From NCBI GenBank assembly GCA_017433825.1, contig JAFRGL010000018.1, forward strand, positions 21,228-85,227: a DNA stretch of 64,000 bases, read 5' to 3'. The notes under the pieces are model-generated. The model searched no databases and had not been told where the DNA came from. It saw only the letters and a list, made by a program, of their open reading frames with translations. Below, in pieces: positions 1-64,000 of the stretch (the first letter of the stretch is position 1; each line of letters begins with the position of its first letter). Source of the stretch: Eubacterium sp. (GTDB taxonomy: Bacteria > Bacillota > Clostridia > Lachnospirales > Lachnospiraceae). A program made the translations under genes and the position numbers.

Positions 1-197
1 ACACGAAGTCCCGCACTGGAGATATAGGCCAGTTTTTCCATGTCCAGTACCACAGGCGATCCTGCGTGTTCCTGCGCGGCAGCCAGGATTTCCTCCTCTG
101 CCGCCGCCGCGTTTGTGGAATCAATACGGCCGAAAAGCCTGATGGTAAGCGTTCCTTTTTCAAATACAGATTCAATGAGTTTATTGTTGTCCGGCAT
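1..197 (-). CDS. STAS-domain protein (anti-sigma factor antagonist-like), partial
   Basis: Only the first 65 codons are present; the gene runs off the left edge. The start at 197 follows a GAGGA ribosome site. The visible part has a beta-strand reading TLTIRLFGRID, a helix rich in Ala and Glu, then VVLDMEKL followed by ISSAGLR. This is the conserved core of STAS domains of the SpoIIAA/RsbV type, where the serine equivalent to Ser61 here is phosphorylated by a partner anti-sigma kinase. It probably binds a kinase or anti-sigma factor in the cytoplasm. The partner is not in the window, so whether it serves a sigma factor switch or another PP2C/kinase module cannot be told. Confidence 0.8.
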   Translation of the reverse strand, partial: MPDNNKLIESVFEKGTLTIRLFGRIDSTNAAAAEEEILAAAQEHAGSPVVLDMEKLAYISSAGLR

Positions 198-242
198 CGT
201 TCCTCGCACCTTTCCGCTGTTTATTTTAAAATGATCCTGTTT

Positions 243-251
243 ATTATACCA
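243..251 (-). promoter_or_regulatory. Extended -10 promoter for the STAS gene
   Basis: On the minus strand the sequence TGG TATAAT is an extended -10 element, about 45 bases upstream of the STAS start codon at 197. No good -35 hexamer lies at 17 bases spacing, which fits an extended -10 promoter. Confidence 0.45.
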
Positions 252-324
252 TAAAAGAGCCCTTCGGGAATATGCAAAATAGCGGCTTTTACACTGTATT
301 TTGCGGTTTGCCGCAGAGCTTGGG

Positions 325-371
325 CAAAGGCGCTGCGCTTTGTTGACAACCCTGCGGGTAAATGCTACGCT
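325..371 (+). promoter_or_regulatory. Putative promoter with abutting inverted repeat, upstream of PFOR
   Basis: TTGACA at 343-348 is followed after 17 bases by TACGCT at 366-371, a full -35 with a weak -10. An inverted repeat with CAAAG/CTTTG outer arms (325-342) directly abuts the -35 and could be an operator. The PFOR start codon lies about 50 bases downstream. Confidence 0.4.
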
Positions 372-422
372 GTGAACGGAATTATTCATTTTTGCATAAA
401 AACGCACGGGAGGAATTCTTTC

Positions 423-3400
423 ATGTCAGAACGAACTGTAATGGTCTGCGACGGAAATGAAGCTGCTGCGTACTGCGCCTACGCCTTCTCGGAGGTTGCG
501 GCCATTTACCCGATTACCCCCTCTTCCCCCATGGCCGAGAAGACGGACGAGTGGTCCGCCGCCGGCAGGAAGAACCTTTATACCCAGCCGGTCAACCTGG
601 TGGAAATGCAGTCGGAGGCCGGCGCCATCGGCGCAATGCACGGCGCCCTGGAATCCGGGTCCCTGGCCGTCACCTTTACCTCTTCCCAGGGACTGATGCT
701 GATGATACCGGTCATGCACCGCATCAGCGGCACCAGGCAGCCGGCGGTCATCCATGTGGCCTCCCGGACCGTGGGCACCCACGCCATGTCCATCTTCGGC
801 GATCATTCCGACGTCATGAACTGCCGCCAGACCGGCTTTGCCATGCTTTCCACCGGAAGCGTGCAGGAGGTCATGGATCTGGCCGGCGTGGCGCATCTGG
901 CCGCCATCCGTTCCCGGATCCCCTTCCTGCATTTCTTCGACGGCTTCCGCACCTCCCATGAAGTCCAGAAAATCCGCGCCATATCCTACGATGACTTCAG
1001 CGGTATGCTGGACTGGGCCGCTGTCAGAAGCTTCCGGGAAAGCGCTTTGAACCCCTATCATCCGTCCCTGCGAAACACGGTGCAGAACCCGGATGTGTAT
1101 TTCCAGTTCCGGGAAGCGAACAACCGCTTCTATGACGAACTGCCGGATACGGTGGAGGAATACATGGGGAAAATCAACGCCGTCACCGGCGAAGACTACC
1201 ATCTGTTCAATTACTACGGCGCGCCGGACGCGGAAAAGGTAATCGTGGCCATGGGCTCGGTTTCCGGTACCGCCAGGGAAGTGGTGGCCGCGGAAAACGC
1301 CGCAAGGGGCAAAACCGGCTTCCTGCAGGTGCACCTGTTCAATCCCTTCTCCGCGAAATATTTCCTGGCCGCGCTGCCTGAAACCGTGAAGAAAATCGCG
1401 GTGCTTGACCGCTGCAAGGAAATGGGCGCCGCCGGCGAGCCTTTATACCTTGCCGTGCTTTCCGCCTTTGCCAACAATAAAAACGCGCCTTATATTGTGG
1501 GCGGCCGCTACGGCCTGTCCTCCAAGGACGTGACCCCGGCCCAGATAAAGGCCGTGTTTGACCATCTGGACAGCGAAAACTGCTTCACCGGCTTTGCCGT
1601 GGGCATCGAAGACGACGTTACCTTCCGTTCGCTGCCGGTGAATTTTTCTTATACCATCCGCCATCCCGGTATGGTAAGCTGCAAATTCTGGGGTCTGGGC
1701 AGCGACGGCACCGTAGGCGCCAATAAAAACTCCATCAAAATCATCGGTGAAAACACCGGTCTATATACCCAGGCGTATTTCGAATACGATACGAAGAAAT
1801 CCTTCGGCATCACCAGGAGCCACCTGCGGTTCGGCAGCGAGCCGATCCTGGGCTCTTACCTGGTCTCCGACGCGGATTTCATCGCCTGCCACAACCAGTC
1901 CTTCCCGGAGAAATACGACATTGTCTCCGAGCTGAAGGAAGGCGGCACCTTCCTTCTGAACTGCAGCTGGAAGGACGAGGAAATCGAAGAAAACCTGCCG
2001 CCGGCCATGCGCCGAATGCTGGCGGAGAAAAATGCCCGCTTCTATGTGATTGACGCGAATGCCGTATCCGGCCGTCTGGGCCTGGGCGACCACGCCAGCA
2101 TGGTGCTGCAGGCGGCCTTCTTCGCGCTGGCGGACATCATTCCCATGGAAGAGGCCGTCTCCTACATGAAGGCTGCCGCCGAGAAATCCTTCGGCAAAAA
2201 AGGCGATACCGTGGTGCAGATGAACCTGAAGGCCATCGACGCCGGCGTCTCCGGCTTCCGCCGCTTTATGATTCCCGACAGCTGGAAAACCGCGCAGGAA
2301 CCTGCGGAAACGGCCGCCGGTGCCGCCGATGAGCCGGATTTCATCAGAAATATCCTGCGGCCCTTAAACGCCTTAAAGGGCGACCTGCTGCCCGTATCCG
2401 CCTTTGCCGGATACGAGGACGGCACCATGCCTTTAGGTACCACCGCCTATGAGAAAAGAGGCATCGCCACCCGGCTTCCCGTCTGGGACAGCACCGCCTG
2501 TGTCCAGTGCGGCCGCTGCTCCTTCGTCTGCCCCCATGCAGTCATCCGGCCTTACCTTCTGGATGAAAACGAAAAGAAAAAAGCCCCCGCGGACTTTATA
2601 AGCGTACCGGCGAACGGCCTGAAGGATGACAGGCAGCTTTATTTCTCCCTGCAGATCAGCACCATGGACTGCACCGGCTGCGGCAGCTGCGTCAGTGTCT
2701 GCCCGCTCTCAGGCAAAGCATTGAAAATGGAGCCCGTAACGGAGAAGCTGTCCGTCACCCCGGCCTGGCGGTACGGCCTGAAGCTTTCCGACAAGGGGGA
2801 TGTCTTCCCCGCAAATACGGTAAAGGGCAGCCAGTTCAGACAGCCCTTATGCGAATTCTCCGGCGCCTGTGCAGGCTGCGGGGAAACGCCTTACGCAAAG
2901 CTTCTGACCCAGCTTTTCGGCGACCGTATGTACTGGGCAAACGCCACCGGCTGCTCCCAGGCCTGGGGCGCCGCCATGCCCTCCATCCCTTATACGGTAA
3001 GCAAGGAAGGCAGGGGGCCGGCCTGGAGCAATTCCCTGTTTGAGAACAACGCGGAATTCTGTCTGGGCATGTATCTGTCCGTCAAGCAGCAGAGGTACAA
3101 AACCCGGGCCTTCGTCGAAGAGCTTTCCTCTCTTCTGGCTTCAGGCGGCACCAATACGAAAGATCCCGCCGCGGCGGAAGCGCTGCAGAAGGCGGTCGCC
3201 GGCTGGCTTTATACGTTTTCCGACGTAAATGCCTCCATGCCCGCCTCCAAAGAACTGGAAAGGACGCTGCGGGCCACGGAGCTTACCGGTGAACGGGCTG
3301 CAGAGCTGAAAATGCTGATCTTAAGGCATCCGGAACACATGGCGAAACAGCCGGTGTGGATGTTCGGCGGCGACGGCTGGGCCTACGATATCGGCTTCGG

Positions 3401-3986
3401 CGGCCTGGACCACGTCATTTCCATGGGGGAAGACATCAACGTGTTCATCGTGGACACGGAGGTGTATTCCAACACCGGCGGCCAGAGCAGCAAAGCTACG
3501 CCTTTAGGCGCAGTGGCCCAGTTTGCTTCCTCCGGCAAGAAAACCGGCAAGAAGGACCTGGGCAAGATGATGATGACCTACGGAAACTGCTATGTGGCCA
3601 GTGTGGCCATGGGCGCCGATATGAACCAGCTTTTAAAGGCCATCACAGAGGCGGAAGCCTATCCCGGCCCCTCCGTTATCATTGCCTATGCGCCGTGCAT
3701 CAACCACGGGATTAAAGCCGGCATGGACAGCGCGCAGGCGGAAATGAAACGGGCAGTGCAGGCCGGCTACTGGCCGTTATACCGTTACAACCCGGCAAAT
3801 AAAGATCATCCCTTCACACTGGATTCGAAGGCGCCGAATCTTCCCTACCTCGACTTCCTAGACGGCGAGGTCCGCTACTCTTCCCTGTACCGCACCTTCC
3901 CGAAAAACGCAGAAAAGCTTTTCCGGCAGGCGGAAAAGGAAGCGAAAGAACGCTACGAATACTACAAAAAGCTTTCCGAAGAATAA
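423..3986 (+). CDS. nifJ: Pyruvate:ferredoxin (flavodoxin) oxidoreductase
   Basis: Single-chain cytoplasmic enzyme of 1187 residues that converts pyruvate and CoA to acetyl-CoA and CO2 and reduces ferredoxin or flavodoxin, a central step in clostridial fermentation. The N-terminus shows the pyruvate-binding signature AAIYPITPSSPMAE. Two 4Fe-4S motifs follow, CVQCGRC near residue 693 and CTGCGSC near 750. The C-terminal TPP domain has CAGCGETPY, GGDGWAYD near 981 and YSNTGGQSSKATP. Length and domain order match the family. An in-frame start at 372 exists, but the ATG at 423 has a strong GGGAGG site and begins at the conserved N-terminus, so 423 is preferred. It is monocistronic, ending in an intrinsic terminator. 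Confidence 0.97.
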   Translation: MSERTVMVCDGNEAAAYCAYAFSEVAAIYPITPSSPMAEKTDEWSAAGRKNLYTQPVNLVEMQSEAGAIGAMHGALESGSLAVTFTSSQGLMLMIPVMHRISGTRQPAVIHVASRTVGTHAMSIFGDHSDVMNCRQTGFAMLSTGSVQEVMDLAGVAHLAAIRSRIPFLHFFDGFRTSHEVQKIRAISYDDFSGMLDWAAVRSFRESALNPYHPSLRNTVQNPDVYFQFREANNRFYDELPDTVEEYMGKINAVTGEDYHLFNYYGAPDAEKVIVAMGSVSGTAREVVAAENAARGKTGFLQVHLFNPFSAKYFLAALPETVKKIAVLDRCKEMGAAGEPLYLAVLSAFANNKNAPYIVGGRYGLSSKDVTPAQIKAVFDHLDSENCFTGFAVGIEDDVTFRSLPVNFSYTIRHPGMVSCKFWGLGSDGTVGANKNSIKIIGENTGLYTQAYFEYDTKKSFGITRSHLRFGSEPILGSYLVSDADFIACHNQSFPEKYDIVSELKEGGTFLLNCSWKDEEIEENLPPAMRRMLAEKNARFYVIDANAVSGRLGLGDHASMVLQAAFFALADIIPMEEAVSYMKAAAEKSFGKKGDTVVQMNLKAIDAGVSGFRRFMIPDSWKTAQEPAETAAGAADEPDFIRNILRPLNALKGDLLPVSAFAGYEDGTMPLGTTAYEKRGIATRLPVWDSTACVQCGRCSFVCPHAVIRPYLLDENEKKKAPADFISVPANGLKDDRQLYFSLQISTMDCTGCGSCVSVCPLSGKALKMEPVTEKLSVTPAWRYGLKLSDKGDVFPANTVKGSQFRQPLCEFSGACAGCGETPYAKLLTQLFGDRMYWANATGCSQAWGAAMPSIPYTVSKEGRGPAWSNSLFENNAEFCLGMYLSVKQQRYKTRAFVEELSSLLASGGTNTKDPAAAEALQKAVAGWLYTFSDVNASMPASKELERTLRATELTGERAAELKMLILRHPEHMAKQPVWMFGGDGWAYDIGFGGLDHVISMGEDINVFIVDTEVYSNTGGQSSKATPLGAVAQFASSGKKTGKKDLGKMMMTYGNCYVASVAMGADMNQLLKAITEAEAYPGPSVIIAYAPCINHGIKAGMDSAQAEMKRAVQAGYWPLYRYNPANKDHPFTLDSKAPNLPYLDFLDGEVRYSSLYRTFPKNAEKLFRQAEKEAKERYEYYKKLSEE

Positions 3987-3987
3987 T

Positions 3988-4009
3988 AAAAGGGCCGAAA
4001 GGCCCTTTT
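3988..4009. terminator. Bidirectional intrinsic terminator
   Basis: AAAAGGGCC, a GAAA loop and GGCCCTTTT form a 9 bp stem with A/T tracts on both sides, between the converging PFOR and 5'-nucleotidase-like genes. It can serve both strands. Confidence 0.85.
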
Positions 4010-4037
4010 GTTATTCCTTATAAAGTGTTTGCCTGTA

Positions 4038-5834
4038 TCAGCCGCCTGTGATGACAATCCTGCCCTGGCCATAAGGATCCGCATACTCTTCCGGAACGGT
4101 TCCTCCCAGCTCGGCAAGATAATCGGCAATGACATGCGTATCTGCTTTCACACAGTTCAGAATGACCTTATCCCCGTTAAAGAACGTAATGCCGTCCCCC
4201 TCATCCAGAATATTATATTCCGTACTGGCGACTGTGTAGGTTTTTTCCGGATCCAGCGGTTCATTCCCCACCATGACATTTTTCACGCGGCGTTCTCCTT
4301 CGATGCCTGTGCACATGTTGCTGCCGTCCGCCTGGCATCCGCTGGGTATGGAAACGTCAACCTCATAAGACAGGCCGGACACCTGCATGAAAGCGCCGAT
4401 TTCCGAAGGAAGGGCCCTGGCACCCCATTCCAGGGTATCCAGTATCTGCTGCCCGGTAGCTTCTATTACAACAAGGTAGTTGCCGAAGGGCATGATATCC
4501 ACCGCTTCACCGTAGGTAATATCGCCCTTCGCGATATCTTTCCGAATGCCGCCGCCGCCCATAATGCAGATGTCAGCCTCACCCTGGCTTCTGAAGGCAT
4601 CCGTAATGAAATCGCCCAGATTGGTTTCCGCCCGGCGTACCATCCGGACAGGATTGCCGGAAGCATCCTTTTCCTCAGGATCGTTGATGGTCAGGACGAA
4701 ATCCGTATAGCCCACAACCTGGTTCAGCACTTCATTCATCCTGCCTTCCATTTCCGCAGCCTTTTCGGTTATTTCATTGGAAATTCCGAAAAGCTTTGCC
4801 GCGCTTTCCTTGTTCGGCCAGCTCCAGATTCCGGTATTGTAAATACCCTTCTCCGGGGAAATGAAACTGTAGCCGATGCACTCCAGCTTCGTGCCCACTG
4901 CGGACCGGACGACATTTTCGCCGTCCTTGTTTTTCATAACCACCTGGTCGGTGTCATGGCTGTGGCCGTCCAGGAAAACATCAATGCCGTTTGTATGGGA
5001 AATAACATCATCGTAGGTCCATGGTGAGAACGCGGCAGCGTTGCCCAGATGGCCCATGACATAGACGTAATCCGCGCCTTCCGCCCGCGCCTCGTTCACG
5101 GCTTTCTGTACAGCTTCATACACCGCGTCACCGGTTTCATCCTGCAGGAAGCCGTAGATGAACTGCCCGTTTTCATCCTGAAAGTATTTCGGCGTGGAAG
5201 AAGTAATGGTTTTCGGCGTCGTCACTCCCACAAACGCAATCTTCATTCCGGCCGCTTCCATGATGATATAAGGCGCAAATACCAGTTCGCCTTCCCGGTT
5301 GAAATTACAGCTGATATAGGGGAAATCTGCCATCTCCGCCAGATGCAGGAACTGCTCCATACCAAAGTCATACTCATGATTGCCCGGGATTGCCACGTCG
5401 AATCCGGCCTCATTCATCAGTTCAATCACCGCTTCGCCCCTGGTCAGGGAGCCGATGGCTCCGCCCTGCACCGCGTCGCCGTCATCCACCAGGATTGTGG
5501 TATAGCCTTCGTTTTCCAGTCTCTGTCTTACCTGTACCAGGCCCGCCAGGGTAAAACCGTCCTCCACACCGCAGTGGATGTCGCTGGTGAAAAGGATGAC
5601 CACCTCGCCGTTTTTCTCTGCGGTTCCGGCAGGTTCTTCCGGCACCTCCGCAGGAACACTGCTTTCTGAGGCTTCTTCCCTGGTGCTGACCGATGATACT
5701 TCCGCCTCCTGCACGCTGCTGCTTTTTTCAGCGGTGTCATTATCATTTTCCGGGCTGCAGGCCGCGGCCGCAAACAGCATAACTGCCGCAAGCCCCGCTG
5801 CCGTTATTTTTTTCAGTACATTGCTGCTTCTCAT
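4038..5834 (-). CDS. 5'-nucleotidase / metallophosphoesterase family lipoprotein
   Basis: 598 residues. A lipoprotein signal ends in a lipobox with Cys near residue 26 (FAAAAC), followed by an acidic, Ser-rich linker. The calcineurin-like metallophosphoesterase domain follows: TSDIHCG, DDGDAVQG and GNHEYDFG carry the dinuclear metal ligands, and GHLGN and DGHSHD the later ones. The C-terminal half, with VRRAETNLGDFITDA and MGGGGIRKDI, is the 5'-nucleotidase substrate-binding domain. UshA/YfkN-type enzymes hydrolyse nucleotides or cyclic nucleotides outside the membrane; the exact substrate cannot be read from sequence. The upstream MBL hydrolase ends 11 bases away, so the two form an operon. 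Confidence 0.93.
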   Translation of the reverse strand: MRSSNVLKKITAAGLAAVMLFAAAACSPENDNDTAEKSSSVQEAEVSSVSTREEASESSVPAEVPEEPAGTAEKNGEVVILFTSDIHCGVEDGFTLAGLVQVRQRLENEGYTTILVDDGDAVQGGAIGSLTRGEAVIELMNEAGFDVAIPGNHEYDFGMEQFLHLAEMADFPYISCNFNREGELVFAPYIIMEAAGMKIAFVGVTTPKTITSSTPKYFQDENGQFIYGFLQDETGDAVYEAVQKAVNEARAEGADYVYVMGHLGNAAAFSPWTYDDVISHTNGIDVFLDGHSHDTDQVVMKNKDGENVVRSAVGTKLECIGYSFISPEKGIYNTGIWSWPNKESAAKLFGISNEITEKAAEMEGRMNEVLNQVVGYTDFVLTINDPEEKDASGNPVRMVRRAETNLGDFITDAFRSQGEADICIMGGGGIRKDIAKGDITYGEAVDIMPFGNYLVVIEATGQQILDTLEWGARALPSEIGAFMQVSGLSYEVDVSIPSGCQADGSNMCTGIEGERRVKNVMVGNEPLDPEKTYTVASTEYNILDEGDGITFFNGDKVILNCVKADTHVIADYLAELGGTVPEEYADPYGQGRIVITGG

Positions 5835-5845
5835 TTCAAAAACCT

Positions 5846-6664
5846 TTATTTCACTTTTTCTTCCGAATACAGCACGTTTCCGGGCTTGCCGTCAAGACGC
5901 ATCTCATCCTCGCCTATGGCATTCGCGGAATACATCCATTCGCCGATAACATGCACCCACAGGTGGGCGTCCTCGTGCGCCAGGACCCGGTCGCAGCTTT
6001 CCAGCACATTGTCGATAAGCTCCATGGTAAACTCGTATTTGCCGTGATTGCCCAGGATAGTATCGTACTGCGCATGACGGTCCTTCATTGCCTTCAGATA
6101 ATCCCGGTATTCGCTCACCGTGGAGGAATACTGGTCAAACAGCAGCACGTTGTCGTCGCAGGCATCCCCGATGATAAATGTCCGGTCCTCGGGAATCAGC
6201 GGGCAGACCATACCGGGGGTATGTCCCGGAAATGACAGAAGTTCCACCGTCACGCCGCCTAAATCCAGCACCGTATTCTCCGGCAGGTCCTCGAACACTT
6301 CTTCGGGAACCTGGTAGAAATCCTCCGGAACCAGGGACATTTTCAGGTGGTCCGAGAAAAATTCCGCCCGGAATTCCTTGCTTTTGTGCTTCTCAAAGAT
6401 GGGCATGTCGCCCTTCTTCATGTACACCTTCTCAAACCGGCCGGCACCGCCCAGATGGTCCATATGGCCGTGGCTTACCACCACCGTCAACGGAAGGTCC
6501 GTAACGCTTTCCACAAACTCTTTTAAGTTTCCTGCGCCTGTGCAGGTATCCAGAAGACAGGCTTTTTCTTCTCCCGTCACCAGATAGCAGGCCACCTCCA
6601 GAGCATCAATGATACGGTAAATATGCTCTGATATTTTCTCCGCGGTGAAATGATTCAAATCCAT
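5846..6664 (-). CDS. MBL-fold metallo-hydrolase
   Basis: 272 residues, cytoplasmic, no signal peptide. The metallo-beta-lactamase zinc motif HGHMDH is at residues 65-70, with further ligands in PGHTPGM and GDACDD and a late GNHGKYE. The fold is used by glyoxalases, lactonases, RNases and other hydrolases, and the sequence does not settle which reaction is catalysed. The start at 6664 has a GGAGGAG ribosome site. It is the first gene of a two-gene operon with the 5'-nucleotidase-like lipoprotein and is driven by a good sigma-A promoter in the divergent intergenic region. Confidence 0.88.
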   Translation of the reverse strand: MDLNHFTAEKISEHIYRIIDALEVACYLVTGEEKACLLDTCTGAGNLKEFVESVTDLPLTVVVSHGHMDHLGGAGRFEKVYMKKGDMPIFEKHKSKEFRAEFFSDHLKMSLVPEDFYQVPEEVFEDLPENTVLDLGGVTVELLSFPGHTPGMVCPLIPEDRTFIIGDACDDNVLLFDQYSSTVSEYRDYLKAMKDRHAQYDTILGNHGKYEFTMELIDNVLESCDRVLAHEDAHLWVHVIGEWMYSANAIGEDEMRLDGKPGNVLYSEEKVK

Positions 6665-6698
6665 AAATATATCTCCTCCTGATGTTGTTTTCTGTTAC

Positions 6699-6727
6699 AT
6701 TGTATCTGTTATACGGCGGAATTTCAA
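6699..6727 (-). promoter_or_regulatory. Sigma-A-type promoter for the MBL / 5'-nucleotidase operon
   Basis: On the minus strand, TTGAAA (6722-6727) and TACAAT (6699-6704) are separated by exactly 17 bases, about 35 bases upstream of the MBL start. Confidence 0.7.
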
Positions 6728-6760
6728 TATTTTCCCTTGCGCTTTTCCGTCCGTGCATGA

Positions 6761-6788
6761 TTGACAGGCTTTCATTTTGCAGTACAAT
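6761..6788 (+). promoter_or_regulatory. Sigma-A-type promoter for the aldo/keto reductase
   Basis: TTGACA (6761-6766) and TACAAT (6783-6788) with a 16-base spacer, about 38 bases upstream of the ATG at 6826. It is divergent from the MBL promoter. Confidence 0.75.
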
Positions 6789-6825
6789 GATGGTAAGAGA
6801 ACATCAGGAAAGGAAGAATATACAA

Positions 6826-7845
6826 ATGGAATACACCAAGCTGAAAGGAACCGGTCTGGAAGTGTCCCGCTTCTGCCTGGGAACCATGACCTTCGGGGAG
6901 CAGACGAGCGAAGAGGAAGCCGTAAAAATGGTGGACTATGCACTTGACGCCGGCGTGAATTTCTTTGATACGGCTGATGTCTATACCAAAGGCGCCAGCG
7001 AAAAAATCCTGGGCAAAGCCCTGGAAGGAAAACGGGAAGACGCCGTCATCGCCACCAAGGTGACCAATCCCCACGGACCGAAGCCCAACCAGTCCGGCCA
7101 GGGCAGGAAACACATCCTTACCAGCCTGGAAGAGAGCCTCCGGGCTTTGCGCACCGACTATATCGACGTTTATTACCTGCATCATCCGGAGGAGGATGTG
7201 CCGGCGGAGGAAATCATCGAAACCATGACCACGCTGGTCCGCAGCGGCAAAATCCGCTACTGGGGCTTAAGCAACTATGCCACCTGGCAGTGCTGCTCCT
7301 TCATCCACAAAGCCAGGGAAATGCATGCAGTCCCGCCTGTGGTTACCGAGAGCGTCTATAACCTGCTGACCCGGGGCATTGACGACGAAATGGTGCCCTT
7401 CCTGAAGGAATACCGCATGGGCCTTACCTGCTTTAACCCCATCGCGGCCGGGCTTCTGACCGGCAAGCATACGAGGAACAAACTGGCGGACAATTCCAGA
7501 CTGAAGGACAACTACGGCTACAACCTGCGCTACATCAATGACGCGAATATGGACGCCGTGGAAGCGCTGACGGGCATTGCCGCGGAAAACGGCATGAGCC
7601 TTCTGGAATTCTCCCTGCAGTGGCTTTTAAACCGCCCGGTGGTGGACAGCATCATCGTGGGCGCCAGCAAATTCGACCATGTGGTGCAGAACATCTCCCT
7701 GGCCTCGGAGAAGACGACGTTAAGCGATGCCGCCATGGACGCCTGCGACAAGGTCTGGGACAGCCTGCGCGGTCATTTCTTCAGCTACCACGCCAACGCG
7801 AAGCCGCCGGCAATGCCCCCGGCCGATAAGGAAAAGGAAGGCTGA
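6826..7845 (+). CDS. Aldo/keto reductase
   Basis: 339 residues, cytoplasmic NAD(P)H-dependent oxidoreductase of the AKR superfamily. It starts with the typical hairpin and LGTMTFG, then has the catalytic FFDTADVY (Asp and Tyr), the Lys in ATKV, and YYLHHPEED for the His. The cofactor-binding C-terminus contains LNRPVVDSIIVGAS. It resembles the AKR11/YajO-like branch. The open frame extends back to 6682, but the consensus promoter at 6761-6788 lies inside that extension and an AGGAAAGGAAG ribosome site precedes 6826, so the shorter start is chosen. The substrate is not predictable. Confidence 0.92.
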   Translation: MEYTKLKGTGLEVSRFCLGTMTFGEQTSEEEAVKMVDYALDAGVNFFDTADVYTKGASEKILGKALEGKREDAVIATKVTNPHGPKPNQSGQGRKHILTSLEESLRALRTDYIDVYYLHHPEEDVPAEEIIETMTTLVRSGKIRYWGLSNYATWQCCSFIHKAREMHAVPPVVTESVYNLLTRGIDDEMVPFLKEYRMGLTCFNPIAAGLLTGKHTRNKLADNSRLKDNYGYNLRYINDANMDAVEALTGIAAENGMSLLEFSLQWLLNRPVVDSIIVGASKFDHVVQNISLASEKTTLSDAAMDACDKVWDSLRGHFFSYHANAKPPAMPPADKEKEG

Positions 7846-7863
7846 CCATAAACGGAACAGTAC

Positions 7864-7908
7864 AAAAAAGAATTCCGGGACTGAACAATTCAGCCCGGAA
7901 TTCTTTTT
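7864..7908. terminator. Bidirectional intrinsic terminator
   Basis: A long stem AAAAAGAATTCCGGG / CCCGGAATTCTTTTT with an inner CTGA/TCAG stem lies between the aldo/keto reductase and the converging histidine kinase gene. Confidence 0.9.
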
Positions 7909-7927
7909 GCGGCAAAGACACGCCTTT

Positions 7928-10240
7928 TCATTTTATCAGTTTTTCCAGCGTTTCAAACAGGGACTCCGGCTCGACAGGCTTGCTCAGATGCGCATTCAGC
8001 CCGGCCTGCAGGGAACGCTGCACGTCTTCGTCGAAGGCATTGGCCGTAAGTGCGATGATCGGAATGGTTTTTGCGTCGGCGCGGTCTGACGCCCGGATAG
8101 CCCTTGTCGCTTCCAGACCGTCCATTTCCGGCATGCGCATGTCCATCAGGATCGCGTCATAATATCCCGGCTCATGGTTTTCAAACAGTTCTACTGCCAC
8201 CCTCCCGTTTTCGGCAAGGTCCGCCTCCATTTCACGCATGGAAAGCACCATCATCATGATCTCGGCGTTCACTGCGACGTCTTCCGCCAGAAGGACCCTG
8301 CGGCCTTTCAGATCCGCAGTTTTCTTTTCCAGCGTTTCATGCTTGCGCCGGAAGGCTTCCCTGAATTCATCCATTACGCTTCCTGCAAAGAGCGGCTTCG
8401 GCACAAAGGTGTCCACGCCGGCGCTTTTTGCCTCGTCTACGATCTCGTCCCAGTTGAACGACGTGAGTATGATAATCGGCGTATCATTGCCGACGATTTC
8501 CCGGATATGCCGCGTTGTCTCGATGCCGTCCATCTCCGGCATCTTCCAGTCTACCAGGATCAGGTTGTAATCCTCTCTGCGGCCGTGCCGGATACGGACA
8601 TGATCCACGCCTTCCCAGCCGGATTCCGCCGTATCACAGCTTACACCCACCTGGCCGAGAATGATCTGCGCATGTTCCAGGGCAATCCGGTCGTCATCGA
8701 TTACCAGCACCCTGATATCCCGCGGAAGCGGATCTCCTTCTTCGGTCTGAAGGCTTTTTCTGTCCGATTCACCCAAAGTGACGGTCACCGTAAATACAGT
8801 GCCTTTTCCTTTTTCCGATTCGACGTCGATTGTACCGTTCATCAGCTCCACGATGCTCTTGGTAATCGGCATGCCCAGACCGGTCGAACCGTAACGGCCG
8901 GTGGAGGAAGAATCCTCCTGGCTGAAGGCTTCAAACAGATGCGGAAGGAATTCCTTGCTCATGCCGATTCCGGTGTCGCTGAAGATAAAACGGAGCGTAG
9001 CCTGGCCCTCATAGCGCGGGCCCTCCTCGATTACAAAACTGACCGTTCCGCCTTCCGGCGTGAATTTGACCGCGTTGCCGAGGATATTGATCATCACCTG
9101 CTTGAGCTTCATGTCATCGCCGATGTAGTAATCGTCCACCTGCCCGGTGATCTGGCAGTCATAGGCAAGGCCCTTTTCCCTGCACTGATCGCTGATGATC
9201 GTGTTGACCTGCTCCAGCGCCTTCGCAAAGGAAAACTCCTCTTTTCTGATGGTCATGCGGCCGGACTCGATGCGGCTCATGTCCAGGATGTCATTGATGA
9301 TTCCCAGCAGGTGTTCGGCGGAATCGCCGATCTTGCCCAGGTATTCCTTTACCTTGTCACTGGCCGAAGGGTCGTTCATGGCAATATTGTTCAGGCCGAT
9401 GATGGCATTCATGGGCGTGCGGATTTCATGGCTCATGTTGGACAGGAAGGCCGTCTTGGCATTATTCGCCTTCTCCGCCGCAGCGAGGGCATCGGCCAGC
9501 GTCTCCCGGCTCTCACTGAGCTCCTGACTCTGTTGCATTTCACGCTGCAGGGATTTTTCCAGCTTTTGGCGGTATTCCTCCTTTTCGTCCTCCATGACAA
9601 AGCTGTGCAGAAGGCTCGTGCCGGTCAGGTAACCGAGGGCATAAAGAGGCAGCAGCGGATAAAAAACCTGGGTTGCAATCAGCACCGCCATGACGACACC
9701 GAAAAGGCCGATGGCCAAATGGCGGTGCCTGACCGTGCCGTCCGACTTTGCGGCAGCATAAAAAACGTTCACCGCAGTGAGCAGGAACAGAAGGACCTGG
9801 ATCACCAGCGTCACATAACGGGCACCGAGCGCGTAGTATTCGCCGCTTTCGTCGATCTTAAACAGAACGGGATAGAAAACGTTGACGGCGGCAACGGTAA
9901 GTTCAAAGACACAGAAAGCACGCCCGGCGAGAGACAGCATCCGGGCAAAGCTGTCTTTGCGGTTGAGATAAGAGGCGACGTACCTGGTCCAGAGCATGAC
10001 AGCGGCGGCCATGGACAGGAAGTGGATTTCCGTGTCAATGAACAGCAGCACCTTAAGCTGATGGGAATACAGGAAGCCCCAGGAGATGTCGGTAATGTAA
10101 TAGACCAGTATCCCGAACAGGAAGAAACGGTAGTTCCGGTCCGTTTCCGAAAGGTTCCGGCTGTCTGCCGGCCAAAGCACGTCTCTGTTAATAATAAGCA
10201 GGATAGCTGCCGCTATTATTCCGATGATCGAATAGGTCAT
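7928..10240 (-). CDS. Membrane hybrid histidine kinase with two receiver domains
   Basis: 770 residues. The N-terminal ~225 residues contain about six to seven hydrophobic segments forming a membrane sensor, followed by a coiled coil. The HisKA domain carries the phosphoacceptor His271 in MSHEIRTP. The HATPase domain has NILGNAVKFTP, DTGIGMS and STGLGMPI. Two receiver domains follow: the first begins RVLVIDDD with the acceptor Asp in ILVDWKMP, the second RVLLAEDV with the Asp in ILMDMRMP. Both end with KP motifs. No HPt domain is fused. The architecture matches the hybrid kinases at 11579 and 14157, and the second receiver is very close to the one at 14157, suggesting gene duplication. Ligand unknown. 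Confidence 0.93.
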   Translation of the reverse strand: MTYSIIGIIAAAILLIINRDVLWPADSRNLSETDRNYRFFLFGILVYYITDISWGFLYSHQLKVLLFIDTEIHFLSMAAAVMLWTRYVASYLNRKDSFARMLSLAGRAFCVFELTVAAVNVFYPVLFKIDESGEYYALGARYVTLVIQVLLFLLTAVNVFYAAAKSDGTVRHRHLAIGLFGVVMAVLIATQVFYPLLPLYALGYLTGTSLLHSFVMEDEKEEYRQKLEKSLQREMQQSQELSESRETLADALAAAEKANNAKTAFLSNMSHEIRTPMNAIIGLNNIAMNDPSASDKVKEYLGKIGDSAEHLLGIINDILDMSRIESGRMTIRKEEFSFAKALEQVNTIISDQCREKGLAYDCQITGQVDDYYIGDDMKLKQVMINILGNAVKFTPEGGTVSFVIEEGPRYEGQATLRFIFSDTGIGMSKEFLPHLFEAFSQEDSSSTGRYGSTGLGMPITKSIVELMNGTIDVESEKGKGTVFTVTVTLGESDRKSLQTEEGDPLPRDIRVLVIDDDRIALEHAQIILGQVGVSCDTAESGWEGVDHVRIRHGRREDYNLILVDWKMPEMDGIETTRHIREIVGNDTPIIILTSFNWDEIVDEAKSAGVDTFVPKPLFAGSVMDEFREAFRRKHETLEKKTADLKGRRVLLAEDVAVNAEIMMMVLSMREMEADLAENGRVAVELFENHEPGYYDAILMDMRMPEMDGLEATRAIRASDRADAKTIPIIALTANAFDEDVQRSLQAGLNAHLSKPVEPESLFETLEKLIK

Positions 10241-10283
10241 ATGCGGTCTCTCCCGATAAGGTAAATCAGATAAGCTGAATCAG

Positions 10284-11582
10284 TTACTTCGGGTCTTCCA
10301 GGCTCCCGTACATTGTAATGATTTCATCCACAGTTGCTTCCCCTTTTCCGACCTGGAACGCAGCAATCCGGACCTGGACAGTAAGGGAATCCTTAATGCC
10401 GAGCACCTCCGGGGTTATGGTACGTTCCGCAGGCATCTGCCCGAAGGGAGCGTAAACCGAATCCAGAGACATATCCTTTGTAGGCGTTACCAGACGCTTC
10501 ACGGAAGCCATTGCGTTCAGTTCAGTAGTTGTTATAAGGAACCGCATGAATTCGTTTGTCATATCCAGATTATCGCAGTCCCTGTTGACGGAGAAGCCAA
10601 GGGAAAGGCTGTCAATAAAATATCCGCCGTCCTCTGTCATGGGAATAGGCGCGAAACAGTAATCAAACGGGGCATTGGTGAAAGCTTCAGACTGGCTCTC
10701 CCGTTTCTTCGTACCCGATACGGTATCCCCGGTGCATATCATCATCGGCACATCGCCCTCAAAGAACCGCAGGATTACCTGTGAATAGTTGTCCTCAATC
10801 TTATCGCACTCCGCAAGGTCGATACAGCCCTTCTCAATCAGCTGCTCCACTGCTTCCAGCGCCGGACGCATATATTCCCCGGCAGCGGGGTTTAATTCAT
10901 TGGCAAGCGCAAGCGCTTCGGGGTTTTCCGCAAGCGTGGCGGTAAACAAAGGATAGGCGATCGTGTTCATGAAACAGCTGGAGGATTTGAGGCTGTAGCC
11001 CATCATGGGGCTGGCATAGCCCTTGCCGCGGAACGCTTCGCATACTTCCAGAAGTTCTGTCCATGTGGCAGGGATGCTTAAGCCTTCCTTTTTAAACAAA
11101 TCGTTGTTGACCAGCATGCCGTAGGTTCTGGAGAAAACCGGCACCACCGGCACACGGCCCTCCGCGTCATGGCTGATAAGCCCCGGCCGGATGCAGTCCA
11201 GGTCCAGTGCCAGGGCAGGATCCGAAAGGTCCTCCATATGGACAGTTACCGAATCGTATTTTTCATTCCCGAGCATCCAGGCATAGGAGAAGAAAATGTT
11301 GGGTTTGTTGCTGCCTTCCAGCGCCGCGCCTAGTGTGCTGTTGTAATCATCCAGCTTCACATAGCTGAACTCCACATTCGGGTAGATTTCGTTGAATCTT
11401 TCAAATTCGGCCTCCAGTGCCTCGAAATTGTCATAGCTTCCGGCTACGGTAATGCTGCAGCCGGTATTTGTGTCGAGGGCCGGGCTGAATCCGGCAGAGG
11501 TTTCTTCCTGCGGTTTGCTGCCGCAGGCCGCCAGCGATACAGCCGTGCATACAGCTAAAATGATGCAGATCAGCTTTTTCAT
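10284..11582 (-). CDS. ABC-type solute-binding lipoprotein (sugar-binding family 1-like)
   Basis: 432 residues with a lipoprotein signal peptide and lipobox SLAAC (Cys near 20). The mature part begins with [17 protein letters not shown] and contains [13 protein letters not shown], typical of extracellular solute-binding proteins that bind carbohydrates. Its start overlaps the stop of the upstream hybrid kinase as ATGA, so translation is coupled. No permease or ATPase genes lie near it. That context suggests it may act as an extracytoplasmic sensor subunit for the adjacent kinase instead of feeding a transporter; this is inference. Confidence 0.88.
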
Positions 11583-14128
11583 ATTTCCTTTTCCTCCTTG
11601 ATTCTTCGAATCTCTTTAATGACAAGTCTGATATCTACAGGTTTTGCGATATGTCCGTTCATGCCGGCGTTCAGGCATTCCGTGACGTTTTCCGAAAACG
11701 CGTCCGCCGTCATGGCGATAATCGGGATGGAAGACGCCCGCGGGTCATCCAGCGAGCGGATAGTCCTTGTGGCATCCAGCCCGTTCATGACCGGCATCTG
11801 GATATCCATGAAGACAAGGGCGTATTTCCCCTGTTCCGCCTCCTTTATCTTATCGACGCATATCTGACCGTACTCCGCGCGCTCCGTCATGATGCCGAAC
11901 ATTCCCAGCATGGCGGAAATGATCTCCCAGTTGATGTCGTTATCCTCCGCGACGAGGATGCTCATTCCCGCAAGATCGGAATAGTCATCCTCCGGCTCCG
12001 CGGATTTTGCTTCCGTTCCCAGAAGCTCGTTGATTTTATCATACAGCTTTGAACGGAAGAGGGGCTTGCTGATAAAGCCGTTTGCGCCGGCTTCCTTTGC
12101 CGTATCCTCGATGTCGGACCAGTCGTAGGCCGAAATCAGCAGGATCGGGATGCTCTCGCCGACCTCTGACCGGATGCGCCTTACGGTTTCCACGCCGTCC
12201 ATGCCGGGCATCTTCCAGTCCAGGATCACGACGCCGTACTGGCTGCCGGACTCCTGGCGGTGCCTGATCATTCCCAGCGCCGTAAGGCCGTCTTCGGCCG
12301 TTTCCGCGTTGACGCCCAGGGACTCCAGCGTATCCGCGGCAGTCTCCAGCAGAAGCCTGTCGTCGTCCACGATAAGTACGTCGATATGCTCCAGCCTCAT
12401 GTCATCGGCCTGCCTGTCCGCGGCCGGGATATCCAGAACGATGGTAAAGGTGGTGCCTTTTCCCTGCTCGCTGCGGCAGTCGATGGTGCCGTTCATCAGA
12501 TCCACCATCTGCTTCGTTATCGCAAGGCCCAGGCCGGTGCCCTGGATGGTGTTGACGCGGCTGTCCGTCTGCCGGGAGAAGGGCTCGTACATCTTCTCCA
12601 TGAATTCGGGACTCATGCCGATGCCCGTATCGGCAACAACGTAGATCAGCCTGACGCAGCCGGGTAAACTGCTTTCCGTTTCCCGTAAATCCACGCTGAC
12701 GCTTCCGCCCGGTTCCGTATACTTGACCGCGTTGGAAAGGATGTTGATGTAAATCTGATTCAGGCGCAGCTGGTCGGCGTACAGATATTCCTTCTCCATA
12801 CGGTTGATCCGGAAACTGAAGTCGATATTTTTCTCCTTGATCATCGGCTGGGAGATATTGACCAGGTTCTCGACCGTGTCGACGATGGAGAAGGTCAGGG
12901 GACTCAGGTTCAGCTTGCCGCTCTCCACCTTGGAGATGTCCAGGATGTCATTGATCAAAGTCAGAAGGTGATTGCTGGCAAGGCTGATTTTCCGGAGGTT
13001 GTCTTTAACCGATTCCGTGTCGCCTATGTTTTTCTCCGCAATGGTCGTAAGGCCCATAATGGCGTTCATCGGCGTCCGGATGTCATGCGACATGGTGGAG
13101 AGGAAATCGGTTTTCGCCTTGCTGGCCGCTTCCGCTTCCTGTGCAAGAAGCCGGTATCTCTTGTTGAACGCCCGCATATGCAGCACGTCAATGATAAAAA
13201 GCGCGAGCAGCCCCAGCGTAACGACGCCGGTCAGCAGCCAGTCCTGCGTATCCCGCTGCAGGTTGTCGGACGGAACGAAACCTAAAAGCACCCATCCGCC
13301 CGTGGCAGTGATAGGGGTATGCGCCAGCACGCAGTCGCGTCCGCGGGAATCGGTCATGGTAAATGATCCCGTTCCCGTCATGAGCCCGTTTTTCAGCTCG
13401 TCCATCTGCGAAGGCTCCATGCTGTTGTAGGATTTATAGAATTCAAGGAAATTATTGTTTTTGAATGAACGGCCCTTGATGATGTAGTCGCCCCCGGCGT
13501 CGATCATGGTAAATTCCGCGTTCTTGAATTCCTCCTGCGGGAAAACCCATTTGCCCTCGAGATCGGAAAGCGGAATGACCCTGACCAGCAGCGCGTCCCT
13601 CTCCCGGGCTTCCTCTTCATCCCAGAGCGTGATTTTATTGCAGAAGGCAAGAGACTGTTCGCCGTTCATCGGGTTGGTATAGGCGCGGGTGATATTGACT
13701 GCGGTACCGACCGGGGCAATCCACTCCATATCGCCGAACAGATTGATTTTTTCATAGGAAACCGAAAAGTCGCCGGGCCGGCTGACATTCTGCCGTGTGG
13801 AAATGCCTTTTAAGGTATCCGTGTAAATCAGATGCGAGGAGGCGTTCCTGATCTCGTGGGAATCCCGGATAAACTGCGCAGCTTCCTCCATGGTCATCTT
13901 TTTGCTGTTGATATAGAACGCCCGAATATCACAGGTGTTCTGTTCTCCCTGCAGATAGTTTTCCGTTACATGCTCCATCGCAACAGTCGTGCTTACAAGA
14001 CTCTCCACCTGATGCCGGTAGACAGCCTTGTTTGCATAGCCGGAATACAGTACGACAAACACCAGTATTCCTGCCATAATCACGATGTTGACAAAAGCGA
14101 TCCGCGCTTTCTTCATATCGAAAACCAT
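11579..14128 (-). CDS. Hybrid histidine kinase with extracellular sensor and two receivers
   Basis: 849 residues. A first membrane segment near 10-28 and a second near 300-318 enclose an extracytoplasmic sensor of about 270 residues, probably a Cache-type fold. HisKA follows with His348 in MSHDIRTP, then HATPase motifs [18 protein letters not shown] and GTGLGLAI. Receiver 1 starts VLIVDDD with VILDWKMP; receiver 2 starts ILVAEDN with VFMDIQMP. The start at 14128 is uncertain: an in-frame ATG at 14116 is also possible. The stop overlaps the start of the solute-binding lipoprotein gene by four bases, pointing to a sensory pair. Confidence 0.92.
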
Positions 14129-14156
14129 CCTTTTTCTCTTCCCGGTCCGGGAAAGT

Positions 14157-14705
14157 TTATCTGACTATCAGTTTCTCCAGCGTTTCAAACAGTGTCTGCG
14201 GCTCCACCGGCTTCGAAAGATGCGCGTTTAAACCCGCCTGCATGCTGCGCTGCACATCCTCGTCAAAAGCATTGGCCGTCAGCGCGATAATCGGAACAGC
14301 CGCGGCATCCTTTCTGTCAAGGGAACGGATTGCGCGGGTTGCCTCCAGCCCGTCCATTTCGGGCATGCGCATATCCATCAGGACCGCATCGTAATATCCT
14401 TCTTCGGACGCGGCAAATTTTTCCACGGCGATTCTGCCGTTTTCGGCCAGATCGGTCTCCATTTCCCTCATGGAAAGCACCATGACCATGATTTCCGCGT
14501 TGACCGGCATATCTTCAGCCAGGAGAACCCGCCGGCCCTTCAGGCCCGCATCTGTGCCGGCCGCAGTTTCCTTCCCGGTTTCTTCGCCGGAAACTTCCTT
14601 CTCCGGTTCTTCCGTTCCGGCAGGCGGTCCGTCATTTTGGACAGCATCCCCGCTTTTCCGGCCGGATTCCTCCAGGGTAACCGTCACCGTAAAGGTGGTT
14701 CCCAC
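14157..14705 (-). CDS. C-terminal fragment of the frameshifted hybrid kinase (receiver domain)
   Basis: 182 residues in a different frame from the preceding kinase ORF. It begins with the last strand of an HATPase domain ([13 protein letters not shown]), then an acidic linker, then one receiver domain (RVLLAEDM, acceptor Asp in [16 protein letters not shown]). It clearly continues the protein encoded at 14684-17218: restoring one A near 14710-14712 would join them in one frame. The apparent GTG start has no strong ribosome site, so separate translation is doubtful. See the frameshift finding. Confidence 0.8.
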
Positions 14706-17218
14706 ACCCTTTCACTTTCCACTTCAATATGCCCGTTCATCATTTCCACGATGCTTTTGGTAATGGGCATGCCCAGTCCGGTACTGCCGTATTTGTTGGT
14801 GGAGGAGGCGTCCTCCTGGGTGAAGGCTTCGAAAATATGCGGCAGGTATTCTTTGCTGATGCCGATACCGGTATCAGAGACGGTAATCTTCAGCGTGGCT
14901 TTCCTGTCATAGCGCGGACCTTCTTCAATACAGCAGGAAACCTTTCCGCCTTTCGGCGTAAATTTAACGGCATTTCCCAGAATATTGATAATAACCTGCT
15001 TAAGCTTCATTTCATCGCCGATATAATAATCGTCGATTTTCCCGACGGTACGGTATTCGTAGGTAAGGCCCTTGTCCCGGCACTGGCCGGCCACAATGGT
15101 ATTTACCTGGTCCATTCCCCGGGCAAAGGAAAATTCCTCATGCTTTACGGTCATTTTCCCGGATTCAATCCGTGTCATATCCAGAATATCGTTGATAATC
15201 CCGAGAAGATGCTGGGCTGCAGCGCCTGTCTTCTTCAGGTATTCCGTGATTCTGTCCGGAATGTCCGGTTCGTTCAGGGCAATGTTGTTCAGGCCGATGA
15301 TGGCGTTCATGGGCGTCCGGATTTCATGGCTCATGTTGGAGAGGAAGGCCGTCTTGGCCCTGTTGGCCTGCTCCGCGGCGTTTAACGCCTCCTTAAGCGC
15401 CCGGTTCCGGTCCATTGTCTCCCTCATCTCGGCATCGATTACCGTAAAGCCCACGCCCACGGCATGGACGATATGATCGTCCCGGTCCTTGGGATGGCGA
15501 ACGCCTGCCATTCGGAGCATTTCGTAGTATTCCGCGCCGTTCCTCCTGGCAAGATACCGGAAGGCAATAATGTCCTCCGCGGACAGGGCTTTTCTGATGT
15601 TTTCCGGTTCAATGAAGGCAAGGAATTCCTTTTCATATTCCTTATCCACGTACAGGCTGCAGTACTCCTGAAAACGGGCGTGGAAGGGGAAATGTACCCC
15701 CTCCGGCGTCTGGTGACTGTCGCCGGGATCCGCACGGTAGCAGACCGCGTCGTCCGTATCCAGATCCACATGGTAGACGCTCCGGTAGTCTGAAGCCATC
15801 GCCGTGATCATGGCGTCCTGTTCTTTTCTTCTCTTCTCCTGTTCCAGAAGCTTTTCCTGCAGCGCCAGCCGTTCCTCCAGCTCCTGCTGTTTCGCCCTGC
15901 TTTCCGCTTCGGCCGTCTTGATCCGGGTCATTTCCGTCACGTCCACGCACATGCCCAGAAGGCACAGCCGTCCCGACGGGTCCGTAAACTTTGTTTTAGT
16001 GGTCTGCAGGTTCCGGAATGCGGTTCCCGCGGCATCGGGCACGTCTTCGACATAAACATAAGCCTCATCCATGCCCAGTGCCTTCTGGTCATCCTTTGCG
16101 AAATGCGCGGCAGTCTCCGGATCGAAAAGCGCGAAATCGTCCAGACCGGTCACTTCCTCCGGGGATTTTTTACCGGCATACTCCGCAAAAGCCTGGTTGC
16201 AGGCCAGGTAAATGCCTGTTTCCGCGTCCTTGGAAAAGCTCATCGCAGGCATATTGGTCAGAAGGGAGGTAACGAAACCCATCAGATTTACAATCTTCGC
16301 AGCGGATTCCACCTCCTCCAGCAGTCTTTTATTCTCTTCTTCGGTTTTTTTCGCGTCCTGAAGGGCCTTCTGCAGGGCCCTACCCTCCCGGACTTCCAGA
16401 TCCGCGTCCTTAAAGCCCATGGTGACGCCGGTACGGCCGCCGGGCATGTTTACCTTGCCGAAATCAATCCTGTAATGCCTCGGCCCGTCTTTCAGATTCC
16501 GCATGAAATTCACGGAAAAAGCATTCCTGCTTTCGAACTGCTTCAGGATATACGGCAGGGAAATCTGCTCCTGCATCCTCTCCCGGTCCTCTTCAGCCAC
16601 CATGGTCTGCACGTATTCCGTTTTGGTATCCGAATATTTCGCGTGGCTTAAGGCGTTTCTGATGGCTTCTGCATGGATGCCGTCACTGTCCGTATGGAAG
16701 AGGGAGCAGTATTCCGTTTCCACGTCATTGATAAGCCATACCGTATTATAAGCCCCGGTCAGGGTCCGGATGACCGCGTCGCGTATTTCCAGGTCTGTCT
16801 CCCGCCTGGCGCGTTTTGCAGTAATATCCGAGATAAAAACGCAGTAGATGCCGCCGTAAGCTTCCGTATCCGTAAAATGGCCGTTGTCGTCCACCCACCG
16901 GATTTCACCGTCCCTGCGCACAATCCGGTACTCCACATAGTCCATGTTGTTCCCGCGGGTGCTTATCTGTTTTTCAATGGAGGCGGTGACCGTCTCGTAA
17001 TCCTCCGGATACACCATCCCCCTGAAGGTAAAGCCCGTCAGCGCCTTAAACTCTTCCAGAGTTCCGCAGCCGAAAATCCCGCAGCAGGCACGGTTGGCAT
17101 AGAGAAGCGTCCCGGATTCGTCGGCCTTGTAAATGAAAAAGCCGCCCGGCATATATTCTTCTATTTCTTCCACGAAGTAAATGGACTCTTCGCTGAACGC
17201 AGACCGTTTTCCCAACAT
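14684..17218 (-). CDS. PAS-containing hybrid histidine kinase, frameshifted near its end
   Basis: N-terminal and kinase portion of a protein that would be about 1020 residues without the frameshift. No membrane segment is evident, so it is probably cytosolic. It has several PAS-like sensor domains (YKADESGTLLYANRACC and a later SKDAETGIYLACNQAF), coiled-coil linkers, HisKA with His631 in MSHEIRTP, and HATPase motifs NILGNAVKFTP, DTGIGIS and STGLGMPI. The frame then ends with [12 protein letters not shown] where relatives read VESEKG.GTTFTV. An in-frame start at 17341 overlaps the upstream gene; the ATG at 17218 with an AAGGAG site is preferred. It lies 58 bases downstream of the REC-EAL gene in the same direction. 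Confidence 0.85.
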   Translation of the reverse strand: MLGKRSAFSEESIYFVEEIEEYMPGGFFIYKADESGTLLYANRACCGIFGCGTLEEFKALTGFTFRGMVYPEDYETVTASIEKQISTRGNNMDYVEYRIVRRDGEIRWVDDNGHFTDTEAYGGIYCVFISDITAKRARRETDLEIRDAVIRTLTGAYNTVWLINDVETEYCSLFHTDSDGIHAEAIRNALSHAKYSDTKTEYVQTMVAEEDRERMQEQISLPYILKQFESRNAFSVNFMRNLKDGPRHYRIDFGKVNMPGGRTGVTMGFKDADLEVREGRALQKALQDAKKTEEENKRLLEEVESAAKIVNLMGFVTSLLTNMPAMSFSKDAETGIYLACNQAFAEYAGKKSPEEVTGLDDFALFDPETAAHFAKDDQKALGMDEAYVYVEDVPDAAGTAFRNLQTTKTKFTDPSGRLCLLGMCVDVTEMTRIKTAEAESRAKQQELEERLALQEKLLEQEKRRKEQDAMITAMASDYRSVYHVDLDTDDAVCYRADPGDSHQTPEGVHFPFHARFQEYCSLYVDKEYEKEFLAFIEPENIRKALSAEDIIAFRYLARRNGAEYYEMLRMAGVRHPKDRDDHIVHAVGVGFTVIDAEMRETMDRNRALKEALNAAEQANRAKTAFLSNMSHEIRTPMNAIIGLNNIALNEPDIPDRITEYLKKTGAAAQHLLGIINDILDMTRIESGKMTVKHEEFSFARGMDQVNTIVAGQCRDKGLTYEYRTVGKIDDYYIGDEMKLKQVIINILGNAVKFTPKGGKVSCCIEEGPRYDRKATLKITVSDTGIGISKEYLPHIFEAFTQEDASSTNKYGSTGLGMPITKSIVEMMNGHIEVESERVWEPPLR

Positions 17219-17276
17219 TGTCTTCTCCTTGCTTACGAACAAACAGTCAGGGAATCTTTCATTAATGGACTGTACC

Positions 17277-19493
17277 TTAAAACACGACGCAGCCGCTTTT
17301 CTCTTTTTTCGCCTTCTGCAGGGCGGTATCCGCGTCTTCAAACACGTCGCCCTCCGGATTTTCCCTGTCGGAAAAAGCGATGCCGACGCTTAAATGAAGG
17401 GCGGGCCGGCCCTCCGGCGCGTTTTTCAGCGTATTGTTAATCAGTTCCAGCTTATCCAGAATCTGCCTTTTCATGGCGCTGGTCATTCTGGAAACAATAA
17501 CGACGAATTCATCCTCCTGCAGGCGGCAGACATAATCGGAGGAGCGGAAGCTGCTGCGAAGCACCTCCGCGACTCTCTTAACCGCCTCATCCGCAGCGGC
17601 CTTCCCATGCAGGCTGCGGAAGGTCCGGTAATCATCCGCAGAAGCAAGGATGACGGCAATGTGGTCATGGTCCGCATCATGGAACAGGACATCAAAGGCG
17701 CTGTGGTTGTAAAGCCCGGTCAGGGAATCGTGCATGGCATCATACGTATATCTGTCCTTCGGTCCGCTCCTGGCCGGTTTCCCGGTTTTCTCCGTCGCAT
17801 TCTTTGTGATGTCCAGATTGCGGACATATTCGTTGAATTCCTCCACGGGCAGCGGTTTTGAGAAATAATATCCCTGTACGATATCACAGCCCATAGCCTT
17901 CAGGGTAAACACCTGCTCTGCCGTTTCCACACCCTCCGCGACGGTGGGAAGGCCCAGGGACTGGGCCAGGCCGATAACCGCTTCCAGAAGCCTCGTATCT
18001 TTCCTGTCCTTAAATGCCGTGCGGATTAGCTGCATATCCAGCTTCAGCGCGTCGATGGGCAGTGTGGAAATCATGTTCAGGGAAGAATATCCGGTGCCGA
18101 AATCGTCCATTTCAACGAAAAATCCCCTGTCACGCAGGGCGCTCACCACGCCGATTATCTGTTCGGAATCCTCCGTATAGGCAGATTCCGTTATCTCCAG
18201 CAGCAGTTCGCCGCCCATAAGGTTCTCATTCTCCGCGATACCCTCCAGGGTGTCCAGAAGCTTCGGATCATACAGGTCAATCCGGGAAACATTGACGGAT
18301 ACCGGAATAACCCGGCCCAGCGTTTCCTTCCACCGCCGGATCTGCGCGGCGGCTTCCTGCCAGACATAACAGTCAAGCTCACGGATCAGCCCGTTATCCT
18401 CAAAAAGGGGAATAAAGACACCGGGACTTATCATGCCCAGCTTCGGATGCTGCCATCTGACCAGCGCCTCCGTGCTGTTTAAAATCGGCTCTGCGGGACG
18501 TATGTCAAATTTGGGCTGGTAATGTATCTTAAACTGTTTTTCCCGGATGGCTGTATGGAAATCATCCAGCAGCTGCTCGGCAAAGAGTTCCTTTTCGCGC
18601 ATGGAATCATCGTACATGCCCACTGCATGGGAGAAGCTGTTCCTGACGGTATCCGCCGCCTGTTTGGCCCGGTCAAACCGGCGTTCCATATCAACGCTGC
18701 GGTCCACTTCGGCATACACGCCCATACGGACGCGGACATGATAGTCCCCCTCCATATCTATGCAGGCCTTTTCCAGGATCTCGTCATAATCACTGCGGTG
18801 CGGACAGTAAATGAGGAAGGTATCGGCCTCCCGTCTGCAGACAATGCCGTCTGTACCGCTCATGCTTTCCCTGAGCTTGTCGGCAATCCCTTTGAGCACC
18901 CTGTTGCCGAATTCCCTTCCGTAGCGCTCATTGATCATGTGGAAATGATTGATGTTCAGCAGAATCGCGTCCGTCGGCACATCCGCATGATAGGTGTCAA
19001 ACTGGGCAGCATAACGGTAGAAATAATCCGGGTTGTAAAGCCCGGTCAGCTGATCCCTTTCCGTCCATCTGATAATATCCCTGTCCTCAAACAGTTCGAT
19101 TGTCCGTAAGATCCTGGCCAGCACCACAGCCTGCTTCGGATACGGCTTCGGTATAAAGTCCGTCGCGCCCAGGTTCAGGCATTCGACCTCCGCCTCCTGG
19201 TCAGCCGTCATCACGATGACCGGTATCAGGGCCGTGCGGATATCCGACTTGATCCCGCGCAGGATATCCGTGCCTTTCATATCAGGCAGGTTTAAATCCA
19301 GCAGCACAAGGCTCAGCGTTTCGTACTGCTCCTCCAGAATCGTCTGCGCCTTGCCGCCTGTTTCCGCAAATACGACGTCGTAGGTATCCTGAAGCAAAAA
19401 GTTCAGCATTTCCCGGTTTATCGCTTCGTCCTCGACAACCAGAATCCGCCTTTTTCCTCCGTAAGAATGAAATTTCAGATTGTTTTCGGGCAT
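17277..19493 (-). CDS. REC-GGDEF-EAL-GGDEF protein, probable c-di-GMP phosphodiesterase
   Basis: 738 residues. A receiver domain comes first (ILVVEDE, acceptor Asp66 in VLLDLNLP, PKPYPK). The next domain is GGDEF-like but its active-site motif reads READTF, so it should not make c-di-GMP. The EAL domain keeps catalytic features: TEALVRWQHP, SVNVSR, LEITES, EMDDFGTGYSSL, LKLD and VAEGVE. A second C-terminal GGDEF-like domain follows with QEDEF in place of GGDEF. The protein is therefore likely a response regulator that degrades c-di-GMP, with two degenerate cyclase domains as regulatory or dimerisation parts. It probably receives phosphate from a neighbouring hybrid kinase, but no HPt gene is adjacent. 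Confidence 0.92.
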   Translation of the reverse strand: MPENNLKFHSYGGKRRILVVEDEAINREMLNFLLQDTYDVVFAETGGKAQTILEEQYETLSLVLLDLNLPDMKGTDILRGIKSDIRTALIPVIVMTADQEAEVECLNLGATDFIPKPYPKQAVVLARILRTIELFEDRDIIRWTERDQLTGLYNPDYFYRYAAQFDTYHADVPTDAILLNINHFHMINERYGREFGNRVLKGIADKLRESMSGTDGIVCRREADTFLIYCPHRSDYDEILEKACIDMEGDYHVRVRMGVYAEVDRSVDMERRFDRAKQAADTVRNSFSHAVGMYDDSMREKELFAEQLLDDFHTAIREKQFKIHYQPKFDIRPAEPILNSTEALVRWQHPKLGMISPGVFIPLFEDNGLIRELDCYVWQEAAAQIRRWKETLGRVIPVSVNVSRIDLYDPKLLDTLEGIAENENLMGGELLLEITESAYTEDSEQIIGVVSALRDRGFFVEMDDFGTGYSSLNMISTLPIDALKLDMQLIRTAFKDRKDTRLLEAVIGLAQSLGLPTVAEGVETAEQVFTLKAMGCDIVQGYYFSKPLPVEEFNEYVRNLDITKNATEKTGKPARSGPKDRYTYDAMHDSLTGLYNHSAFDVLFHDADHDHIAVILASADDYRTFRSLHGKAAADEAVKRVAEVLRSSFRSSDYVCRLQEDEFVVIVSRMTSAMKRQILDKLELINNTLKNAPEGRPALHLSVGIAFSDRENPEGDVFEDADTALQKAKKEKSGCVVF

Positions 19494-19541
19494 ATTACCC
19501 TCCTGTTGCAGATTGTTCCGTTTGTGTTTAAAGAATAGAGG

Positions 19542-19584
19542 TTACCTTAGGGTAAATTGTACCATCTCCTGTCAGGAATGTCCA
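19542..19584 (-). promoter_or_regulatory. Sigma-A-type promoter for the REC-EAL gene, with two inverted repeats
   Basis: On the minus strand TGGACA (19579-19584) and TACAAT (19556-19561) have a 17-base spacer. The spacer contains the palindrome TCCTGTCAGGA (19567-19577), and TTACC/GGTAA arms (19542-19555) sit at the expected transcription start. Either could be an operator; that is inference. Confidence 0.55.
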
Positions 19585-19615
19585 CGGAAAAAGCCTCTGC
19601 GGCAGCGGTTCCCGG

Positions 19616-21610
19616 CTATTCATCCAGATGATATCTTCTCCGCTCCGCGGGAATCAGTTCGCGGCCGTTTAAGAGTTCTTCCGCCAGGGCAATCTGCTCT
19701 TCCAGGGTTTCGGGAACTTCGATTTCCTCCGCCCGGTATTCGTAATAATATTTATCCGCGCTTTTGTCTGTATAAACGCTGCTGTAAAGCAGCATAACGG
19801 AAGCGCTTTTGTTCCCGTAGACCGGATCCTCCGGACCGCACAGGCTGAACTCGGTTTCCCGTAAATCGTGAATGATATCCACTGTATGCCCGTCCGCAAG
19901 ATCGATAACATAGATATCATTTCCGCGCCAGAGGGGCAGCCAGCCTTCCGAAGACTGCGTCAGGAAACGGACGCCCGAAGACTGTCCGAAATCGTCCATC
20001 TCGAACAGGAAGCTTCCGTCTTCTTCGTCATACACAAACTGCTCTCCCACGATGATGCGCCGTGAACCGTCCGGCAGGATTGCCAGATAGGTGCCGTTCC
20101 AGTAGGTGGAGCCGTTGGGCGCCGTCGCAAACAGCTTCGTATTCTCATCCTCAATGATATACTTTAGACGGAATGGTCTGCTTTCGAAGACCGCGATACC
20201 GTCCCGGTTCAGGGCGTGCACCCGGTCGGAGAAACCGGGTCTTTCCATGAAAAATGTCACCTCAAAGGGAAGTTCCTCCGTCAGGGACGTTTCCCCGTCA
20301 TAGACGGGAATCTGCCTGACGTTTTCCTCCTTTAAGGCCGGCTTGTCCGCGCCTGCCGACTCCGTGACAGAAAACCTTAATAATACTTTATCGCTTTTCT
20401 CCAGCAGGAGCGAACCGTCCGGGAGAATCTTCACCGCGGATATACCTGTCACAAGGCTGCCGTCAGTCATCCGCAGGTAAAAGCCTTCTTCCGCGCCTGA
20501 CGCGGAACCAATCCAGAGGATTTCATCCGCATCGTCCCAGGTTTCTCCCCAGCGGACAGTTCCCTGATAGACGCCGTAACCGTATTTCACTGAATAATCT
20601 TTCAAAGACACATGCGCGTCGTCCGGTCGGTATGGTTTATCCCCGCTTCCGGAGGGCGGGAGGATTTCCATCGAAGCAGGAAGCGTACCCGGCCTTTCGT
20701 CATCTTCGGATTCGCTCAGCAATGTGTACCCCCCATAGGAAAGCGAGTCCATCTGCCGGGTCCGTTCGTACGCCTGTTTGGTTGTCACGGGGGTAAAGCC
20801 CGCGCTGCATCTGATGGACAGGGCTTTTTCAAACACTTCCGTGAGTTCTTCTATCTGCCGCATTTCCGGCAGGTATTCCAGGCAAAGCAGCATCGCCAGC
20901 TCCGTATTTCCCGCGTCCAGCAGTCCGTCCGCCGTCACGGCAACGGTGCGGGCCAGGGCCTCCTGCGCCGCGTCTTTCTGCTCCTGCGCTTCGGCAAGCG
21001 CTTCTTCCGCTTCAGCATACTGCTGCTGCAGCTTTTCATTCTGCTGCCGGATAATCTGCATCCTGGAAATGGTAAAGATGAGGAAAACCGCCGCCGCCCC
21101 CATCACCGCGCAGCCCGCCGCCAGACGGATTCTCGCCTTCTGCCGGCGGTCCCGGTTCATCAGGTCGTCAAACCGCACGCCCAGCATCGGTGCCAGAAGA
21201 CGGAGTTTTTCCGTTTTCAAAAGGCCGTATGCTTTCCAGGCGCTCTCCGCCGTGATATTTGCCGCCAGCGGCTCATGTTCCTTTACCGTGCCGTCGGGCA
21301 GCTTTTCGAAACGGATATTTTCCGGAAAGCTTGTCACAGGCGTTCCTTCCGCCAGCACGGTGAGAATCCGGTTTCTTTTCCCGGCAGACAAGTATTCCTC
21401 TATAACGCTGCAGACTGCGCCGTCACCGGGCGTATCCGGCGTGCAGATGACAATCAGCCAGCTTTCCGGTATTTCACGCACCGTATGGATGCCTGTCTTT
21501 TCAATGATGTCTTTATGAATACGGTATCCTTCCAGCTCTTTTTCCAGTCTTTCAGCCAGCTCAGCGGAAGACGGCGGGGCAATTACCTGAAATCCTTTCT
21601 TTTCAGTCAT
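19616..21610 (-). CDS. Degenerate TIR-like / membrane / propeller-like protein, partner of the TIR protein
   Basis: 664 residues. The N-terminal ~110 residues align by eye with the second half of the upstream TIR domain (RNRILTVLAEGTP against RKDRILPVLVSGTP), but the SxWCxxE catalytic segment is lost: a Val stands where the Glu should be. A transmembrane helix (about 163-182) follows, then a coiled coil rich in Gln, Glu and Ala (185-225), then a long beta-rich region with repeated DG turns. The C-terminal LLNGRELIPAERRRYHL resembles the ending seen in many bacterial WD40 proteins. The ribosome site lies in the end of the upstream TIR gene, two bases away, so the two are co-translated and probably form a complex. 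Confidence 0.72.
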   Translation of the reverse strand: MTEKKGFQVIAPPSSAELAERLEKELEGYRIHKDIIEKTGIHTVREIPESWLIVICTPDTPGDGAVCSVIEEYLSAGKRNRILTVLAEGTPVTSFPENIRFEKLPDGTVKEHEPLAANITAESAWKAYGLLKTEKLRLLAPMLGVRFDDLMNRDRRQKARIRLAAGCAVMGAAAVFLIFTISRMQIIRQQNEKLQQQYAEAEEALAEAQEQKDAAQEALARTVAVTADGLLDAGNTELAMLLCLEYLPEMRQIEELTEVFEKALSIRCSAGFTPVTTKQAYERTRQMDSLSYGGYTLLSESEDDERPGTLPASMEILPPSGSGDKPYRPDDAHVSLKDYSVKYGYGVYQGTVRWGETWDDADEILWIGSASGAEEGFYLRMTDGSLVTGISAVKILPDGSLLLEKSDKVLLRFSVTESAGADKPALKEENVRQIPVYDGETSLTEELPFEVTFFMERPGFSDRVHALNRDGIAVFESRPFRLKYIIEDENTKLFATAPNGSTYWNGTYLAILPDGSRRIIVGEQFVYDEEDGSFLFEMDDFGQSSGVRFLTQSSEGWLPLWRGNDIYVIDLADGHTVDIIHDLRETEFSLCGPEDPVYGNKSASVMLLYSSVYTDKSADKYYYEYRAEEIEVPETLEEQIALAEELLNGRELIPAERRRYHLDE

Positions 21611-21612
21611 CT

Positions 21613-24600
21613 TCAGTCACCCTCCCCGATTCCGTATTCCTGCCTCAGTTCCTCCAGATAAGCCGGAGACTGCTGCGAAAGCTTTGTATTTGCTTTCTGC
21701 ACCAGGGTATCCGGATCGGAAGCCCGGATAATTCTCGGCGTTGTATAATAGCCGTAAATACAGAGGCTTTCACCGTCCGGCGCGACGGCGGCGCCTACGG
21801 CAATACGGCTGTATTTGAAATCCAGAAGCGTGATGCCGTCGGAAATCCGTATAATCCTCAGATCGTCCATCTCCAGGCGGACGTTGTTGAGCGCGGCGTC
21901 ATACCCGCCGAAAACCACATGCTGGGAAGCGTTCGCCTCATCCCTTAACTCCATCAAAGGGTCTTTGGCCTGCATGGTTGTCAGCATCCTGCCCCTTTCG
22001 GTGTCTGTATAGACCGCCGGCCCGAAACTGCCGCCCGCCTCCAGCGTTTTGCAGTATTCGGTTTCTTCTTCCGCTACGGTCCAGCGTACTGCCATTTCCC
22101 CGGTATAAGAAAAGACGAAATCGCAGTATTCCTCCAGGTCCCAGGAATCCAGGAACCTGCCGTCCGGCAGCGAGTAGACTTCTATATGTGTTCCCTGCCC
22201 GTTTTCCGTTTCCGGGTGGCTGGTCAGGGAAAATTTCTGCTGTTCTTCGCAGACCTGCACATACCTGGTCGGGCTTTTGTAGGGTTCTTCCAGCAGGATG
22301 GTATCCTCCAGGACGCTGCCGTCTTTTGCCGCGAGGCGGATATACCGTATCCCGGCTTTGTCCGCGTCCTTGTCCCAGTATCTGTTTACGCTTAAGATCT
22401 GGCTGCCGTCCGCCGACCAGCAGGCTTTTTCCATATCGGTTTTTACCCAGTATTCTTCCCCTGTTTCCGGATTGAACGCGACGATGTCGCTCCCGTATTC
22501 CGCGGGAGAAAAAGCGATTTCGTTTTTCCCGTCCGGATTCTCTTTAGGCATCAGGCGGTCCCTGGCGCAGTCTTTCCACGATACGCTCCAGAGGGTTTCA
22601 CCGGTTTCCGCGTCAATTTTCTCCAGGCCGTCCATGTAGCTGGTCGCCCGCCAGACAGCATTTCCGTCCCGGGAAAGGCAGCAGAAATCATGCGCGTTGC
22701 CCTGCAGCGTCCATCTGCTGTCATTGTTCCAGATAAACCTGCCGGTTTTTACATCCCATTTGGAGACCTGGCCGCCGTACTGCTGCAGGTAGATGTATTT
22801 ACTGTCGGGGGAATAAAAGGCATACGCGGTTTCATACACAACCCCCTGCTCGTAAAGAGGAAAATAGTCCGTGGCTTCCATCGAGCTGTCCGCTTCGATT
22901 TCATACAAATCCACGCGGTTCTCATACAGAAGGCAGAAGGAATTGCCCAGATGCCGCCACAGCTGCTGCTCATATCCCTCCCAGAAAACGTCTATGGGCA
23001 TTTCCTCCGGGAATATTTCCTTCACCAGCCTTCCGTCCAGGCTGACAATCCTGATGCCGCCGTCAGCGCAGAGCAGCAGGAACAGTTCCTTCTGGCTGCA
23101 GTACTGCAGGGAAAGCACCGGCGCAGGAGAAGGAAACCTGTATTCTTTTTCCAGCGTAACCGCATTGATTAAATAAGCGTCCCCCGAAGCATCCACAGCA
23201 CAGAAGCAGGTGCTGCTGTCCGGATAATAAACCTTCGTCCATTCGCCCGGCAGAACTGCTTTTTTCCTCCCGAAGTCTGTATCAAAGAGATAAATCGTCC
23301 CTTTGTCGTTAACCACCGCGATACGGGAGTAGTTGTCGGAAAGTCCGGCGGAAACAGGCAGGCCTTCCATCTCCAGTCCGAGCGCTTCCGTCTCCCCGAT
23401 ATAGAAAAACGCGGTCTGCTGCTGCCCGGAAAGAGGATTTTCGTTCCAGGCCAGCATATAAGAGCTTTCTCCGCATTCCAGCACGTGATCGGCGTAAATA
23501 TACTCTCCGTTCAGCGTAATCCGGTTCTCTTCCAGGGTTTTCTTATACCCGTTGTTGGTGGTTAAGGGTTTATCCGGCCCGTAAAAGACGGTCTGTGAAC
23601 CCCGGCCTCCTATGTATCCCATACTGTAGCCGGCTTCGGCGGCATTTTTCTTCGCCGCAGACTCCACCGGTACGATTTCCCCTGTTTCGTAAGTCAGATA
23701 GTATTCAAAAGGCCCGTCTTCGTCATCCAGAAGCAGTACGCCGGCTGAACTGTCCGTATTTTCACTTGACAGATAACCGGTAATGGTAAAGTCCGTTTCA
23801 TAGCTTTTGGAATATGTCCAGCTGTCTTTGGGCGCTGCCGGCATGCTCACGGCGGCCCTTAAGGCACTGATAGCTTCTTCCGAAACAGGCGCGTCCCCGT
23901 GCAGGTCTTCCGGAAGCGCCTCCAGGGCAAGAAGAACTGCCGCAATATCCTCCTGACTGTCTATGGCCGTCCAGGCCCTTTCCGACAGGAACCGGGCATT
24001 GGTAAGTATCGCGCGGTTTCTCTCTTCCACCGCCGCGTCTCTTGCTTCCCGGGTCCTTGCGGTAGCAGCGGCAATTTCCCGGTTGTTGCCGGCAATCCGG
24101 TTTGCCGTGACCGAAGCATAGCCGGCAAATCCCAGTACGCCGGCAAGCACGGCCGCAAAAACGCCGCCGCGGACCATAAGCCGGTTTCTCCGTTCGGAGG
24201 CAGCATATTCTTTCGCATCCTCTCCCGCTGCACGTCCGAGAATTGCCGCAGCGCATTCGTCGAGTGCGGCAGCCCGTTTCCTCCCCGAAGTATCCCTGAG
24301 GTCGGCTATGACGGGCAGATCCCGGATGGATTCCGGTATGGACTTCTCCGGCGTTCCGCTTACCAGTACGGGCAGGATCCTGTCCTTCCTGCCCAGCTTT
24401 AAATACACTTCCACCTCTTTCAGGCACCACAGGGAACCCATGTAGTCCTCGGAGCACAGGCAGATAAGGAATCCGCTTTCCTTCAGCGCATTCTCAATAT
24501 CCGTACCCAGGTCCGAGCTGGTCGGCAGCTCGTCTTTATCCCGGAAAACACGCCGTTTCCGGTCAAGCGCCGACGCCTTCGGCAGATGCCAGTTCTCCAG

Positions 24601-24678
24601 CTTTCTCCGAAGCTGGAGGGATATCTGCTGTTCCCCCGGATTATGTCTGTAGCTGATAAAAGCAAAATATCTTTCCAT
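21613..24678 (-). CDS. TIR domain protein with membrane helix and extracytoplasmic beta-propeller
   Basis: 1021 residues. The TIR domain occupies about 1-130: FISYRH (box 1), RVFRDKDEL (BB-loop region) and SLWCLKEVE, where Glu88 matches the catalytic glutamate of NAD-cleaving TIR domains. One transmembrane helix follows at about 171-189, then a coiled coil, then some 750 residues of WD40/PQQ-like repeats (for example AVVNDKGTIYLFD, KWDVKTGRFIW, FNPETGEEYW). With the TIR in the cytoplasm the propeller would be outside. Known: TIR domains in bacteria often hydrolyse NAD or make cyclic ADP-ribose signals in defence. Inferred: an envelope sensor controlling a cytoplasmic TIR. The MGMT gene lies upstream on the same strand. 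Confidence 0.87.
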   Translation of the reverse strand: MERYFAFISYRHNPGEQQISLQLRRKLENWHLPKASALDRKRRVFRDKDELPTSSDLGTDIENALKESGFLICLCSEDYMGSLWCLKEVEVYLKLGRKDRILPVLVSGTPEKSIPESIRDLPVIADLRDTSGRKRAAALDECAAAILGRAAGEDAKEYAASERRNRLMVRGGVFAAVLAGVLGFAGYASVTANRIAGNNREIAAATARTREARDAAVEERNRAILTNARFLSERAWTAIDSQEDIAAVLLALEALPEDLHGDAPVSEEAISALRAAVSMPAAPKDSWTYSKSYETDFTITGYLSSENTDSSAGVLLLDDEDGPFEYYLTYETGEIVPVESAAKKNAAEAGYSMGYIGGRGSQTVFYGPDKPLTTNNGYKKTLEENRITLNGEYIYADHVLECGESSYMLAWNENPLSGQQQTAFFYIGETEALGLEMEGLPVSAGLSDNYSRIAVVNDKGTIYLFDTDFGRKKAVLPGEWTKVYYPDSSTCFCAVDASGDAYLINAVTLEKEYRFPSPAPVLSLQYCSQKELFLLLCADGGIRIVSLDGRLVKEIFPEEMPIDVFWEGYEQQLWRHLGNSFCLLYENRVDLYEIEADSSMEATDYFPLYEQGVVYETAYAFYSPDSKYIYLQQYGGQVSKWDVKTGRFIWNNDSRWTLQGNAHDFCCLSRDGNAVWRATSYMDGLEKIDAETGETLWSVSWKDCARDRLMPKENPDGKNEIAFSPAEYGSDIVAFNPETGEEYWVKTDMEKACWSADGSQILSVNRYWDKDADKAGIRYIRLAAKDGSVLEDTILLEEPYKSPTRYVQVCEEQQKFSLTSHPETENGQGTHIEVYSLPDGRFLDSWDLEEYCDFVFSYTGEMAVRWTVAEEETEYCKTLEAGGSFGPAVYTDTERGRMLTTMQAKDPLMELRDEANASQHVVFGGYDAALNNVRLEMDDLRIIRISDGITLLDFKYSRIAVGAAVAPDGESLCIYGYYTTPRIIRASDPDTLVQKANTKLSQQSPAYLEELRQEYGIGEGD

Positions 24679-24711
24679 GAGAGACTGTCCTGAAATTTCT
24701 GTTTCGTGCTG

Positions 24712-24742
24712 CAGACAGGCCGGGCGGAATCCCGGCTGTCTG
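24712..24742. other. Strong hairpin between MGMT and TIR genes
   Basis: CAGACAG/CTGTCTG plus CCGGG/CCCGG form a 12 bp stem with one bulged G and a 6-base loop. It lies in the 78-base gap between the MGMT stop and the TIR start. No T-tract follows on the minus strand, so it is not a standard terminator; it might reduce readthrough or stabilise RNA ends. Confidence 0.5.
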
Positions 24743-24756
24743 TATCTGCCGTTTTA

Positions 24757-25257
24757 TTATCTGATGATTCCTTCGAGTTTCAGCAGTGCTTCCTTGCGGG
24801 AAAGCCCCCCTGCGTAGCCGGTCAGTTTACCGTCTGCACCGACGACACGGTGGCAGGGTATCAGAAGCGTGAACCGGTTGCGGCCCACTGCCTGCCCCAC
24901 AGCCCGGGCGGAAACACGCTTCCCCGTTTCTTCCTCCAGCTGTTTCGCTATCCGGCCGTAGGTTGCCGTCTCCCCGTAAGGTATTTCCGCAAGGATATGC
25001 CAGACCGCTTTCCGGAAATCCGTGCCGGCAATTTCCATTTCCGGAAGGAAATCCGGGTTTCCCCCCGAAAAATACTTATCCAGCCAGCGTACGGTTTCAG
25101 CAAAAACGGGCAGGATTTTTTCACCGGGATTTCCCGCATTTTCCGGGAAATCCGGCGCGTATTTCTGGTCCGCAAACCACAGGCCGGTAAGCCTGTTTTT
25201 CTCAGCGGTCATGAGCATTTCCCCCAGCGGGGACTGATAATAATATACTGCCTGCAT
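24757..25257 (-). CDS. ogt: Methylated-DNA--protein-cysteine methyltransferase
   Basis: 166 residues. It transfers the alkyl group from O6-methylguanine (or O4-methylthymine) in DNA to its own cysteine, a suicide repair reaction. The active-site motif IPCHRVVG is intact, preceded by FRKAVWHILAEIPYGETATYGRIA (DNA-binding helix region) and ARAVGQAVGRN with the arginine finger region. No Ada-type N-terminal domain is present. An in-frame TTG at 25263 is possible, but the ATG at 25257 following GGGG is preferred. It lies upstream of the TIR pair on the same strand. Confidence 0.93.
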   Translation of the reverse strand: MQAVYYYQSPLGEMLMTAEKNRLTGLWFADQKYAPDFPENAGNPGEKILPVFAETVRWLDKYFSGGNPDFLPEMEIAGTDFRKAVWHILAEIPYGETATYGRIAKQLEEETGKRVSARAVGQAVGRNRFTLLIPCHRVVGADGKLTGYAGGLSRKEALLKLEGIIR

Positions 25258-25373
25258 TTTCAACCCCGGATTGTTTTTTACAGATGAATTTTAACATACA
25301 AATACGATAAATGAAAAGAGTCCCGCAGGCCGTTTCTGCCTTTAGATGCGCGTTTTGCAGGAAAAGCGTTTCC

Positions 25374-25402
25374 TTGAAATGCAAAGCCGGGCAATGTATA
25401 AT
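25374..25402 (+). promoter_or_regulatory. Sigma-A promoter for the PAS-CPBP gene
   Basis: TTGAAA (25374-25379) and TATAAT (25397-25402) with a 17-base spacer, 41 bases upstream of the start codon at 25444. Confidence 0.8.
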
Positions 25403-25443
25403 ACATTATCAGTATTTTTTCATTTTTTACCCGGAGATGCCGT

Positions 25444-26484
25444 ATGGATAATTACCTTCAGGAATCCTATCCCCAGAGAGTCCTTCACGATATGAGCGCC
25501 GCGGTCCTGGTGCTTGACCGAAAGGGCCGTATTATGTACCTTAACCGGCCTGCTGCCGATATGCTCGAACTGGACGATACCTGCCCGCCGGGCACGCAGC
25601 GTTTCCAGCTCACATCGGACAACACGGAAAACGACGAGTTCTACGAGTATATCTTCGCAGCCCTGTATCAGAAGCAGGAGACCCATGTCGGCCAGGTTAA
25701 GTACCGCTCTCCCTCGGGAAAGCTGTACCATGTCCGCATATCCAGTTCCTACCTTTCCACGCAGGACATCGAAAATTCGGAGATCGTGCTGACGATTTCC
25801 GACGAAACACAGGAATTCATGCTTCAGCAGAAGGTTCATGATTCCGCCACGACATTTACCACCTTCCTCTTCGGTTTCTCGATCTGGATGATCCTCTACG
25901 CCTTGTGGGAGTTCCTGGGGCGGCCGATTGCCTCGGATTTCCTGACCCACGGAATCGAAGTGCTGTCGGTAATTATGCTGATATTCATTCTGCACCGCAC
26001 CAGCCTTACCTGGCGCGACCTGGGGTGTCTTCCGGAAAATCCGAAGAAAACGGTAAAAACCGGCGTAATTGTGGCGCTGGCCGCCGTCGGGCTGCTTTTT
26101 GCCGCCAAGGCTGTCGCGCGGATGATTGATCCCGGCTGTTTTGAGCCGTCTGCGCCGTTTTTCGACATCAGCCGCTTCGGCATCCGGCAGGTGCTGTATA
26201 TCCTTACCGCCGGCATCCAGGAATTCCTGGCGCGCAGCGTCATGCAGGGCAACCTGCGGCGGATTCTGGTCAGCAGGCACCGCGGCGTGATGGCAATCAT
26301 CCTTTCTTCCCTGGTTTTTGCCGCACTGCATATTCACTTCGGTTTCGTATTCATGATCGGCGCGGCAATTCTGGCCGGTCTGGAAGGCATTCTTTACGAA
26401 AAACAGCAGAATATCGTGGGCGTCTGGATTGTTCACTGGGCCTTCGGCATCTGCGCCACCCTGCTGTGCCTGATCGATCACTGA
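25444..26484 (+). CDS. PAS domain-CPBP intramembrane protease-like fusion
   Basis: 346 residues. Residues ~15-125 form a PAS domain (AAVLVLDRKGRIMYLNRPAADML, then a YHVRISSSYL strand). The rest has about six to seven hydrophobic segments with the CPBP/CAAX-protease motifs: QEFLAR at 259-264, FAALH with His296, and VHWAFG with His331. In family members the first motif is EExxxR; here the first Glu is Gln259 while Glu260 and Arg264 remain. CPBP proteins are membrane glutamic-type proteases acting in prenyl-protein processing, bacteriocin immunity or signalling. A PAS domain at the N-terminus implies a sensed cytoplasmic signal. The start has a GGAG site. The LRR gene follows 40 bases later. Confidence 0.85.
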   Translation: MDNYLQESYPQRVLHDMSAAVLVLDRKGRIMYLNRPAADMLELDDTCPPGTQRFQLTSDNTENDEFYEYIFAALYQKQETHVGQVKYRSPSGKLYHVRISSSYLSTQDIENSEIVLTISDETQEFMLQQKVHDSATTFTTFLFGFSIWMILYALWEFLGRPIASDFLTHGIEVLSVIMLIFILHRTSLTWRDLGCLPENPKKTVKTGVIVALAAVGLLFAAKAVARMIDPGCFEPSAPFFDISRFGIRQVLYILTAGIQEFLARSVMQGNLRRILVSRHRGVMAIILSSLVFAALHIHFGFVFMIGAAILAGLEGILYEKQQNIVGVWIVHWAFGICATLLCLIDH

Positions 26485-26494
26485 TACAAAAAAA

Positions 26495-26512
26495 CCGCCG
26501 GAAGGCGGATTT
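26495..26512 (+). terminator. Small hairpin between PAS-CPBP and LRR genes
   Basis: CCGCC, a GGAA loop and GGCGG, followed by ATTTTC. The stem is only five pairs, so termination would be partial; it sits just upstream of the GGAGG ribosome site of the LRR gene and may act as an attenuator. Confidence 0.35.
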
Positions 26513-26524
26513 TCGGAGGCGTTT

Positions 26525-28603
26525 ATGAAAAAGACTTACAGATGTCTGGCTGTATTCCTCTGCATTGCCGCAGTGATTCTTTCTTCCTGCGGGACAGGCG
26601 GCAGTACGCCTGGCGGAAACGCAGGCTCAGAGGCCGTGTCGGAGAAAAGCGAAGCCCCGGCCGCTGCGGCCGTGGATTTTGAATATACTGCGGATGCGGA
26701 CGGCCGCCTTACGCTGACTGCCTATACGGGAACGGAAGCAGACCCGGTCATCCCGGCCGAAATAGACGGACAGCCGGTGGTATCGATAGGAAACGGCTGT
26801 TTTACAGGGCTTCTGTGCATCCGTAAAATCCATATCCCGGAGGGAATCGAAAGCATCGGCGACTATGCCTTTGAATGCTGCAGCGCGCTGGAGAAGGTTT
26901 ATTTTCCCGAATCGCTTAAAAGCATCGGTACCGGTGCGTTTTCCGGCTGCAGCCACCTTACGCTGGCAGACATGCAGGACGGCATCACTTCAATCGGCAC
27001 CGGCGCTTTTCTGTACTGCACCTCCCTCGTAAACCTGGAGCTCCCCGCTGATCTGGAAGCTCTCGGCAGTTTCGCCTTTGCCGGCTGCGAAAGCATTGCC
27101 AGGGTGAATTTCAGGGGAGACGCGCTTACCGCGATCCCGGACCGGCTTTTCTGCGGATGCGCGGGCATGATGTACTGTAATCTGCCGGAAAAGCTTGCTT
27201 CAGTGGGCAAAAGAGCCTTTGCGGGCTGTGAAGAGCTTAGGAAGCTCTGGTTTTTCGAGCCCCTCGAAAAGGTATCCGAATATGCCTTTGAGGAATGTGT
27301 CTCCCTGAAGAATCTGAATTTTCCGGTGGAATACATGGAAAAAGGCACGTTTACCCGCTGCCAGGCTTTGTCTTATTTCAGCTGTGACGAAAGTACTGTC
27401 CGTATCGGGGAAATGGCCTTTTCAGGTTCAGGCATTAAGGATGTCTCCGTTGCCGCAGGCACCAGGGACATCGCCGAAGGCGCTTTTGGAAATTCGTTTG
27501 TGAAAAGCGTCAGCGTTCCCGAAGAAAATGAGTATTATGAGGTGAAGAACGGCTCGCTTTACGCCGACGGCGGGAAAACGCTTCTGGCATATTTCCCCGA
27601 AGATCCCTACGCGGAGGAGGAGCAGACAGAGTTTACCGTACCGGACGGGGTGGAGGTTATCGCCGCCTATGCGTTTTCCAACAGCCCGCTGGAAGTAATC
27701 CGGCTTCCGCAATCATTAAAGGAAATCCATGCTTACGCGTTTTCAAACACCCGCATCACCGGACTGGATATCCCGGAAAACACAGTCCTCGACCCGGACG
27801 CCTTAAAGCAGACCGCCCTTGACGAAGAATCCTCTGACCCCGGGCAGGCAGCCTCGGAAGAAATGCCCAGGCCAGACTTCATCGGTTCCGCCGCGCCGGA
27901 TAAGAGTCTTTTCCACGAAGAGGATTACAGGGATTATCTTGAGATTTCCAACGATGAATTCGAAGCGTGGAGCGAGAAATATCTGGACTATAACAGGCAG
28001 TACGGCATCATTGACCGGGAATACATGCCTTATATCATGATGTACAAGGGAGAAACCATCACCCACTATGTGGCCATGACCGCCGTGCAGAATCACGATC
28101 CGGACATGTGGGACCGGGCAGCCGGCAAATTCGGGGATGATTTCGAAGAAATGTACCTTATGATGAACCACGGCCTCTTTACGGAGCTTCGCCGCGGGAA
28201 AATGTGCGACAGCCTGGTCCTTTACAGCGGCCTGTACGATTCCCAGGTCTGCGCCGCGGCGGGAACGGAAACCCTTCCGACAACGGAACAGCTTGTCCGC
28301 GCCATCGGCAGCACCTTTACCGACCCTGTTATGATAAGCACCACGACGGACAAGGAAGTCGCAGCCGGTTTCGGGGATACGCTTTTCATCATTTATGCGT
28401 CAAAAGAAGCAATGGAATCGCTGGGTGCTGTCGCAATAGACAGCCTGATAGGCACAATGGAAAAAGAGATTCTGATGTGCGCCTATGCGCAGTACAGAAT
28501 CCTGGATGTGGGAACGATGGAAATAACCCCTTCCGACGGAAGCAGCCCTCTGTACCGGAATTATATCAAGGTTGAGCTTCTTGGTCCGGGGAGGACGGAA
28601 TAA
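26525..28603 (+). CDS. BspA-type leucine-rich repeat lipoprotein with ADP-ribosyltransferase-like C-terminus
   Basis: 692 residues. Signal peptide with lipobox LSSC (Cys near 22), then a low-complexity Gly/Ser/Ala linker. From about 65 to 430 there are tandem BspA-type (LRR_5) repeats of the form SIGxxAFxxCxxLxxVxxPxxL. Residues ~470-692 resemble an ART exoenzyme fold: LVLYSGL (568 is the Ser in place of the usual Arg of YRG), ISTTTDKEVAAGFG (Ser605, the STS-like strand) and a MEKEIL segment with Glu646 and Glu648 as the ExE motif. Known: R-S-E-class ARTs modify proteins with ADP-ribose. The missing Arg makes activity uncertain. Probably surface-exposed. Confidence 0.8.
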   Translation: MKKTYRCLAVFLCIAAVILSSCGTGGSTPGGNAGSEAVSEKSEAPAAAAVDFEYTADADGRLTLTAYTGTEADPVIPAEIDGQPVVSIGNGCFTGLLCIRKIHIPEGIESIGDYAFECCSALEKVYFPESLKSIGTGAFSGCSHLTLADMQDGITSIGTGAFLYCTSLVNLELPADLEALGSFAFAGCESIARVNFRGDALTAIPDRLFCGCAGMMYCNLPEKLASVGKRAFAGCEELRKLWFFEPLEKVSEYAFEECVSLKNLNFPVEYMEKGTFTRCQALSYFSCDESTVRIGEMAFSGSGIKDVSVAAGTRDIAEGAFGNSFVKSVSVPEENEYYEVKNGSLYADGGKTLLAYFPEDPYAEEEQTEFTVPDGVEVIAAYAFSNSPLEVIRLPQSLKEIHAYAFSNTRITGLDIPENTVLDPDALKQTALDEESSDPGQAASEEMPRPDFIGSAAPDKSLFHEEDYRDYLEISNDEFEAWSEKYLDYNRQYGIIDREYMPYIMMYKGETITHYVAMTAVQNHDPDMWDRAAGKFGDDFEEMYLMMNHGLFTELRRGKMCDSLVLYSGLYDSQVCAAAGTETLPTTEQLVRAIGSTFTDPVMISTTTDKEVAAGFGDTLFIIYASKEAMESLGAVAIDSLIGTMEKEILMCAYAQYRILDVGTMEITPSDGSSPLYRNYIKVELLGPGRTE

Positions 28604-28657
28604 CGGGAAGTCCTTCCCATACCCTGCAAAAGCAGACATGGCTGAAGAACAGAAAGC

Positions 28658-28684
28658 AACGGCCGCCCTGTCCGGGCGGCCGTT
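28658..28684. terminator. Bidirectional intrinsic terminator
   Basis: Perfect 11 bp stem AACGGCCGCCC / GGGCGGCCGTT with a 5-base loop between the converging LRR and lysS genes; followed by TTAATT on the plus strand and a short T-containing stretch on the minus strand. Confidence 0.8.
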
Positions 28685-28703
28685 AATTGATGATGCAGGC
28701 CGG

Positions 28704-30716
28704 TTAATACAGCTTAGCGCCTGCCGGGATATGGGGATCCACCATCAGGAGATGGAGCTTTTCATCTTCGCCGTCCTTGTGAACGGCGGAAATAAGCATG
28801 CCGCAGGAATCGATGCCCATCATCTTTCTGGGAGGCAGGTTCGTGATGGCGATGCAGGTCTTGCCGATGAGCTGCTCAGGCTCATAATAAGCGTGAATTC
28901 CGCTTAAAATGGTGCGGTCCGTGCCGCTGCCGTCGTCCAGGGTAAACTGCAGCAGCTTCTTGCTCTTCGGAACTGCGGCACAGTCCTTGACCTTCACGGC
29001 GCGGAAGTCGGATTTGGAGAAGGTCTCGAAATCGACAAAATCCGTAAACAGAGGCTCGATGACCACGTTGGAGAAGTCGATCACCTCATCCGGTTCCTTC
29101 GGAACCACCTTCCCCAGAGGGGAAGGCTCTTCATCCGGTTCCTTCGGAACCACCTTCCCCAGAGGGGAAGGCTCTTCATCCGTTTCCTCCGGAGCCACCT
29201 TTCCCTCAACGGGAAGGCTTTCGCTGCCGGTCTTTAAGGATTTCATGGTCGGGAAGGCCAGAACGTCGCGGATGGCTGCAGAATCGGTAAAGAGCATGAT
29301 AAGCCTGTCGATGCCGTAGCCGATACCGCCGGTGGGCGGCATGCCGATTTCCAGTGCATTCAGGAAATCCTCATCCGTATGCTGGGCTTCCTCGTCGCCT
29401 GCGGCGGCGTTCAGATCCTGCTGGTGGAAACGCTCCCTCTGATCAATCGGGTCATTCAGCTCAGAATAGGCGTTGCACATTTCCCAGCCGTTCATGAACA
29501 GCTCAAAACGCTCCACGTAGCCCGGCTTCCTGGGATTTTTCTTTGTAAGCGGCGAAATCTCAATCGGATGGTCCATCACAAAGGTGGGCTGGATCAGATG
29601 CTCTTCCACGTATTCCTCGAAAAACAGGTTCAGGATATCGCCCTTTTTATGTCTTTCTTCAAATTCGATGCCGCGCTCCTTCGCCAGGGCCTTCGCCTCT
29701 TCCGTCGTCTCAATGGCGTCGAAATCCACACCCGCGTATTCTTTTACCGCGTCCACCATGGAAATACGCCTGAAAGGCTGTCCCAAATCCATGGCAATGC
29801 CGTTGTAGACGATGACGTCGCTTCCCAGCACCTCCCGGGCAATATGGCGGAACATGTCCTCGGTCAAATCCATCATGCCGTTGTAATCGGTATAGGCCTG
29901 GTACAGCTCCATCAGGGTAAATTCCGGGTTGTGCCTGGTATCCAGGCCTTCGTTGCGGAATACCCGGCCGATTTCATAGACCTTTTCCATGCCGCCCACG
30001 ATGAGCCGCTTCAGATACAGCTCCAGGGAAATCCGCAGCTTGAAGTCTTCGTCCAGCGCATTGAAATGCGTCTCGAAGGGCCGTGCGGCTGCGCCGCCGG
30101 CGTTGGAAACCAGCATGGGGGTCTCCACTTCCAGAAAGCCCCTTCCGTCCAGGTAACGGCGGATACAGCTGATGATGCGGGATCTCTTGATGAAGGTATC
30201 CTTTACCTCCGCGTTCATGATGAGGTCCACATACCGCTGACGGTATCTTAAATCCGTATTTGTCAGGCCATGGAATTTCTCCGGCAGTACCTGCAGGCTC
30301 TTGGACAGCAGGGTCAGCTCTTCCGCGTGCAGGGAAATCTCTCCGGTCTTGGTGGTAAACACCTTGCCCTTGATGCCGATGATATCGCCCACATCCAGCT
30401 TCTTAAAGCCTTTGTAAGACCCCTCACCGATGGAATCCCTGGCCACATAGCACTGAATCTGCCCCTGCAGGTCCTGTACATGACAGAAAGAAGCCTTGCC
30501 CATCACCCGTTTGCTCATCATACGGCCGGCAATGCTTACCTCGCTGCCCTCCAGGGCTTCGTAATTGTCCTTGATTTCCTGACTGTGGTGCGTAACATCG
30601 TAGGATGTTATGGCAAAAGGATCCTGTCCTGCCGCCACCAGCTCCGCCAGCTTCTCACGGCGTACAGCCAGCAGGTGGTTCAGATCCTGTTCCTGATCCT
30701 GGTTCTGATTTCCCAT
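28704..30716 (-). CDS. lysS: Lysine--tRNA ligase (class II) with C-terminal tRNA-binding domain
   Basis: 670 residues, longer than the usual ~500. The N-terminal OB anticodon-binding domain ([18 protein letters not shown]) is followed by the class II catalytic core: motif 2 [11 protein letters not shown] with HNPEFT, and motif 3 GIGYGIDRL. Residues ~500-544 form a linker of three 15-residue repeats ([15 protein letters not shown]). Residues ~560-670 form a Trbp111/EMAPII-like tRNA-binding OB domain ([34 protein letters not shown]), as found at the C-terminus of MetRS in many bacteria. It charges tRNA-Lys in the cytoplasm. greA lies 18 bases upstream, so both share the greA promoter. Confidence 0.95.
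29086..29220. repeat. Three tandem 45-base palindromic repeats inside lysS
   Basis: Units at 29086-29130, 29131-29175 and 29176-29220. The first two are identical apart from position; the third has diverged. Each holds two small palindromes, GGTTCC-TTC-GGAACC and CCTTCCCC-AGA-GGGGAAGG. At 45 bases each they keep the reading frame and encode the 15-residue linker repeats. The core resembles a palindromic repeat I recall as common between genes in many gut Clostridia. Confidence 0.85.
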
Positions 30717-30734
30717 GGTAAATATCCTCGTCTC

Positions 30735-31223
30735 TTAGTTGTCTGAATTTCTCTCGATGGCTAAAATATTGTATTCAACGATGCCTGAGGGGGATTCCAC
30801 GTGAATGTGGTCACCGGCCTTTTTGCCGAGAAGGGCCTTTCCCAGGGGGGATTCATTGGAAATAAAGCCTTTCAGGCTGTTCGCCTCGGTGGAGCCCACA
30901 ATGCTGTAGGTTACTTCTTCGTCATATTCCAAATCTTTTAAGGTTACGCGGCTGCCGATGCTGACTGCGTCTGTACCGGCTTCGTCCTCGTCAACCACTT
31001 CGGCATTTTTGAGAATTTTCTCGATTTCTTCAATCCTTGCCTCAATGTCTCTCTGTTCATCCTTCGCTGCATCGTATTCGGCATTTTCGGAAAGGTCACC
31101 CTGTTCTCTGGCTTCCTTGATCTTCTGGGCAATCATTTTGCGCTGATTGACCTTCAGATCCTGCAGTTCGTCCTCCAGTTTCTTCAGGCCTGCATAAGTC
31201 AGAATGTTCTTTTTTTCTTCCAT
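30735..31223 (-). CDS. greA: Transcription elongation factor GreA
   Basis: 162 residues, the usual GreA length. The N-terminal coiled coil includes the conserved EAREQGDLSENAEYDAAKDEQ segment, whose acidic tip reaches through the RNA polymerase secondary channel and stimulates cleavage of backtracked RNA. The C-terminal FKBP-like domain contains YSIVGSTEAN, ISNESPLGKALLGKKAGD and the final VEYNILAIE. It is the first gene of a greA-lysS operon, preceded by a perfect-consensus promoter and a leader containing a terminator-like hairpin. Confidence 0.96.
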   Translation of the reverse strand: MEEKKNILTYAGLKKLEDELQDLKVNQRKMIAQKIKEAREQGDLSENAEYDAAKDEQRDIEARIEEIEKILKNAEVVDEDEAGTDAVSIGSRVTLKDLEYDEEVTYSIVGSTEANSLKGFISNESPLGKALLGKKAGDHIHVESPSGIVEYNILAIERNSDN

Positions 31224-31239
31224 TTTCGTGTCCTTTCTA

Positions 31240-31278
31240 CAAAAACAGCCTTTTTTCCAAGCCGGAAAAAAAACTGTT
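31240..31278 (-). promoter_or_regulatory. Terminator-like hairpin in the greA leader
   Basis: On the minus strand, AACAG, a T-rich arm ending in CC, a GGCTT loop, GGAAAAAA and CTGTT form a long interrupted stem, followed by TTTTT. It lies between the greA promoter and the start codon, about 50-90 bases into the transcript, and could end transcription early or act as an attenuator. Confidence 0.6.
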
Positions 31279-31333
31279 TAAGTCTCTGCAAGAAGCGTTT
31301 TTTTACCTCTTATCCGTATTCAGATTGAACGAT

Positions 31334-31362
31334 ATTATAATCAAATGACAGACAATTGTCAA
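31334..31362 (-). promoter_or_regulatory. Consensus sigma-A promoter for greA-lysS
   Basis: TTGACA (31357-31362), 17-base spacer, TATAAT (31334-31339): a perfect consensus on the minus strand. The stop codon of dusB (31359-31361) lies inside the -35 hexamer. Confidence 0.92.
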
Positions 31363-32339
31363 CTTATATTATTTCCGATGATGTTATCCCTCACCAGCTG
31401 CTCCAGCGCCGCAAAGGTTTCCACCTGCGAAGCTTCGCGCCGGAACCGGGCCGCAAAGGGAAGGCCCGCGGAGTACCAGGCCGCATGGGTGCGCATCTGG
31501 CGCATGGCCAGGTATTCGCCCTTGTCTTCGCAAAGCTTCCGGGCGTGGGTAAGAATCATCTCCCCGATCTCGCCTGCGGAGGGCCGTGCAAGGCTTTCGC
31601 CGGTTTCCAGGAAATGTGCAATTTCCCGGAAAATCCAGGGATTGCCCATGGCCGCCCTGCCCACCAGGATGCCGTCGCAGCCGGTTTCGTCCAGCATTCT
31701 TTTCGCGGAAGGCCCGTCGGTTACGTCGCCGTTTCCGAAAACCGGGATGGAAACCGTCTCTTTCACCCGGCGGATCACCGTCCAGTCGGCTTTTCCGGCA
31801 TAAAACTGCTCCCGGGTGCGGGCGTGCACCGTAATTGCAGACGCGCCGGCCTGCTCGAGGATTTCCGCCATTTCGCAGGCATTGATGTGGCCTCTGTCGA
31901 AGCCGGAACGGATTTTCACGGTCACGGGCTTTTTCACCGCACCTGCCAGTGCGGCGATGATTTCCCCGGCCAGGGCAGGATTCTTCATCAGGGCGCTTCC
32001 CTCGCCGTTTTTCACCACCTTCGGCACCGGACAGCCCATGTTGAAATCGAAAAAGTCAAAGGGCAGGCCTTCTATCCGCCTTCCGGCTTCCGCCACCACT
32101 TCCGGACTGCTGCCGAAAAGCTGGATGGCCACCGGTCTTTCTTCCTCGAAGGTTTTCAGAAGCTCGGCCGTATTCCGGTTGCCGTAATTTATGGCCTGGG
32201 CGCTGACCATTTCCGAAACGGCCAGACCCGCCCCCATTTCACGGCAGATCCGCCGGAATGTCCGGTCGGATACCCCGGCCAGAGGCGCAAGGCCCACCGG
32301 GAAGGCGATATCAACATCCCCGATTCGGACTTTATTCAT
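31359..32339 (-). CDS. dusB: tRNA-dihydrouridine synthase B
   Basis: 326 residues, FMN-dependent TIM-barrel enzyme that reduces uridine to dihydrouridine in tRNA. Signatures: GLAPLAGVSDRTFRRICREMGAGL, NYGNRNT, IQLFGSSPE, FDFNMGCPVPKVVKNGEGSAL with the catalytic Cys, KIRSGFD, VHARTREQFYAGKADW and GNGDVTD with VGRAAMGNPW. The frame stays open to 32435, but the ATG at 32339 matches the family N-terminus (MNKVRIGDVDI). It overlaps the upstream small acidic protein gene by eight bases, showing translational coupling. Confidence 0.95.
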   Translation of the reverse strand: MNKVRIGDVDIAFPVGLAPLAGVSDRTFRRICREMGAGLAVSEMVSAQAINYGNRNTAELLKTFEEERPVAIQLFGSSPEVVAEAGRRIEGLPFDFFDFNMGCPVPKVVKNGEGSALMKNPALAGEIIAALAGAVKKPVTVKIRSGFDRGHINACEMAEILEQAGASAITVHARTREQFYAGKADWTVIRRVKETVSIPVFGNGDVTDGPSAKRMLDETGCDGILVGRAAMGNPWIFREIAHFLETGESLARPSAGEIGEMILTHARKLCEDKGEYLAMRQMRTHAAWYSAGLPFAARFRREASQVETFAALEQLVRDNIIGNNIS

Positions 32340-32745
32340 CTTCGGAATCTTCCTCATCTTCATTGAAATAGTCGTCTGCGGAAAGGAAGGCTTCCATATT
32401 GTCCAGATCCTGGCCCAGGGCTTTGATGATATCATCCATGTCCGTCAGCATGAACACCCGGTAGAACACCTCCAGCTGCTCGAAAAGCTCTTTCTTCTCC
32501 TCCCGCAGCTGCTTAATCCGCAGGTCGGACCCGATATCGTCGTACATGGCGTCCGCTTCCCGGGCCGCTGTTTTCAGGATAAGCGTGCCGTCGTCATTGA
32601 ATTCCACGGTGAAGACGCCGCCGATTTCCTCGGTGTACATGACACACATAATCTGCAGTTCCTCCTGGATTTCCGCAGGCAGGGCCTCAAAATCCGGATT
32701 GAAATAATATTTCTTCTCGTATGAATTTGCTCCGCAAAGAACCAT
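32332..32745 (-). CDS. Conserved hypothetical protein (probably DUF6145-like)
   Basis: 137 residues, acidic, no signal peptide or membrane segment. It starts MVLCGANSYEKKYYFNPDF and has a central DDIGSDLRIKQLREEKKELFEQLEVFYRVF helix and a very acidic end (NEDEEDSEDE). I recall this as a family kept between birA and dusB in Lachnospiraceae; no biochemical role is known to me. It sits between birA (11 bases upstream) and dusB (8-base overlap), so it is part of the housekeeping operon. Confidence 0.75.
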   Translation of the reverse strand: MVLCGANSYEKKYYFNPDFEALPAEIQEELQIMCVMYTEEIGGVFTVEFNDDGTLILKTAAREADAMYDDIGSDLRIKQLREEKKELFEQLEVFYRVFMLTDMDDIIKALGQDLDNMEAFLSADDYFNEDEEDSEDE

Positions 32746-32756
32746 TTCCTTCTCCT

Positions 32757-33548
32757 TTACACGTAGCCGTAAATGCCGCGCACCGACACTTCCCCGGCAA
32801 ATACTTTTTCCGTTTCCCCGTTTTCCTTCTTAATTAAAAGCGCGCCGTCCTCATCAATGCCCAGACAGAGGGCCGTCACACTCCCCTTCGGGGAAATAAC
32901 CGATACCTGCCGCCCGATGTTCACCAGCCGGCTTTCGTACATCGGTTTGAGTGACGCAAAGCTGCCTTCTTTTTCCAGAATCCGCTCATAGGCCGCAAAC
33001 CGTTTCAGTACTTCAGCCAGCATGTCTTCCCGGGATATTTCCCTGCCCGCAGCTTCGCTTAAATAAACTGCCTTGTCCGCCAGTTCTTCGGGCGGGAGGC
33101 CGAAGCCGGTATTGATGCCGCAGCCGATAACGGCGTAATCCATCCTGCTTCCGGCCTCCACAAGGATGCCGCAGACCTTCCGGCTGTCGATGAGCACGTC
33201 GTTCGGCCATTTGATGAGGGATTTCAGGCCGCTTAAAGCCTCGCAGCTTTCCGATACCGCAAGGCCCATGACCGGGGCCAGGAGGCTGAACTTTTCCGGG
33301 GAAAGTTTTGGCCGGACCAGTACCGTAAATGTCAGGCAGTCCTCTGCCCGGCTGTTCCAGGTATTTCCCCTCCTGCCCTTTCCTGCCGTCTGGTTTTCGG
33401 TCAGGAAGACAAAGCCTCCCGCCGCACCTTCCTCAGCGGCTTTTTTCGCGTCATTGTTGGTGGAATCCGTTGTTTCCTTATAGACAAGGACTAAGCCGGC
33501 TGTTTCTTCCTCCAGCCGGCTTTGAATCCTTTCGGGATCGTATCTCAT
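32757..33548 (-). CDS. birA: Biotin--[acetyl-CoA-carboxylase] ligase
   Basis: 263 residues, the short form without the N-terminal DNA-binding domain, so it should be an enzyme only and not a biotin repressor. It activates biotin with ATP and attaches it to a lysine of the biotin carboxyl carrier protein. Signatures: DSTNNDAKK, QTAGKGRRGNTW (biotin/ATP loop), LIKWPNDVLID and KVCGILVE. The C-terminal SH3-like domain includes CLGIDEDGALLIKKENG. It starts three bases after the argF stop, so it is co-transcribed with argF. Confidence 0.94.
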   Translation of the reverse strand: MRYDPERIQSRLEEETAGLVLVYKETTDSTNNDAKKAAEEGAAGGFVFLTENQTAGKGRRGNTWNSRAEDCLTFTVLVRPKLSPEKFSLLAPVMGLAVSESCEALSGLKSLIKWPNDVLIDSRKVCGILVEAGSRMDYAVIGCGINTGFGLPPEELADKAVYLSEAAGREISREDMLAEVLKRFAAYERILEKEGSFASLKPMYESRLVNIGRQVSVISPKGSVTALCLGIDEDGALLIKKENGETEKVFAGEVSVRGIYGYV

Positions 33549-33551
33549 TTC

Positions 33552-34544
33552 TTATAATGCCCCTAACGTAGCCGCCATAACGGCCTTGATGGTATGCATC
33601 CGGTTCTCCGCTTCGGCGAAAACCACGGATTTGGAGGATTTGAAGACGCCGTCGGTCACCTCCATGTCCCTGATGCCGAACCGCCGGCCCATCTCGCTGC
33701 CGATCTTCGTTTTCAGGTCGTGGAAGGCGGGCAGGCAGTGCATGAAGATGGCATCTTCCTTTGTCTGGTTCATCACATCCAGGGTTACCTTGTAGGGTGT
33801 CAGATCGCGGATGCGCTCTTCCCAGATTTCATCCGGCTCGCCCATGGATACCCACACGTCCGTGTAAATGATGTCCGCGCCGGAAACAGCTGCCGTCACC
33901 TGTTCGGTGAGCACGATGGAGCCGCCGGATTTGTCGCAGTATTCTTCACACTGCGCCACCAGGGCAGCATTCGGGAAATACGCCTTCGGTGCGCAGGCCA
34001 CGAAATTCAGGCCCAGCTTCGAGCAGACCACCATCAGGGAATTGCCGGTATTGTACCGGGCGTCGCCCATGTAGACCAGCTTCAGGCCTTCCAGACGGCC
34101 GAAATGCTCTTTGATGGTGAGGATGTCCGCCAGCATCTGGGTGGGATGGTATTCATTGGTGAGGCCGTTCCATACTGGCACGTTGGAATTCTCTGCCAGT
34201 TCTTCCACGATTTCCTGGCCGTAGCCCCGGTATTCAATGCCGTCGAACATGGAGGACAGCACCCTCGCGGTATCGGCAATGCTTTCTTTCTTGCCGATCT
34301 GGGAGGCTTCCGGATCCAGATAGGTGGTGCCCATGCCCAGGTCGTGGGCCGCCACTTCGAAGGCGCACCGGGTCCTGGTGCTGGTTTTCTCGAAGATAAG
34401 GGCCACGTTTTTGCCCCTTAGGGTATCCACGGGGATGCCTTTTTTCTTCTTCTGTTTCAGCTCCGCCGCCAGATCAACCAGATATAAAATTTCTTCTTTT
34501 GTGTAATCCTTCAGAGTCAGGAAATCGCGTCCTTTTAAATTCAT
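33552..34544 (-). CDS. argF: Ornithine carbamoyltransferase
   Basis: 330 residues, cytoplasmic. It makes citrulline from ornithine and carbamoyl phosphate in arginine synthesis, or runs in reverse in the arginine deiminase pathway. Carbamoyl phosphate binding: STRTRCAFE and HPTQ; ornithine binding: DVWVSMGE, and the active-site HCLPAF with Cys. The open frame extends to 34577, but the ATG at 34544 has an AAGGAG site and gives the usual start [14 protein letters not shown]. No arc or other arg genes are near, so the direction cannot be inferred. Confidence 0.95.
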
Positions 34545-34554
34545 TATTATCTCC

Positions 34555-36081
34555 TTACAGCTCGTATAGCCATGCATCCGTGGGCCTTAACGGGTCGATG
34601 ACGGTGGCGGCGTCCACAAGGTCGCTGATACGGTCATTTCCGCCGTATACAGCCTCCCAGATACGGTAGCCGTCCAGGTCACGGCGGCCCATCCTCAGAT
34701 ACAGATCGCCCATCTGGACGAAATACTGGGAAGAGTCCACGTTGCAGTAAATGTCATAGCCCTGGCTCTTCAGGTACTGGAACTTCTCCGCCTCGGAATA
34801 AACTTCATTCCAGGACGCCAGATCCTGGCCGTGGGCGAAAATGATGATGTCCGTGCCGCCAATCAGGGGATCGACGAACTCCTTGAATTTCTGGGTATCG
34901 GTCCGCAGCCATTCCATGTCCGCGTCACCGATACGGATATGCCCCCAGGTGTGGCTCGCAAAGGTCCAGCCGTCCGCCTTGATGCAGTCCGCCACCTGTT
35001 TGGCCGCAGCGCATTCCGCTTCCCAGTTGTAGTTGGGATTGGCATCCAGCCATGCCTGCTGGTCCGCGGTCAGTTCCACGCGGTCACGGTAGCAGTAGTC
35101 GGTACGGTAACCCAGGATGCCGTTGTAGCCGGTAAGGGCAACCGTGCCCTTCGCGCCTCTGTAGGAGAAGTCCGGATGCGCATCCAGGAACTGGTCAAAC
35201 AGGGGGATGCAGTCGTAGGCGCCCACATGTCCGTTGCCTTCCGCGTCCACGTATTCACAGGTAGGCCTTCCGTCGTCGCCGACGATAAGCCTGGTGGCGC
35301 AGCCCCTGCCGTCATAGCTGTGGTAATAGCAGGTATCGTCCAGGGACATGACGAAGGGCGTCTTGCCCTGGGGCAGCCAGATGGTTCTGGGCGTCATGTG
35401 CACCACGCCGTCCGCATCCGTGGTCATGTTCACCATGTCATAAAGGCTTACGATAACGTAGCCTCTGTCATACATCTGCTGCATGATGGCATTGAACTCG
35501 TCCACGGTGGTCATCCACTGACAGAAGCCCGCGGTGGCATTGTTCCAGGACTGGCTGTCCGTAACGGAAAAGCCCCTTGCCGGGTCCACTACCAGGGAGT
35601 GGAAGAAAATATGCGTCACTTCTGTCGGTGAAAAGCCCACCAAAGCGCTCTTCTGCGTCTCCAGGTCCGCCATCATGGCGATAATCTCGGAATCCGAATC
35701 CGCGCCGTCTATGGCAGCCAGCGTCTCAATCGCGCCGTCGTAATCATACTGGGTGGCCTTTAAACGGGCCGCCGCAATCTGCTCGTCACGGCCTGAAACC
35801 GGGGTCGGCTCGATGGTTACTTCGACTTCGCCGGACTGCTGCGCGGAAGACGTCTGCGTCTGTTCCGGCGGTATGTTGTCCCGGCCGGCCACCGAGCTCT
35901 CCGAAGTCACCACGGGCGGATTGTTATCTGCCTCTCTTTTCTTCTTGTCTCTGACAATCAAAACAATGGCGGCTACCAACACCACCAGCAGGGCAATCAG
36001 TATGCCCAGTTTGATGCGGATTTCCCGCTGGCGTTTCCGCCTTCTGATCTCTTTTTTTGATAATTTCCTCTGTTCCGGCAT
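34555..36081 (-). CDS. Membrane-anchored polysaccharide deacetylase-like protein
   Basis: 508 residues. A very basic N-terminus ([14 protein letters not shown]) precedes one membrane helix near 25-45, then a Ser/Thr/Pro/Glu linker, then a long extracytoplasmic domain. It contains [24 protein letters not shown] (NodB-type Asp pair) and [12 protein letters not shown] (His-x3-His metal site), then [10 protein letters not shown]. These point to a NodB-homology carbohydrate deacetylase fold, perhaps acting on cell-wall glycans. Similarity is partial, so the substrate is open. The ATG at 36081 after GAGAGG is chosen over one at 36117 that overlaps the upstream methyltransferase gene. argF follows 10 bases on. 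Confidence 0.78.
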
Positions 36082-36086
36082 GTCAG

Positions 36087-36875
36087 TTAACCTCTCTTTA
36101 TAAACTCCCCTTCGCATCTCTGCTCATGGGCCTTATACAATAACAGTGCAGCCGCCACGGCGGCATTTAAGGATTCCAGCTGTCCCTCCATGGGAATGGT
36201 GACAAGCGCGCTTGCGGCACCGGCAAGGGCATCGCTTAAGCCCCGGCCTTCATTGCCTATGCAAATGGCGCAGCCTGTACGGTAATCCTCCCGTGTATAG
36301 GAGACCTTCCCTTTCAGATGGGCGGCCAGCACGCGGATGCCCGCTTTCTTAAGCTCTTCCGCCGTTTCCGTCAAATCATCCGAAATGACGAAGGGAACGC
36401 GGAAGACCGAGCCCATGGTGGACCGGATGCATTTGGGCGAATAAATATCCGCGCATTTTCCGCTTAAGATAATCCCCGAGGCTCCCGCGCCTTCCGCCGT
36501 GCGGAAGATGGTGCCCAGGTTTCCGGGATCCTGCAGATCCTCCAGGATGACCAGCAAAGGATTGCCGGAAAGCATCTTTTGGAAGTCCGCCTCCGGTTTT
36601 CTTACCACCGCCAGGATACCCTGGGGCGTTTTCGTATCGCACAGCTTCTCAAAGACACTGTCGCTTACCGTTTCGTAATCCCGGCCTGCCAGGAAAGCCT
36701 GGTTTTCCTTTTCAAAGCTTTCGGAAACATAGACTTCCTTTAAAAGATTTTCCGGTATTTCCGAAAAAATCCTTACGCCTTCGGCGGTGAAAAGCCCGGT
36801 TTCTTCCCTTTCACGGCTTTTCCTCACCAGGGCCGACACCTGCTTTATTCTGCTGTTTGACGCGCTTGTAATCAT
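36087..36875 (-). CDS. TrmH/SpoU-family RNA 2'-O-methyltransferase
   Basis: 262 residues. The N-terminal substrate-binding part is followed by the SPOUT knot domain: motif 1 LQDPGNLGTIFRTAEGAG, motif 2 CAICIGNEGRGLSD, motif 3 TIPMEGQLESLNAAVAAALLLY. These form the deep trefoil knot that binds S-adenosylmethionine. It methylates a ribose 2'-OH in rRNA or tRNA; the site cannot be told from sequence. A sigma-A-like promoter precedes it, so it probably leads an operon with the deacetylase-like gene, argF, birA and dusB. Confidence 0.92.
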   Translation of the reverse strand: MITSASNSRIKQVSALVRKSREREETGLFTAEGVRIFSEIPENLLKEVYVSESFEKENQAFLAGRDYETVSDSVFEKLCDTKTPQGILAVVRKPEADFQKMLSGNPLLVILEDLQDPGNLGTIFRTAEGAGASGIILSGKCADIYSPKCIRSTMGSVFRVPFVISDDLTETAEELKKAGIRVLAAHLKGKVSYTREDYRTGCAICIGNEGRGLSDALAGAASALVTIPMEGQLESLNAAVAAALLLYKAHEQRCEGEFIKRG

Positions 36876-36924
36876 CCGGCATCTCCCGTCCGCCTTTTGA
36901 TGTCTGTCGTAAATGTATCTGTAT

Positions 36925-36953
36925 ATTTTACTCTTTATTTCGCGTTTTGTGAA
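36925..36953 (-). promoter_or_regulatory. Sigma-A-type promoter for the TrmH-family operon
   Basis: On the minus strand TTCACA (36948-36953) and TAAAAT (36925-36930) with a 17-base spacer, about 45 bases upstream of the methyltransferase start. Confidence 0.65.
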
Positions 36954-36995
36954 TACCTGTCTTTATGTCCGGCCTTCCTTATTTCAAAAAGCCTT

Positions 36996-39900
36996 TCATC
37001 TCCTTCTGAAAGCCGCGGACAAATCCGGGGCCTTCTCCAGGATTTTCACGTTTTCCGCGCCGGCGATACCGGATATTCCTCCGTTTACCGCATCGGCGGC
37101 CGCCGTATTCAGGTTCTTCGGCAGGCGCTTCATGGCCTTTTCAGCCTTCAGGTACAGCACCACGCCGTCGTCCCCCGGGTATTTCTTTAAGGTATCGTAG
37201 ACAGCCGCCACCTTCGACTCGTAATCCTTCCGGCTGGCGAACTGGATCCACAGTTCCTTCTTTGATTCTTCAAAACCCGCGCAGGACTCGAAGATGAGCT
37301 TGGCGTCCTTGTCTTCCTCCACGGACACCCGGCCGGAGATGAAAATCTTCCGGTCCGGCTCCAGAAGCGCGGAATATTTCTCGTAATCCTTCGGAAATAC
37401 CACCACTTCCACCGTTCCCAGCTGGTCCTCCAGCGTCAGGAATGCCATGGCCTTGTTCTGCCGGGTGTATTTCACCGTTTTGCCGGTAATCATGCCGCCG
37501 ATGACTTCGCGGGCATTGTCCCGCACCCGCGTTCCGCCTTCTTCCTCGTCCAGGACGAAATCCGCGGACCGGGCCGTTACGGTACGGTTCAGCAGGTCCT
37601 CGTACTCCTCCAGCGGATGCCCGCTGACGTAAATCCCCAGCACTTCCTTTTCGTAGGCCAGCTTCTGTTCCTGGTCGAAATCCACGATATCAGGCAGGCT
37701 CACTTCCACTGCGGCCCGGTCTTCATCGCTCATCAGGTCGAAGAGGCTCATCTGGCCGGTCATGGAGCTTTTCTTCTCCGAAGCCACCTGGTCCATGATG
37801 CGGCTGTAGACCATGATCAGCTGCCTGCGGCTGCCGAAACAGTCGAAGGCGCCCGCCTTGATGAAGTTTTCCAGCGTGCGCTTGTTGACCTCCCGGGTGG
37901 AAAGCCTGCGGCAGAAATCCTTCAGGGTTTTGTATTCCCCGCCTTTCTTCCGCTCTGCCACTATCATGTCCATCACCGGGCCGCCGATGCCCTTGACCGC
38001 CGTAAGGCCGTAGCGGATGCAGCCGTCCTCCACGGAGAAGCCGCCTTCGCTTTTGTTGATGTCCGGGGGCAGGATTTTGATGCCGGCCTGGCGGCAGTAA
38101 AGGATGTAGCCTGCCACCTTGCCCGGATTGTCGATAACCGAGGTCATGAGCGCGGCCATGAATTCCACCGGATAATAATATTTCAGCCAGGCTGTCTGGT
38201 AGGATACGATGGCGTAGGCCGCGGCGTGGGATTTATTGAAGGCATATTTGGCGAAATCCATCATGCTGTCGTAAATCTTATTTGCCACTTCCTCGGAAAT
38301 GCCGTTGGCGATGCAGCCCGCCACGCCTTCCTCCGGATTGCCGTAGATGAAATTCTGCCGTTCCTTTTCCATGACGGAGGTTTTCTTCTTCGACATGGCC
38401 CGGCGCACCAGGTCGCTGCGGCCCAGGGTATAACCCGCCAGATCCCGCACAATCTGCATAACCTGCTCCTGGTAGACGATACAGCCGTAGGTGGCCGAAA
38501 GGATGGGCTCCAGCTGCGGGCAGTCGTAGGTGATGTTCTCCACGTGGTTTTTGCCTTCGATATACCGGGGAATGAAGTCCATCGGGCCCGGCCGGTAAAG
38601 CGCGATGCCGGCGATGATATCCTCCAGGTTTTTCGGCTTCAGCTCCTTCATGAAGCTCTTCATGCCGGCGGATTCCAGCTGGAACACGCCCTCGCATTTG
38701 CCTGCGCCTATCATGTTGTAAACCGCCTCGTCGGCGAAGTCTATTTTCATCAGGTCAATGGATTTGCCCGAGGATTTCTCCGCCATCAGCCGGGCGTTCT
38801 GCAGCACGGTGAGGGTGCGCAACCCCAGGAAGTCCATTTTCAGAAGCCCCAGCTCTTCCAGGGTCGTCATGGTAAACTGGGTGGTTATCGCGCCGTCCGC
38901 CGCCCGGGACAAAGGCACGTAGTCTTCCACCGGCCGGCCGGAAATCACCACGCCCGCGGCGTGGATGGAGGTATGCCTGGGCAGGCCCTCCAGCCTTCTG
39001 GCAAGGGCGATAAGCCGCGCCACCGACGCGTCGGAATCAATGAGCTTTTTCAGCTCCGGATTCTTCTCAATGGCGGCGTCGATGGTAATGTTCAGTTCGT
39101 TCGGAATCATCTTCGCGATGACGTCCACGGAGGCGTAGGTCATGTTCAGCACCCGGCCCACGTCCCGGATAACGCCCTTGGCCAGAAGCGTACCGAAGGT
39201 CACAATCTGCACCACGCAGTCCTTGCCGTATTTGCGGACCACGTAGTCGATAACCTCCTGCCGTCTTTCGAAGCAGAAATCCACGTCGATATCCGGCATG
39301 GACACCCGCTCCGGGTTCAGGAAACGCTCGAACAGCAGGTTGTATTTCAAAGGATCCAGCTGGGTGATGTCCAGCGTGTAGCTGACCAGGCTTCCGGCGG
39401 CGCTGCCCCGGCCCGGGCCCACCATGATGCCGTTTTCACGGGCGAAATGAATGAAATCCCACACAATCAGGAAATAATCCACGTAGCCCATGTTTTTAAT
39501 GGTGGAAAGCTCGTATTCCAGCCTTTCGGTCAGCTCCGGCGTAACGTCCTCGTATTTGGCAGAAAGGCCTTCATAGCACAGCTTCCGCAGATATTCCTCG
39601 CTGGTCACGCCTTCGGGAAGGGCGAATTTCGGCAGCTTGGTGACGCCGAATTCGATTTCCACGTTGCAGCGGGCCGCGATTTTTTCCGTATTTTCAATGG
39701 CGGAAGGCGCATAGGGAAACAGAGACGCCATTTCCTCCGGGGATTTCACATAATACTGTCCCCCGGTATAACGCATCCGGTCCTCGTCCTCCACCTTCTT
39801 GCCGGTCTGGATGCACAGCAGGAGGTCGTGGGGCTCTTCGTCTTCCCTGTAGGTGTAATGAATGTCATTTGTGGCCGCTAGCGGCAGGCCGGTCTCCTCC

Positions 39901-40481
39901 GACAGGCGCAGAAGCTGGGCATTTACCTTTTTCTGCTCAGGAATGCCGTGATCCTGCAGCTCCAGGTAGAAATTCCCGGGGCCGAAGATGCCGGACAGCC
40001 TTAAGGCTGCCGTTTTTGCCGCCTGGTAGTCGTCCCGCAGGATGCACCGGGGAATCTCCCCCGCCAGGCATGCCGAAAGGGCAATCAGCCCCTCGTGGTA
40101 TTCGGAAAGCAGCTCCAGGTCCACCCTGGGCCGGTAATAGTAGCCTTCCGTAAAGCCGCGGCTGACCAGCTTGACCAGGTTGGCGTAGCCGGTATTGTTC
40201 TCCGCCAGCAGCACCATATGGTAATACCGGTCGTCGGAGGCACCGGCTTCCCTGTCGAACCGGGAGCCGGGGGCCACGTAGACTTCACAGCCGATGATGG
40301 GCTTGATGCCCGCTTCCTTCGCCGCTTTGTAGAAATCGATCACACCGTACATGACGCCGTGGTCGGTGATGGCGGCGCTGTCCATGCCCAGGGCCTTCAC
40401 CTGGGCAACATATTCTTTTATCTTATTTGAGCTGTCCAGGAGGCTGTACTCTGTATGTACATGCAGGTGGGTAAACGGCAT
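36996..40481 (-). CDS. dnaE: DNA polymerase III subunit alpha (DnaE type)
   Basis: 1161 residues, full length. The PHP domain opens with FTHLHVHTEYSLLD and ITDHGVMYG. The polymerase core has GPGRGSAAGSLVSY and PDIDVDFCFERR carrying catalytic Asp residues. A helix-hairpin-helix and a C-terminal OB domain (ITGKTVKYTRQNKAMAFLTLED) follow, with YVSGHPLEEY before them. It lacks the 3'-5' exonuclease domain of PolC. In Bacillota with both enzymes, DnaE works mainly in lagging-strand primer extension. The gene starts two bases after the stop of the upstream S1-domain gene. Confidence 0.97.
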   Translation of the reverse strand: MPFTHLHVHTEYSLLDSSNKIKEYVAQVKALGMDSAAITDHGVMYGVIDFYKAAKEAGIKPIIGCEVYVAPGSRFDREAGASDDRYYHMVLLAENNTGYANLVKLVSRGFTEGYYYRPRVDLELLSEYHEGLIALSACLAGEIPRCILRDDYQAAKTAALRLSGIFGPGNFYLELQDHGIPEQKKVNAQLLRLSEETGLPLAATNDIHYTYREDEEPHDLLLCIQTGKKVEDEDRMRYTGGQYYVKSPEEMASLFPYAPSAIENTEKIAARCNVEIEFGVTKLPKFALPEGVTSEEYLRKLCYEGLSAKYEDVTPELTERLEYELSTIKNMGYVDYFLIVWDFIHFARENGIMVGPGRGSAAGSLVSYTLDITQLDPLKYNLLFERFLNPERVSMPDIDVDFCFERRQEVIDYVVRKYGKDCVVQIVTFGTLLAKGVIRDVGRVLNMTYASVDVIAKMIPNELNITIDAAIEKNPELKKLIDSDASVARLIALARRLEGLPRHTSIHAAGVVISGRPVEDYVPLSRAADGAITTQFTMTTLEELGLLKMDFLGLRTLTVLQNARLMAEKSSGKSIDLMKIDFADEAVYNMIGAGKCEGVFQLESAGMKSFMKELKPKNLEDIIAGIALYRPGPMDFIPRYIEGKNHVENITYDCPQLEPILSATYGCIVYQEQVMQIVRDLAGYTLGRSDLVRRAMSKKKTSVMEKERQNFIYGNPEEGVAGCIANGISEEVANKIYDSMMDFAKYAFNKSHAAAYAIVSYQTAWLKYYYPVEFMAALMTSVIDNPGKVAGYILYCRQAGIKILPPDINKSEGGFSVEDGCIRYGLTAVKGIGGPVMDMIVAERKKGGEYKTLKDFCRRLSTREVNKRTLENFIKAGAFDCFGSRRQLIMVYSRIMDQVASEKKSSMTGQMSLFDLMSDEDRAAVEVSLPDIVDFDQEQKLAYEKEVLGIYVSGHPLEEYEDLLNRTVTARSADFVLDEEEGGTRVRDNAREVIGGMITGKTVKYTRQNKAMAFLTLEDQLGTVEVVVFPKDYEKYSALLEPDRKIFISGRVSVEEDKDAKLIFESCAGFEESKKELWIQFASRKDYESKVAAVYDTLKKYPGDDGVVLYLKAEKAMKRLPKNLNTAAADAVNGGISGIAGAENVKILEKAPDLSAAFRRR

Positions 40482-40483
40482 GG

Positions 40484-41608
40484 TTACATTCCTTCTTTTT
40501 CGTAGAATTCCTCCAGGGTAATCTTCTCTTCGGGTTTCGGATATCTCTTCCTGGGGGTGGTTATCAGTTTTTTGCCGGGTTTCAGGATATCTTCCGGATT
40601 CCGGGGCTTTTTAGGCCTTGGTTTCCTTTCTGCCGGTTTTTCCCGGGATTTCTCCGGTTTTCCGGCCTTTGCGTCCGGTTTTCCTGCGGATTTTCCGGTC
40701 TTTTCTGCCGGTTTTCCGGTTATTTCCTTCTTCCCGGATTTATTTCTCTTAATCGGTTTTCTTTTCTCTTTATCTTCACGAAGGCGGATTCTGCCGTCTT
40801 CGATGTTTACCAGGTTGTTTTTCAGAAGCTGTCCGACAGCCCTTTTGAAGGCCGCCTTGGAAAGCCCGGTCTGCTCGTTGATAAGCTCCGGCGCGGCATG
40901 ATCGTCGAAGGGGAGCTCCCCGCCGGAATCCTGCAGCAGTTCGAGAATCTTCTGGGCATCGTCGGCCATCTGCAGGTAGGCTTTCTTCTTCGTGCTGATC
41001 TCGATGCGCCCGTCTTCGCGGACCGCCGTCACCCGGCCGGTGACCGTCTCTCCCACTTCGAAATGCCCCTGGGCGTCCTTCTTCGGAATCAGGCCGCTGT
41101 ACTTGCCTTCAATGGCGGTAAAAAGGCCGTACTTCGGATGGTCCTCGTAAATAATACCGGTTACGGTATCGCCGATGACGTAGGGGGAATTTATCTTCAG
41201 GTAGCTGTATAATTTCATAGTGGCCGCAAGCCGGCCGGATTTGTCCAGATACAATGCCGCCAGCACAGTTTCTCCCTCCTGCACCTTCCTGGTCTGCTCC
41301 TTGAAGGGCAGGAAGAGATCTTTTTCCAGGCCCCAGTCCAGGAACGCGCCGATTGATCCCACCTGGCGCACCTTCATCAATGCGGTTTCCCCGAGGGTCA
41401 GAAGCGGCGTGCGGGTGGTGGCGATGGGCCGGTCTTCGGAATCCCGGTAGAGAAATACGGTGAGGATATCCCCTTCTTTTGTTCCCTGCGGCACCTGCTT
41501 TACGGGCAGGAGCACTTTGTCATCAGAACCTGAGCTTTCCGCCAGATATACGCCGAATTCTGTCTTTTTTACTACTGTCAGCGCCTGCTGTCTTCCGATT
41601 TCAAGCAT
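40484..41608 (-). CDS. S1-domain RNA-binding protein, CvfB-like
   Basis: 374 residues. Several OB/S1 folds: an N-terminal one (LTVVKKTEFGVYLA), one near 70-130 (MKVRQVGSIGAFLDWGLEKDLFLP), one near 150-210 (VTGIIYEDHPKYGLFTAIEGKYSGLIP), then a winged-helix (GLSKAAFKRAVGQLLKNNLV). This is the layout of the CvfB/YitL family, RNA-binding proteins linked to virulence-factor expression in staphylococci. An added C-terminal tail of about 80 residues is rich in Lys, Pro and Gly and probably disordered, perhaps strengthening RNA binding. It overlaps the thioesterase gene by eight bases and precedes dnaE by two. Confidence 0.9.
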   Translation of the reverse strand: MLEIGRQQALTVVKKTEFGVYLAESSGSDDKVLLPVKQVPQGTKEGDILTVFLYRDSEDRPIATTRTPLLTLGETALMKVRQVGSIGAFLDWGLEKDLFLPFKEQTRKVQEGETVLAALYLDKSGRLAATMKLYSYLKINSPYVIGDTVTGIIYEDHPKYGLFTAIEGKYSGLIPKKDAQGHFEVGETVTGRVTAVREDGRIEISTKKKAYLQMADDAQKILELLQDSGGELPFDDHAAPELINEQTGLSKAAFKRAVGQLLKNNLVNIEDGRIRLREDKEKRKPIKRNKSGKKEITGKPAEKTGKSAGKPDAKAGKPEKSREKPAERKPRPKKPRNPEDILKPGKKLITTPRKRYPKPEEKITLEEFYEKEGM

Positions 41609-42317
41609 CCTCCAACCACTCTCCTGTAAAATATTCTTCTCCGTCTTCGCTCTTCAGCGCGACGGCACATCCGTTTTCGCACCGGTAAACCACCGGAATA
41701 AACACGTCTCCAAGAAATGCCTGCTTCTTGTACTGCACCCGGAAGGTATTGCAGGTAAAATCATCAGGCAGATAACGCTCCGCCAGGGCAATAAACTGGG
41801 CATTGTTCACATGATGGTTGGTGTCCAGCATCTGGATCGTAACCTTCACGGCCGGCTGCTCTTCGCCGGTTTCCGGCAAAGCAATCTTCCTGCCCTTCAG
41901 CTTTGCCTGCAGGGGCCTTTTGTCCAGGCCGTAGCCCTCCGCCATCCATTCGGGCACGTCCGAAGGCGCGTTCTTCTCCGTGTTCAGAAGCATGTACCGG
42001 GCGTCCGCTTCAGCCAGCAGTTCACCCTTGTCATCCGTCATGGAAAACCTTCTGTAGCCTAGGGAAAGCCCGAATTTGTATGCCCAGGTGTTCACCTGCA
42101 CCTTGTCCCCCAGCACTGGCATGCGGTAAATCCTGACCTGCCAGCCCGCCAGGACCCAAGTCAGATGCTTTTCCAGAAGCATCATCATGGGAAGGCCGTT
42201 GTCCTCGCCGTGGAAGGTAGCCGTATCCTGGAAATAATCTATCAGGGCCTGTGTGGTCAGCGTCCCTGTCATATCCGTTTCACTGTAACGGATTCGTGAA
42301 TCCATGGTGTAAATCAT
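41601..42317 (-). CDS. Acyl-ACP thioesterase
   Basis: 238 residues. Double hot-dog fold of the bacterial acyl-ACP thioesterase family: RIRYSETDMTGTLTTQALIDYFQD, then LTWVLAGWQVRIYRMPVLGDKV, then the second hot-dog with IQMLDTNHHVNNAQFI carrying the catalytic Asn/His residues. It releases free fatty acids from acyl carrier protein. The start at 42317 is the best fit, but an ATG at 42305 is also possible. It leads a run with the CvfB-like gene and dnaE and has a clear promoter upstream. Confidence 0.9.
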   Translation of the reverse strand: MIYTMDSRIRYSETDMTGTLTTQALIDYFQDTATFHGEDNGLPMMMLLEKHLTWVLAGWQVRIYRMPVLGDKVQVNTWAYKFGLSLGYRRFSMTDDKGELLAEADARYMLLNTEKNAPSDVPEWMAEGYGLDKRPLQAKLKGRKIALPETGEEQPAVKVTIQMLDTNHHVNNAQFIALAERYLPDDFTCNTFRVQYKKQAFLGDVFIPVVYRCENGCAVALKSEDGEEYFTGEWLEDA

Positions 42318-42388
42318 CTGCTGCCTGCTTTCTGTATACTGCCGGGTACTGCCCGGCAATATGTGTTATGGTTATAAACTGACAGTAT

Positions 42389-42417
42389 ATTATACCATCA
42401 GAAGAAAGAAAAGACAA
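42389..42417 (-). promoter_or_regulatory. Sigma-A-type promoter for thioesterase-S1-dnaE
   Basis: On the minus strand TTGTCT (42412-42417) and a perfect TATAAT (42389-42394) with a 17-base spacer, 72 bases upstream of the thioesterase start. It lies just after the terminator of the preceding operon. Confidence 0.65.
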
Positions 42418-42423
42418 ATGAAA

Positions 42424-42457
42424 AGAACCGTAGCTGCTGCCGGGCAGTTACGGTTCT
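42424..42457 (-). terminator. Intrinsic terminator ending the surface/pilus/signalling run
   Basis: On the minus strand AGAACCGTA, CTGC, a CCGGCA loop, GCAG and TACGGTTCT form a 13 bp stem with one mismatch pair, followed by TTTTCATTT. It is about 70 bases after the stop of the degenerate HD-GYP gene. Confidence 0.85.
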
Positions 42458-42527
42458 CTTCAGATAAAAACGATTTCAGGCCGTAGTCCGCATCATTCCA
42501 GCGGTCATCGTATACTTACATAGCATA

Positions 42528-44342
42528 TCAGCAATCTGCCTGCAAGCGCATCTCCTCATACAGCTTCCGGCAGTTTTCCCGGTTGTCATCCGCAAGGATG
42601 GCGGTAAGCTTTTCCCAGGTTCCGGTTTCTGCCGCCAGCGCGGTAAGCATGGGCGAAAAGCGCCTGCCTTCCTGCTCCAGTATATCCGACAGCAGCTCTG
42701 CCGTATCCTTTTTCCGGTTTTCCATCAGGTATACAGCCAGGGCCGCCACGTCCGTCATCTGCCGGTACGGTGAATCGTTCCGGACATACTCTGAAGGATA
42801 TCCGCCGGCCCCGTTATACCAGCTGTGGTGCCCCAGCGCCACGTCCGCATACCGCCCTGCGGACGGACGTGCCGCGAGGTCATCGTATCCGGACAGCGTA
42901 TGAAGCCGGTACAGCAGGAACTCATATTCCAGCAGGTTCCTGGTCTGCTGTACCCGCTCAAAATTCATTTTTATCAGGCCGAAATCCAGAAAAAGCCCGC
43001 ATTCTCCCGCGTAATCCTTTATTTTCCTGCGCTTTTCGTCCGGGTCTTCCTCCTCTTTCAGGAAATCCACATCATCGAAGAAGTCTGGATACGCGTCATA
43101 AGCCGCTTCCGCAAGCACTTCCATCAGCTGCCCGGTCTGCATTGACTGAAGATAAAGCTGTTCGGCATACCGCCGCATCAGCTGCAGCGCCAGCCCGGCA
43201 TAAGAGGGCACGCCCTCCGTTTCGTAATAATCCGTCAGCACCAGGATCAGATTGTAGGCAAAGAAATCGTCCGTCTGGTCCGCCGGAAAAGTCAGCATGG
43301 TCCGCATCATCTTCGCATAGGCAGACTGCAGGAATTTCAGGCGTCTGGGTTTTTCCGGCATCTGGGGATTGGCCTTAAGCAGCCGGCCGTAATAAATCGG
43401 CAGCTGCACATTTGCATAGAGGCCCGACACATCATAATTCTCGGCCGGAACGCTTTCGATAAGCTGTTCCATCCGTTCCAGCGTAGTCTTCAAATCCGCA
43501 AAGCCGCAGCTGTATTCCATTTCGTAATAAGGCCACAGCCAGCGGATGTTAGGCGTTTCCGCCTCCTTTTCCGGTTCGAAAACCGCCGCACAGGCTTCAA
43601 ACACCGCCGCCAGCTCTTCTTTGCTTAAATCCCCGGCGGAAAGCACGTTGCGGTTGGAGCTCATCTGCTGCTCGGTCCGGCGCAGAAAGACATCCCAGGG
43701 GAGGTTCGGCGCCAGCCCGCGGTAATAGGGGTCCTTTACGATTTCCAGTATGCGCGCGCTGACCGCAATCCTGCGGTGCATATCCTTCGCGCAGATGGCG
43801 ATATTCGCGAGGCTGCGGATAATGTAGCCCTTCGTTTCCTCGTCGTCTATCCGGTCGAAAAATTTCAGGTAGGAACCGCCCTCGGTGAAAACCATCTCGT
43901 TTTCAAAATAAAAATGTACCGTTCTCTCGTCCCGGATTCCCTGAATGCTGCGGTTCTGGTAATACAGGCCCATGCCCAGCCGGTAAAGCTCCCTGATAAT
44001 GCCGTCCCGGTCTTTCCGGTAGCGGTACAGGCTTAAGAGGGCATCGTGAATCAGGATGTAGATGCCGCAGTCCAGATTGGTGCGCCAGTCCATCAGCTCG
44101 TCCGCGAACGCTTCCAGCTCCCGGATAAGCGTATCATCCGCACCGTACAGGTTGTCCAGGACAGGAAAAAGCTCATGCTCCAGCAGGGAAAGGTTCTCCG
44201 CCTTCAGACGTTCTATTTCCTCCTGCTTTTTCCTTTGCGCGGCAAACCAGGCGGAAAATGAAGCCTCCCCTGCAGGTTCCGGCTTCCGGAGGACGACAAT
44301 GGCTTTCGTGTTCTCAATATACCGTTCCTGGTATTTCTGCAT
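42528..44342 (-). CDS. Protein with helical repeat region and degenerate HD-GYP-like C-terminus
   Basis: 604 residues, soluble, mostly helical and TPR-like in the first 430. The C-terminal part reads like an HD-GYP domain: FLDFGLIKM at about 452-460 aligns with the HDIGKI motif but with the His replaced by Leu, LHTLSGYDDL with the next His motif, and GHHSWYNGAGGYP (His505, His506) with HHExxDGxGYP, Asp being replaced by Asn. Active HD-GYP proteins hydrolyse c-di-GMP; loss of metal ligands suggests a binding or regulatory role. The ATG at 44342 follows GGGAGG and is preferred over 44357. It is the last gene of the operon, 11 bases after the hybrid kinase. Confidence 0.72.
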   Translation of the reverse strand: MQKYQERYIENTKAIVVLRKPEPAGEASFSAWFAAQRKKQEEIERLKAENLSLLEHELFPVLDNLYGADDTLIRELEAFADELMDWRTNLDCGIYILIHDALLSLYRYRKDRDGIIRELYRLGMGLYYQNRSIQGIRDERTVHFYFENEMVFTEGGSYLKFFDRIDDEETKGYIIRSLANIAICAKDMHRRIAVSARILEIVKDPYYRGLAPNLPWDVFLRRTEQQMSSNRNVLSAGDLSKEELAAVFEACAAVFEPEKEAETPNIRWLWPYYEMEYSCGFADLKTTLERMEQLIESVPAENYDVSGLYANVQLPIYYGRLLKANPQMPEKPRRLKFLQSAYAKMMRTMLTFPADQTDDFFAYNLILVLTDYYETEGVPSYAGLALQLMRRYAEQLYLQSMQTGQLMEVLAEAAYDAYPDFFDDVDFLKEEEDPDEKRRKIKDYAGECGLFLDFGLIKMNFERVQQTRNLLEYEFLLYRLHTLSGYDDLAARPSAGRYADVALGHHSWYNGAGGYPSEYVRNDSPYRQMTDVAALAVYLMENRKKDTAELLSDILEQEGRRFSPMLTALAAETGTWEKLTAILADDNRENCRKLYEEMRLQADC

Positions 44343-44353
44343 GCCGTCCTCCC

Positions 44354-45964
44354 TCATGCAAGGCTGCCGAGCAGCTGCATCAGTTTGTTCACATCAATGG
44401 GCTTGGCCAGATGGCCGTCCATGCCCGCCTCCCGGGCCCTGGCAATATCCTCGGCAAATACATTGGCCGTCATGGCAAAGATTTTTACCGATTCCGCGTC
44501 ACTGCGGCCGCAGGAACGGATTCGCCGCGCGGCCTCATAACCGTCCATAACCGGCATCTGGATATCCATCAGGATTAAATCATAGTAACCTTCCTCTGCC
44601 TGCAGGAATTTATCCACAGCCTGCTGTCCGTCTTCGGCCGTGTCCGTGCGGACGTTGGTCACCGAAAGGATCTCCAGCGCAATCTCCCGGTTGATGAGAT
44701 TGTCCTCCGCCAGCAGGATTCTCCGGCCGCTTAAATCAGGCACGCCGCCGCCGGCTTCCTTTTCCTTCGTACCGGAAAGCGTCTCGGAAAGCCCGTTTAC
44801 CAGGGCTTTCCGGAAAACGGGAATCGGGATAAACGTTTCCACGCCGGAACGGACCGCCCGGTATTCGATTTCCTCCCAGTTTTCTTCACTGACCAGGATG
44901 ATGGGCAGCTCCGGCCGGCTCCGGTGCAGATAGGCCGCCAGATCCAGGGTGTCCCCCACATGCTCCACCTTCCGGCCCAGGATGACGGCATCGTATCCGC
45001 CGCCCTCGAACTCCGCCATCGTCAGGGCCTCCACCGCTTCGGTGGAGGAACGCACCATCGTAAGGACTGCGTCCGTGTCTGTCAGATACCGGGTGTACAC
45101 CTCCCGCATCTGCCTGTCTGTTTCTATGATCAGCAGCTTTTTGCCGGAAAGTCCTTTTCCTTCCATCGGGATGATGTCCGCCTCCAGCGGAATCCGGATG
45201 GTAACGGTTGTCCCCTCGCCTTCCCTGCTCTCGATGCGGATATCCCCGGACATGGCTTCCACCAGGCTGTGCACGATGCTCATGCCCAGACCGGTGCCCT
45301 CGATCTTCGAAATGGTGGTGTTGCCAGCCCGCTCAAAGGGCTCAAATATCCGGGTCAGGAATTCCTCTGACATGCCGATGCCGTTGTCTTTGCAGGTAAA
45401 ACCGAGCAGGAAATCCTTTCCTGCCTTTTCCTCAAAAATCCGCAGTTCAATCTTCCCGCCGTCAGGTGTGTACTTGACGGCATTGCTCAGGATATTGACA
45501 TAAATCTGCCGCAGCCGCCCGGCATCACCGTAGAAGCTTTCATAGGTCAGTTCTTCCGCAAAGAAATGGAAATGATGCTTTTTCCTCTGCATCTGCGGCC
45601 GGATAATCGTCAGGATATCGTGAAACAGGTCGCTGACGGAGAACGGATGGTGCTCCAGCCTAAGCTGGCCCGAATTGAACCGGGACATATCCAGCACCTC
45701 ATTGATAAGGGTCATCAGATGGGAAGATGCCACTTCGATTTTGTTCAGGGAATCCAGCACACGGCCTTTTTCATCGATGTGCTTCTTCGCCAGGGCCGTC
45801 ATCCCGATAATGGCATTCATCGGTGTACGGATATCGTGGGACATGCTGCTTAAGAAGACCTCCTTGGCATTATTTGCCGCCAGGGCGTCCGTAAGCTGCT
45901 GCTTTAATTCCGCGTTCTCTCTTTCAAGCCGCTGCAGTTCTCCGGGATTTTGTTGTTTTTCCAT
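44354..45964 (-). CDS. Cytosolic hybrid histidine kinase with two receivers (first one degenerate)
   Basis: 536 residues, no membrane segment. A short coiled coil leads to HisKA with His43 in [10 protein letters not shown], then HATPase motifs [18 protein letters not shown] and GTGLGMSI. The first receiver (LLIIETD) lacks the acceptor Asp, reading VILGRKVE where an ILxDxxMP motif is expected, so it is probably a binding module. The second (ILLAEDN, ILMDIQMP, LAKPIDV) is intact. With the HPt gene 74 bases upstream, the sequence supports a phosphorelay from kinase to receiver to HPt. The ATG at 45964 after GAGGA is preferred over 45970. Confidence 0.92.
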   Translation of the reverse strand: MEKQQNPGELQRLERENAELKQQLTDALAANNAKEVFLSSMSHDIRTPMNAIIGMTALAKKHIDEKGRVLDSLNKIEVASSHLMTLINEVLDMSRFNSGQLRLEHHPFSVSDLFHDILTIIRPQMQRKKHHFHFFAEELTYESFYGDAGRLRQIYVNILSNAVKYTPDGGKIELRIFEEKAGKDFLLGFTCKDNGIGMSEEFLTRIFEPFERAGNTTISKIEGTGLGMSIVHSLVEAMSGDIRIESREGEGTTVTIRIPLEADIIPMEGKGLSGKKLLIIETDRQMREVYTRYLTDTDAVLTMVRSSTEAVEALTMAEFEGGGYDAVILGRKVEHVGDTLDLAAYLHRSRPELPIILVSEENWEEIEYRAVRSGVETFIPIPVFRKALVNGLSETLSGTKEKEAGGGVPDLSGRRILLAEDNLINREIALEILSVTNVRTDTAEDGQQAVDKFLQAEEGYYDLILMDIQMPVMDGYEAARRIRSCGRSDAESVKIFAMTANVFAEDIARAREAGMDGHLAKPIDVNKLMQLLGSLA

Positions 45965-46038
45965 ATGCACGTTCCTCTTCTCTGATGACAGTTACGGCCG
46001 GGTTCCCTTTATATAAAACCCGGCCGCAGGCTGCACGA

Positions 46039-46383
46039 TTATTCTGCGCAAAGCGCTTTCAGTTCTTCAAACTTACTGCTGATGATTTCCATGGCAGGCT
46101 GATAATCCATCTGTTCCCCCGCCCGCAGATGCTCGGTTATCCCGATAACCGGATCCGCGATGGGCTTCAGCGCCAGATTGGTCATCACACCCTTCAGGGC
46201 ATGGGCCGCTTCAAAGGCAGCCTGCAAATCATTCTGTGCCAGCGCATCCTTAAGCTTTTCCACATTGGTATCGGCTGCGGCCAGCTTAATCATCCTGAAA
46301 TAAAAGGCTTCATTTCCCATACACCTTCCCAGGCCTTCCGTTACATCCGCGCCGTATTCTTTCAAAGCATCTGTTGTAAGCAT
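46039..46383 (-). CDS. HPt-domain phosphotransfer protein
   Basis: 114 residues consisting of a single histidine phosphotransfer domain. The phosphoacceptor is His61 in AAHALKGVMTNLAL, the usual HPt signature. It is a cytoplasmic four-helix bundle protein that moves phosphate between receiver domains of hybrid kinases and response regulators. Its position between a diguanylate cyclase and a hybrid kinase suggests it serves the adjacent kinase. It could also serve the other hybrid kinases in the window, which lack HPt domains. Confidence 0.93.
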   Translation of the reverse strand: MLTTDALKEYGADVTEGLGRCMGNEAFYFRMIKLAAADTNVEKLKDALAQNDLQAAFEAAHALKGVMTNLALKPIADPVIGITEHLRAGEQMDYQPAMEIISSKFEELKALCAE

Positions 46384-46425
46384 TATTTCTCCTTCCGTAT
46401 AGAACCTGCTGCCGGCCGTTTTCCG

Positions 46426-47787
46426 TCAATAAAACGCCACATTCCGGCCGCCGCTTTTTTTAACCGTATACTGTATCGTGTCAGCATCCTTGAAAATATC
46501 TTCCGTGGGATTTTCCCGGTCGCCGAAGGCCACACCGATGCTTAGGGAAATACCGGGCAGCCCGTCTTCGGGCTCGGCAAGCTGCGCATTGACCTTCTCC
46601 ATCTTGTCTCTGACCAGTTCCCGCAAAGAGGAATCCGAATGCACCATAATGACGGCGAATTCGTCTCCGCCTATCCGGCATACATAGTCCTCCGACCGGA
46701 AGCTTTTCTTCAGCAGAAAAGATACCTTCTTCAGAATCCGGTCTCCCACGTCATGTCCGTAGGTATCATTGACCTGCTTGAATTTGTCCACGTCTGCCAG
46801 CACCATGGCGATATCCGCAGTATCCAGCTCCCTGCGCTGTCTCTCGAAAACGCCGCGGTTATACAGGCCGGTCAGGCTGTCATGGGTAGCTTCGTAGGAC
46901 AGCTGCTCCTTGTCTCTCCTGGTCTCGCGGAAAATGTAATTGTAGGTTTCCGCCAGGAAACGGACCTCCTCCGCCCCTGTCAGCGGAAGCTCCTCCTGCC
47001 GGCGGATATGGGTGTTCGCGTTATTCAGCGGCTTAATCAGCAGGAAATAGCTGCAGAACACCAGCACAAAAAACGCAGCAAGAATCACGACCAGCAGGGC
47101 TGTACGTACCTTCAGCATCACATCCATCCGCTGCGCGCTTTCCTCCTGGCCTTCTTCGGACTGGCTGATGAGAATATCCAGGCATCTGGCGGTTTCCTCG
47201 TAAATGACCGTTTTCTGGGCCTGGTAGCTCTCGCCGAAAACCAGACGGGTAGCCAGGGCCAGCTTGCCGACGGCGTCCAGGGAAGCGTCTGCGTCCTGCA
47301 GCTTTGTTTCCTGCAGCTCCTGCGGGAAATCAGCCACGTTATAACCGTACGCTTCCAAAGCGACCCGGATGGCATAACGCTCCGTGCTTACCAGTTCGTT
47401 GGAACTGTCCAGGGCATTGCGCAGCGCCTGGTAAGCTTCGTTTTCCCCGAAATACCTGCCCAGATTCTCGAGGGCCATTTCCCTTCTGCGGGTTACGTTC
47501 ACCTCCGTGAAGAAGTTCTCCGCGTTTTTCCGGTTTCCGGTAATTACGAAGGAACGGACCTGGTCCGTCAGATAATCCGAGGCGTTCTGCATGTTGTCGG
47601 CATTTTCCCGGGCTTCGATAAACCGTCTGGTTGCCTCCTGCATGCGGGTATAACTCCGGTGGGTACTGTACGTCGAAGCAATGGTGATCACTGTCAGAAT
47701 ACAGACGACGGCTATAAGCAGCATATATATACGGCGGATGGATACCCCGTTTTTCCCTGTCTGTTGTTTTCCGTATTCCTCAGACAT
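46426..47787 (-). CDS. Membrane diguanylate cyclase (GGDEF)
   Basis: 453 residues. A first membrane helix (about 20-40) and a second (about 229-250) enclose an extracytoplasmic helical sensor of about 190 residues; a HAMP-like segment follows. The GGDEF domain has YNRGVF, ADVDKFKQVNDTYGHDVGD and the intact active site GGDEF at 373-377. A product-inhibition I-site RSED lies five residues before it. It should make c-di-GMP from two GTP in response to an outside signal. It begins 8 bases after the preceding small hypothetical gene and continues the same operon. Confidence 0.94.
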   Translation of the reverse strand: MSEEYGKQQTGKNGVSIRRIYMLLIAVVCILTVITIASTYSTHRSYTRMQEATRRFIEARENADNMQNASDYLTDQVRSFVITGNRKNAENFFTEVNVTRRREMALENLGRYFGENEAYQALRNALDSSNELVSTERYAIRVALEAYGYNVADFPQELQETKLQDADASLDAVGKLALATRLVFGESYQAQKTVIYEETARCLDILISQSEEGQEESAQRMDVMLKVRTALLVVILAAFFVLVFCSYFLLIKPLNNANTHIRRQEELPLTGAEEVRFLAETYNYIFRETRRDKEQLSYEATHDSLTGLYNRGVFERQRRELDTADIAMVLADVDKFKQVNDTYGHDVGDRILKKVSFLLKKSFRSEDYVCRIGGDEFAVIMVHSDSSLRELVRDKMEKVNAQLAEPEDGLPGISLSIGVAFGDRENPTEDIFKDADTIQYTVKKSGGRNVAFY

Positions 47788-47795
47788 ACCGTGAG

Positions 47796-48296
47796 TTACT
47801 CCTTCTCTTCAAACCAGGAAGCTTCCCCCTCCTCGTCCTCCGGTTTACTCACCGTATCCACGGCGCTTTCAATGAGCTTGATCATTTCCCAGATAGACCG
47901 GAAATACACAGTCTTATCCTGCTCCATCCAGGTTATCCTTCCCTGCCAGCTGCTGTTCTGCCTGTGCTGGACACGGATGATAAAACTGCCCATATCCCCG
48001 TGTTTGCTCAATAAGGATTCGTCGCTCATAACTTTTTTCCTTTCAACTTCCATTCTCCTGATTTTTTTCTCTTCCTGTCCGAATGTCCGCTCGTTTGTGG
48101 TACGGTGCGGAAAATTAAGCCAGTTATACAGCTTTTCCATGGTGAAGGTCATCTGTTCCGCATTGGTGAATTCAAAGCCTTCTTCGCTGTAGCTGTGGTA
48201 GAGAATACCCTGCAGCTCATTGTCTTCAAAACCGTTGATACAAAGCACAACGCCGTTCGGCGCGCCTATGTACCACTGTGTTCTTTTATTTTCCAT
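47796..48296 (-). CDS. Conserved hypothetical protein in the pilus/signalling run
   Basis: 166 residues, soluble, no recognised domain. It begins QWYIGAPNGVVLCINGFEDNELQG, has a basic, charged centre (EEKKIRRMEVERKKV) and ends acidic. The phrase FIIRVQHRQNSSWQGRITWMEQDKTVYFRSIWEMIKLI resembles segments seen in small Clostridia proteins encoded beside BTAD regulators, but I cannot name the family. The ATG at 48296 follows GGGG and lies within the last codons of the BTAD gene, so the two are coupled. It may be a partner of that regulator. Confidence 0.7.
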   Translation of the reverse strand: MENKRTQWYIGAPNGVVLCINGFEDNELQGILYHSYSEEGFEFTNAEQMTFTMEKLYNWLNFPHRTTNERTFGQEEKKIRRMEVERKKVMSDESLLSKHGDMGSFIIRVQHRQNSSWQGRITWMEQDKTVYFRSIWEMIKLIESAVDTVSKPEDEEGEASWFEEKE

Positions 48297-49545
48297 TTTT
48301 TCCCCTGCCGTTTTTGTCGGTCTTTTCCACATGCGGCTCCCAGTATACGCTGTTGACATAATACTGGATTCCGGAACGCTGCCGGCCTACGATGAAGTGC
48401 TGGTTGATACGCTTCTGAATCACGCCGCAGTCTTCACGGGTGGTGTTGATAAGCAGAACCAGGTACTGGCCCCTGCCGTACTGGGTCATCGCGTCGCCGC
48501 GCCGCACGGATTTGCGCACTGCATCGCCCATCCGCTTGGACAGCTGCTCCAGGTTGTCGCCTTCCTTCATCGGGTTGCCCTTGCCGTCCACAACGGTGCA
48601 CAGCATCAGGTAGACGGACTGGCCGCCACGTTCCAGCATACGCTCCACCATACGGTAGATGCCCACAAACACCGGATAAGTACACAGATATCCGCCGGGG
48701 GTCATATCATTCTGCCCGGTCAGCTCCTCCTGGATTTCGTCCAGCACGGCGTAGGTGTGCTTCATCTTTTTGCCCAGCCGGTCAAACTCCTCCATCAGCT
48801 TTTTGGAAGGCCTGAGTCCCTGTTCGGCAAAATAATACTGCACCGTTTCATCGTAAAGCTTCCTTGCATCGTCGTACCGGCCCATGGATGCCAGCGCTTC
48901 CATGGTAACCGTCTCCCAGTCCGCCAGGGGGTCGATTTTGGATGCGTAGGTTCCCAGCTCTTCCATCTGGAAAAAGTCCTGGTTTGCCCGGAGCATCTGC
49001 ACGGCCTTTTCCACACAGTCACAGAACCGCTCCCTGTATCTTCTGGATTCCCTCGCTGCCCAGATAATGGCTGTCTGGGCCGGCAGGAACTCCCCGCCGT
49101 ACCAGTGACAGGCATCCATATACAGCGCCAGCTTTTCATCCATGTTTTCTGCCGCTTCTGCCTGGCTGTACAGACTGTCGAACTCCGTCGCGTCCTCCAC
49201 CACCGGGATTTCCCCTGTCCAGTAGAATACGCCCTTGCGCTGTTCGATATAGTTTGCTTCCGGCAGGCCGCTCTTCTGCAGCTTTTTCTTGGCATTATAG
49301 ATGATGCTCTGCAGCGCATGGTGAATGTTGCTGACTTCCCTGTCTTCGAACAGCAGCTGTTCCAGTTTGTCCCGGGTTACGCCTTTCTCCCGGTTGTGGA
49401 TCAGAATCTGGAGCAGGTAGGTAAACTGCGATTCGTTGGCCTTTGAGCCGCCCGCCACCAGGACATTGTTCCAGGTTGCGGAAAACCCGCCCAGCATCCG
49501 GACATACAGCACATCCTCCAGAGAATCGGTAACTCTCATTGTCAC
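48286..49545 (-). CDS. BTAD-type transcriptional regulator with GGDEF-like C-terminus
   Basis: 419 residues. Residues ~10-105 fit a winged helix (VRMLGGFSATWNN, ANESQFTYLLQILIHNREKGVTRDKLEQLLF, IHHALQSIIYNAKKKL). Residues ~115-270 are a bacterial transcriptional activation domain, helical repeats as in SARP/AfsR proteins (ALYMDACHWYGGEFLP, GRYDDARKLYDETVQYY). The C-terminal ~120 residues resemble a degenerate GGDEF fold: YLMLCTVVDGKG, then RRGDAMTQYGRGQYLVLL where GRGQY replaces GGDEF. The start is GTG at 49545 with an AGGAAG site, or ATG at 49539. It follows the PilT gene by 18 bases and likely regulates this locus. Confidence 0.82.
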   Translation of the reverse strand: MTMRVTDSLEDVLYVRMLGGFSATWNNVLVAGGSKANESQFTYLLQILIHNREKGVTRDKLEQLLFEDREVSNIHHALQSIIYNAKKKLQKSGLPEANYIEQRKGVFYWTGEIPVVEDATEFDSLYSQAEAAENMDEKLALYMDACHWYGGEFLPAQTAIIWAARESRRYRERFCDCVEKAVQMLRANQDFFQMEELGTYASKIDPLADWETVTMEALASMGRYDDARKLYDETVQYYFAEQGLRPSKKLMEEFDRLGKKMKHTYAVLDEIQEELTGQNDMTPGGYLCTYPVFVGIYRMVERMLERGGQSVYLMLCTVVDGKGNPMKEGDNLEQLSKRMGDAVRKSVRRGDAMTQYGRGQYLVLLINTTREDCGVIQKRINQHFIVGRQRSGIQYYVNSVYWEPHVEKTDKNGRGKNGK

Positions 49546-49563
49546 TCACACTTCCTTTTAATT

Positions 49564-50619
49564 CTAACTCAGTCTCTTAACCATATTCTCATAATTTACG
49601 CAGGAAATCAACGCCGTCTCCTTTGTAATTCTGCCTTCCCTGTACAGTCTCAGAAGGCTTCCGTCCATGGTGCACATGCCGTCCGCCGCGCCTGCCTGCA
49701 TGGCGGATTCCAGCTGGTGCAGCTTGTCCTCCCGGATCATGTTCTGGATGGCGGTGGTGGATTTCATGATTTCAAATACGGGGATCTGGATGCCGTCCAC
49801 GCTGGTCACCAGCTGCTGGCAGACCACGCCTTTTAAGATCTGGGCAAGCTGGATTTTGACCTGCTTCTGCTGATTGGCCGGAAATACGTCCAGTATACGG
49901 TTGATGGTATTTGCGGCGCTGCTGGTATGCAGCGTGGAAAGCAGCAGCACGCCGGTTTCCGCGGCGGTAATTGCGGAGGAAATGGTGTCATAATCCCGCA
50001 TTTCGCCCAGAAGGATTACATCCGGGCTTTCCCTTAAGGCAGACCGCAGGGAATCCAGATAACCCGGCGTATCAATGGAAATTTCCCGCTGGGTCACGAT
50101 GGCCTTGTCATGCCTGTGAATATACTCTATCGGGTCCTCCATCGTGATGATATGGCAGTCCCGGCTTTTATTGATGCGGTCGATGATACAGGCCAGGGTG
50201 GTGGATTTGCCGGTTCCTGCCGAACCGGTAATCAGCACAAGGCCTTTTTTATTGTCTCCCAGGGACAGTACGCTCTCGGGAATACCCAGCTTTGCCGGTT
50301 CCGGCAGGCCGAATTTGATAACCCGGATGACGGCCGCCATGGAACCCCTCTGCCGGAAAACATTCACCCGGAAACGGCCGAGCTGGGATACGGCAAAGGA
50401 AAAGTCGTCATCCATGCCGTTTTCCATATTGATGCGGTCCCTGCCGCTCATGGTGTATATTTCCTCCACCAGCACCCTGATATCGTTCGGCAGAAGACGG
50501 TCCTGCGGCAGACGCTCCTGTCTGCCGTCACATTTGAAGGTTACCGGCAGTCCGGCCACGATAAATACGTCCGACGCGCCTGCTTCCACAGCCTTCTGCA
50601 ATATTTCCTGAATACTCAT
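49564..50619 (-). CDS. pilT: PilT-type retraction ATPase
   Basis: 351 residues. The N-terminal PAS-like part (ASDVFIVAGLPVTFKCDG) is followed by the RecA-like ATPase: Walker A GSAGTGKSTT, Asp box MEDPIEYIH, Walker B DVILLGEMRD, His box LLLSTLHTSSAA. This is the layout of PilT, the hexameric motor that depolymerises type IV pili. No PilB-like extension ATPase is in the window, so either it is encoded elsewhere or this enzyme serves both roles. It lies downstream of the small pilin-like genes and the PilC-like gene. Confidence 0.94.
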   Translation of the reverse strand: MSIQEILQKAVEAGASDVFIVAGLPVTFKCDGRQERLPQDRLLPNDIRVLVEEIYTMSGRDRINMENGMDDDFSFAVSQLGRFRVNVFRQRGSMAAVIRVIKFGLPEPAKLGIPESVLSLGDNKKGLVLITGSAGTGKSTTLACIIDRINKSRDCHIITMEDPIEYIHRHDKAIVTQREISIDTPGYLDSLRSALRESPDVILLGEMRDYDTISSAITAAETGVLLLSTLHTSSAANTINRILDVFPANQQKQVKIQLAQILKGVVCQQLVTSVDGIQIPVFEIMKSTTAIQNMIREDKLHQLESAMQAGAADGMCTMDGSLLRLYREGRITKETALISCVNYENMVKRLS

Positions 50620-50637
50620 CTTTTGCGTCTCCTTATG

Positions 50638-51006
50638 TTAAAAGCCCGGCCAGATTTCTATCTCCGTGTCTTCTTCCCACTGCTTCTGTATCCGCCAGGA
50701 AAGCACCTGACCGTCTTCGGTCAGGCGGACACGCAGTTCAAAGCCGTCTGAAGTGAACACCCGGGAAAGCGAACCGTCCGCATCCTGTTCGGCACCTGCC
50801 GCGTTTCCTTCCTTCACGCTGCGCAGGAAATCCTGTCCTTCCTGCTCCAGCTCATAGCGGATTTTCATGGTTTCGGCGTATTTCTGCGCCAGACGCAGAT
50901 CCGCCGAAGAAGTGGCAAAGGAAAGAATCGCCAGGGTGGTCAGGCAGATGCTGATAACCGAAAGCAGCAGGGCCAGGGGGCCCAGCTTGAAAGGTACCTG
51001 CTTCAT
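50638..51006 (-). CDS. Small membrane protein of the pilus-like cluster
   Basis: 122 residues. One N-terminal membrane helix (about 9-32: LGPLALLLSVISICLTTLAILSF), then an extracytoplasmic domain with an alpha-helix and a beta-rich end (GFELRVRLTEDGQVLSWRI). The pattern of one helix plus small C-terminal domain fits minor pilins or PilN/PilO-like parts, but no prepilin cleavage motif is seen. Its start overlaps the stop of the previous gene by four bases, and PilT follows. Confidence 0.72.
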   Translation of the reverse strand: MKQVPFKLGPLALLLSVISICLTTLAILSFATSSADLRLAQKYAETMKIRYELEQEGQDFLRSVKEGNAAGAEQDADGSLSRVFTSDGFELRVRLTEDGQVLSWRIQKQWEEDTEIEIWPGF

Positions 51007-51443
51007 TCTCCCACCTCCCCGGTATACACAGCGGTCTCCAGTACATAGACCGGATGCTCTTCTTCAAAAGCATAAACCGAGATAGTGCTGTTCACATATC
51101 CGCCTTTTCCGCCCTCCGGCTCCCAGCTGATATCCACCTGCACGGGCGCGTTTTCCCCGGAATACGGCTTCATGTCCGTATCATAGAAGGCCACAACACC
51201 GGTTCCGGTGACAAAGGCATTGTCTCCCAGATATTCCGCCACTTCCGCCGGATTTTCCGACGCGGAAACCGCTTCCGCCGCGTTGCCCGCCAGGGTTACC
51301 GCGTTGGTCAGTGTTTTTGCCTGTATGCTCATGCGCTGGCCGCTGCCGAAAACTCTGGACAGCACAAGGATGATTCCGATAAATACCAGAATCATCAGCA
51401 GGGTTTCGATATAGAAGGCGGTGGTATGCTGCTTCTTTTTCAC
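51003..51443 (-). CDS. Pilin-like small membrane protein
   Basis: 146 residues. A basic start (KKKQHTT) precedes a hydrophobic helix (AFYIETLLMILVFIGIILVL). The sequence A|FYIETLL resembles a type III (prepilin) signal, with Ala where Gly is usual and Glu one place early, so processing by a prepilin peptidase is possible but unproven. The rest is extracytoplasmic with beta-strand character. It overlaps both neighbours by four bases, part of a tightly coupled set of small genes. Confidence 0.72.
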   Translation of the reverse strand: MKKKQHTTAFYIETLLMILVFIGIILVLSRVFGSGQRMSIQAKTLTNAVTLAGNAAEAVSASENPAEVAEYLGDNAFVTGTGVVAFYDTDMKPYSGENAPVQVDISWEPEGGKGGYVNSTISVYAFEEEHPVYVLETAVYTGEVGE

Positions 51444-51907
51444 TGTCCGCCTCCTTTTTCACTGCGAAGATGCACCAGCACGGTGCCTGCATCGGTTTCC
51501 AGAAGGAGGACCCCCGGTGAAGGCTGATCGATGGTAAAAACGTCTGTGTCCCCGATAACCTCCGCCTCCTCCGGATTCAGAGGCCTGCCGGCGCGGGTGA
51601 ATTCCTCCATCAGCTTCCCTTCATGGGTATACAGCTTCAGGGAATAACCGGTATTTCCTTCCGCTATCTCCAGAACCTGGCCGTCTGCTTCCTCCCTCAC
51701 TGTCACCGCGCCTTCCGCGTCATAGCCGCGCAGCGTAGTGGACAGATAGGAAAGCAGGACCCTGGTGCCGTTGTTTCCGTTCTGCAGGCCGGAAGCGTTT
51801 TTAAAGCTTCTGGCGCCGAGTATTACCAAAAGAAGGAAGCCCGCCAGAAAAAGCGCCATAATGGCGATGGTGAAGCCGCCCATGGAAGGGCTTTCTTTTC
51901 TGTTCAT
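51440..51907 (-). CDS. Pilin-like protein (DUF4860-like)
   Basis: 155 residues. The N-terminus MGGFTIAIMALFLAGFLLLVILGARSF looks like a prepilin-type signal: a Gly-Gly-Phe-Thr start and a long hydrophobic helix, but without the Glu at position 5. The extracytoplasmic domain has repeated beta-strands (VLEIAEGNTGYSLKLYTHEG, VLLLETDAGTVLVHL). I recall DUF4860 proteins next to PilC-like genes in Lachnospiraceae. It probably forms part of the pilus or pseudopilus tip. Confidence 0.74.
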   Translation of the reverse strand: MNRKESPSMGGFTIAIMALFLAGFLLLVILGARSFKNASGLQNGNNGTRVLLSYLSTTLRGYDAEGAVTVREEADGQVLEIAEGNTGYSLKLYTHEGKLMEEFTRAGRPLNPEEAEVIGDTDVFTIDQPSPGVLLLETDAGTVLVHLRSEKGGGQ

Positions 51908-51942
51908 CCGGCAAACCTCCTTTCCGTAATATTCTTATTTTT

Positions 51943-52272
51943 TTATTGCTGCTGCCCGGTTTTGGGCACGACCATCACCGCAGGGGGTACATTTGCGGCA
52001 AAGGCCTCATAGGAAATATAATACTGCCGGGTATTGACCTGCAGGCCGTAATTGTCCTCCAGATACTCCAGGTTCGGCGGATACGCGCCTTCCACGGCAT
52101 AACACTGCCGGGCCTTTTCCCGGATGCTTTCGGCAATGGATACCGCCGCCTCTTCGCTGATATCCCGGCCCGAGCCGGAAAAAGCAGCGCATGCGAGGAC
52201 AACCACCACCGCGATAATGATAATCACCGGAAGCAGCCACCCCGGTGCTTTTGCTCGTCTGTCACTGTACAT
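51943..52272 (-). CDS. Small pseudopilin-like membrane protein
   Basis: 109 residues. One membrane helix (about 11-31: WLLPVIIIIAVVVVLACAAF), then a small domain with SIREKARQCYAVEGAYPPNLEYLEDNYGL and YYISYEAF, a pattern like the Tyr-Pro-rich region of GspG-type pseudopilins. No clear prepilin peptidase site. It starts four bases after the PilC-like gene, so it is co-translated with it. Confidence 0.7.
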   Translation of the reverse strand: MYSDRRAKAPGWLLPVIIIIAVVVVLACAAFSGSGRDISEEAAVSIAESIREKARQCYAVEGAYPPNLEYLEDNYGLQVNTRQYYISYEAFAANVPPAVMVVPKTGQQQ

Positions 52273-52276
52273 GGCG

Positions 52277-53317
52277 TCACCCGATTGAATTCATCATCCC
52301 GATAAGAGGAAGCATGATCGACAGCAGGGAAAGCGCCACGGTAACCATCAGGATGCCCGAAAGCATCGGGTCAACCACGCCCACCAGCCGGTCAACCAGG
52401 TTGCCGGTTTTCTCTTCCAGAAGGTTTGTCAGCCGGGAAAGCACGCTTTCCATGCTGCCGCTGCGCTCACCGGCAAGGAGCATCCGGCCGTAAACCGGTT
52501 CAAACAGGGACTCGTCATAAGCCGCCTGGGCAATGCTGTGTCCCTCTTCCATCCGTGCGGCGCACCGGGAAAGCTTCTCCTCCACCGGCGCACAGTCCGT
52601 CATGGGAATGCTCTGCTGCACCGCTTCATCCTGCATTTCACCGCTGGCCAGGAAGGTTTCCAGCGCGGAAGTGAACCGGAACATGCCCATGCTTTCGAAA
52701 ATAGACCGGCATACGGGAATCTTCGACAGGAATTTCTCCACCGCTTCCTTTTTGCCGTTTTTCCACATGGCCAGGCCGATAATCAGGCCCGCAGCCAGCA
52801 CCAGCATGACGATGAGGGCAATCCAGCAGACCGCGTATGCCCAGTGGATGTAGCTGTAGGTCGAAGCCGCCAGGGAACCGGTCATATTGTCAGATACATC
52901 GGTAAAAGCAGGAAGAACCATGACCAGCATTACCAGCAGAACCGCAATGATGAGGATCAGCATGGCCGCCGGATAGGTTACCGCGCTTTTCAGTTTTTCG
53001 GATATGGTTTTCTGGTCCGCATAATACCGGGACAGCCGGAACAGGATATCCTCCAGCCGGCCGGAACTTTCACCCGCCTTTACCATCTGCAGGGCATAGT
53101 CCGGAAAGATCCCGGTCTTTTCCATGGCTGCGGCCAGTCCGCGCCCGGCGTCCACTTCAGTCTTCATAACGGCAAGGCCCTCCTCCAGCATGCCGCCGGT
53201 GTGTTCTTTGCCGCTTTGCAGAAGGGAAATTGCCTCGTCGGTCTGAATACCGGCATGCACCATCATGGCCATGCTTTCGCAGAAGGCGGAAACTCCCAGA
53301 TTGTCCAGTTTCTTCAT
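52277..53317 (-). CDS. PilC/GspF-type inner-membrane platform protein
   Basis: 346 residues. Two GspF domains with membrane segments: the first (AFCESMAMMVHAGIQTDEAISLL, FPDYALQMVKAGESSGRLEDIL) and the second (FRFTSALETFLASGEMQDEAVQQSI, EPVYGRMLLAGERSGSMESVLSRL). Hydrophobic helices lie near 116-135, 160-190 and 318-338. This is the platform that couples the cytoplasmic ATPase to pilin assembly. It is somewhat shorter than typical PilC at ~400. It lies upstream of the pilin-like genes and downstream of the transglutaminase-like gene. Confidence 0.92.
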   Translation of the reverse strand: MKKLDNLGVSAFCESMAMMVHAGIQTDEAISLLQSGKEHTGGMLEEGLAVMKTEVDAGRGLAAAMEKTGIFPDYALQMVKAGESSGRLEDILFRLSRYYADQKTISEKLKSAVTYPAAMLILIIAVLLVMLVMVLPAFTDVSDNMTGSLAASTYSYIHWAYAVCWIALIVMLVLAAGLIIGLAMWKNGKKEAVEKFLSKIPVCRSIFESMGMFRFTSALETFLASGEMQDEAVQQSIPMTDCAPVEEKLSRCAARMEEGHSIAQAAYDESLFEPVYGRMLLAGERSGSMESVLSRLTNLLEEKTGNLVDRLVGVVDPMLSGILMVTVALSLLSIMLPLIGMMNSIG

Positions 53318-53353
53318 CTCATTCTCCTTGTATGGTTCAACTTCTCCTGCGTA

Positions 53354-54238
53354 TCAGAAATAATGCAGGTCCGTATAGTTTTCTCCGTTGCCGATGAATT
53401 CATCATTGGAGCCGTTGGCAATAAAGGTCAGGTCCATCCTGGTCCAGTTATTTGCCGTCACCTCAAAACTCACGGAAATCCAGCCCGTTTCCTCCAGGTA
53501 TATCAGGTTCCAGGCGTGGTACAGGTCATCCGGCGCCACATAGCCGAAGACCATTTTGGTCGGAATCCCTCTCGCGCGCAGCATGCAGGCCGCCAGCGAG
53601 GCATAGTCAAAACAGATTCCCTTGCCCTTTTTCATGATTTCATCCGGAACCGGTACATAATCGGACGTCAGCACCTTCACCTTCTCGTAATCATAGGTGA
53701 TCGTCCTGCAGATGAAGTCGTAAATATACTTCACAGTTTCCAGATCATTTCTCGCGTTTTTCGTGATGGAGAGGCTTTTCTTCACGCACTGGGAATCCCT
53801 CGTATACGAGACAAATTCGCTGGTCCGCAGGTAAGGCTCCATGGGGTCTTCGAGGACCACGTCGCAGCTGGCCGCGAAGCGTTCCGCGTAGCGGTTGTCC
53901 GCCATATTTTCCATGATTCGGAATTTATAGCTTCCGTCGCCCCTTGTCAGCGGGTAAACAGACGGGGTGCCGTCGGAATGCATGATGTAATTGTAAGTGT
54001 AGTCATCTTTTTTTATCTGAAATACCAGCCTGGTATCCGAAGTGGCGCTGGCCGCCACATAGCCGTCGGAAACGGCGGAAATATCAATATAGGCACCGTC
54101 CTCTCCCAGGGCCTGATCCGGGTGGTATTCCGTATCAAAATAGCCGGTTTTCTCCTTATGGACATCGGCGGATACGCTGCATGCGCCTGCAATAACCGCG
54201 GCTGCCAGAACCAGAAGAACCACCTTCAGCCGACGCAT
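53354..54238 (-). CDS. Secreted transglutaminase-like protein
   Basis: 294 residues. An N-terminal signal peptide or lipoprotein signal (VVLLVLAAAVIAGAC, possible lipobox Cys) leads to an extracellular domain. The transglutaminase-like core has GKGICFDYASLAACMLRARGIP with Cys209 and LYHAWNLIY with His241, then Asp/Asn nearby, the catalytic triad order of papain-like transglutaminase folds. Such proteins cross-link, cleave or modify surface polypeptides. The ATG at 54238 after GGTGAG is preferred over a GTG at 54250. Position between the signal peptidase and the pilus genes suggests a role in surface fibre maturation. Confidence 0.85.
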   Translation of the reverse strand: MRRLKVVLLVLAAAVIAGACSVSADVHKEKTGYFDTEYHPDQALGEDGAYIDISAVSDGYVAASATSDTRLVFQIKKDDYTYNYIMHSDGTPSVYPLTRGDGSYKFRIMENMADNRYAERFAASCDVVLEDPMEPYLRTSEFVSYTRDSQCVKKSLSITKNARNDLETVKYIYDFICRTITYDYEKVKVLTSDYVPVPDEIMKKGKGICFDYASLAACMLRARGIPTKMVFGYVAPDDLYHAWNLIYLEETGWISVSFEVTANNWTRMDLTFIANGSNDEFIGNGENYTDLHYF

Positions 54239-54289
54239 TACGTATCTCACCGCCTTTCCGTTTTGCTGTATCGTAAACGTTCTTCTGTC

Positions 54290-54901
54290 TTATCCGGTCT
54301 TTTTTTCTTTCTGCCTGTCTATCTCTCTCTGCAGTTCTTCCAGAAGCTCTTTTTCCTGCAGATCCTTGCCTCTTTTATCCTTTAAGAGGCTCGAAAGGGC
54401 GCAGAAAAGCACCCCGATAAGGGCCACGCCGAGGAAATATATTTTCCCGACGAAAGTATTGAAAATGGACAGGAAATGCCCTGCAACGGGGAATTTTTTC
54501 TCTACCCTGCCCACCATATTATCATAGGGAACCGGATCGATGTCGTTGATCTCGTTGGCATCGCCCTTGGTTATAAACCTGGCTTCCACCGTCCGGTTCT
54601 GCACCACACGGTGTACGACAATGGAATTCTCCCGGACAAAAGCGATTACATCCCCTTCTTCCACCTTTGCGGGTTCCATATCCTTTACATACACCACGGT
54701 ACCCACCGGATACTCCGGCCGCATGCTTCCGGATACAATGCTGTATATTTCATAGCCGAAAAACTTCGGGACCGTTAAGGGAATGCAGGCAGCTATTACA
54801 GCCACAATCAGCACGATTCCGAGAACATGAAAAAGGGCGGGTACAAATCCCCCGCCCTTTCTGCCGGAACGCTGCTCAGGCGGCAACGTTTTGGTTCGCA
54901 T
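54290..54901 (-). CDS. sipW: SipW-like (ER-type) signal peptidase I
   Basis: 203 residues. Membrane segments near 24-44 and 150-172. The catalytic Ser59 is in SIVSGSMRPEY. His97 in VVHRVV replaces the lysine of ordinary bacterial enzymes: a Ser-His dyad typical of ER/archaeal-type peptidases and B. subtilis SipW. SipW cleaves TasA-like precursors. The C-terminal tail is basic and coiled-coil-like (LQEKELLEELQREIDRQ). Genes for TasA-like proteins lie immediately upstream, so they are probable substrates. Confidence 0.9.
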   Translation of the reverse strand: MRTKTLPPEQRSGRKGGGFVPALFHVLGIVLIVAVIAACIPLTVPKFFGYEIYSIVSGSMRPEYPVGTVVYVKDMEPAKVEEGDVIAFVRENSIVVHRVVQNRTVEARFITKGDANEINDIDPVPYDNMVGRVEKKFPVAGHFLSIFNTFVGKIYFLGVALIGVLFCALSSLLKDKRGKDLQEKELLEELQREIDRQKEKKTG

Positions 54902-54921
54902 AGATTACCTCTTATAATGTA

Positions 54922-55932
54922 TTATTTTTTACTGCGTTTTGCACCGACTCCGATGAAAATGGCGGCCACAGCAGCAGCTGCTGCAATGATGCCGGCCTTG
55001 GCGCCGTTGGAAATCGTACGTCCGGGTTCAGGTGCCGGTGTCGGTGTAGCCGGTTCCGTCGTAGGTTCAGTTGTCGGAACCGTCTCAGGGACATCGTCTA
55101 TATCGATGATTTCACCGCCGGGTTCGGTCTCGCCGCCGGGTGTGGTCTCGCCGCCGGGTGTGGTTTCACCGCCGGGTGTGGTTTCGCCGCCGGGTGTGGT
55201 TTCACCGCCGGGTGTGGTCTCGCCGCCGGGTGTGGTTTCACCGCCGGGTGTGGTTTCGCCGCCGGGTGTGGTTTCACCACCAGGAGTGGTTTCACCGCCG
55301 GGTGTGGTTCCGCCGCCGGGTGTGGTTCCTTCTTCTACAATGGTCTCAATTATCGTATTTGCTTCAGAGACGACATAGGGAAGATCCCATACGTTGGCAG
55401 ATTCTGCCGGGTCTTTTAAGGTACCGGTAATGTTGTTGTACAGGGGACGGTAGCCGTCGAAATGCTCTGCCGCATTAACCGGCTTGTCGCCTACATTACC
55501 GAAGAAGGAAGCTGTTCCCAGAACCTGTCCGGTGGACTGGACAACGAACCGTACGGTGTATTCCACTGCCGTGGCCCTCATGCCGTAGGCTGCTACGAAG
55601 TCCATATCCCGGTCTACGGTGAAGGATACGCTTGCCAGCGCATCCGCGCCGCTTTCCCTGATACCCCTGATGAAGTATTTCACGTCATCGTTCAGGGTAA
55701 TGGTCTGGCCGTCCAGGCTGATGGTTTTATCCGTATAGGCAACGGTTACTCTGGTCCCCGCGGGGATACCTGCCATCTCGATACAGTCGCCGCTGTCCGC
55801 GGTGCCGTTGTTGCCGGGGAAAATCCTTACCTTATAGGTGTAGGGATCATTGGCTGCCATAACGGTACCTGCCGCGGTTATCACCAGGATGCCCAGGAGT
55901 ATGGCACTTAAAAGCTTTTTGACTTTCTTCAT
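54922..55932 (-). CDS. Surface protein with TTPGGE repeat stalk
   Basis: 336 residues. Signal peptide (ILLGILVITAAGTVMA), then a beta-rich domain to about 195 (YKVRIFPGNNG, VTVAYTDKTISL, YTVRFVVQSTGQVLG), then 12 hexapeptide repeats TTPGGE/TTPGGG/TEPGGE as a flexible stalk, a Thr/Pro/Glu-rich segment and a C-terminal membrane helix with a KRSKK tail. There is no LPxTG motif, so it may stay membrane-anchored. It overlaps the upstream gene by four bases. Confidence 0.85.
   Translation of the reverse strand: MKKVKKLLSAILLGILVITAAGTVMAANDPYTYKVRIFPGNNGTADSGDCIEMAGIPAGTRVTVAYTDKTISLDGQTITLNDDVKYFIRGIRESGADALASVSFTVDRDMDFVAAYGMRATAVEYTVRFVVQSTGQVLGTASFFGNVGDKPVNAAEHFDGYRPLYNNITGTLKDPAESANVWDLPYVVSEANTIIETIVEEGTTPGGGTTPGGETTPGGETTPGGETTPGGETTPGGETTPGGETTPGGETTPGGETTPGGETTPGGETEPGGEIIDIDDVPETVPTTEPTTEPATPTPAPEPGRTISNGAKAGIIAAAAAVAAIFIGVGAKRSKK
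55111..55326. repeat. Tandem 18-base repeat encoding a Thr-Pro-Gly-Gly stalk
   Basis: Twelve consecutive 18-base units, eleven near-identical and one diverged (TEPGGE). Most differences are silent third-position changes. Length variation between strains by slippage is likely. Confidence 0.9.
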
Positions 55933-56621
55933 CGCGCATTCTCCCTTCTCTTCTTCAGCAGGACAATGGCGATAACGAGGATTACAACGCCGCAGACGAT
56001 AATGGCGATAAAGAACGGGAAGTTGTTTGTTTCATCACCGGTTTTGACGATCTTGATTTCCTTTTGCGGTTCCTCAACCTCTACCGCGAAATTGATCTTC
56101 AGGTCGCCCAGCGTCTTCTGGTAGCTGTTCATCTCGGTTTCGCCGTCCAGGGTTATATTTAAGGTAACCGTACCTGTCTGGCCCTTTTTCATGGTATCCA
56201 GGAAGATATAATCTTCCATGGCATTGGTGGCATCCTTCAGGCCTTCGCTGGAGTTAACGCCGCCGACTGTTTTGCTGTCGTACAGCGTCTTTTCCCCGCC
56301 CGGGCCCTTGAAGGTAAGCGTATATTCATACGCACCGCCGGAAGCCGCCGCACCCTCTTCCAGGGTTTTGGTGACTTCGTTGGAGATAAACCAGTCTGAC
56401 TCTTCCGCGTAATTGTGTATGGTTGTAATGGTGAGCGTTAAGTCGTCACCGGGCTGCAGCTGCCTTATCGCATCCGTTTTTATGAAGTTGTTGGTCAGGA
56501 CACCGTTCTCTGTAAAGGTGGTCTGCCAGTTATCCGCACCGTCGAAATGCTCGGCGAAGACCGGAACCGCGATAACCGCTGTCAGGGCAAGGACAGCCGC
56601 TGCTTTCAGTATTTTCTTCAT
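55929..56621 (-). CDS. Secreted surface protein with atypical sorting-like C-terminus
   Basis: 230 residues. A standard signal peptide (ALTAVIAVPVFA) is followed by a TasA/SipW-associated-like beta domain (DNWQTTFTENGVLTNNFIKT, DDLTLTITTIHNYAEESDWFISNEV). The C-terminus has EIKIVKTGDETNN, a hydrophobic helix and KKRRENAR. This layout matches a sortase sorting signal, but VKTGD replaces LPxTG. It is the only protein in this block with such a signal and may be the substrate of the nearby sortase. Confidence 0.83.
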   Translation of the reverse strand: MKKILKAAAVLALTAVIAVPVFAEHFDGADNWQTTFTENGVLTNNFIKTDAIRQLQPGDDLTLTITTIHNYAEESDWFISNEVTKTLEEGAAASGGAYEYTLTFKGPGGEKTLYDSKTVGGVNSSEGLKDATNAMEDYIFLDTMKKGQTGTVTLNITLDGETEMNSYQKTLGDLKINFAVEVEEPQKEIKIVKTGDETNNFPFFIAIIVCGVVILVIAIVLLKKRRENAR

Positions 56622-56638
56622 ATTGCTGTCCTCCTGCC

Positions 56639-57280
56639 TTAATTAGTATGGCCCCAGGCACTGGTCATGGCCGCGTCGCCGTTGTGATCCTGGACGCCGT
56701 CCGCCACTACCTGAATGTGGAAAGTAACACCGTCATAATCCAGCGTCTTGTCCGCGCTGATGGCTCTGGCCACCTTGCCGTCTATGGTTACGGAATCCAT
56801 GAACACTGTGGAATCATCTCCCGGAGCGATAGGCTCTTTGTAATACAGCACCGTCCGCTCTTCCGTGGATTCATCTTTATTGATGGTCCAGTCGCCTTCC
56901 ACGAAATTCAGTATAATAAGGCCGGGATCCAGTGTTACGTCCTTGCCGTCCTTGTCCGTCCAGTATTTGTAGACGCTTACACGGACATATTCGTTAATAG
57001 TACCGGTGTTTGTTACTGCCAGTTTCTCTTCATAGGTCTTGCCGATCTTGAATTCCGGCTTCGTCAGCCAGGCCATCAGATCCTGACCGTCCGGCACAGG
57101 TGTTGTATTTTCGGTGATCTGGATGCCGATGCTGGTCAGCTCCATCTCAGCCGTATAATCCTGCGTGTTGGTGATCAGGGGCGCTGCCTTTACACCGCCG
57201 ATGGTTCCGGTAACAATCATCACCGCAGCCACCGCAAACAGAATGCCTACAATAATCGGGGAGGCTTTTTTCTTATTCAT
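56639..57280 (-). CDS. TasA/CalY-like SipW-dependent secreted protein
   Basis: 213 residues. A SipW-type N-terminus with a hydrophobic stretch (ILFAVAAVMIVTGTIGGVKA) precedes a beta-sandwich domain (YTAEMELTSIGIQITEN, LAVTNTGTINEYVRVSVYKYW, IILNFVEGDWTIN). The NTGTINEYVRV phrase is typical of TasA-like camelysins. TasA-like proteins form extracellular amyloid-like fibres in biofilms. It lies two bases after the next TasA-like gene and shares its promoter; SipW is encoded further downstream in the run. Confidence 0.85.
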   Translation of the reverse strand: MNKKKASPIIVGILFAVAAVMIVTGTIGGVKAAPLITNTQDYTAEMELTSIGIQITENTTPVPDGQDLMAWLTKPEFKIGKTYEEKLAVTNTGTINEYVRVSVYKYWTDKDGKDVTLDPGLIILNFVEGDWTINKDESTEERTVLYYKEPIAPGDDSTVFMDSVTIDGKVARAISADKTLDYDGVTFHIQVVADGVQDHNGDAAMTSAWGHTN

Positions 57281-57282
57281 GC

Positions 57283-57816
57283 TCAGTTACCTCCTCTCGT
57301 GGAGCTGCTGTCGTAAGTGTAATTCCAGTCGGCATCGGTATAAACCGCTTCGCCCGCAGAATTGTATTCCACCGGAACAGCCTCATAAACCACGGTTACA
57401 TTGAATTCTTTGTCTTTAACTTCTTCCACCGGAACGCCCGTAATCTGCGCCTTCAGGCCTTCTGCGGCCTGCCCGGGTGCCAGCGGAAGCGTATAGTACA
57501 GCCAGCCTTCCGCGTCAGGCGAAGCCGTCCAGCTGGTGCCTTCGGGCAGGTATTGCACGGGATACTGTTTGGGATATATGGCCTTCGCCCTTACCCACAC
57601 ATCCTGCTTGGAATCGGTGTCATTGGTAATAACCACATTCTTCACCCAGTCCTGAACCCATTCCGGCTCTTCGATGATGGTATGTGTGCCAAGCTCGATT
57701 TCCACGCCGCCTGCGGCTTCGTCACGGGCGGTGAAATAAGCACGTGCTGCACCGGCGCCTGCGCCGATGACCAGAACTGCGGCTAACGCAGCCAGGAGAA
57801 TACTTTTCTTCTTCAT
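57283..57816 (-). CDS. TasA-like protein with SipW-type signal (AYFT motif)
   Basis: 177 residues. The N-terminus LVIGAGAGAARAYFTARDEA is the hallmark SipW-dependent signal (GxxxAYFTxxxE). The mature part is a TasA-type beta-sandwich (VEIELGTHTIIEEPEWV, VVITNDTDSKQDVWVRAKA, GWLYYTLPLAPGQ). It is a likely fibre subunit processed by the SipW-like peptidase encoded at 54290. The upstream neighbour starts one base away. Confidence 0.88.
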   Translation of the reverse strand: MKKKSILLAALAAVLVIGAGAGAARAYFTARDEAAGGVEIELGTHTIIEEPEWVQDWVKNVVITNDTDSKQDVWVRAKAIYPKQYPVQYLPEGTSWTASPDAEGWLYYTLPLAPGQAAEGLKAQITGVPVEEVKDKEFNVTVVYEAVPVEYNSAGEAVYTDADWNYTYDSSSTRGGN

Positions 57817-58938
57817 TTAAGGATGCACCTCCTTCCCCGCAGGATCTTTCTTGTAGGCGTGGCTCCAGCCGTTTTCTTCGGAATACTCAAAATGGTTCTC
57901 AATGCCGTAGCCGTCTACGTTATGGCCGTTGGGCTCGTTTTCGAATTCCGCAATGTTTTCGGTCTCCCAGCCCTGTGTGGCCTTTAAGGACTCAATGATA
58001 ACGGTATCGCTGCCGACCGGTTTGAATCTGGCGCCGTCATAATCCTCGATAACCGTAATCTTCGCGCCGGCGGGAAGTTTCACCACCAGCTCCTCGTTCG
58101 TTCCGGATTTGGTCATGTGGATGGTGGCAACCCGTTCTGTCTCTTCGTCTGCGCCTTTTTCCATGTACCTTACTTTGAAGACAAATGTAGCCTGCGTTCC
58201 TTCGAAGTTCTCGATGTGCTTCTTGATAAGCAGATCGCCGTAATTCTGGGTGTGGGTGTATTTTACAACCACCTCAGTATCCGCCGCCCAGTCGCCGTTG
58301 ATCTCCATGGAAGCATCCGGAATCCAGGAACCGTCCTCCACAGATGTCTTGATGACGCCGTCGCCGTTCTCATCCAGCTTGGTGGGCAGATGGATTAACA
58401 GGGGGGAGAAATGATAGGTGTTCACTTCGCCGGTGGCGATGGTTGTTCCCGCCTCTTCCCAGTAATCGGTATCCGCTTCGCCGTGGATAATGGCCAGATA
58501 CAGACCGGGCGCCAGCTTGGTGCCGTCCTCTGCGGCATCCATCTTCGTGCCCAGGGCTTTGCCCTTAACGATGGGCGTCCCGTCGGTCTTCGCTGTCAGA
58601 GCGGCAGCATCCGCCAGGGCCAGCCAGTCGTCATTGTCCATATCATCGGTAATCTTGATATCATCCTTGTCCGCATAGGGGGCAAGCAGAGTCATGTTGT
58701 AGGTGTCGTACATGGCATCTTTTTCGGAGCTTGCCACCAGGTAGAGATCCACCACCGGCTTCGCACCTTCAAAATCTGCCTTTGCTGCCTCGTCTTCAAA
58801 GTTCTCCGCTGCCTTAACCGTCAGGGAGACCTCGTCTATCGCTGCGTACGCTGCCGTACTAAGAATGCCCGCGGCCAGCGCGGCAGCAATCACAAGGGTC
58901 AGCATTTTACCTGCTTTCGTTTTCTTTTTCATACGCAT
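57817..58938 (-). CDS. Secreted pilin/adhesin-like protein (Cna-B/FctA-like)
   Basis: 373 residues. Signal peptide ending ILSTAAYA, then two or three beta-rich domains: AKPVVDLYLVASSEKDAMY, LAPGLYLAIIHGEADT (as in FctA/Cna-B pilins), and LLIKKHIENFEGTQATFVFKVRYMEKG with VKLPAGAKITVIED and ENHFEYSEENGW. The motif LPAGAKITVIE(D/E) is common in Gram-positive pilin repeat domains. No LPxTG or membrane anchor at its end, so attachment would be through partners. The ATG at 58938 after AAAGGAGG is chosen. Confidence 0.83.
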   Translation of the reverse strand: MRMKKKTKAGKMLTLVIAAALAAGILSTAAYAAIDEVSLTVKAAENFEDEAAKADFEGAKPVVDLYLVASSEKDAMYDTYNMTLLAPYADKDDIKITDDMDNDDWLALADAAALTAKTDGTPIVKGKALGTKMDAAEDGTKLAPGLYLAIIHGEADTDYWEEAGTTIATGEVNTYHFSPLLIHLPTKLDENGDGVIKTSVEDGSWIPDASMEINGDWAADTEVVVKYTHTQNYGDLLIKKHIENFEGTQATFVFKVRYMEKGADEETERVATIHMTKSGTNEELVVKLPAGAKITVIEDYDGARFKPVGSDTVIIESLKATQGWETENIAEFENEPNGHNVDGYGIENHFEYSEENGWSHAYKKDPAGKEVHP

Positions 58939-58963
58939 AGGCGATTCCTCCTTTATATCTCCG

Positions 58964-60061
58964 TTACCGTTCCTGTTCATCGGGACGGACATCCGCATAT
59001 GTACTCTCTGTAGTTTCCTGGATATTTTCAATTGTATTACTGTCTGTGTCCGGTTCGTCCGCAGTCACTTCAGCCGTTTCCGGTCCGTCCGCGGGCGCCT
59101 CCGCGTCCTCTGCGGCCTGTTCTTCCGCTTCCTCCGCAGCTGCCAGCTCCTTAACCCGTTCCGCCAGCTGCTCAAGGGTATACATCTTCCTGGCCTTACG
59201 GATGCTGTAGTAAATCAGCATGCCCACAAGGAACAGCAGCAGCAGCGGCACAGCCACCGCCGGTACTACCAGATAGCTGGGAATCCTGCCGGCATCCGGC
59301 TCAACCACAACCTCTTCGGCCGCATTCTCAATCCGGTGTCCGCGCACCAGAAGCCGGTGCGTGTTGATGCCGTAGGGTGTGCAGGTGACCAGCGTACAGT
59401 AATCCATGCCGGATACGATGTTCAGGTTGGACATGTCGCTGGGCTCCACAATCCGTATCTGGTCCACCTCGTAAGTCAGGGTTTCATTTAGGATGGTCAT
59501 GGTGAATACGTCACCTTCCACCACCTTGTCCAAATCCGTGAACAGCTTCGCGCTGGGAAGCCCCCTGTGGCCGGAAACCACTGAGTGGGTGCTTGCCCCT
59601 CCCACCGGAAGGGATGTTCCCTCAATATGTCCGATGGCTACCTGCAGCACCGATTCGTCGGTGCCGTGATACAGCGGAAGGTTCACGCTGATGGAAGGAA
59701 TCTGGATGTACCCCATGATGCCCGTGCCGGAAAGATCCAGCAGGGAAAGGTATTCTTCCTTTTCCTCGTCGCTTAACACATACCTGTTCTCCTTCCTAAG
59801 GAGCCTGGTATTGTAAGCTCTTGCCTGCTCCAGCATGTATTCCAGCTGGGCATAGTCCGTATTGTCCACCGCCGCCGCGTAGTTGGCAATAGCCCTGGAC
59901 TGATGAAATGAATTCCACCAGTCACTGACGGAGGGATAGGCAATAATGCCGATTCCGATGATTAATATCAGTACCAGAATCAGGGTCGAAACCCATGATT
60001 TCCGTTTTTTCTTTTTCTTTTTCGGTTGATCCTGGGCGCTTTTCCTTTCGTCTGCTTCCAT
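58964..60061 (-). CDS. Class C-like sortase
   Basis: 365 residues. A basic N-terminus with a run of Lys precedes a membrane helix (WVSTLILVLILIIGIGIIAYP). The sortase barrel has VSGHRGLPSAKLF with His165, TLVTCTPYGINTHRLLVRGHR with catalytic Cys227 and Arg239. A second membrane helix near residue 280 and a long acidic C-terminal tail (PADGPETAEVTADEP) follow, as in pilin-polymerising class C enzymes. It is the first gene of the large minus-strand run. The ATG at 60061 follows GGAGAG; a GTG-type earlier start is less likely. Confidence 0.92.
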   Translation of the reverse strand: MEADERKSAQDQPKKKKKKRKSWVSTLILVLILIIGIGIIAYPSVSDWWNSFHQSRAIANYAAAVDNTDYAQLEYMLEQARAYNTRLLRKENRYVLSDEEKEEYLSLLDLSGTGIMGYIQIPSISVNLPLYHGTDESVLQVAIGHIEGTSLPVGGASTHSVVSGHRGLPSAKLFTDLDKVVEGDVFTMTILNETLTYEVDQIRIVEPSDMSNLNIVSGMDYCTLVTCTPYGINTHRLLVRGHRIENAAEEVVVEPDAGRIPSYLVVPAVAVPLLLLFLVGMLIYYSIRKARKMYTLEQLAERVKELAAAEEAEEQAAEDAEAPADGPETAEVTADEPDTDSNTIENIQETTESTYADVRPDEQER

Positions 60062-60133
60062 GCGCTCTCCAAACCTGTCTCTTCTCACCCGTTATATTGC
60101 CGTGTCTTTGGATGTTCTGGCAAAATATTCAAT

Positions 60134-60156
60134 CCGTCAGGAAATATTTCTGACGG
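60134..60156. promoter_or_regulatory. Near-perfect inverted repeat in the sortase leader
   Basis: CCGTCAGGAAATATTTCTGACGG has arms of 7 and more bases with one unmatched base pair. It falls in the transcribed leader between the promoter at 60.2 kb and the sortase start, so it could be an operator or RNA hairpin. Confidence 0.55.
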
Positions 60157-60199
60157 TCTATAGTATTTTTCGATATTATCCCAAACTAAGATCCACGTT

Positions 60200-60228
60200 A
60201 TTATAACGTACTTTTTCAATGATTTCAA
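60200..60228 (-). promoter_or_regulatory. Sigma-A promoter of the surface/pilus/signalling run
   Basis: On the minus strand TTGAAA (60223-60228), 17-base spacer, TATAAT (60200-60205). The -10 lies in the palindrome ACGTTATTATAACGT. It gives a leader of about 130 bases before the sortase start. Confidence 0.75.
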
Positions 60229-60452
60229 GCGAAATTGTTACTATTCTGTGTCAACTTTCTATAAAATATTCCGATTTTCTGTGTTTACTATAACAGGCGG
60301 ACAATCAATAAAAGAATCAATAAACCGCTGTTTTTTGCGGATTATCCACTCACTTGTGTGTTTCCTGTTCTGTTTTGAAGACTTGCCTTTTTCCCGTTTT
60401 TCCAGTAGTGTTGACTATAAGCACACGGCGGATGTCAGCATCCGCAAAACAA

Positions 60453-60513
60453 GGGGAAAATATAAAATTCGTGCATAATTTAAAAGGGGGGAAATATAAA
60501 AATCATGCATAAA
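60453..60513 (+). repeat. Imperfect direct repeat overlapping the recombinase start
   Basis: Two ~26-base copies at 60453-60478 and 60488-60513 (GGGGAAAATATAAAATTC... and GGGGAAATATAAAAATC...), each ending in TGCATAA-like sequence. The second copy supplies the ribosome site and start codon of the recombinase gene. Confidence 0.6.
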
Positions 60514-61830
60514 CTGAAAGTGGCAGCCTATTGCCGCGTCTCCCGGTTCGATGTCTCCCAGCGCTCTTCCCTGGAAAACCAGAGAGCCTATTATGAGGAA
60601 TTCATCCGGGGCAATCCAAACTGGGAGTATGCGGGCATTTACTGGGAGGCAGGCGTCTCCGGCACACAGACGGCCGGACGGCCGCGCCTGCAGGAAATGC
60701 TGGCGGACTGCAGGGCGGGACAGGTGGACCTAATCCTGACCAAATCCATCAGCCGTTTCTCACGCAATGCCGCGGAGTGTATCGCCATGGTGCGGGCGTT
60801 AAAAGCACTGGGGGTTAATCTGTATTTTGAAAAAGAAGGTATTTATACGGCGGATACGGATTCGGAGCTGATGCTCACGCTTTATTCTTCATTTGCAGAA
60901 GAAGAATCCAGGGCCATTTCCGAAAATATCCGCTGGAGCGTGCACCAGCGCTTCGAAAACGGCACTTACCGGTATTCCAAAGCGCCGTACGGCTACCGCC
61001 TGGAGGACGGCGATCTGGTCGTAAATCCCGAAGAAGCCGCTGTCATCCGGAATATTTTCGCGGGCGTCCTGGCCGGAAAAGGCACTCCGGAACTGGCCAG
61101 AGAGCTGAACGAGCGCAAAATTCCCGCAAATACCGTAAAGCGGGACGGTTCCGCAGGGAAATGGACCGCCTCCCGCCTGCTGGGCATCCTGAAAAACCCG
61201 GTTTACACCGGGGACGTACTCCTGCAGAAAACCTGGCACGGTTCGGATTTCAAACGCCGCGCCAACTACGGGGAAAAAGCCCAGTATTATCTGGAAAACC
61301 ACCACGAAGCCATTATTTCCAGGGAAATCTTCGATCTGGCTGCCGCTGCCAGCCGCGACAGAGGCGCGGAGAAAAACAATTTTCCTGAGGAAAACCGCAG
61401 AAACCGGAACAATCCCCACAGCCGCAAATCCTGCTTCTCCGGCATGCTGTTCTGCGGCTGCTGCGGGTCGCCCATGAAGCGCATTACCCAGAGCACCCGC
61501 ACGGGGAAAAGGTTTCACTGGGGCTGCACCGGCCATATTGCGGATAAAAGCGCCTGCCCCATGACCCGGGAACAGGAAGCGTCCGTAAAAAACGCATTTC
61601 TTACCTTGTTAAACAAACTGGTTTTCTGTGAAAGCCTTTTTGCCCGTCTTCTCCCTGAGGATGCGGCCTGCGCCGCCTTCCTGAAGGAGACCGCTGCCGC
61701 ATACAGAAAATGCGGGAAATTTTCCGAAACACTTTTTACTGATACGGTAGACCGCGTCGTCATCCACACCGGGACAAAAGCTGTATTTCATCTCAGATAC
61801 GGCCTCTGTTTTACGGAGAAACTGTCTTAG
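60505..61830 (+). CDS. Serine recombinase (resolvase/invertase family, large)
   Basis: 441 residues. The N-terminal resolvase domain begins VAAYCRVSR with catalytic Ser13, then SLENQRAYYEEFI, and LILTKSISRFSRNAAEC with the catalytic Arg residues. The recombinase domain follows (APYGYRLEDGDLVVNPEEAAVIRNIF) and a zinc ribbon (MLFCGCCGSPMKR and CTGHIADKSACP). Ends with VDRVVIHTG. Known large serine recombinases integrate, excise or invert DNA through attachment sites. The two genes after it are nearly overlapping, making a three-gene module. Confidence 0.92.
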   Translation: MHKLKVAAYCRVSRFDVSQRSSLENQRAYYEEFIRGNPNWEYAGIYWEAGVSGTQTAGRPRLQEMLADCRAGQVDLILTKSISRFSRNAAECIAMVRALKALGVNLYFEKEGIYTADTDSELMLTLYSSFAEEESRAISENIRWSVHQRFENGTYRYSKAPYGYRLEDGDLVVNPEEAAVIRNIFAGVLAGKGTPELARELNERKIPANTVKRDGSAGKWTASRLLGILKNPVYTGDVLLQKTWHGSDFKRRANYGEKAQYYLENHHEAIISREIFDLAAAASRDRGAEKNNFPEENRRNRNNPHSRKSCFSGMLFCGCCGSPMKRITQSTRTGKRFHWGCTGHIADKSACPMTREQEASVKNAFLTLLNKLVFCESLFARLLPEDAACAAFLKETAAAYRKCGKFSETLFTDTVDRVVIHTGTKAVFHLRYGLCFTEKLS

Positions 61831-61844
61831 AAAGGAGGCACCCT

Positions 61845-62351
61845 ATGGCATCCATTCCTTACGGTTACCGGATAGAAAACGGCCGTCCGGTGATCATTCC
61901 CGAAGAAGCGGCGAAAATCCGCGTCTTCCTGCTCTCCTACCTGGCCGGAAATGCCATCGAAGCAGCCGGACAGGCAGCTGACATCCCGCTCTGCCGGCAG
62001 GCCCTCACCCGCATCTTACGTGACAGCCTGTACGCCGGAAAGCAGAATTATCCCGCCATCCTGCCGGAAAGCCAGCAGAAAAAAGCGGCTGACGCCTGGG
62101 AAAAGCGGACACATCCCGGCAACAAACGCTGCCGCCAGCCGGTGCGGGTCCGCCATCAGTTCCGCCTGCGCCAGCCGAAGAAAGAACTGCTGGCCGAACC
62201 GCCGGAAAGGCTTGCGGAACGCCTGTACGCACTGATCACGCCGTCCCGCAACGGCGCCGCCGTCCTCTCCCGGACCGAAGAAGCCGCTGTCTTAAGCAGG
62301 CTGTACGCGCCTGACTCTCCCGCACCGGGAAAGAGAAAGGAGCGCGCATGA
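61845..62351 (+). CDS. Small protein resembling a recombinase-domain fragment
   Basis: 168 residues. The start SIPYGYRIENGRPVIIPEEAAKIRVFLLSYLAGNA resembles the recombinase domain of the flanking serine recombinases (PYGYRLEDG..VVNPEEA), but there is no N-terminal resolvase catalytic domain and no Cys ribbon. The rest is basic (RTHPGNKRCRQPVRVRHQFRLRQPKK) and could bind DNA. It starts 14 bases after the first recombinase, and its stop overlaps the second (ATGA). It is likely an accessory or directionality subunit; that is inference. Confidence 0.8.
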   Translation: MASIPYGYRIENGRPVIIPEEAAKIRVFLLSYLAGNAIEAAGQAADIPLCRQALTRILRDSLYAGKQNYPAILPESQQKKAADAWEKRTHPGNKRCRQPVRVRHQFRLRQPKKELLAEPPERLAERLYALITPSRNGAAVLSRTEEAAVLSRLYAPDSPAPGKRKERA

Positions 62352-63877
62352 AAGTCAGAATCATTCCCGCAAAACCTGCGCCTGAAGACAGTAAACAGGC
62401 GAAAATCATCCGGGCTGCTGCCTACTGCCGGGTTTCCACGGATACGGCAGAACAGGAAACCTCTTACAAAGCCCAGATCGACTACTACACCGACTATATC
62501 CGACGCCAGCCCTGCTGGGAAAACGCCGGCATCTTCGCGGATGAAGGACTGACCGGCACCCGGGCCGAAGCCCGTCCGGAATTCATGAAAATGATTGCCC
62601 TTTGCGAGCAGGGATTCATCGACCTGGTTATCACCAAATCCATCAGCCGGTTTGCCCGCAATACCCTGGACTGCCTGACCTACATCCGGAAGCTTAGGGA
62701 TCTGGGCATACCCATCATTTTCGAAAAGGAAAACATCAACACCATCGGTGAAGGCGGCGAACTGCTGCTCACCATCATGGCCTCCCTGGCCCAGCAGGAA
62801 TCCTTAAGCATTTCCCAGAACGTGCGGATGGGCATCCGGTACCGTTTCCGCAAGGGCAAGCCCATGCTCAACCACAGCTTCTTCCTCGGTTATACCAAAG
62901 AGAAAGGAGACAGCCGGCTGACCATCGTACCGGAGGAAGCGGAAATCGTCCGACGGATTTTCCGGGATTTCCTGGACGGCTTCACCTACAAGGAAATCGC
63001 CCAACACCTGGAAGTCAGCGGCATCCCCTCTCCTGCGGGTAAGGAACACTGGTATGATTCCACCGTAAAATCCATGCTGCAGAACGAGAAATACACCGGC
63101 GACCTCCTGCTGCAGAAAACTTACACCGCCAGCATCCTCTCCGGAAAGCGGATAAAAAACGACGGCGAACTGCCGCAGTATTACGTAAAGGATGCGCACG
63201 ATGCCATCATTCCCAGGGAAATATTCGAGCTGACCCAGGAAGAACTCAAAAGCCGGTCAAGTCCCGGTGATAAAAACACAAAAATCCGCATCGCCGGAAA
63301 TCCGTCCCTGAACCACAAGCTCTTCTGCAGCCTTTGCGGGGCCCGGTATCGCCGATACTACAACGGCGGCGTCAATCCGGTATGGCGCTGCGAAACACGC
63401 ATCCGCGACCGGCACGCCTGCCCGGCGCCCGCCGTCCCGGAGCAAGACCTTCGCCGGGCCGTACAGGAAGCTCTCCTGTCCCTGCCGGACCTCTTGGACA
63501 GTAAGCTTACGAAAGCGCCTCCCGGCAAAAAGAAATTCAGTATCATCCAGTATCACCAGCGTACGCTTCTGCTTCTTGCGGAAGCACTTGCAAAACAAAG
63601 GGCCGGGGCAGATAACAGACCGCCCGGCATCTGGGAGCCGGATAAAACAGTCCGCCCTCCCGTAAAAAATGGTACAGACAAGCTTCCATCCCCGTCCTGT
63701 ACCGAAACCGAAGATTTTCTCTTACGCACCACCCCTGATTTCTCTGCCGACCCTTCCGCGGTCTGCAATGACGAAACAGTCCGCCGTTTCCTGGAAAGCA
63801 TATGCATCTCTGAAACCGCTTACCAGGTACGGTTTAAGGGCGGGATGACGATAACCATCCCTGCCGAAAAGCTTTGA
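62348..63877 (+). CDS. Second large serine recombinase
   Basis: 509 residues. Resolvase domain: AAAYCRVSTDTAEQETSYKAQIDYY with Ser30, FADEGLTGT, LVITKSISRFARNTLDCL. Recombinase domain: GYTKEKGDSRLTIVPEEAEIVRRIFRDFLDG. Zinc ribbon: CSLCGARYRR and CETRIRDRHACP. A long C-terminal tail follows with a late ESICISETAYQVRF beta-strand. It is more similar in layout to integrative-element recombinases. It overlaps the small middle gene by four bases. Confidence 0.93.
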   Translation: MKVRIIPAKPAPEDSKQAKIIRAAAYCRVSTDTAEQETSYKAQIDYYTDYIRRQPCWENAGIFADEGLTGTRAEARPEFMKMIALCEQGFIDLVITKSISRFARNTLDCLTYIRKLRDLGIPIIFEKENINTIGEGGELLLTIMASLAQQESLSISQNVRMGIRYRFRKGKPMLNHSFFLGYTKEKGDSRLTIVPEEAEIVRRIFRDFLDGFTYKEIAQHLEVSGIPSPAGKEHWYDSTVKSMLQNEKYTGDLLLQKTYTASILSGKRIKNDGELPQYYVKDAHDAIIPREIFELTQEELKSRSSPGDKNTKIRIAGNPSLNHKLFCSLCGARYRRYYNGGVNPVWRCETRIRDRHACPAPAVPEQDLRRAVQEALLSLPDLLDSKLTKAPPGKKKFSIIQYHQRTLLLLAEALAKQRAGADNRPPGIWEPDKTVRPPVKNGTDKLPSPSCTETEDFLLRTTPDFSADPSAVCNDETVRRFLESICISETAYQVRFKGGMTITIPAEKL

Positions 63878-64000
63878 ATTACCCACTTCCAAGTAGTACT
63901 CTATTAAATCTTATAACAATTCAAAGAAGTATCTGTTAACGAATTAAATTCCAACAATTCACAGGTTTTGTGCGCAAGCAGTTTTAAGAATTATAGGAAC
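63878..64000. other. AT-rich end of the window, no gene
   Basis: 123 bases after the last recombinase. The drop in GC and a repeated CAATTCA word are all that is visible. An attachment site could lie here or beyond, but no duplicated end sequence can be recognised within the window. Confidence 0.4.

Follow-up and report, generated by a model that had tools for sequence, protein, structure and literature searches.

RPS4 and RRS1 of plants are cytosolic NLRs with LRRs. Contact between their TIR domains represses the autoactive partner, RPS4 (PMC9528088, available sections). In a bacterial STING-TIR, replacement of the BB loop abolishes NADase activity while filaments are kept, and the opposite protomer contributes D110, from its DD loop, to complete the active site (PMC9402430, available sections). 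Thoeris (ThsA/ThsB, with Thc-named types) uses a TIR protein as signal producer. In the SLOG/SLATT/RyR/TIR networks of Burroughs and Aravind, SLATT proteins near TIR genes are predicted to be effectors of ADPr derivatives (PMC9503650, available sections). Phage proteins with a RyR domain either break down 2' and 3'cADPR or sequester them (PMC13232231, available sections). Toll-like receptors are single-pass receptors with the TIR domain inside (PMC7075850, available sections).

The locus described here lies in a stretch of 64,000 nucleotides from Eubacterium sp., referred to as the window. It consists of two genes on the minus strand, P1 and P2, with the start of P2 located 2 bases past the end of P1. 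The first-pass annotation had read them as paired TIR-membrane-propeller proteins, one of catalytic type and one degenerate. This reading was confirmed, with the catalytic motif intact in 14/14 P1 proteins and a shared lesion in 14/14 P2 proteins. The features are as follows.

21613..24678, minus strand: P1, catalytic-type TIR - membrane helix - propeller protein, 1021 aa (ORF; TIR_2 and PQQ_2 above cut-off)
24289..24678, minus strand: P1 TIR domain, residues 1-130 (Pfam TIR_2 35-130 and TIR 7-100; alignment)
24481..24546, minus strand: P1 BB loop and helix B, about residues 45-66 (alignment; segment missing from P2 proteins)
24415..24417, minus strand: P1 Glu88 codon, catalytic position of SxWCxxE (invariant in 14/14 P1 and 15/15 solo TIR proteins aligned)
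24124..24180, minus strand: P1 membrane helix, residues 167-185 (hydropathy; single segment in 14/14 P1)
21679..23838, minus strand: P1 beta-propeller ectodomain, about residues 281-1000 (PQQ_2 625-745; PDB profile matches to PQQ/WD40 propellers, best E 1e-9)
19616..21610, minus strand: P2, pseudo-TIR - membrane helix - coiled coil - propeller partner, 664 aa (ORF; structure model)
21251..21610, minus strand: P2 pseudo-TIR domain, residues 1-120 (hhalign to P1 TIR; AlphaFold2 pLDDT 88.8; structural matches)
21469..21470, no strand: P2 residue 47/48 junction, where P1 has the BB loop and helix B (22-column gap in 14/14 P2 N-termini)
21404..21406, minus strand: P2 Val69 codon, in the column of P1 Glu88 (alignment)
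21068..21124, minus strand: P2 membrane helix, residues 163-181 (hydropathy, N-flank charge +3; inside the model's long helix 147-233, where pLDDT is low)
19718..20806, minus strand: P2 beta-propeller ectodomain, residues 269-631

The predicted layout recalls that of Toll-like receptors, but the TIR domain of P1 and P2 is N-terminal, which is the reverse order, and the ectodomain is a propeller rather than an LRR; this is a resemblance only. RPS4/RRS1 has no membrane helix or propeller and, as a system, is unrelated to P1/P2. The analogy concerns the action of P2 on P1, which is probably that of a cap, as with RRS1 on RPS4; repression within the pair is a proposal. Thoeris is similar in its TIR signal producer and in that a SLOG-like protein co-occurs in pair-bearing genomes, and differs in that P1 and P2 are a membrane-anchored pair with propellers. 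P1 is barely above the cut-off of the Pfam domain model ThsB_TIR (21.7 against 21.2). No ThsA-type effector was recognised beside the window pair (flanking ORFs by eye; 17280-19493 and 26525-28600 by Pfam), NCBIfam ThcB4 gave 16.4 bits (cut-off 220), and no PADLOC ThsB model matched the window pair at E≤1. Thoeris membership was rejected on the neighbouring effector and the equivalog scores. The open literature yielded no description of a membrane-bound TIR-propeller pair that includes a pseudo-TIR, subscription papers being mostly outside the scope of the search. The available sections of the TIR survey (PMC7075850) do not contain the words 'propeller' or 'WD40', and those of a gut-TIR study (PMC9092222) mention no such pair.

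P1 scores 47.7 bits with Pfam TIR_2 (cut-off 28) and 29.9 bits with TIR (cut-off 21.3). Its motif reads S-L-W-C-L-K-E88. The positions examined correspond to the BB-loop motif and catalytic Glu known from TIR domains that cleave NAD. All six motif positions examined (R46, D47, S82, W84, C85, and E88) are present in 14/14 P1 proteins, so that the SxWCxxE signature with Glu88, first noticed in the single sequence, is a conserved feature. Mean pairwise identity among P1 proteins is 64% in the TIR domain against 31-32% in the ectodomain. From its motifs, P1 is likely to be an NAD-cleaving enzyme. A one-pass topology with the N-terminus inside fits the hydropathy and flanking charges of both P1 and P2. 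Cysteine content is uninformative for topology, at 1.48% pooled in exported-like proteins (n=21, crude sorter) against 1.54% (n=50).

The N-terminus of P2 matches no Pfam TIR family at E≤10. The TIR-like fold that the first-pass annotation had assigned to this N-terminus is nevertheless recovered by hhalign to the P1 TIR domain and by a confident AlphaFold2 model of the TIR half. Among the 50 structural matches listed for the pseudo-TIR, 47 are TIR proteins or complexes and the other three are related. Those listed for the full-length P2 model are propellers only, and the ectodomains of the pair have the WD40/PQQ propeller fold.

Fourteen of the 15 P2 proteins were used for N-terminal counts, the truncated P2 of G429_C152 being excluded. 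All 14 lack the same 22 residues, corresponding to the BB loop and helix B, while this segment is present in 14/14 P1 proteins. The motif Trp is also absent from all 14. The Glu column holds V in one, R in five, A in two, K in three, and E in three. The consistent defect of P2, as read from the alignment, is the deletion of the BB loop and helix B together with the loss of the motif Trp. The replacement of Glu by Val, to which degeneracy had originally been attributed, is correct for this copy, yet it does not define P2, because the column varies and 3/14 retain Glu; it was rejected as the defining lesion. P2 retains the strand D-E region and an EHEPLAANI segment. Mean pairwise identity among P2 proteins is 49% in the pseudo-TIR, 60% in the segment after it, and 28-32% in the ectodomain.

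The genome carrying the window (2.6 Mb, 25 contigs) has 12 TIR_2 matches, 11 of them above cut-off, and three P1-P2 pairs, located on contigs C18 (the window), C8, and C14. These pairs are 35-39% identical to one another. A scan of genome contigs identified 21 loci, of which nine have P2 (L039-L046 and L050) and 11 have solo TIR proteins; L054 was counted in neither class. The P2-bearing records carry the titles Clostridiales, Clostridia, or Bacillota, and some isolate names (for example Goat_Omasum and Sheep_Rumen) point to ruminant hosts. In total there are 15 P2 loci, 12 of them spread across eight other genomes, including three pairs in G426 (RUG363) and two in G428. P1 is the neighbour at 14/15 P2 loci, which upholds the co-occurrence of the two genes that had been anticipated from the window; the fifteenth (L043) stops at a contig end. 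L043 and the G429 locus L092, which overlap by 97 residues with one difference by eye, may be two halves of a single locus. P1 precedes P2 at 10 of the 14 loci and follows it at four, with spacing from a 17-base overlap to a 13-base gap. The pair is old, the two genes having stayed adjacent across deep divergence, and is very probably one functional unit.

Among 397 genomes of the family, no full-length P2 or P1 was found outside this genome, in a search that scored the best three P2 and best two P1 candidates per genome, lists two of this genome's own three P1, and could let unpaired P1 or further P2 escape. No full-length P2 was found in six genomes of the genus, four of which are less than 90% complete.

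P1 and P2 each form one clade (100/100 each). In the unrooted tree, P1 is split from P2 and the solo proteins with 100/100 support, and P2 lies beside the solo proteins of pair-bearing genomes with weaker support (82/70). The two trees branch in mirrored fashion: the window pair with G426 C23; the C14 pair with G426 C31 and G430; G427 with G428 and G429; and G431 with G432. For 11 complete pairs, with three truncated pairs excluded, the P1/P2 mirror-tree correlation is r=0.951, and 0/20,000 permutations were as high. The near-copies G431 and G432 push this value upward. The true pairing ranked first of 36 within-genome swaps, but the next best reached r=0.944 against 0.951, so co-divergence within genomes is weak evidence. 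A LysS tree of 25 genomes, from which G427 was excluded because it has no LysS match, places the eight pair-bearers in at least three positions. On this one gene, five of the nine pair-bearers group apart from all 17 other rows, and we take these five to lie outside the sampled order. Given the mirrored trees, the three or more LysS positions, and the lack of a full-length P2 match in six congeners, the pair spreads or is lost as a unit.

Two further protein families are associated with the pair. At L040 in G427, the order is P2-P1 with P0001, a protein with SLOG and SLATT-like membrane parts, located 37 bases upstream. At L043, an HD-RyR-like protein (P0002) precedes P2. The labels SLOG, SLATT, HD, and RyR are putative for both families and rest on weak profile matches. 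Nine P0001-type proteins gave matches at E≤0.1 to DUF4231 (eight, best E 3.3e-4), which presumably belongs with SLATT, and to YAcAr SLOG (six, best E 9.5e-4), and P0001 had no PADLOC match. The copy in this genome, on contig C17, scores 21.5 bits with SLATT_3, below the cut-off of 45. Nine P0002-type proteins gave matches at E≤0.1 to RyR in five (best E 5.8e-5) and to HD in one; a distant G324 protein passes RyR with 60.7 bits (cut-off 27.4).

Relatives of P0001 are present in 8/9 pair-bearing genomes (six full-length, two membrane part only), in 4/396 other family members (one being a SLOG-part match only), and, as fragments, in 1/284 further genomes from the order sample. The comparison of 8/9 with 4/396 gives a Fisher p=2.6e-13, five of the nine lying outside that sample. 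When only the pair-bearers that fall among the sampled relatives in the LysS tree (this genome, G426, and G430) are counted, the cleaner comparison is 3/3 against 4/396 (p=3.3e-6 by hand). P0002 relatives are present in 7/9 pair-bearing genomes and 10/396 other family members, and none was found in this genome. The P0001 locus was read in 12 genomes. A TIR or TIR-like gene is clustered with it in six (G427, G426, G241, G105, G164, and G324), HD-RyR alone is beside it in two (G430 and G428), and neither is present in four (this genome, G431, G432, and G433). G427 is the only genome in which SLOG-SLATT adjoins a P1-P2 pair; the copy in this genome is on another contig than the pairs, and the 19 kb read there contain no TIR gene. 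The presence of a SLOG-SLATT-like protein in 8/9 pair-bearing genomes, and its clustering elsewhere with TIR genes, hint at an ADP-ribose-type signal. The SLOG-SLATT protein is put forward only tentatively as the effector of a P1 signal.

Solo proteins with the same domain order, TIR - membrane helix - propeller, also exist. One is encoded in this genome on C20 (L015:8479-11511) with no P2 beside it, and others occur in Lachnospiraceae and other Clostridia records. The TIR part of TIR-propeller-like proteins is matched in 52/396 other genomes of the family. The BB-loop Arg-Asp and the motif Ser, Trp, Cys, and Glu are kept in 15/15 solo TIR proteins aligned (L051, with an unclear start, was excluded). 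The solo proteins share an EPLAA segment with P2 and group with it rather than with P1 in the unrooted tree, but they retain the BB loop, Trp, and Glu, while P2 is without the BB loop and Trp. No paper on their function was found in the open literature.

The surroundings of the three pairs in this genome look ordinary. A REC-GGDEF-EAL protein lies downstream of the window pair (Pfam), AIM24 and a Na/H exchanger neighbour the C8 pair (Pfam), and amino-acid transport genes neighbour the C14 pair (by eye). No defence gene or island was recognised beside any of them by eye and Pfam, and the idea of a defence-island setting finds no backing at these copies. PADLOC on the scanned proteins gave weak TIR matches only. 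No P2 relative was found in viral contigs or phages; two plasmids had matches to P2, in the TIR region only.

The reading favoured here, held at about even confidence, is that P1 and P2 are subunits of one membrane-anchored signalling unit in which P2 caps P1. The TIR parts of both would be inside and the propellers outside. The propellers or coiled coils would hold P1 and P2 together and detect a cue from outside the cytoplasm. In the resting state, the P2 pseudo-TIR would bind the P1 TIR and, being without a BB loop, would cap it and block an active P1 TIR array. The cue would loosen the cap and let P1 TIRs assemble, with NAD+ cleavage leading to NAD loss or to an ADP-ribose-type messenger. 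In pair-bearing genomes the SLOG-SLATT-like membrane protein, acting in trans, would be the likely reader of such a messenger, and the HD-RyR protein, where present, may remove the signal. The whole unit may serve abortive defence or envelope surveillance. The first-pass annotation's interpretation is partly supported as a whole; phage or envelope sensing and NAD depletion are inferences.

Several other explanations bear on the role of P2. That it represses P1 rather than activating it is a finely balanced judgement, argued by analogy with RRS1 and with the loss of NADase activity on BB-loop replacement in STING-TIR. P2 could instead be an activating co-subunit whose pseudo-TIR surface completes the P1 active site, with the enzyme working only as a P1-P2 assembly. 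The D110 contact of STING-TIR offers a precedent, and the strand D-E region and EHEPLAANI segment retained in P2 are where such a surface would lie. The C20 solo protein, though, keeps all motif positions and has no P2 beside it, so that such TIR-propeller proteins can at least exist without a pseudo-TIR neighbour. This activating role is considered rather unlikely. P2 as a decaying, functionless duplicate would account for the missing Trp, the loss of Glu in 11/14, and the 22 lost residues. It is extremely improbable given an identical deletion in 14/14, open ORFs, a pseudo-TIR more conserved than the ectodomain, a single origin, and an adjacency that survives swapped gene order; chance or decay as the source of P2 is ruled out by the shared deletion, the clades, and the mirrored trees.

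Two further questions concern the output. The P1 TIR might be a mere scaffold in a pair that signals through protein contacts, as motif conservation alone is no proof of NADase activity, but invariant E88, W84, S82, R46, and D47 in 14/14 P1 proteins make this improbable. Phage defence is a plausible but somewhat doubtful purpose for the pair. A non-immune sensor of envelope, nutrient, or surface contact, with the TIR product tuning physiology, is a serious though less than even possibility. It agrees with the ordinary-looking neighbours (read by eye and Pfam) and with the results for viral contigs, phages, and plasmids, and the three divergent copies in each of this genome and G426 would suit several cues. 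Against it, TIR with SLOG/SLATT partners belongs to the vocabulary of conflict systems (available sections of PMC9503650 and PMC7159879), and the patchy spread suits defence genes.

TIR signalling itself is known; what appears to be new is a real, conserved, BB-loop-less pseudo-TIR partner in a membrane TIR-propeller pair. If the capped-pair reading is right, it would describe a bacterial receptor layout in which an enzymatic TIR is licensed across the membrane by a dedicated, catalytically dead TIR partner. As a two-gene unit, the pair makes it testable how TIR NADases stay silent and whether a BB-loop-less TIR is a cap or a co-activator. It would also suggest a possible nucleotide effector for the orphan TIR-propeller-like proteins.

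A cassette of three consecutive genes on C12 of this genome shows the same logic. It encodes a degenerate TIR-like protein, an intact TIR_2 protein with LRR (motif SPNCFSE), and a membrane-helix LRR protein. The TIR-like head of this third protein lacks the Glu and, in this genome and two relatives, falls short by 9-14 columns in the region of the BB loop. In G241 this three-gene set is flanked by HD-RyR and SLOG-SLATT, and in G105 it adjoins them. The degenerate heads of this type align weakly, at 16-26% identity, and those scanned have no Pfam TIR match. With this cassette, the plan of a catalytic TIR plus a pseudo-TIR looks general. A general bacterial class of transmembrane TIR receptors may be envisaged, with a catalytic and a BB-loop-less pseudo-TIR, at least two ectodomain types (the propeller pair and the LRR cassette), a shared SLOG-SLATT effector, and an HD-RyR off-switch, as a counterpart in logic to Toll-like receptors and paired NLRs; this is a speculative and rather doubtful extension.

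Elsewhere in the window, an ADP-ribosyltransferase at the C-terminus of the protein at 26525-28603 was considered and found no support. No promoter or terminator is assigned, a scan for regulatory signals having given seven promoter-like sites against 3.7 expected and five terminator-like sites against 7.5 expected.

The genome that carries the window also contains a three-gene TIR/LRR cassette and, on another contig, a SLOG-SLATT-like protein.

L013:13579-18760, contig C12, three-gene TIR/LRR cassette
L121:8768-10411, contig C17, SLOG-SLATT-like protein

In the cassette a single TIR is intact; the other two genes encode degenerate TIR-like heads, of which one has a shortened BB loop region. 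A cassette of this type is kept in two of the genomes compared, G241 (L131:8044-13000) and G105 (L132:10306-16160), and in both it is adjoined by HD-RyR and SLOG-SLATT-like genes. No TIR gene is present within the 19 kb read around the C17 SLOG-SLATT-like gene, and its product is a candidate effector in trans.

Contig C13 of the window's genome encodes two neighbouring proteins of approximately 260-290 amino acids each (L011:8217-9910). Each has two TIR_2 matches, and one of the four is under the cut-off.

In G426, the gene that follows one P1-P2 pair (catalytic-type TIR protein and pseudo-TIR partner) is at L039:9991-11313. Its product matches PF25302 (NAD glycohydrolase translocation domain) marginally, at 27.7 bits against a cut-off of 27.

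The protein at window 26525-28603 resembles a BspA-type LRR lipoprotein. An ADP-ribosyltransferase assignment for its C-terminal 268 residues received no support from the databases. Reading by eye places a hybrid histidine kinase at window 14157-17341, apparently divided between two ORFs as a frameshift would do.

14684-17341, hybrid histidine kinase ORF
14157-14705, hybrid histidine kinase ORF, overlapping the first

An MGMT-like gene, also read by eye, is located 78 bases upstream of P1 (window 24757-25263). A second (L128:4660-5214) is close to the HD-RyR/SLATT genes of G428, another pair-bearing genome; these two placements are possibly coincidental.
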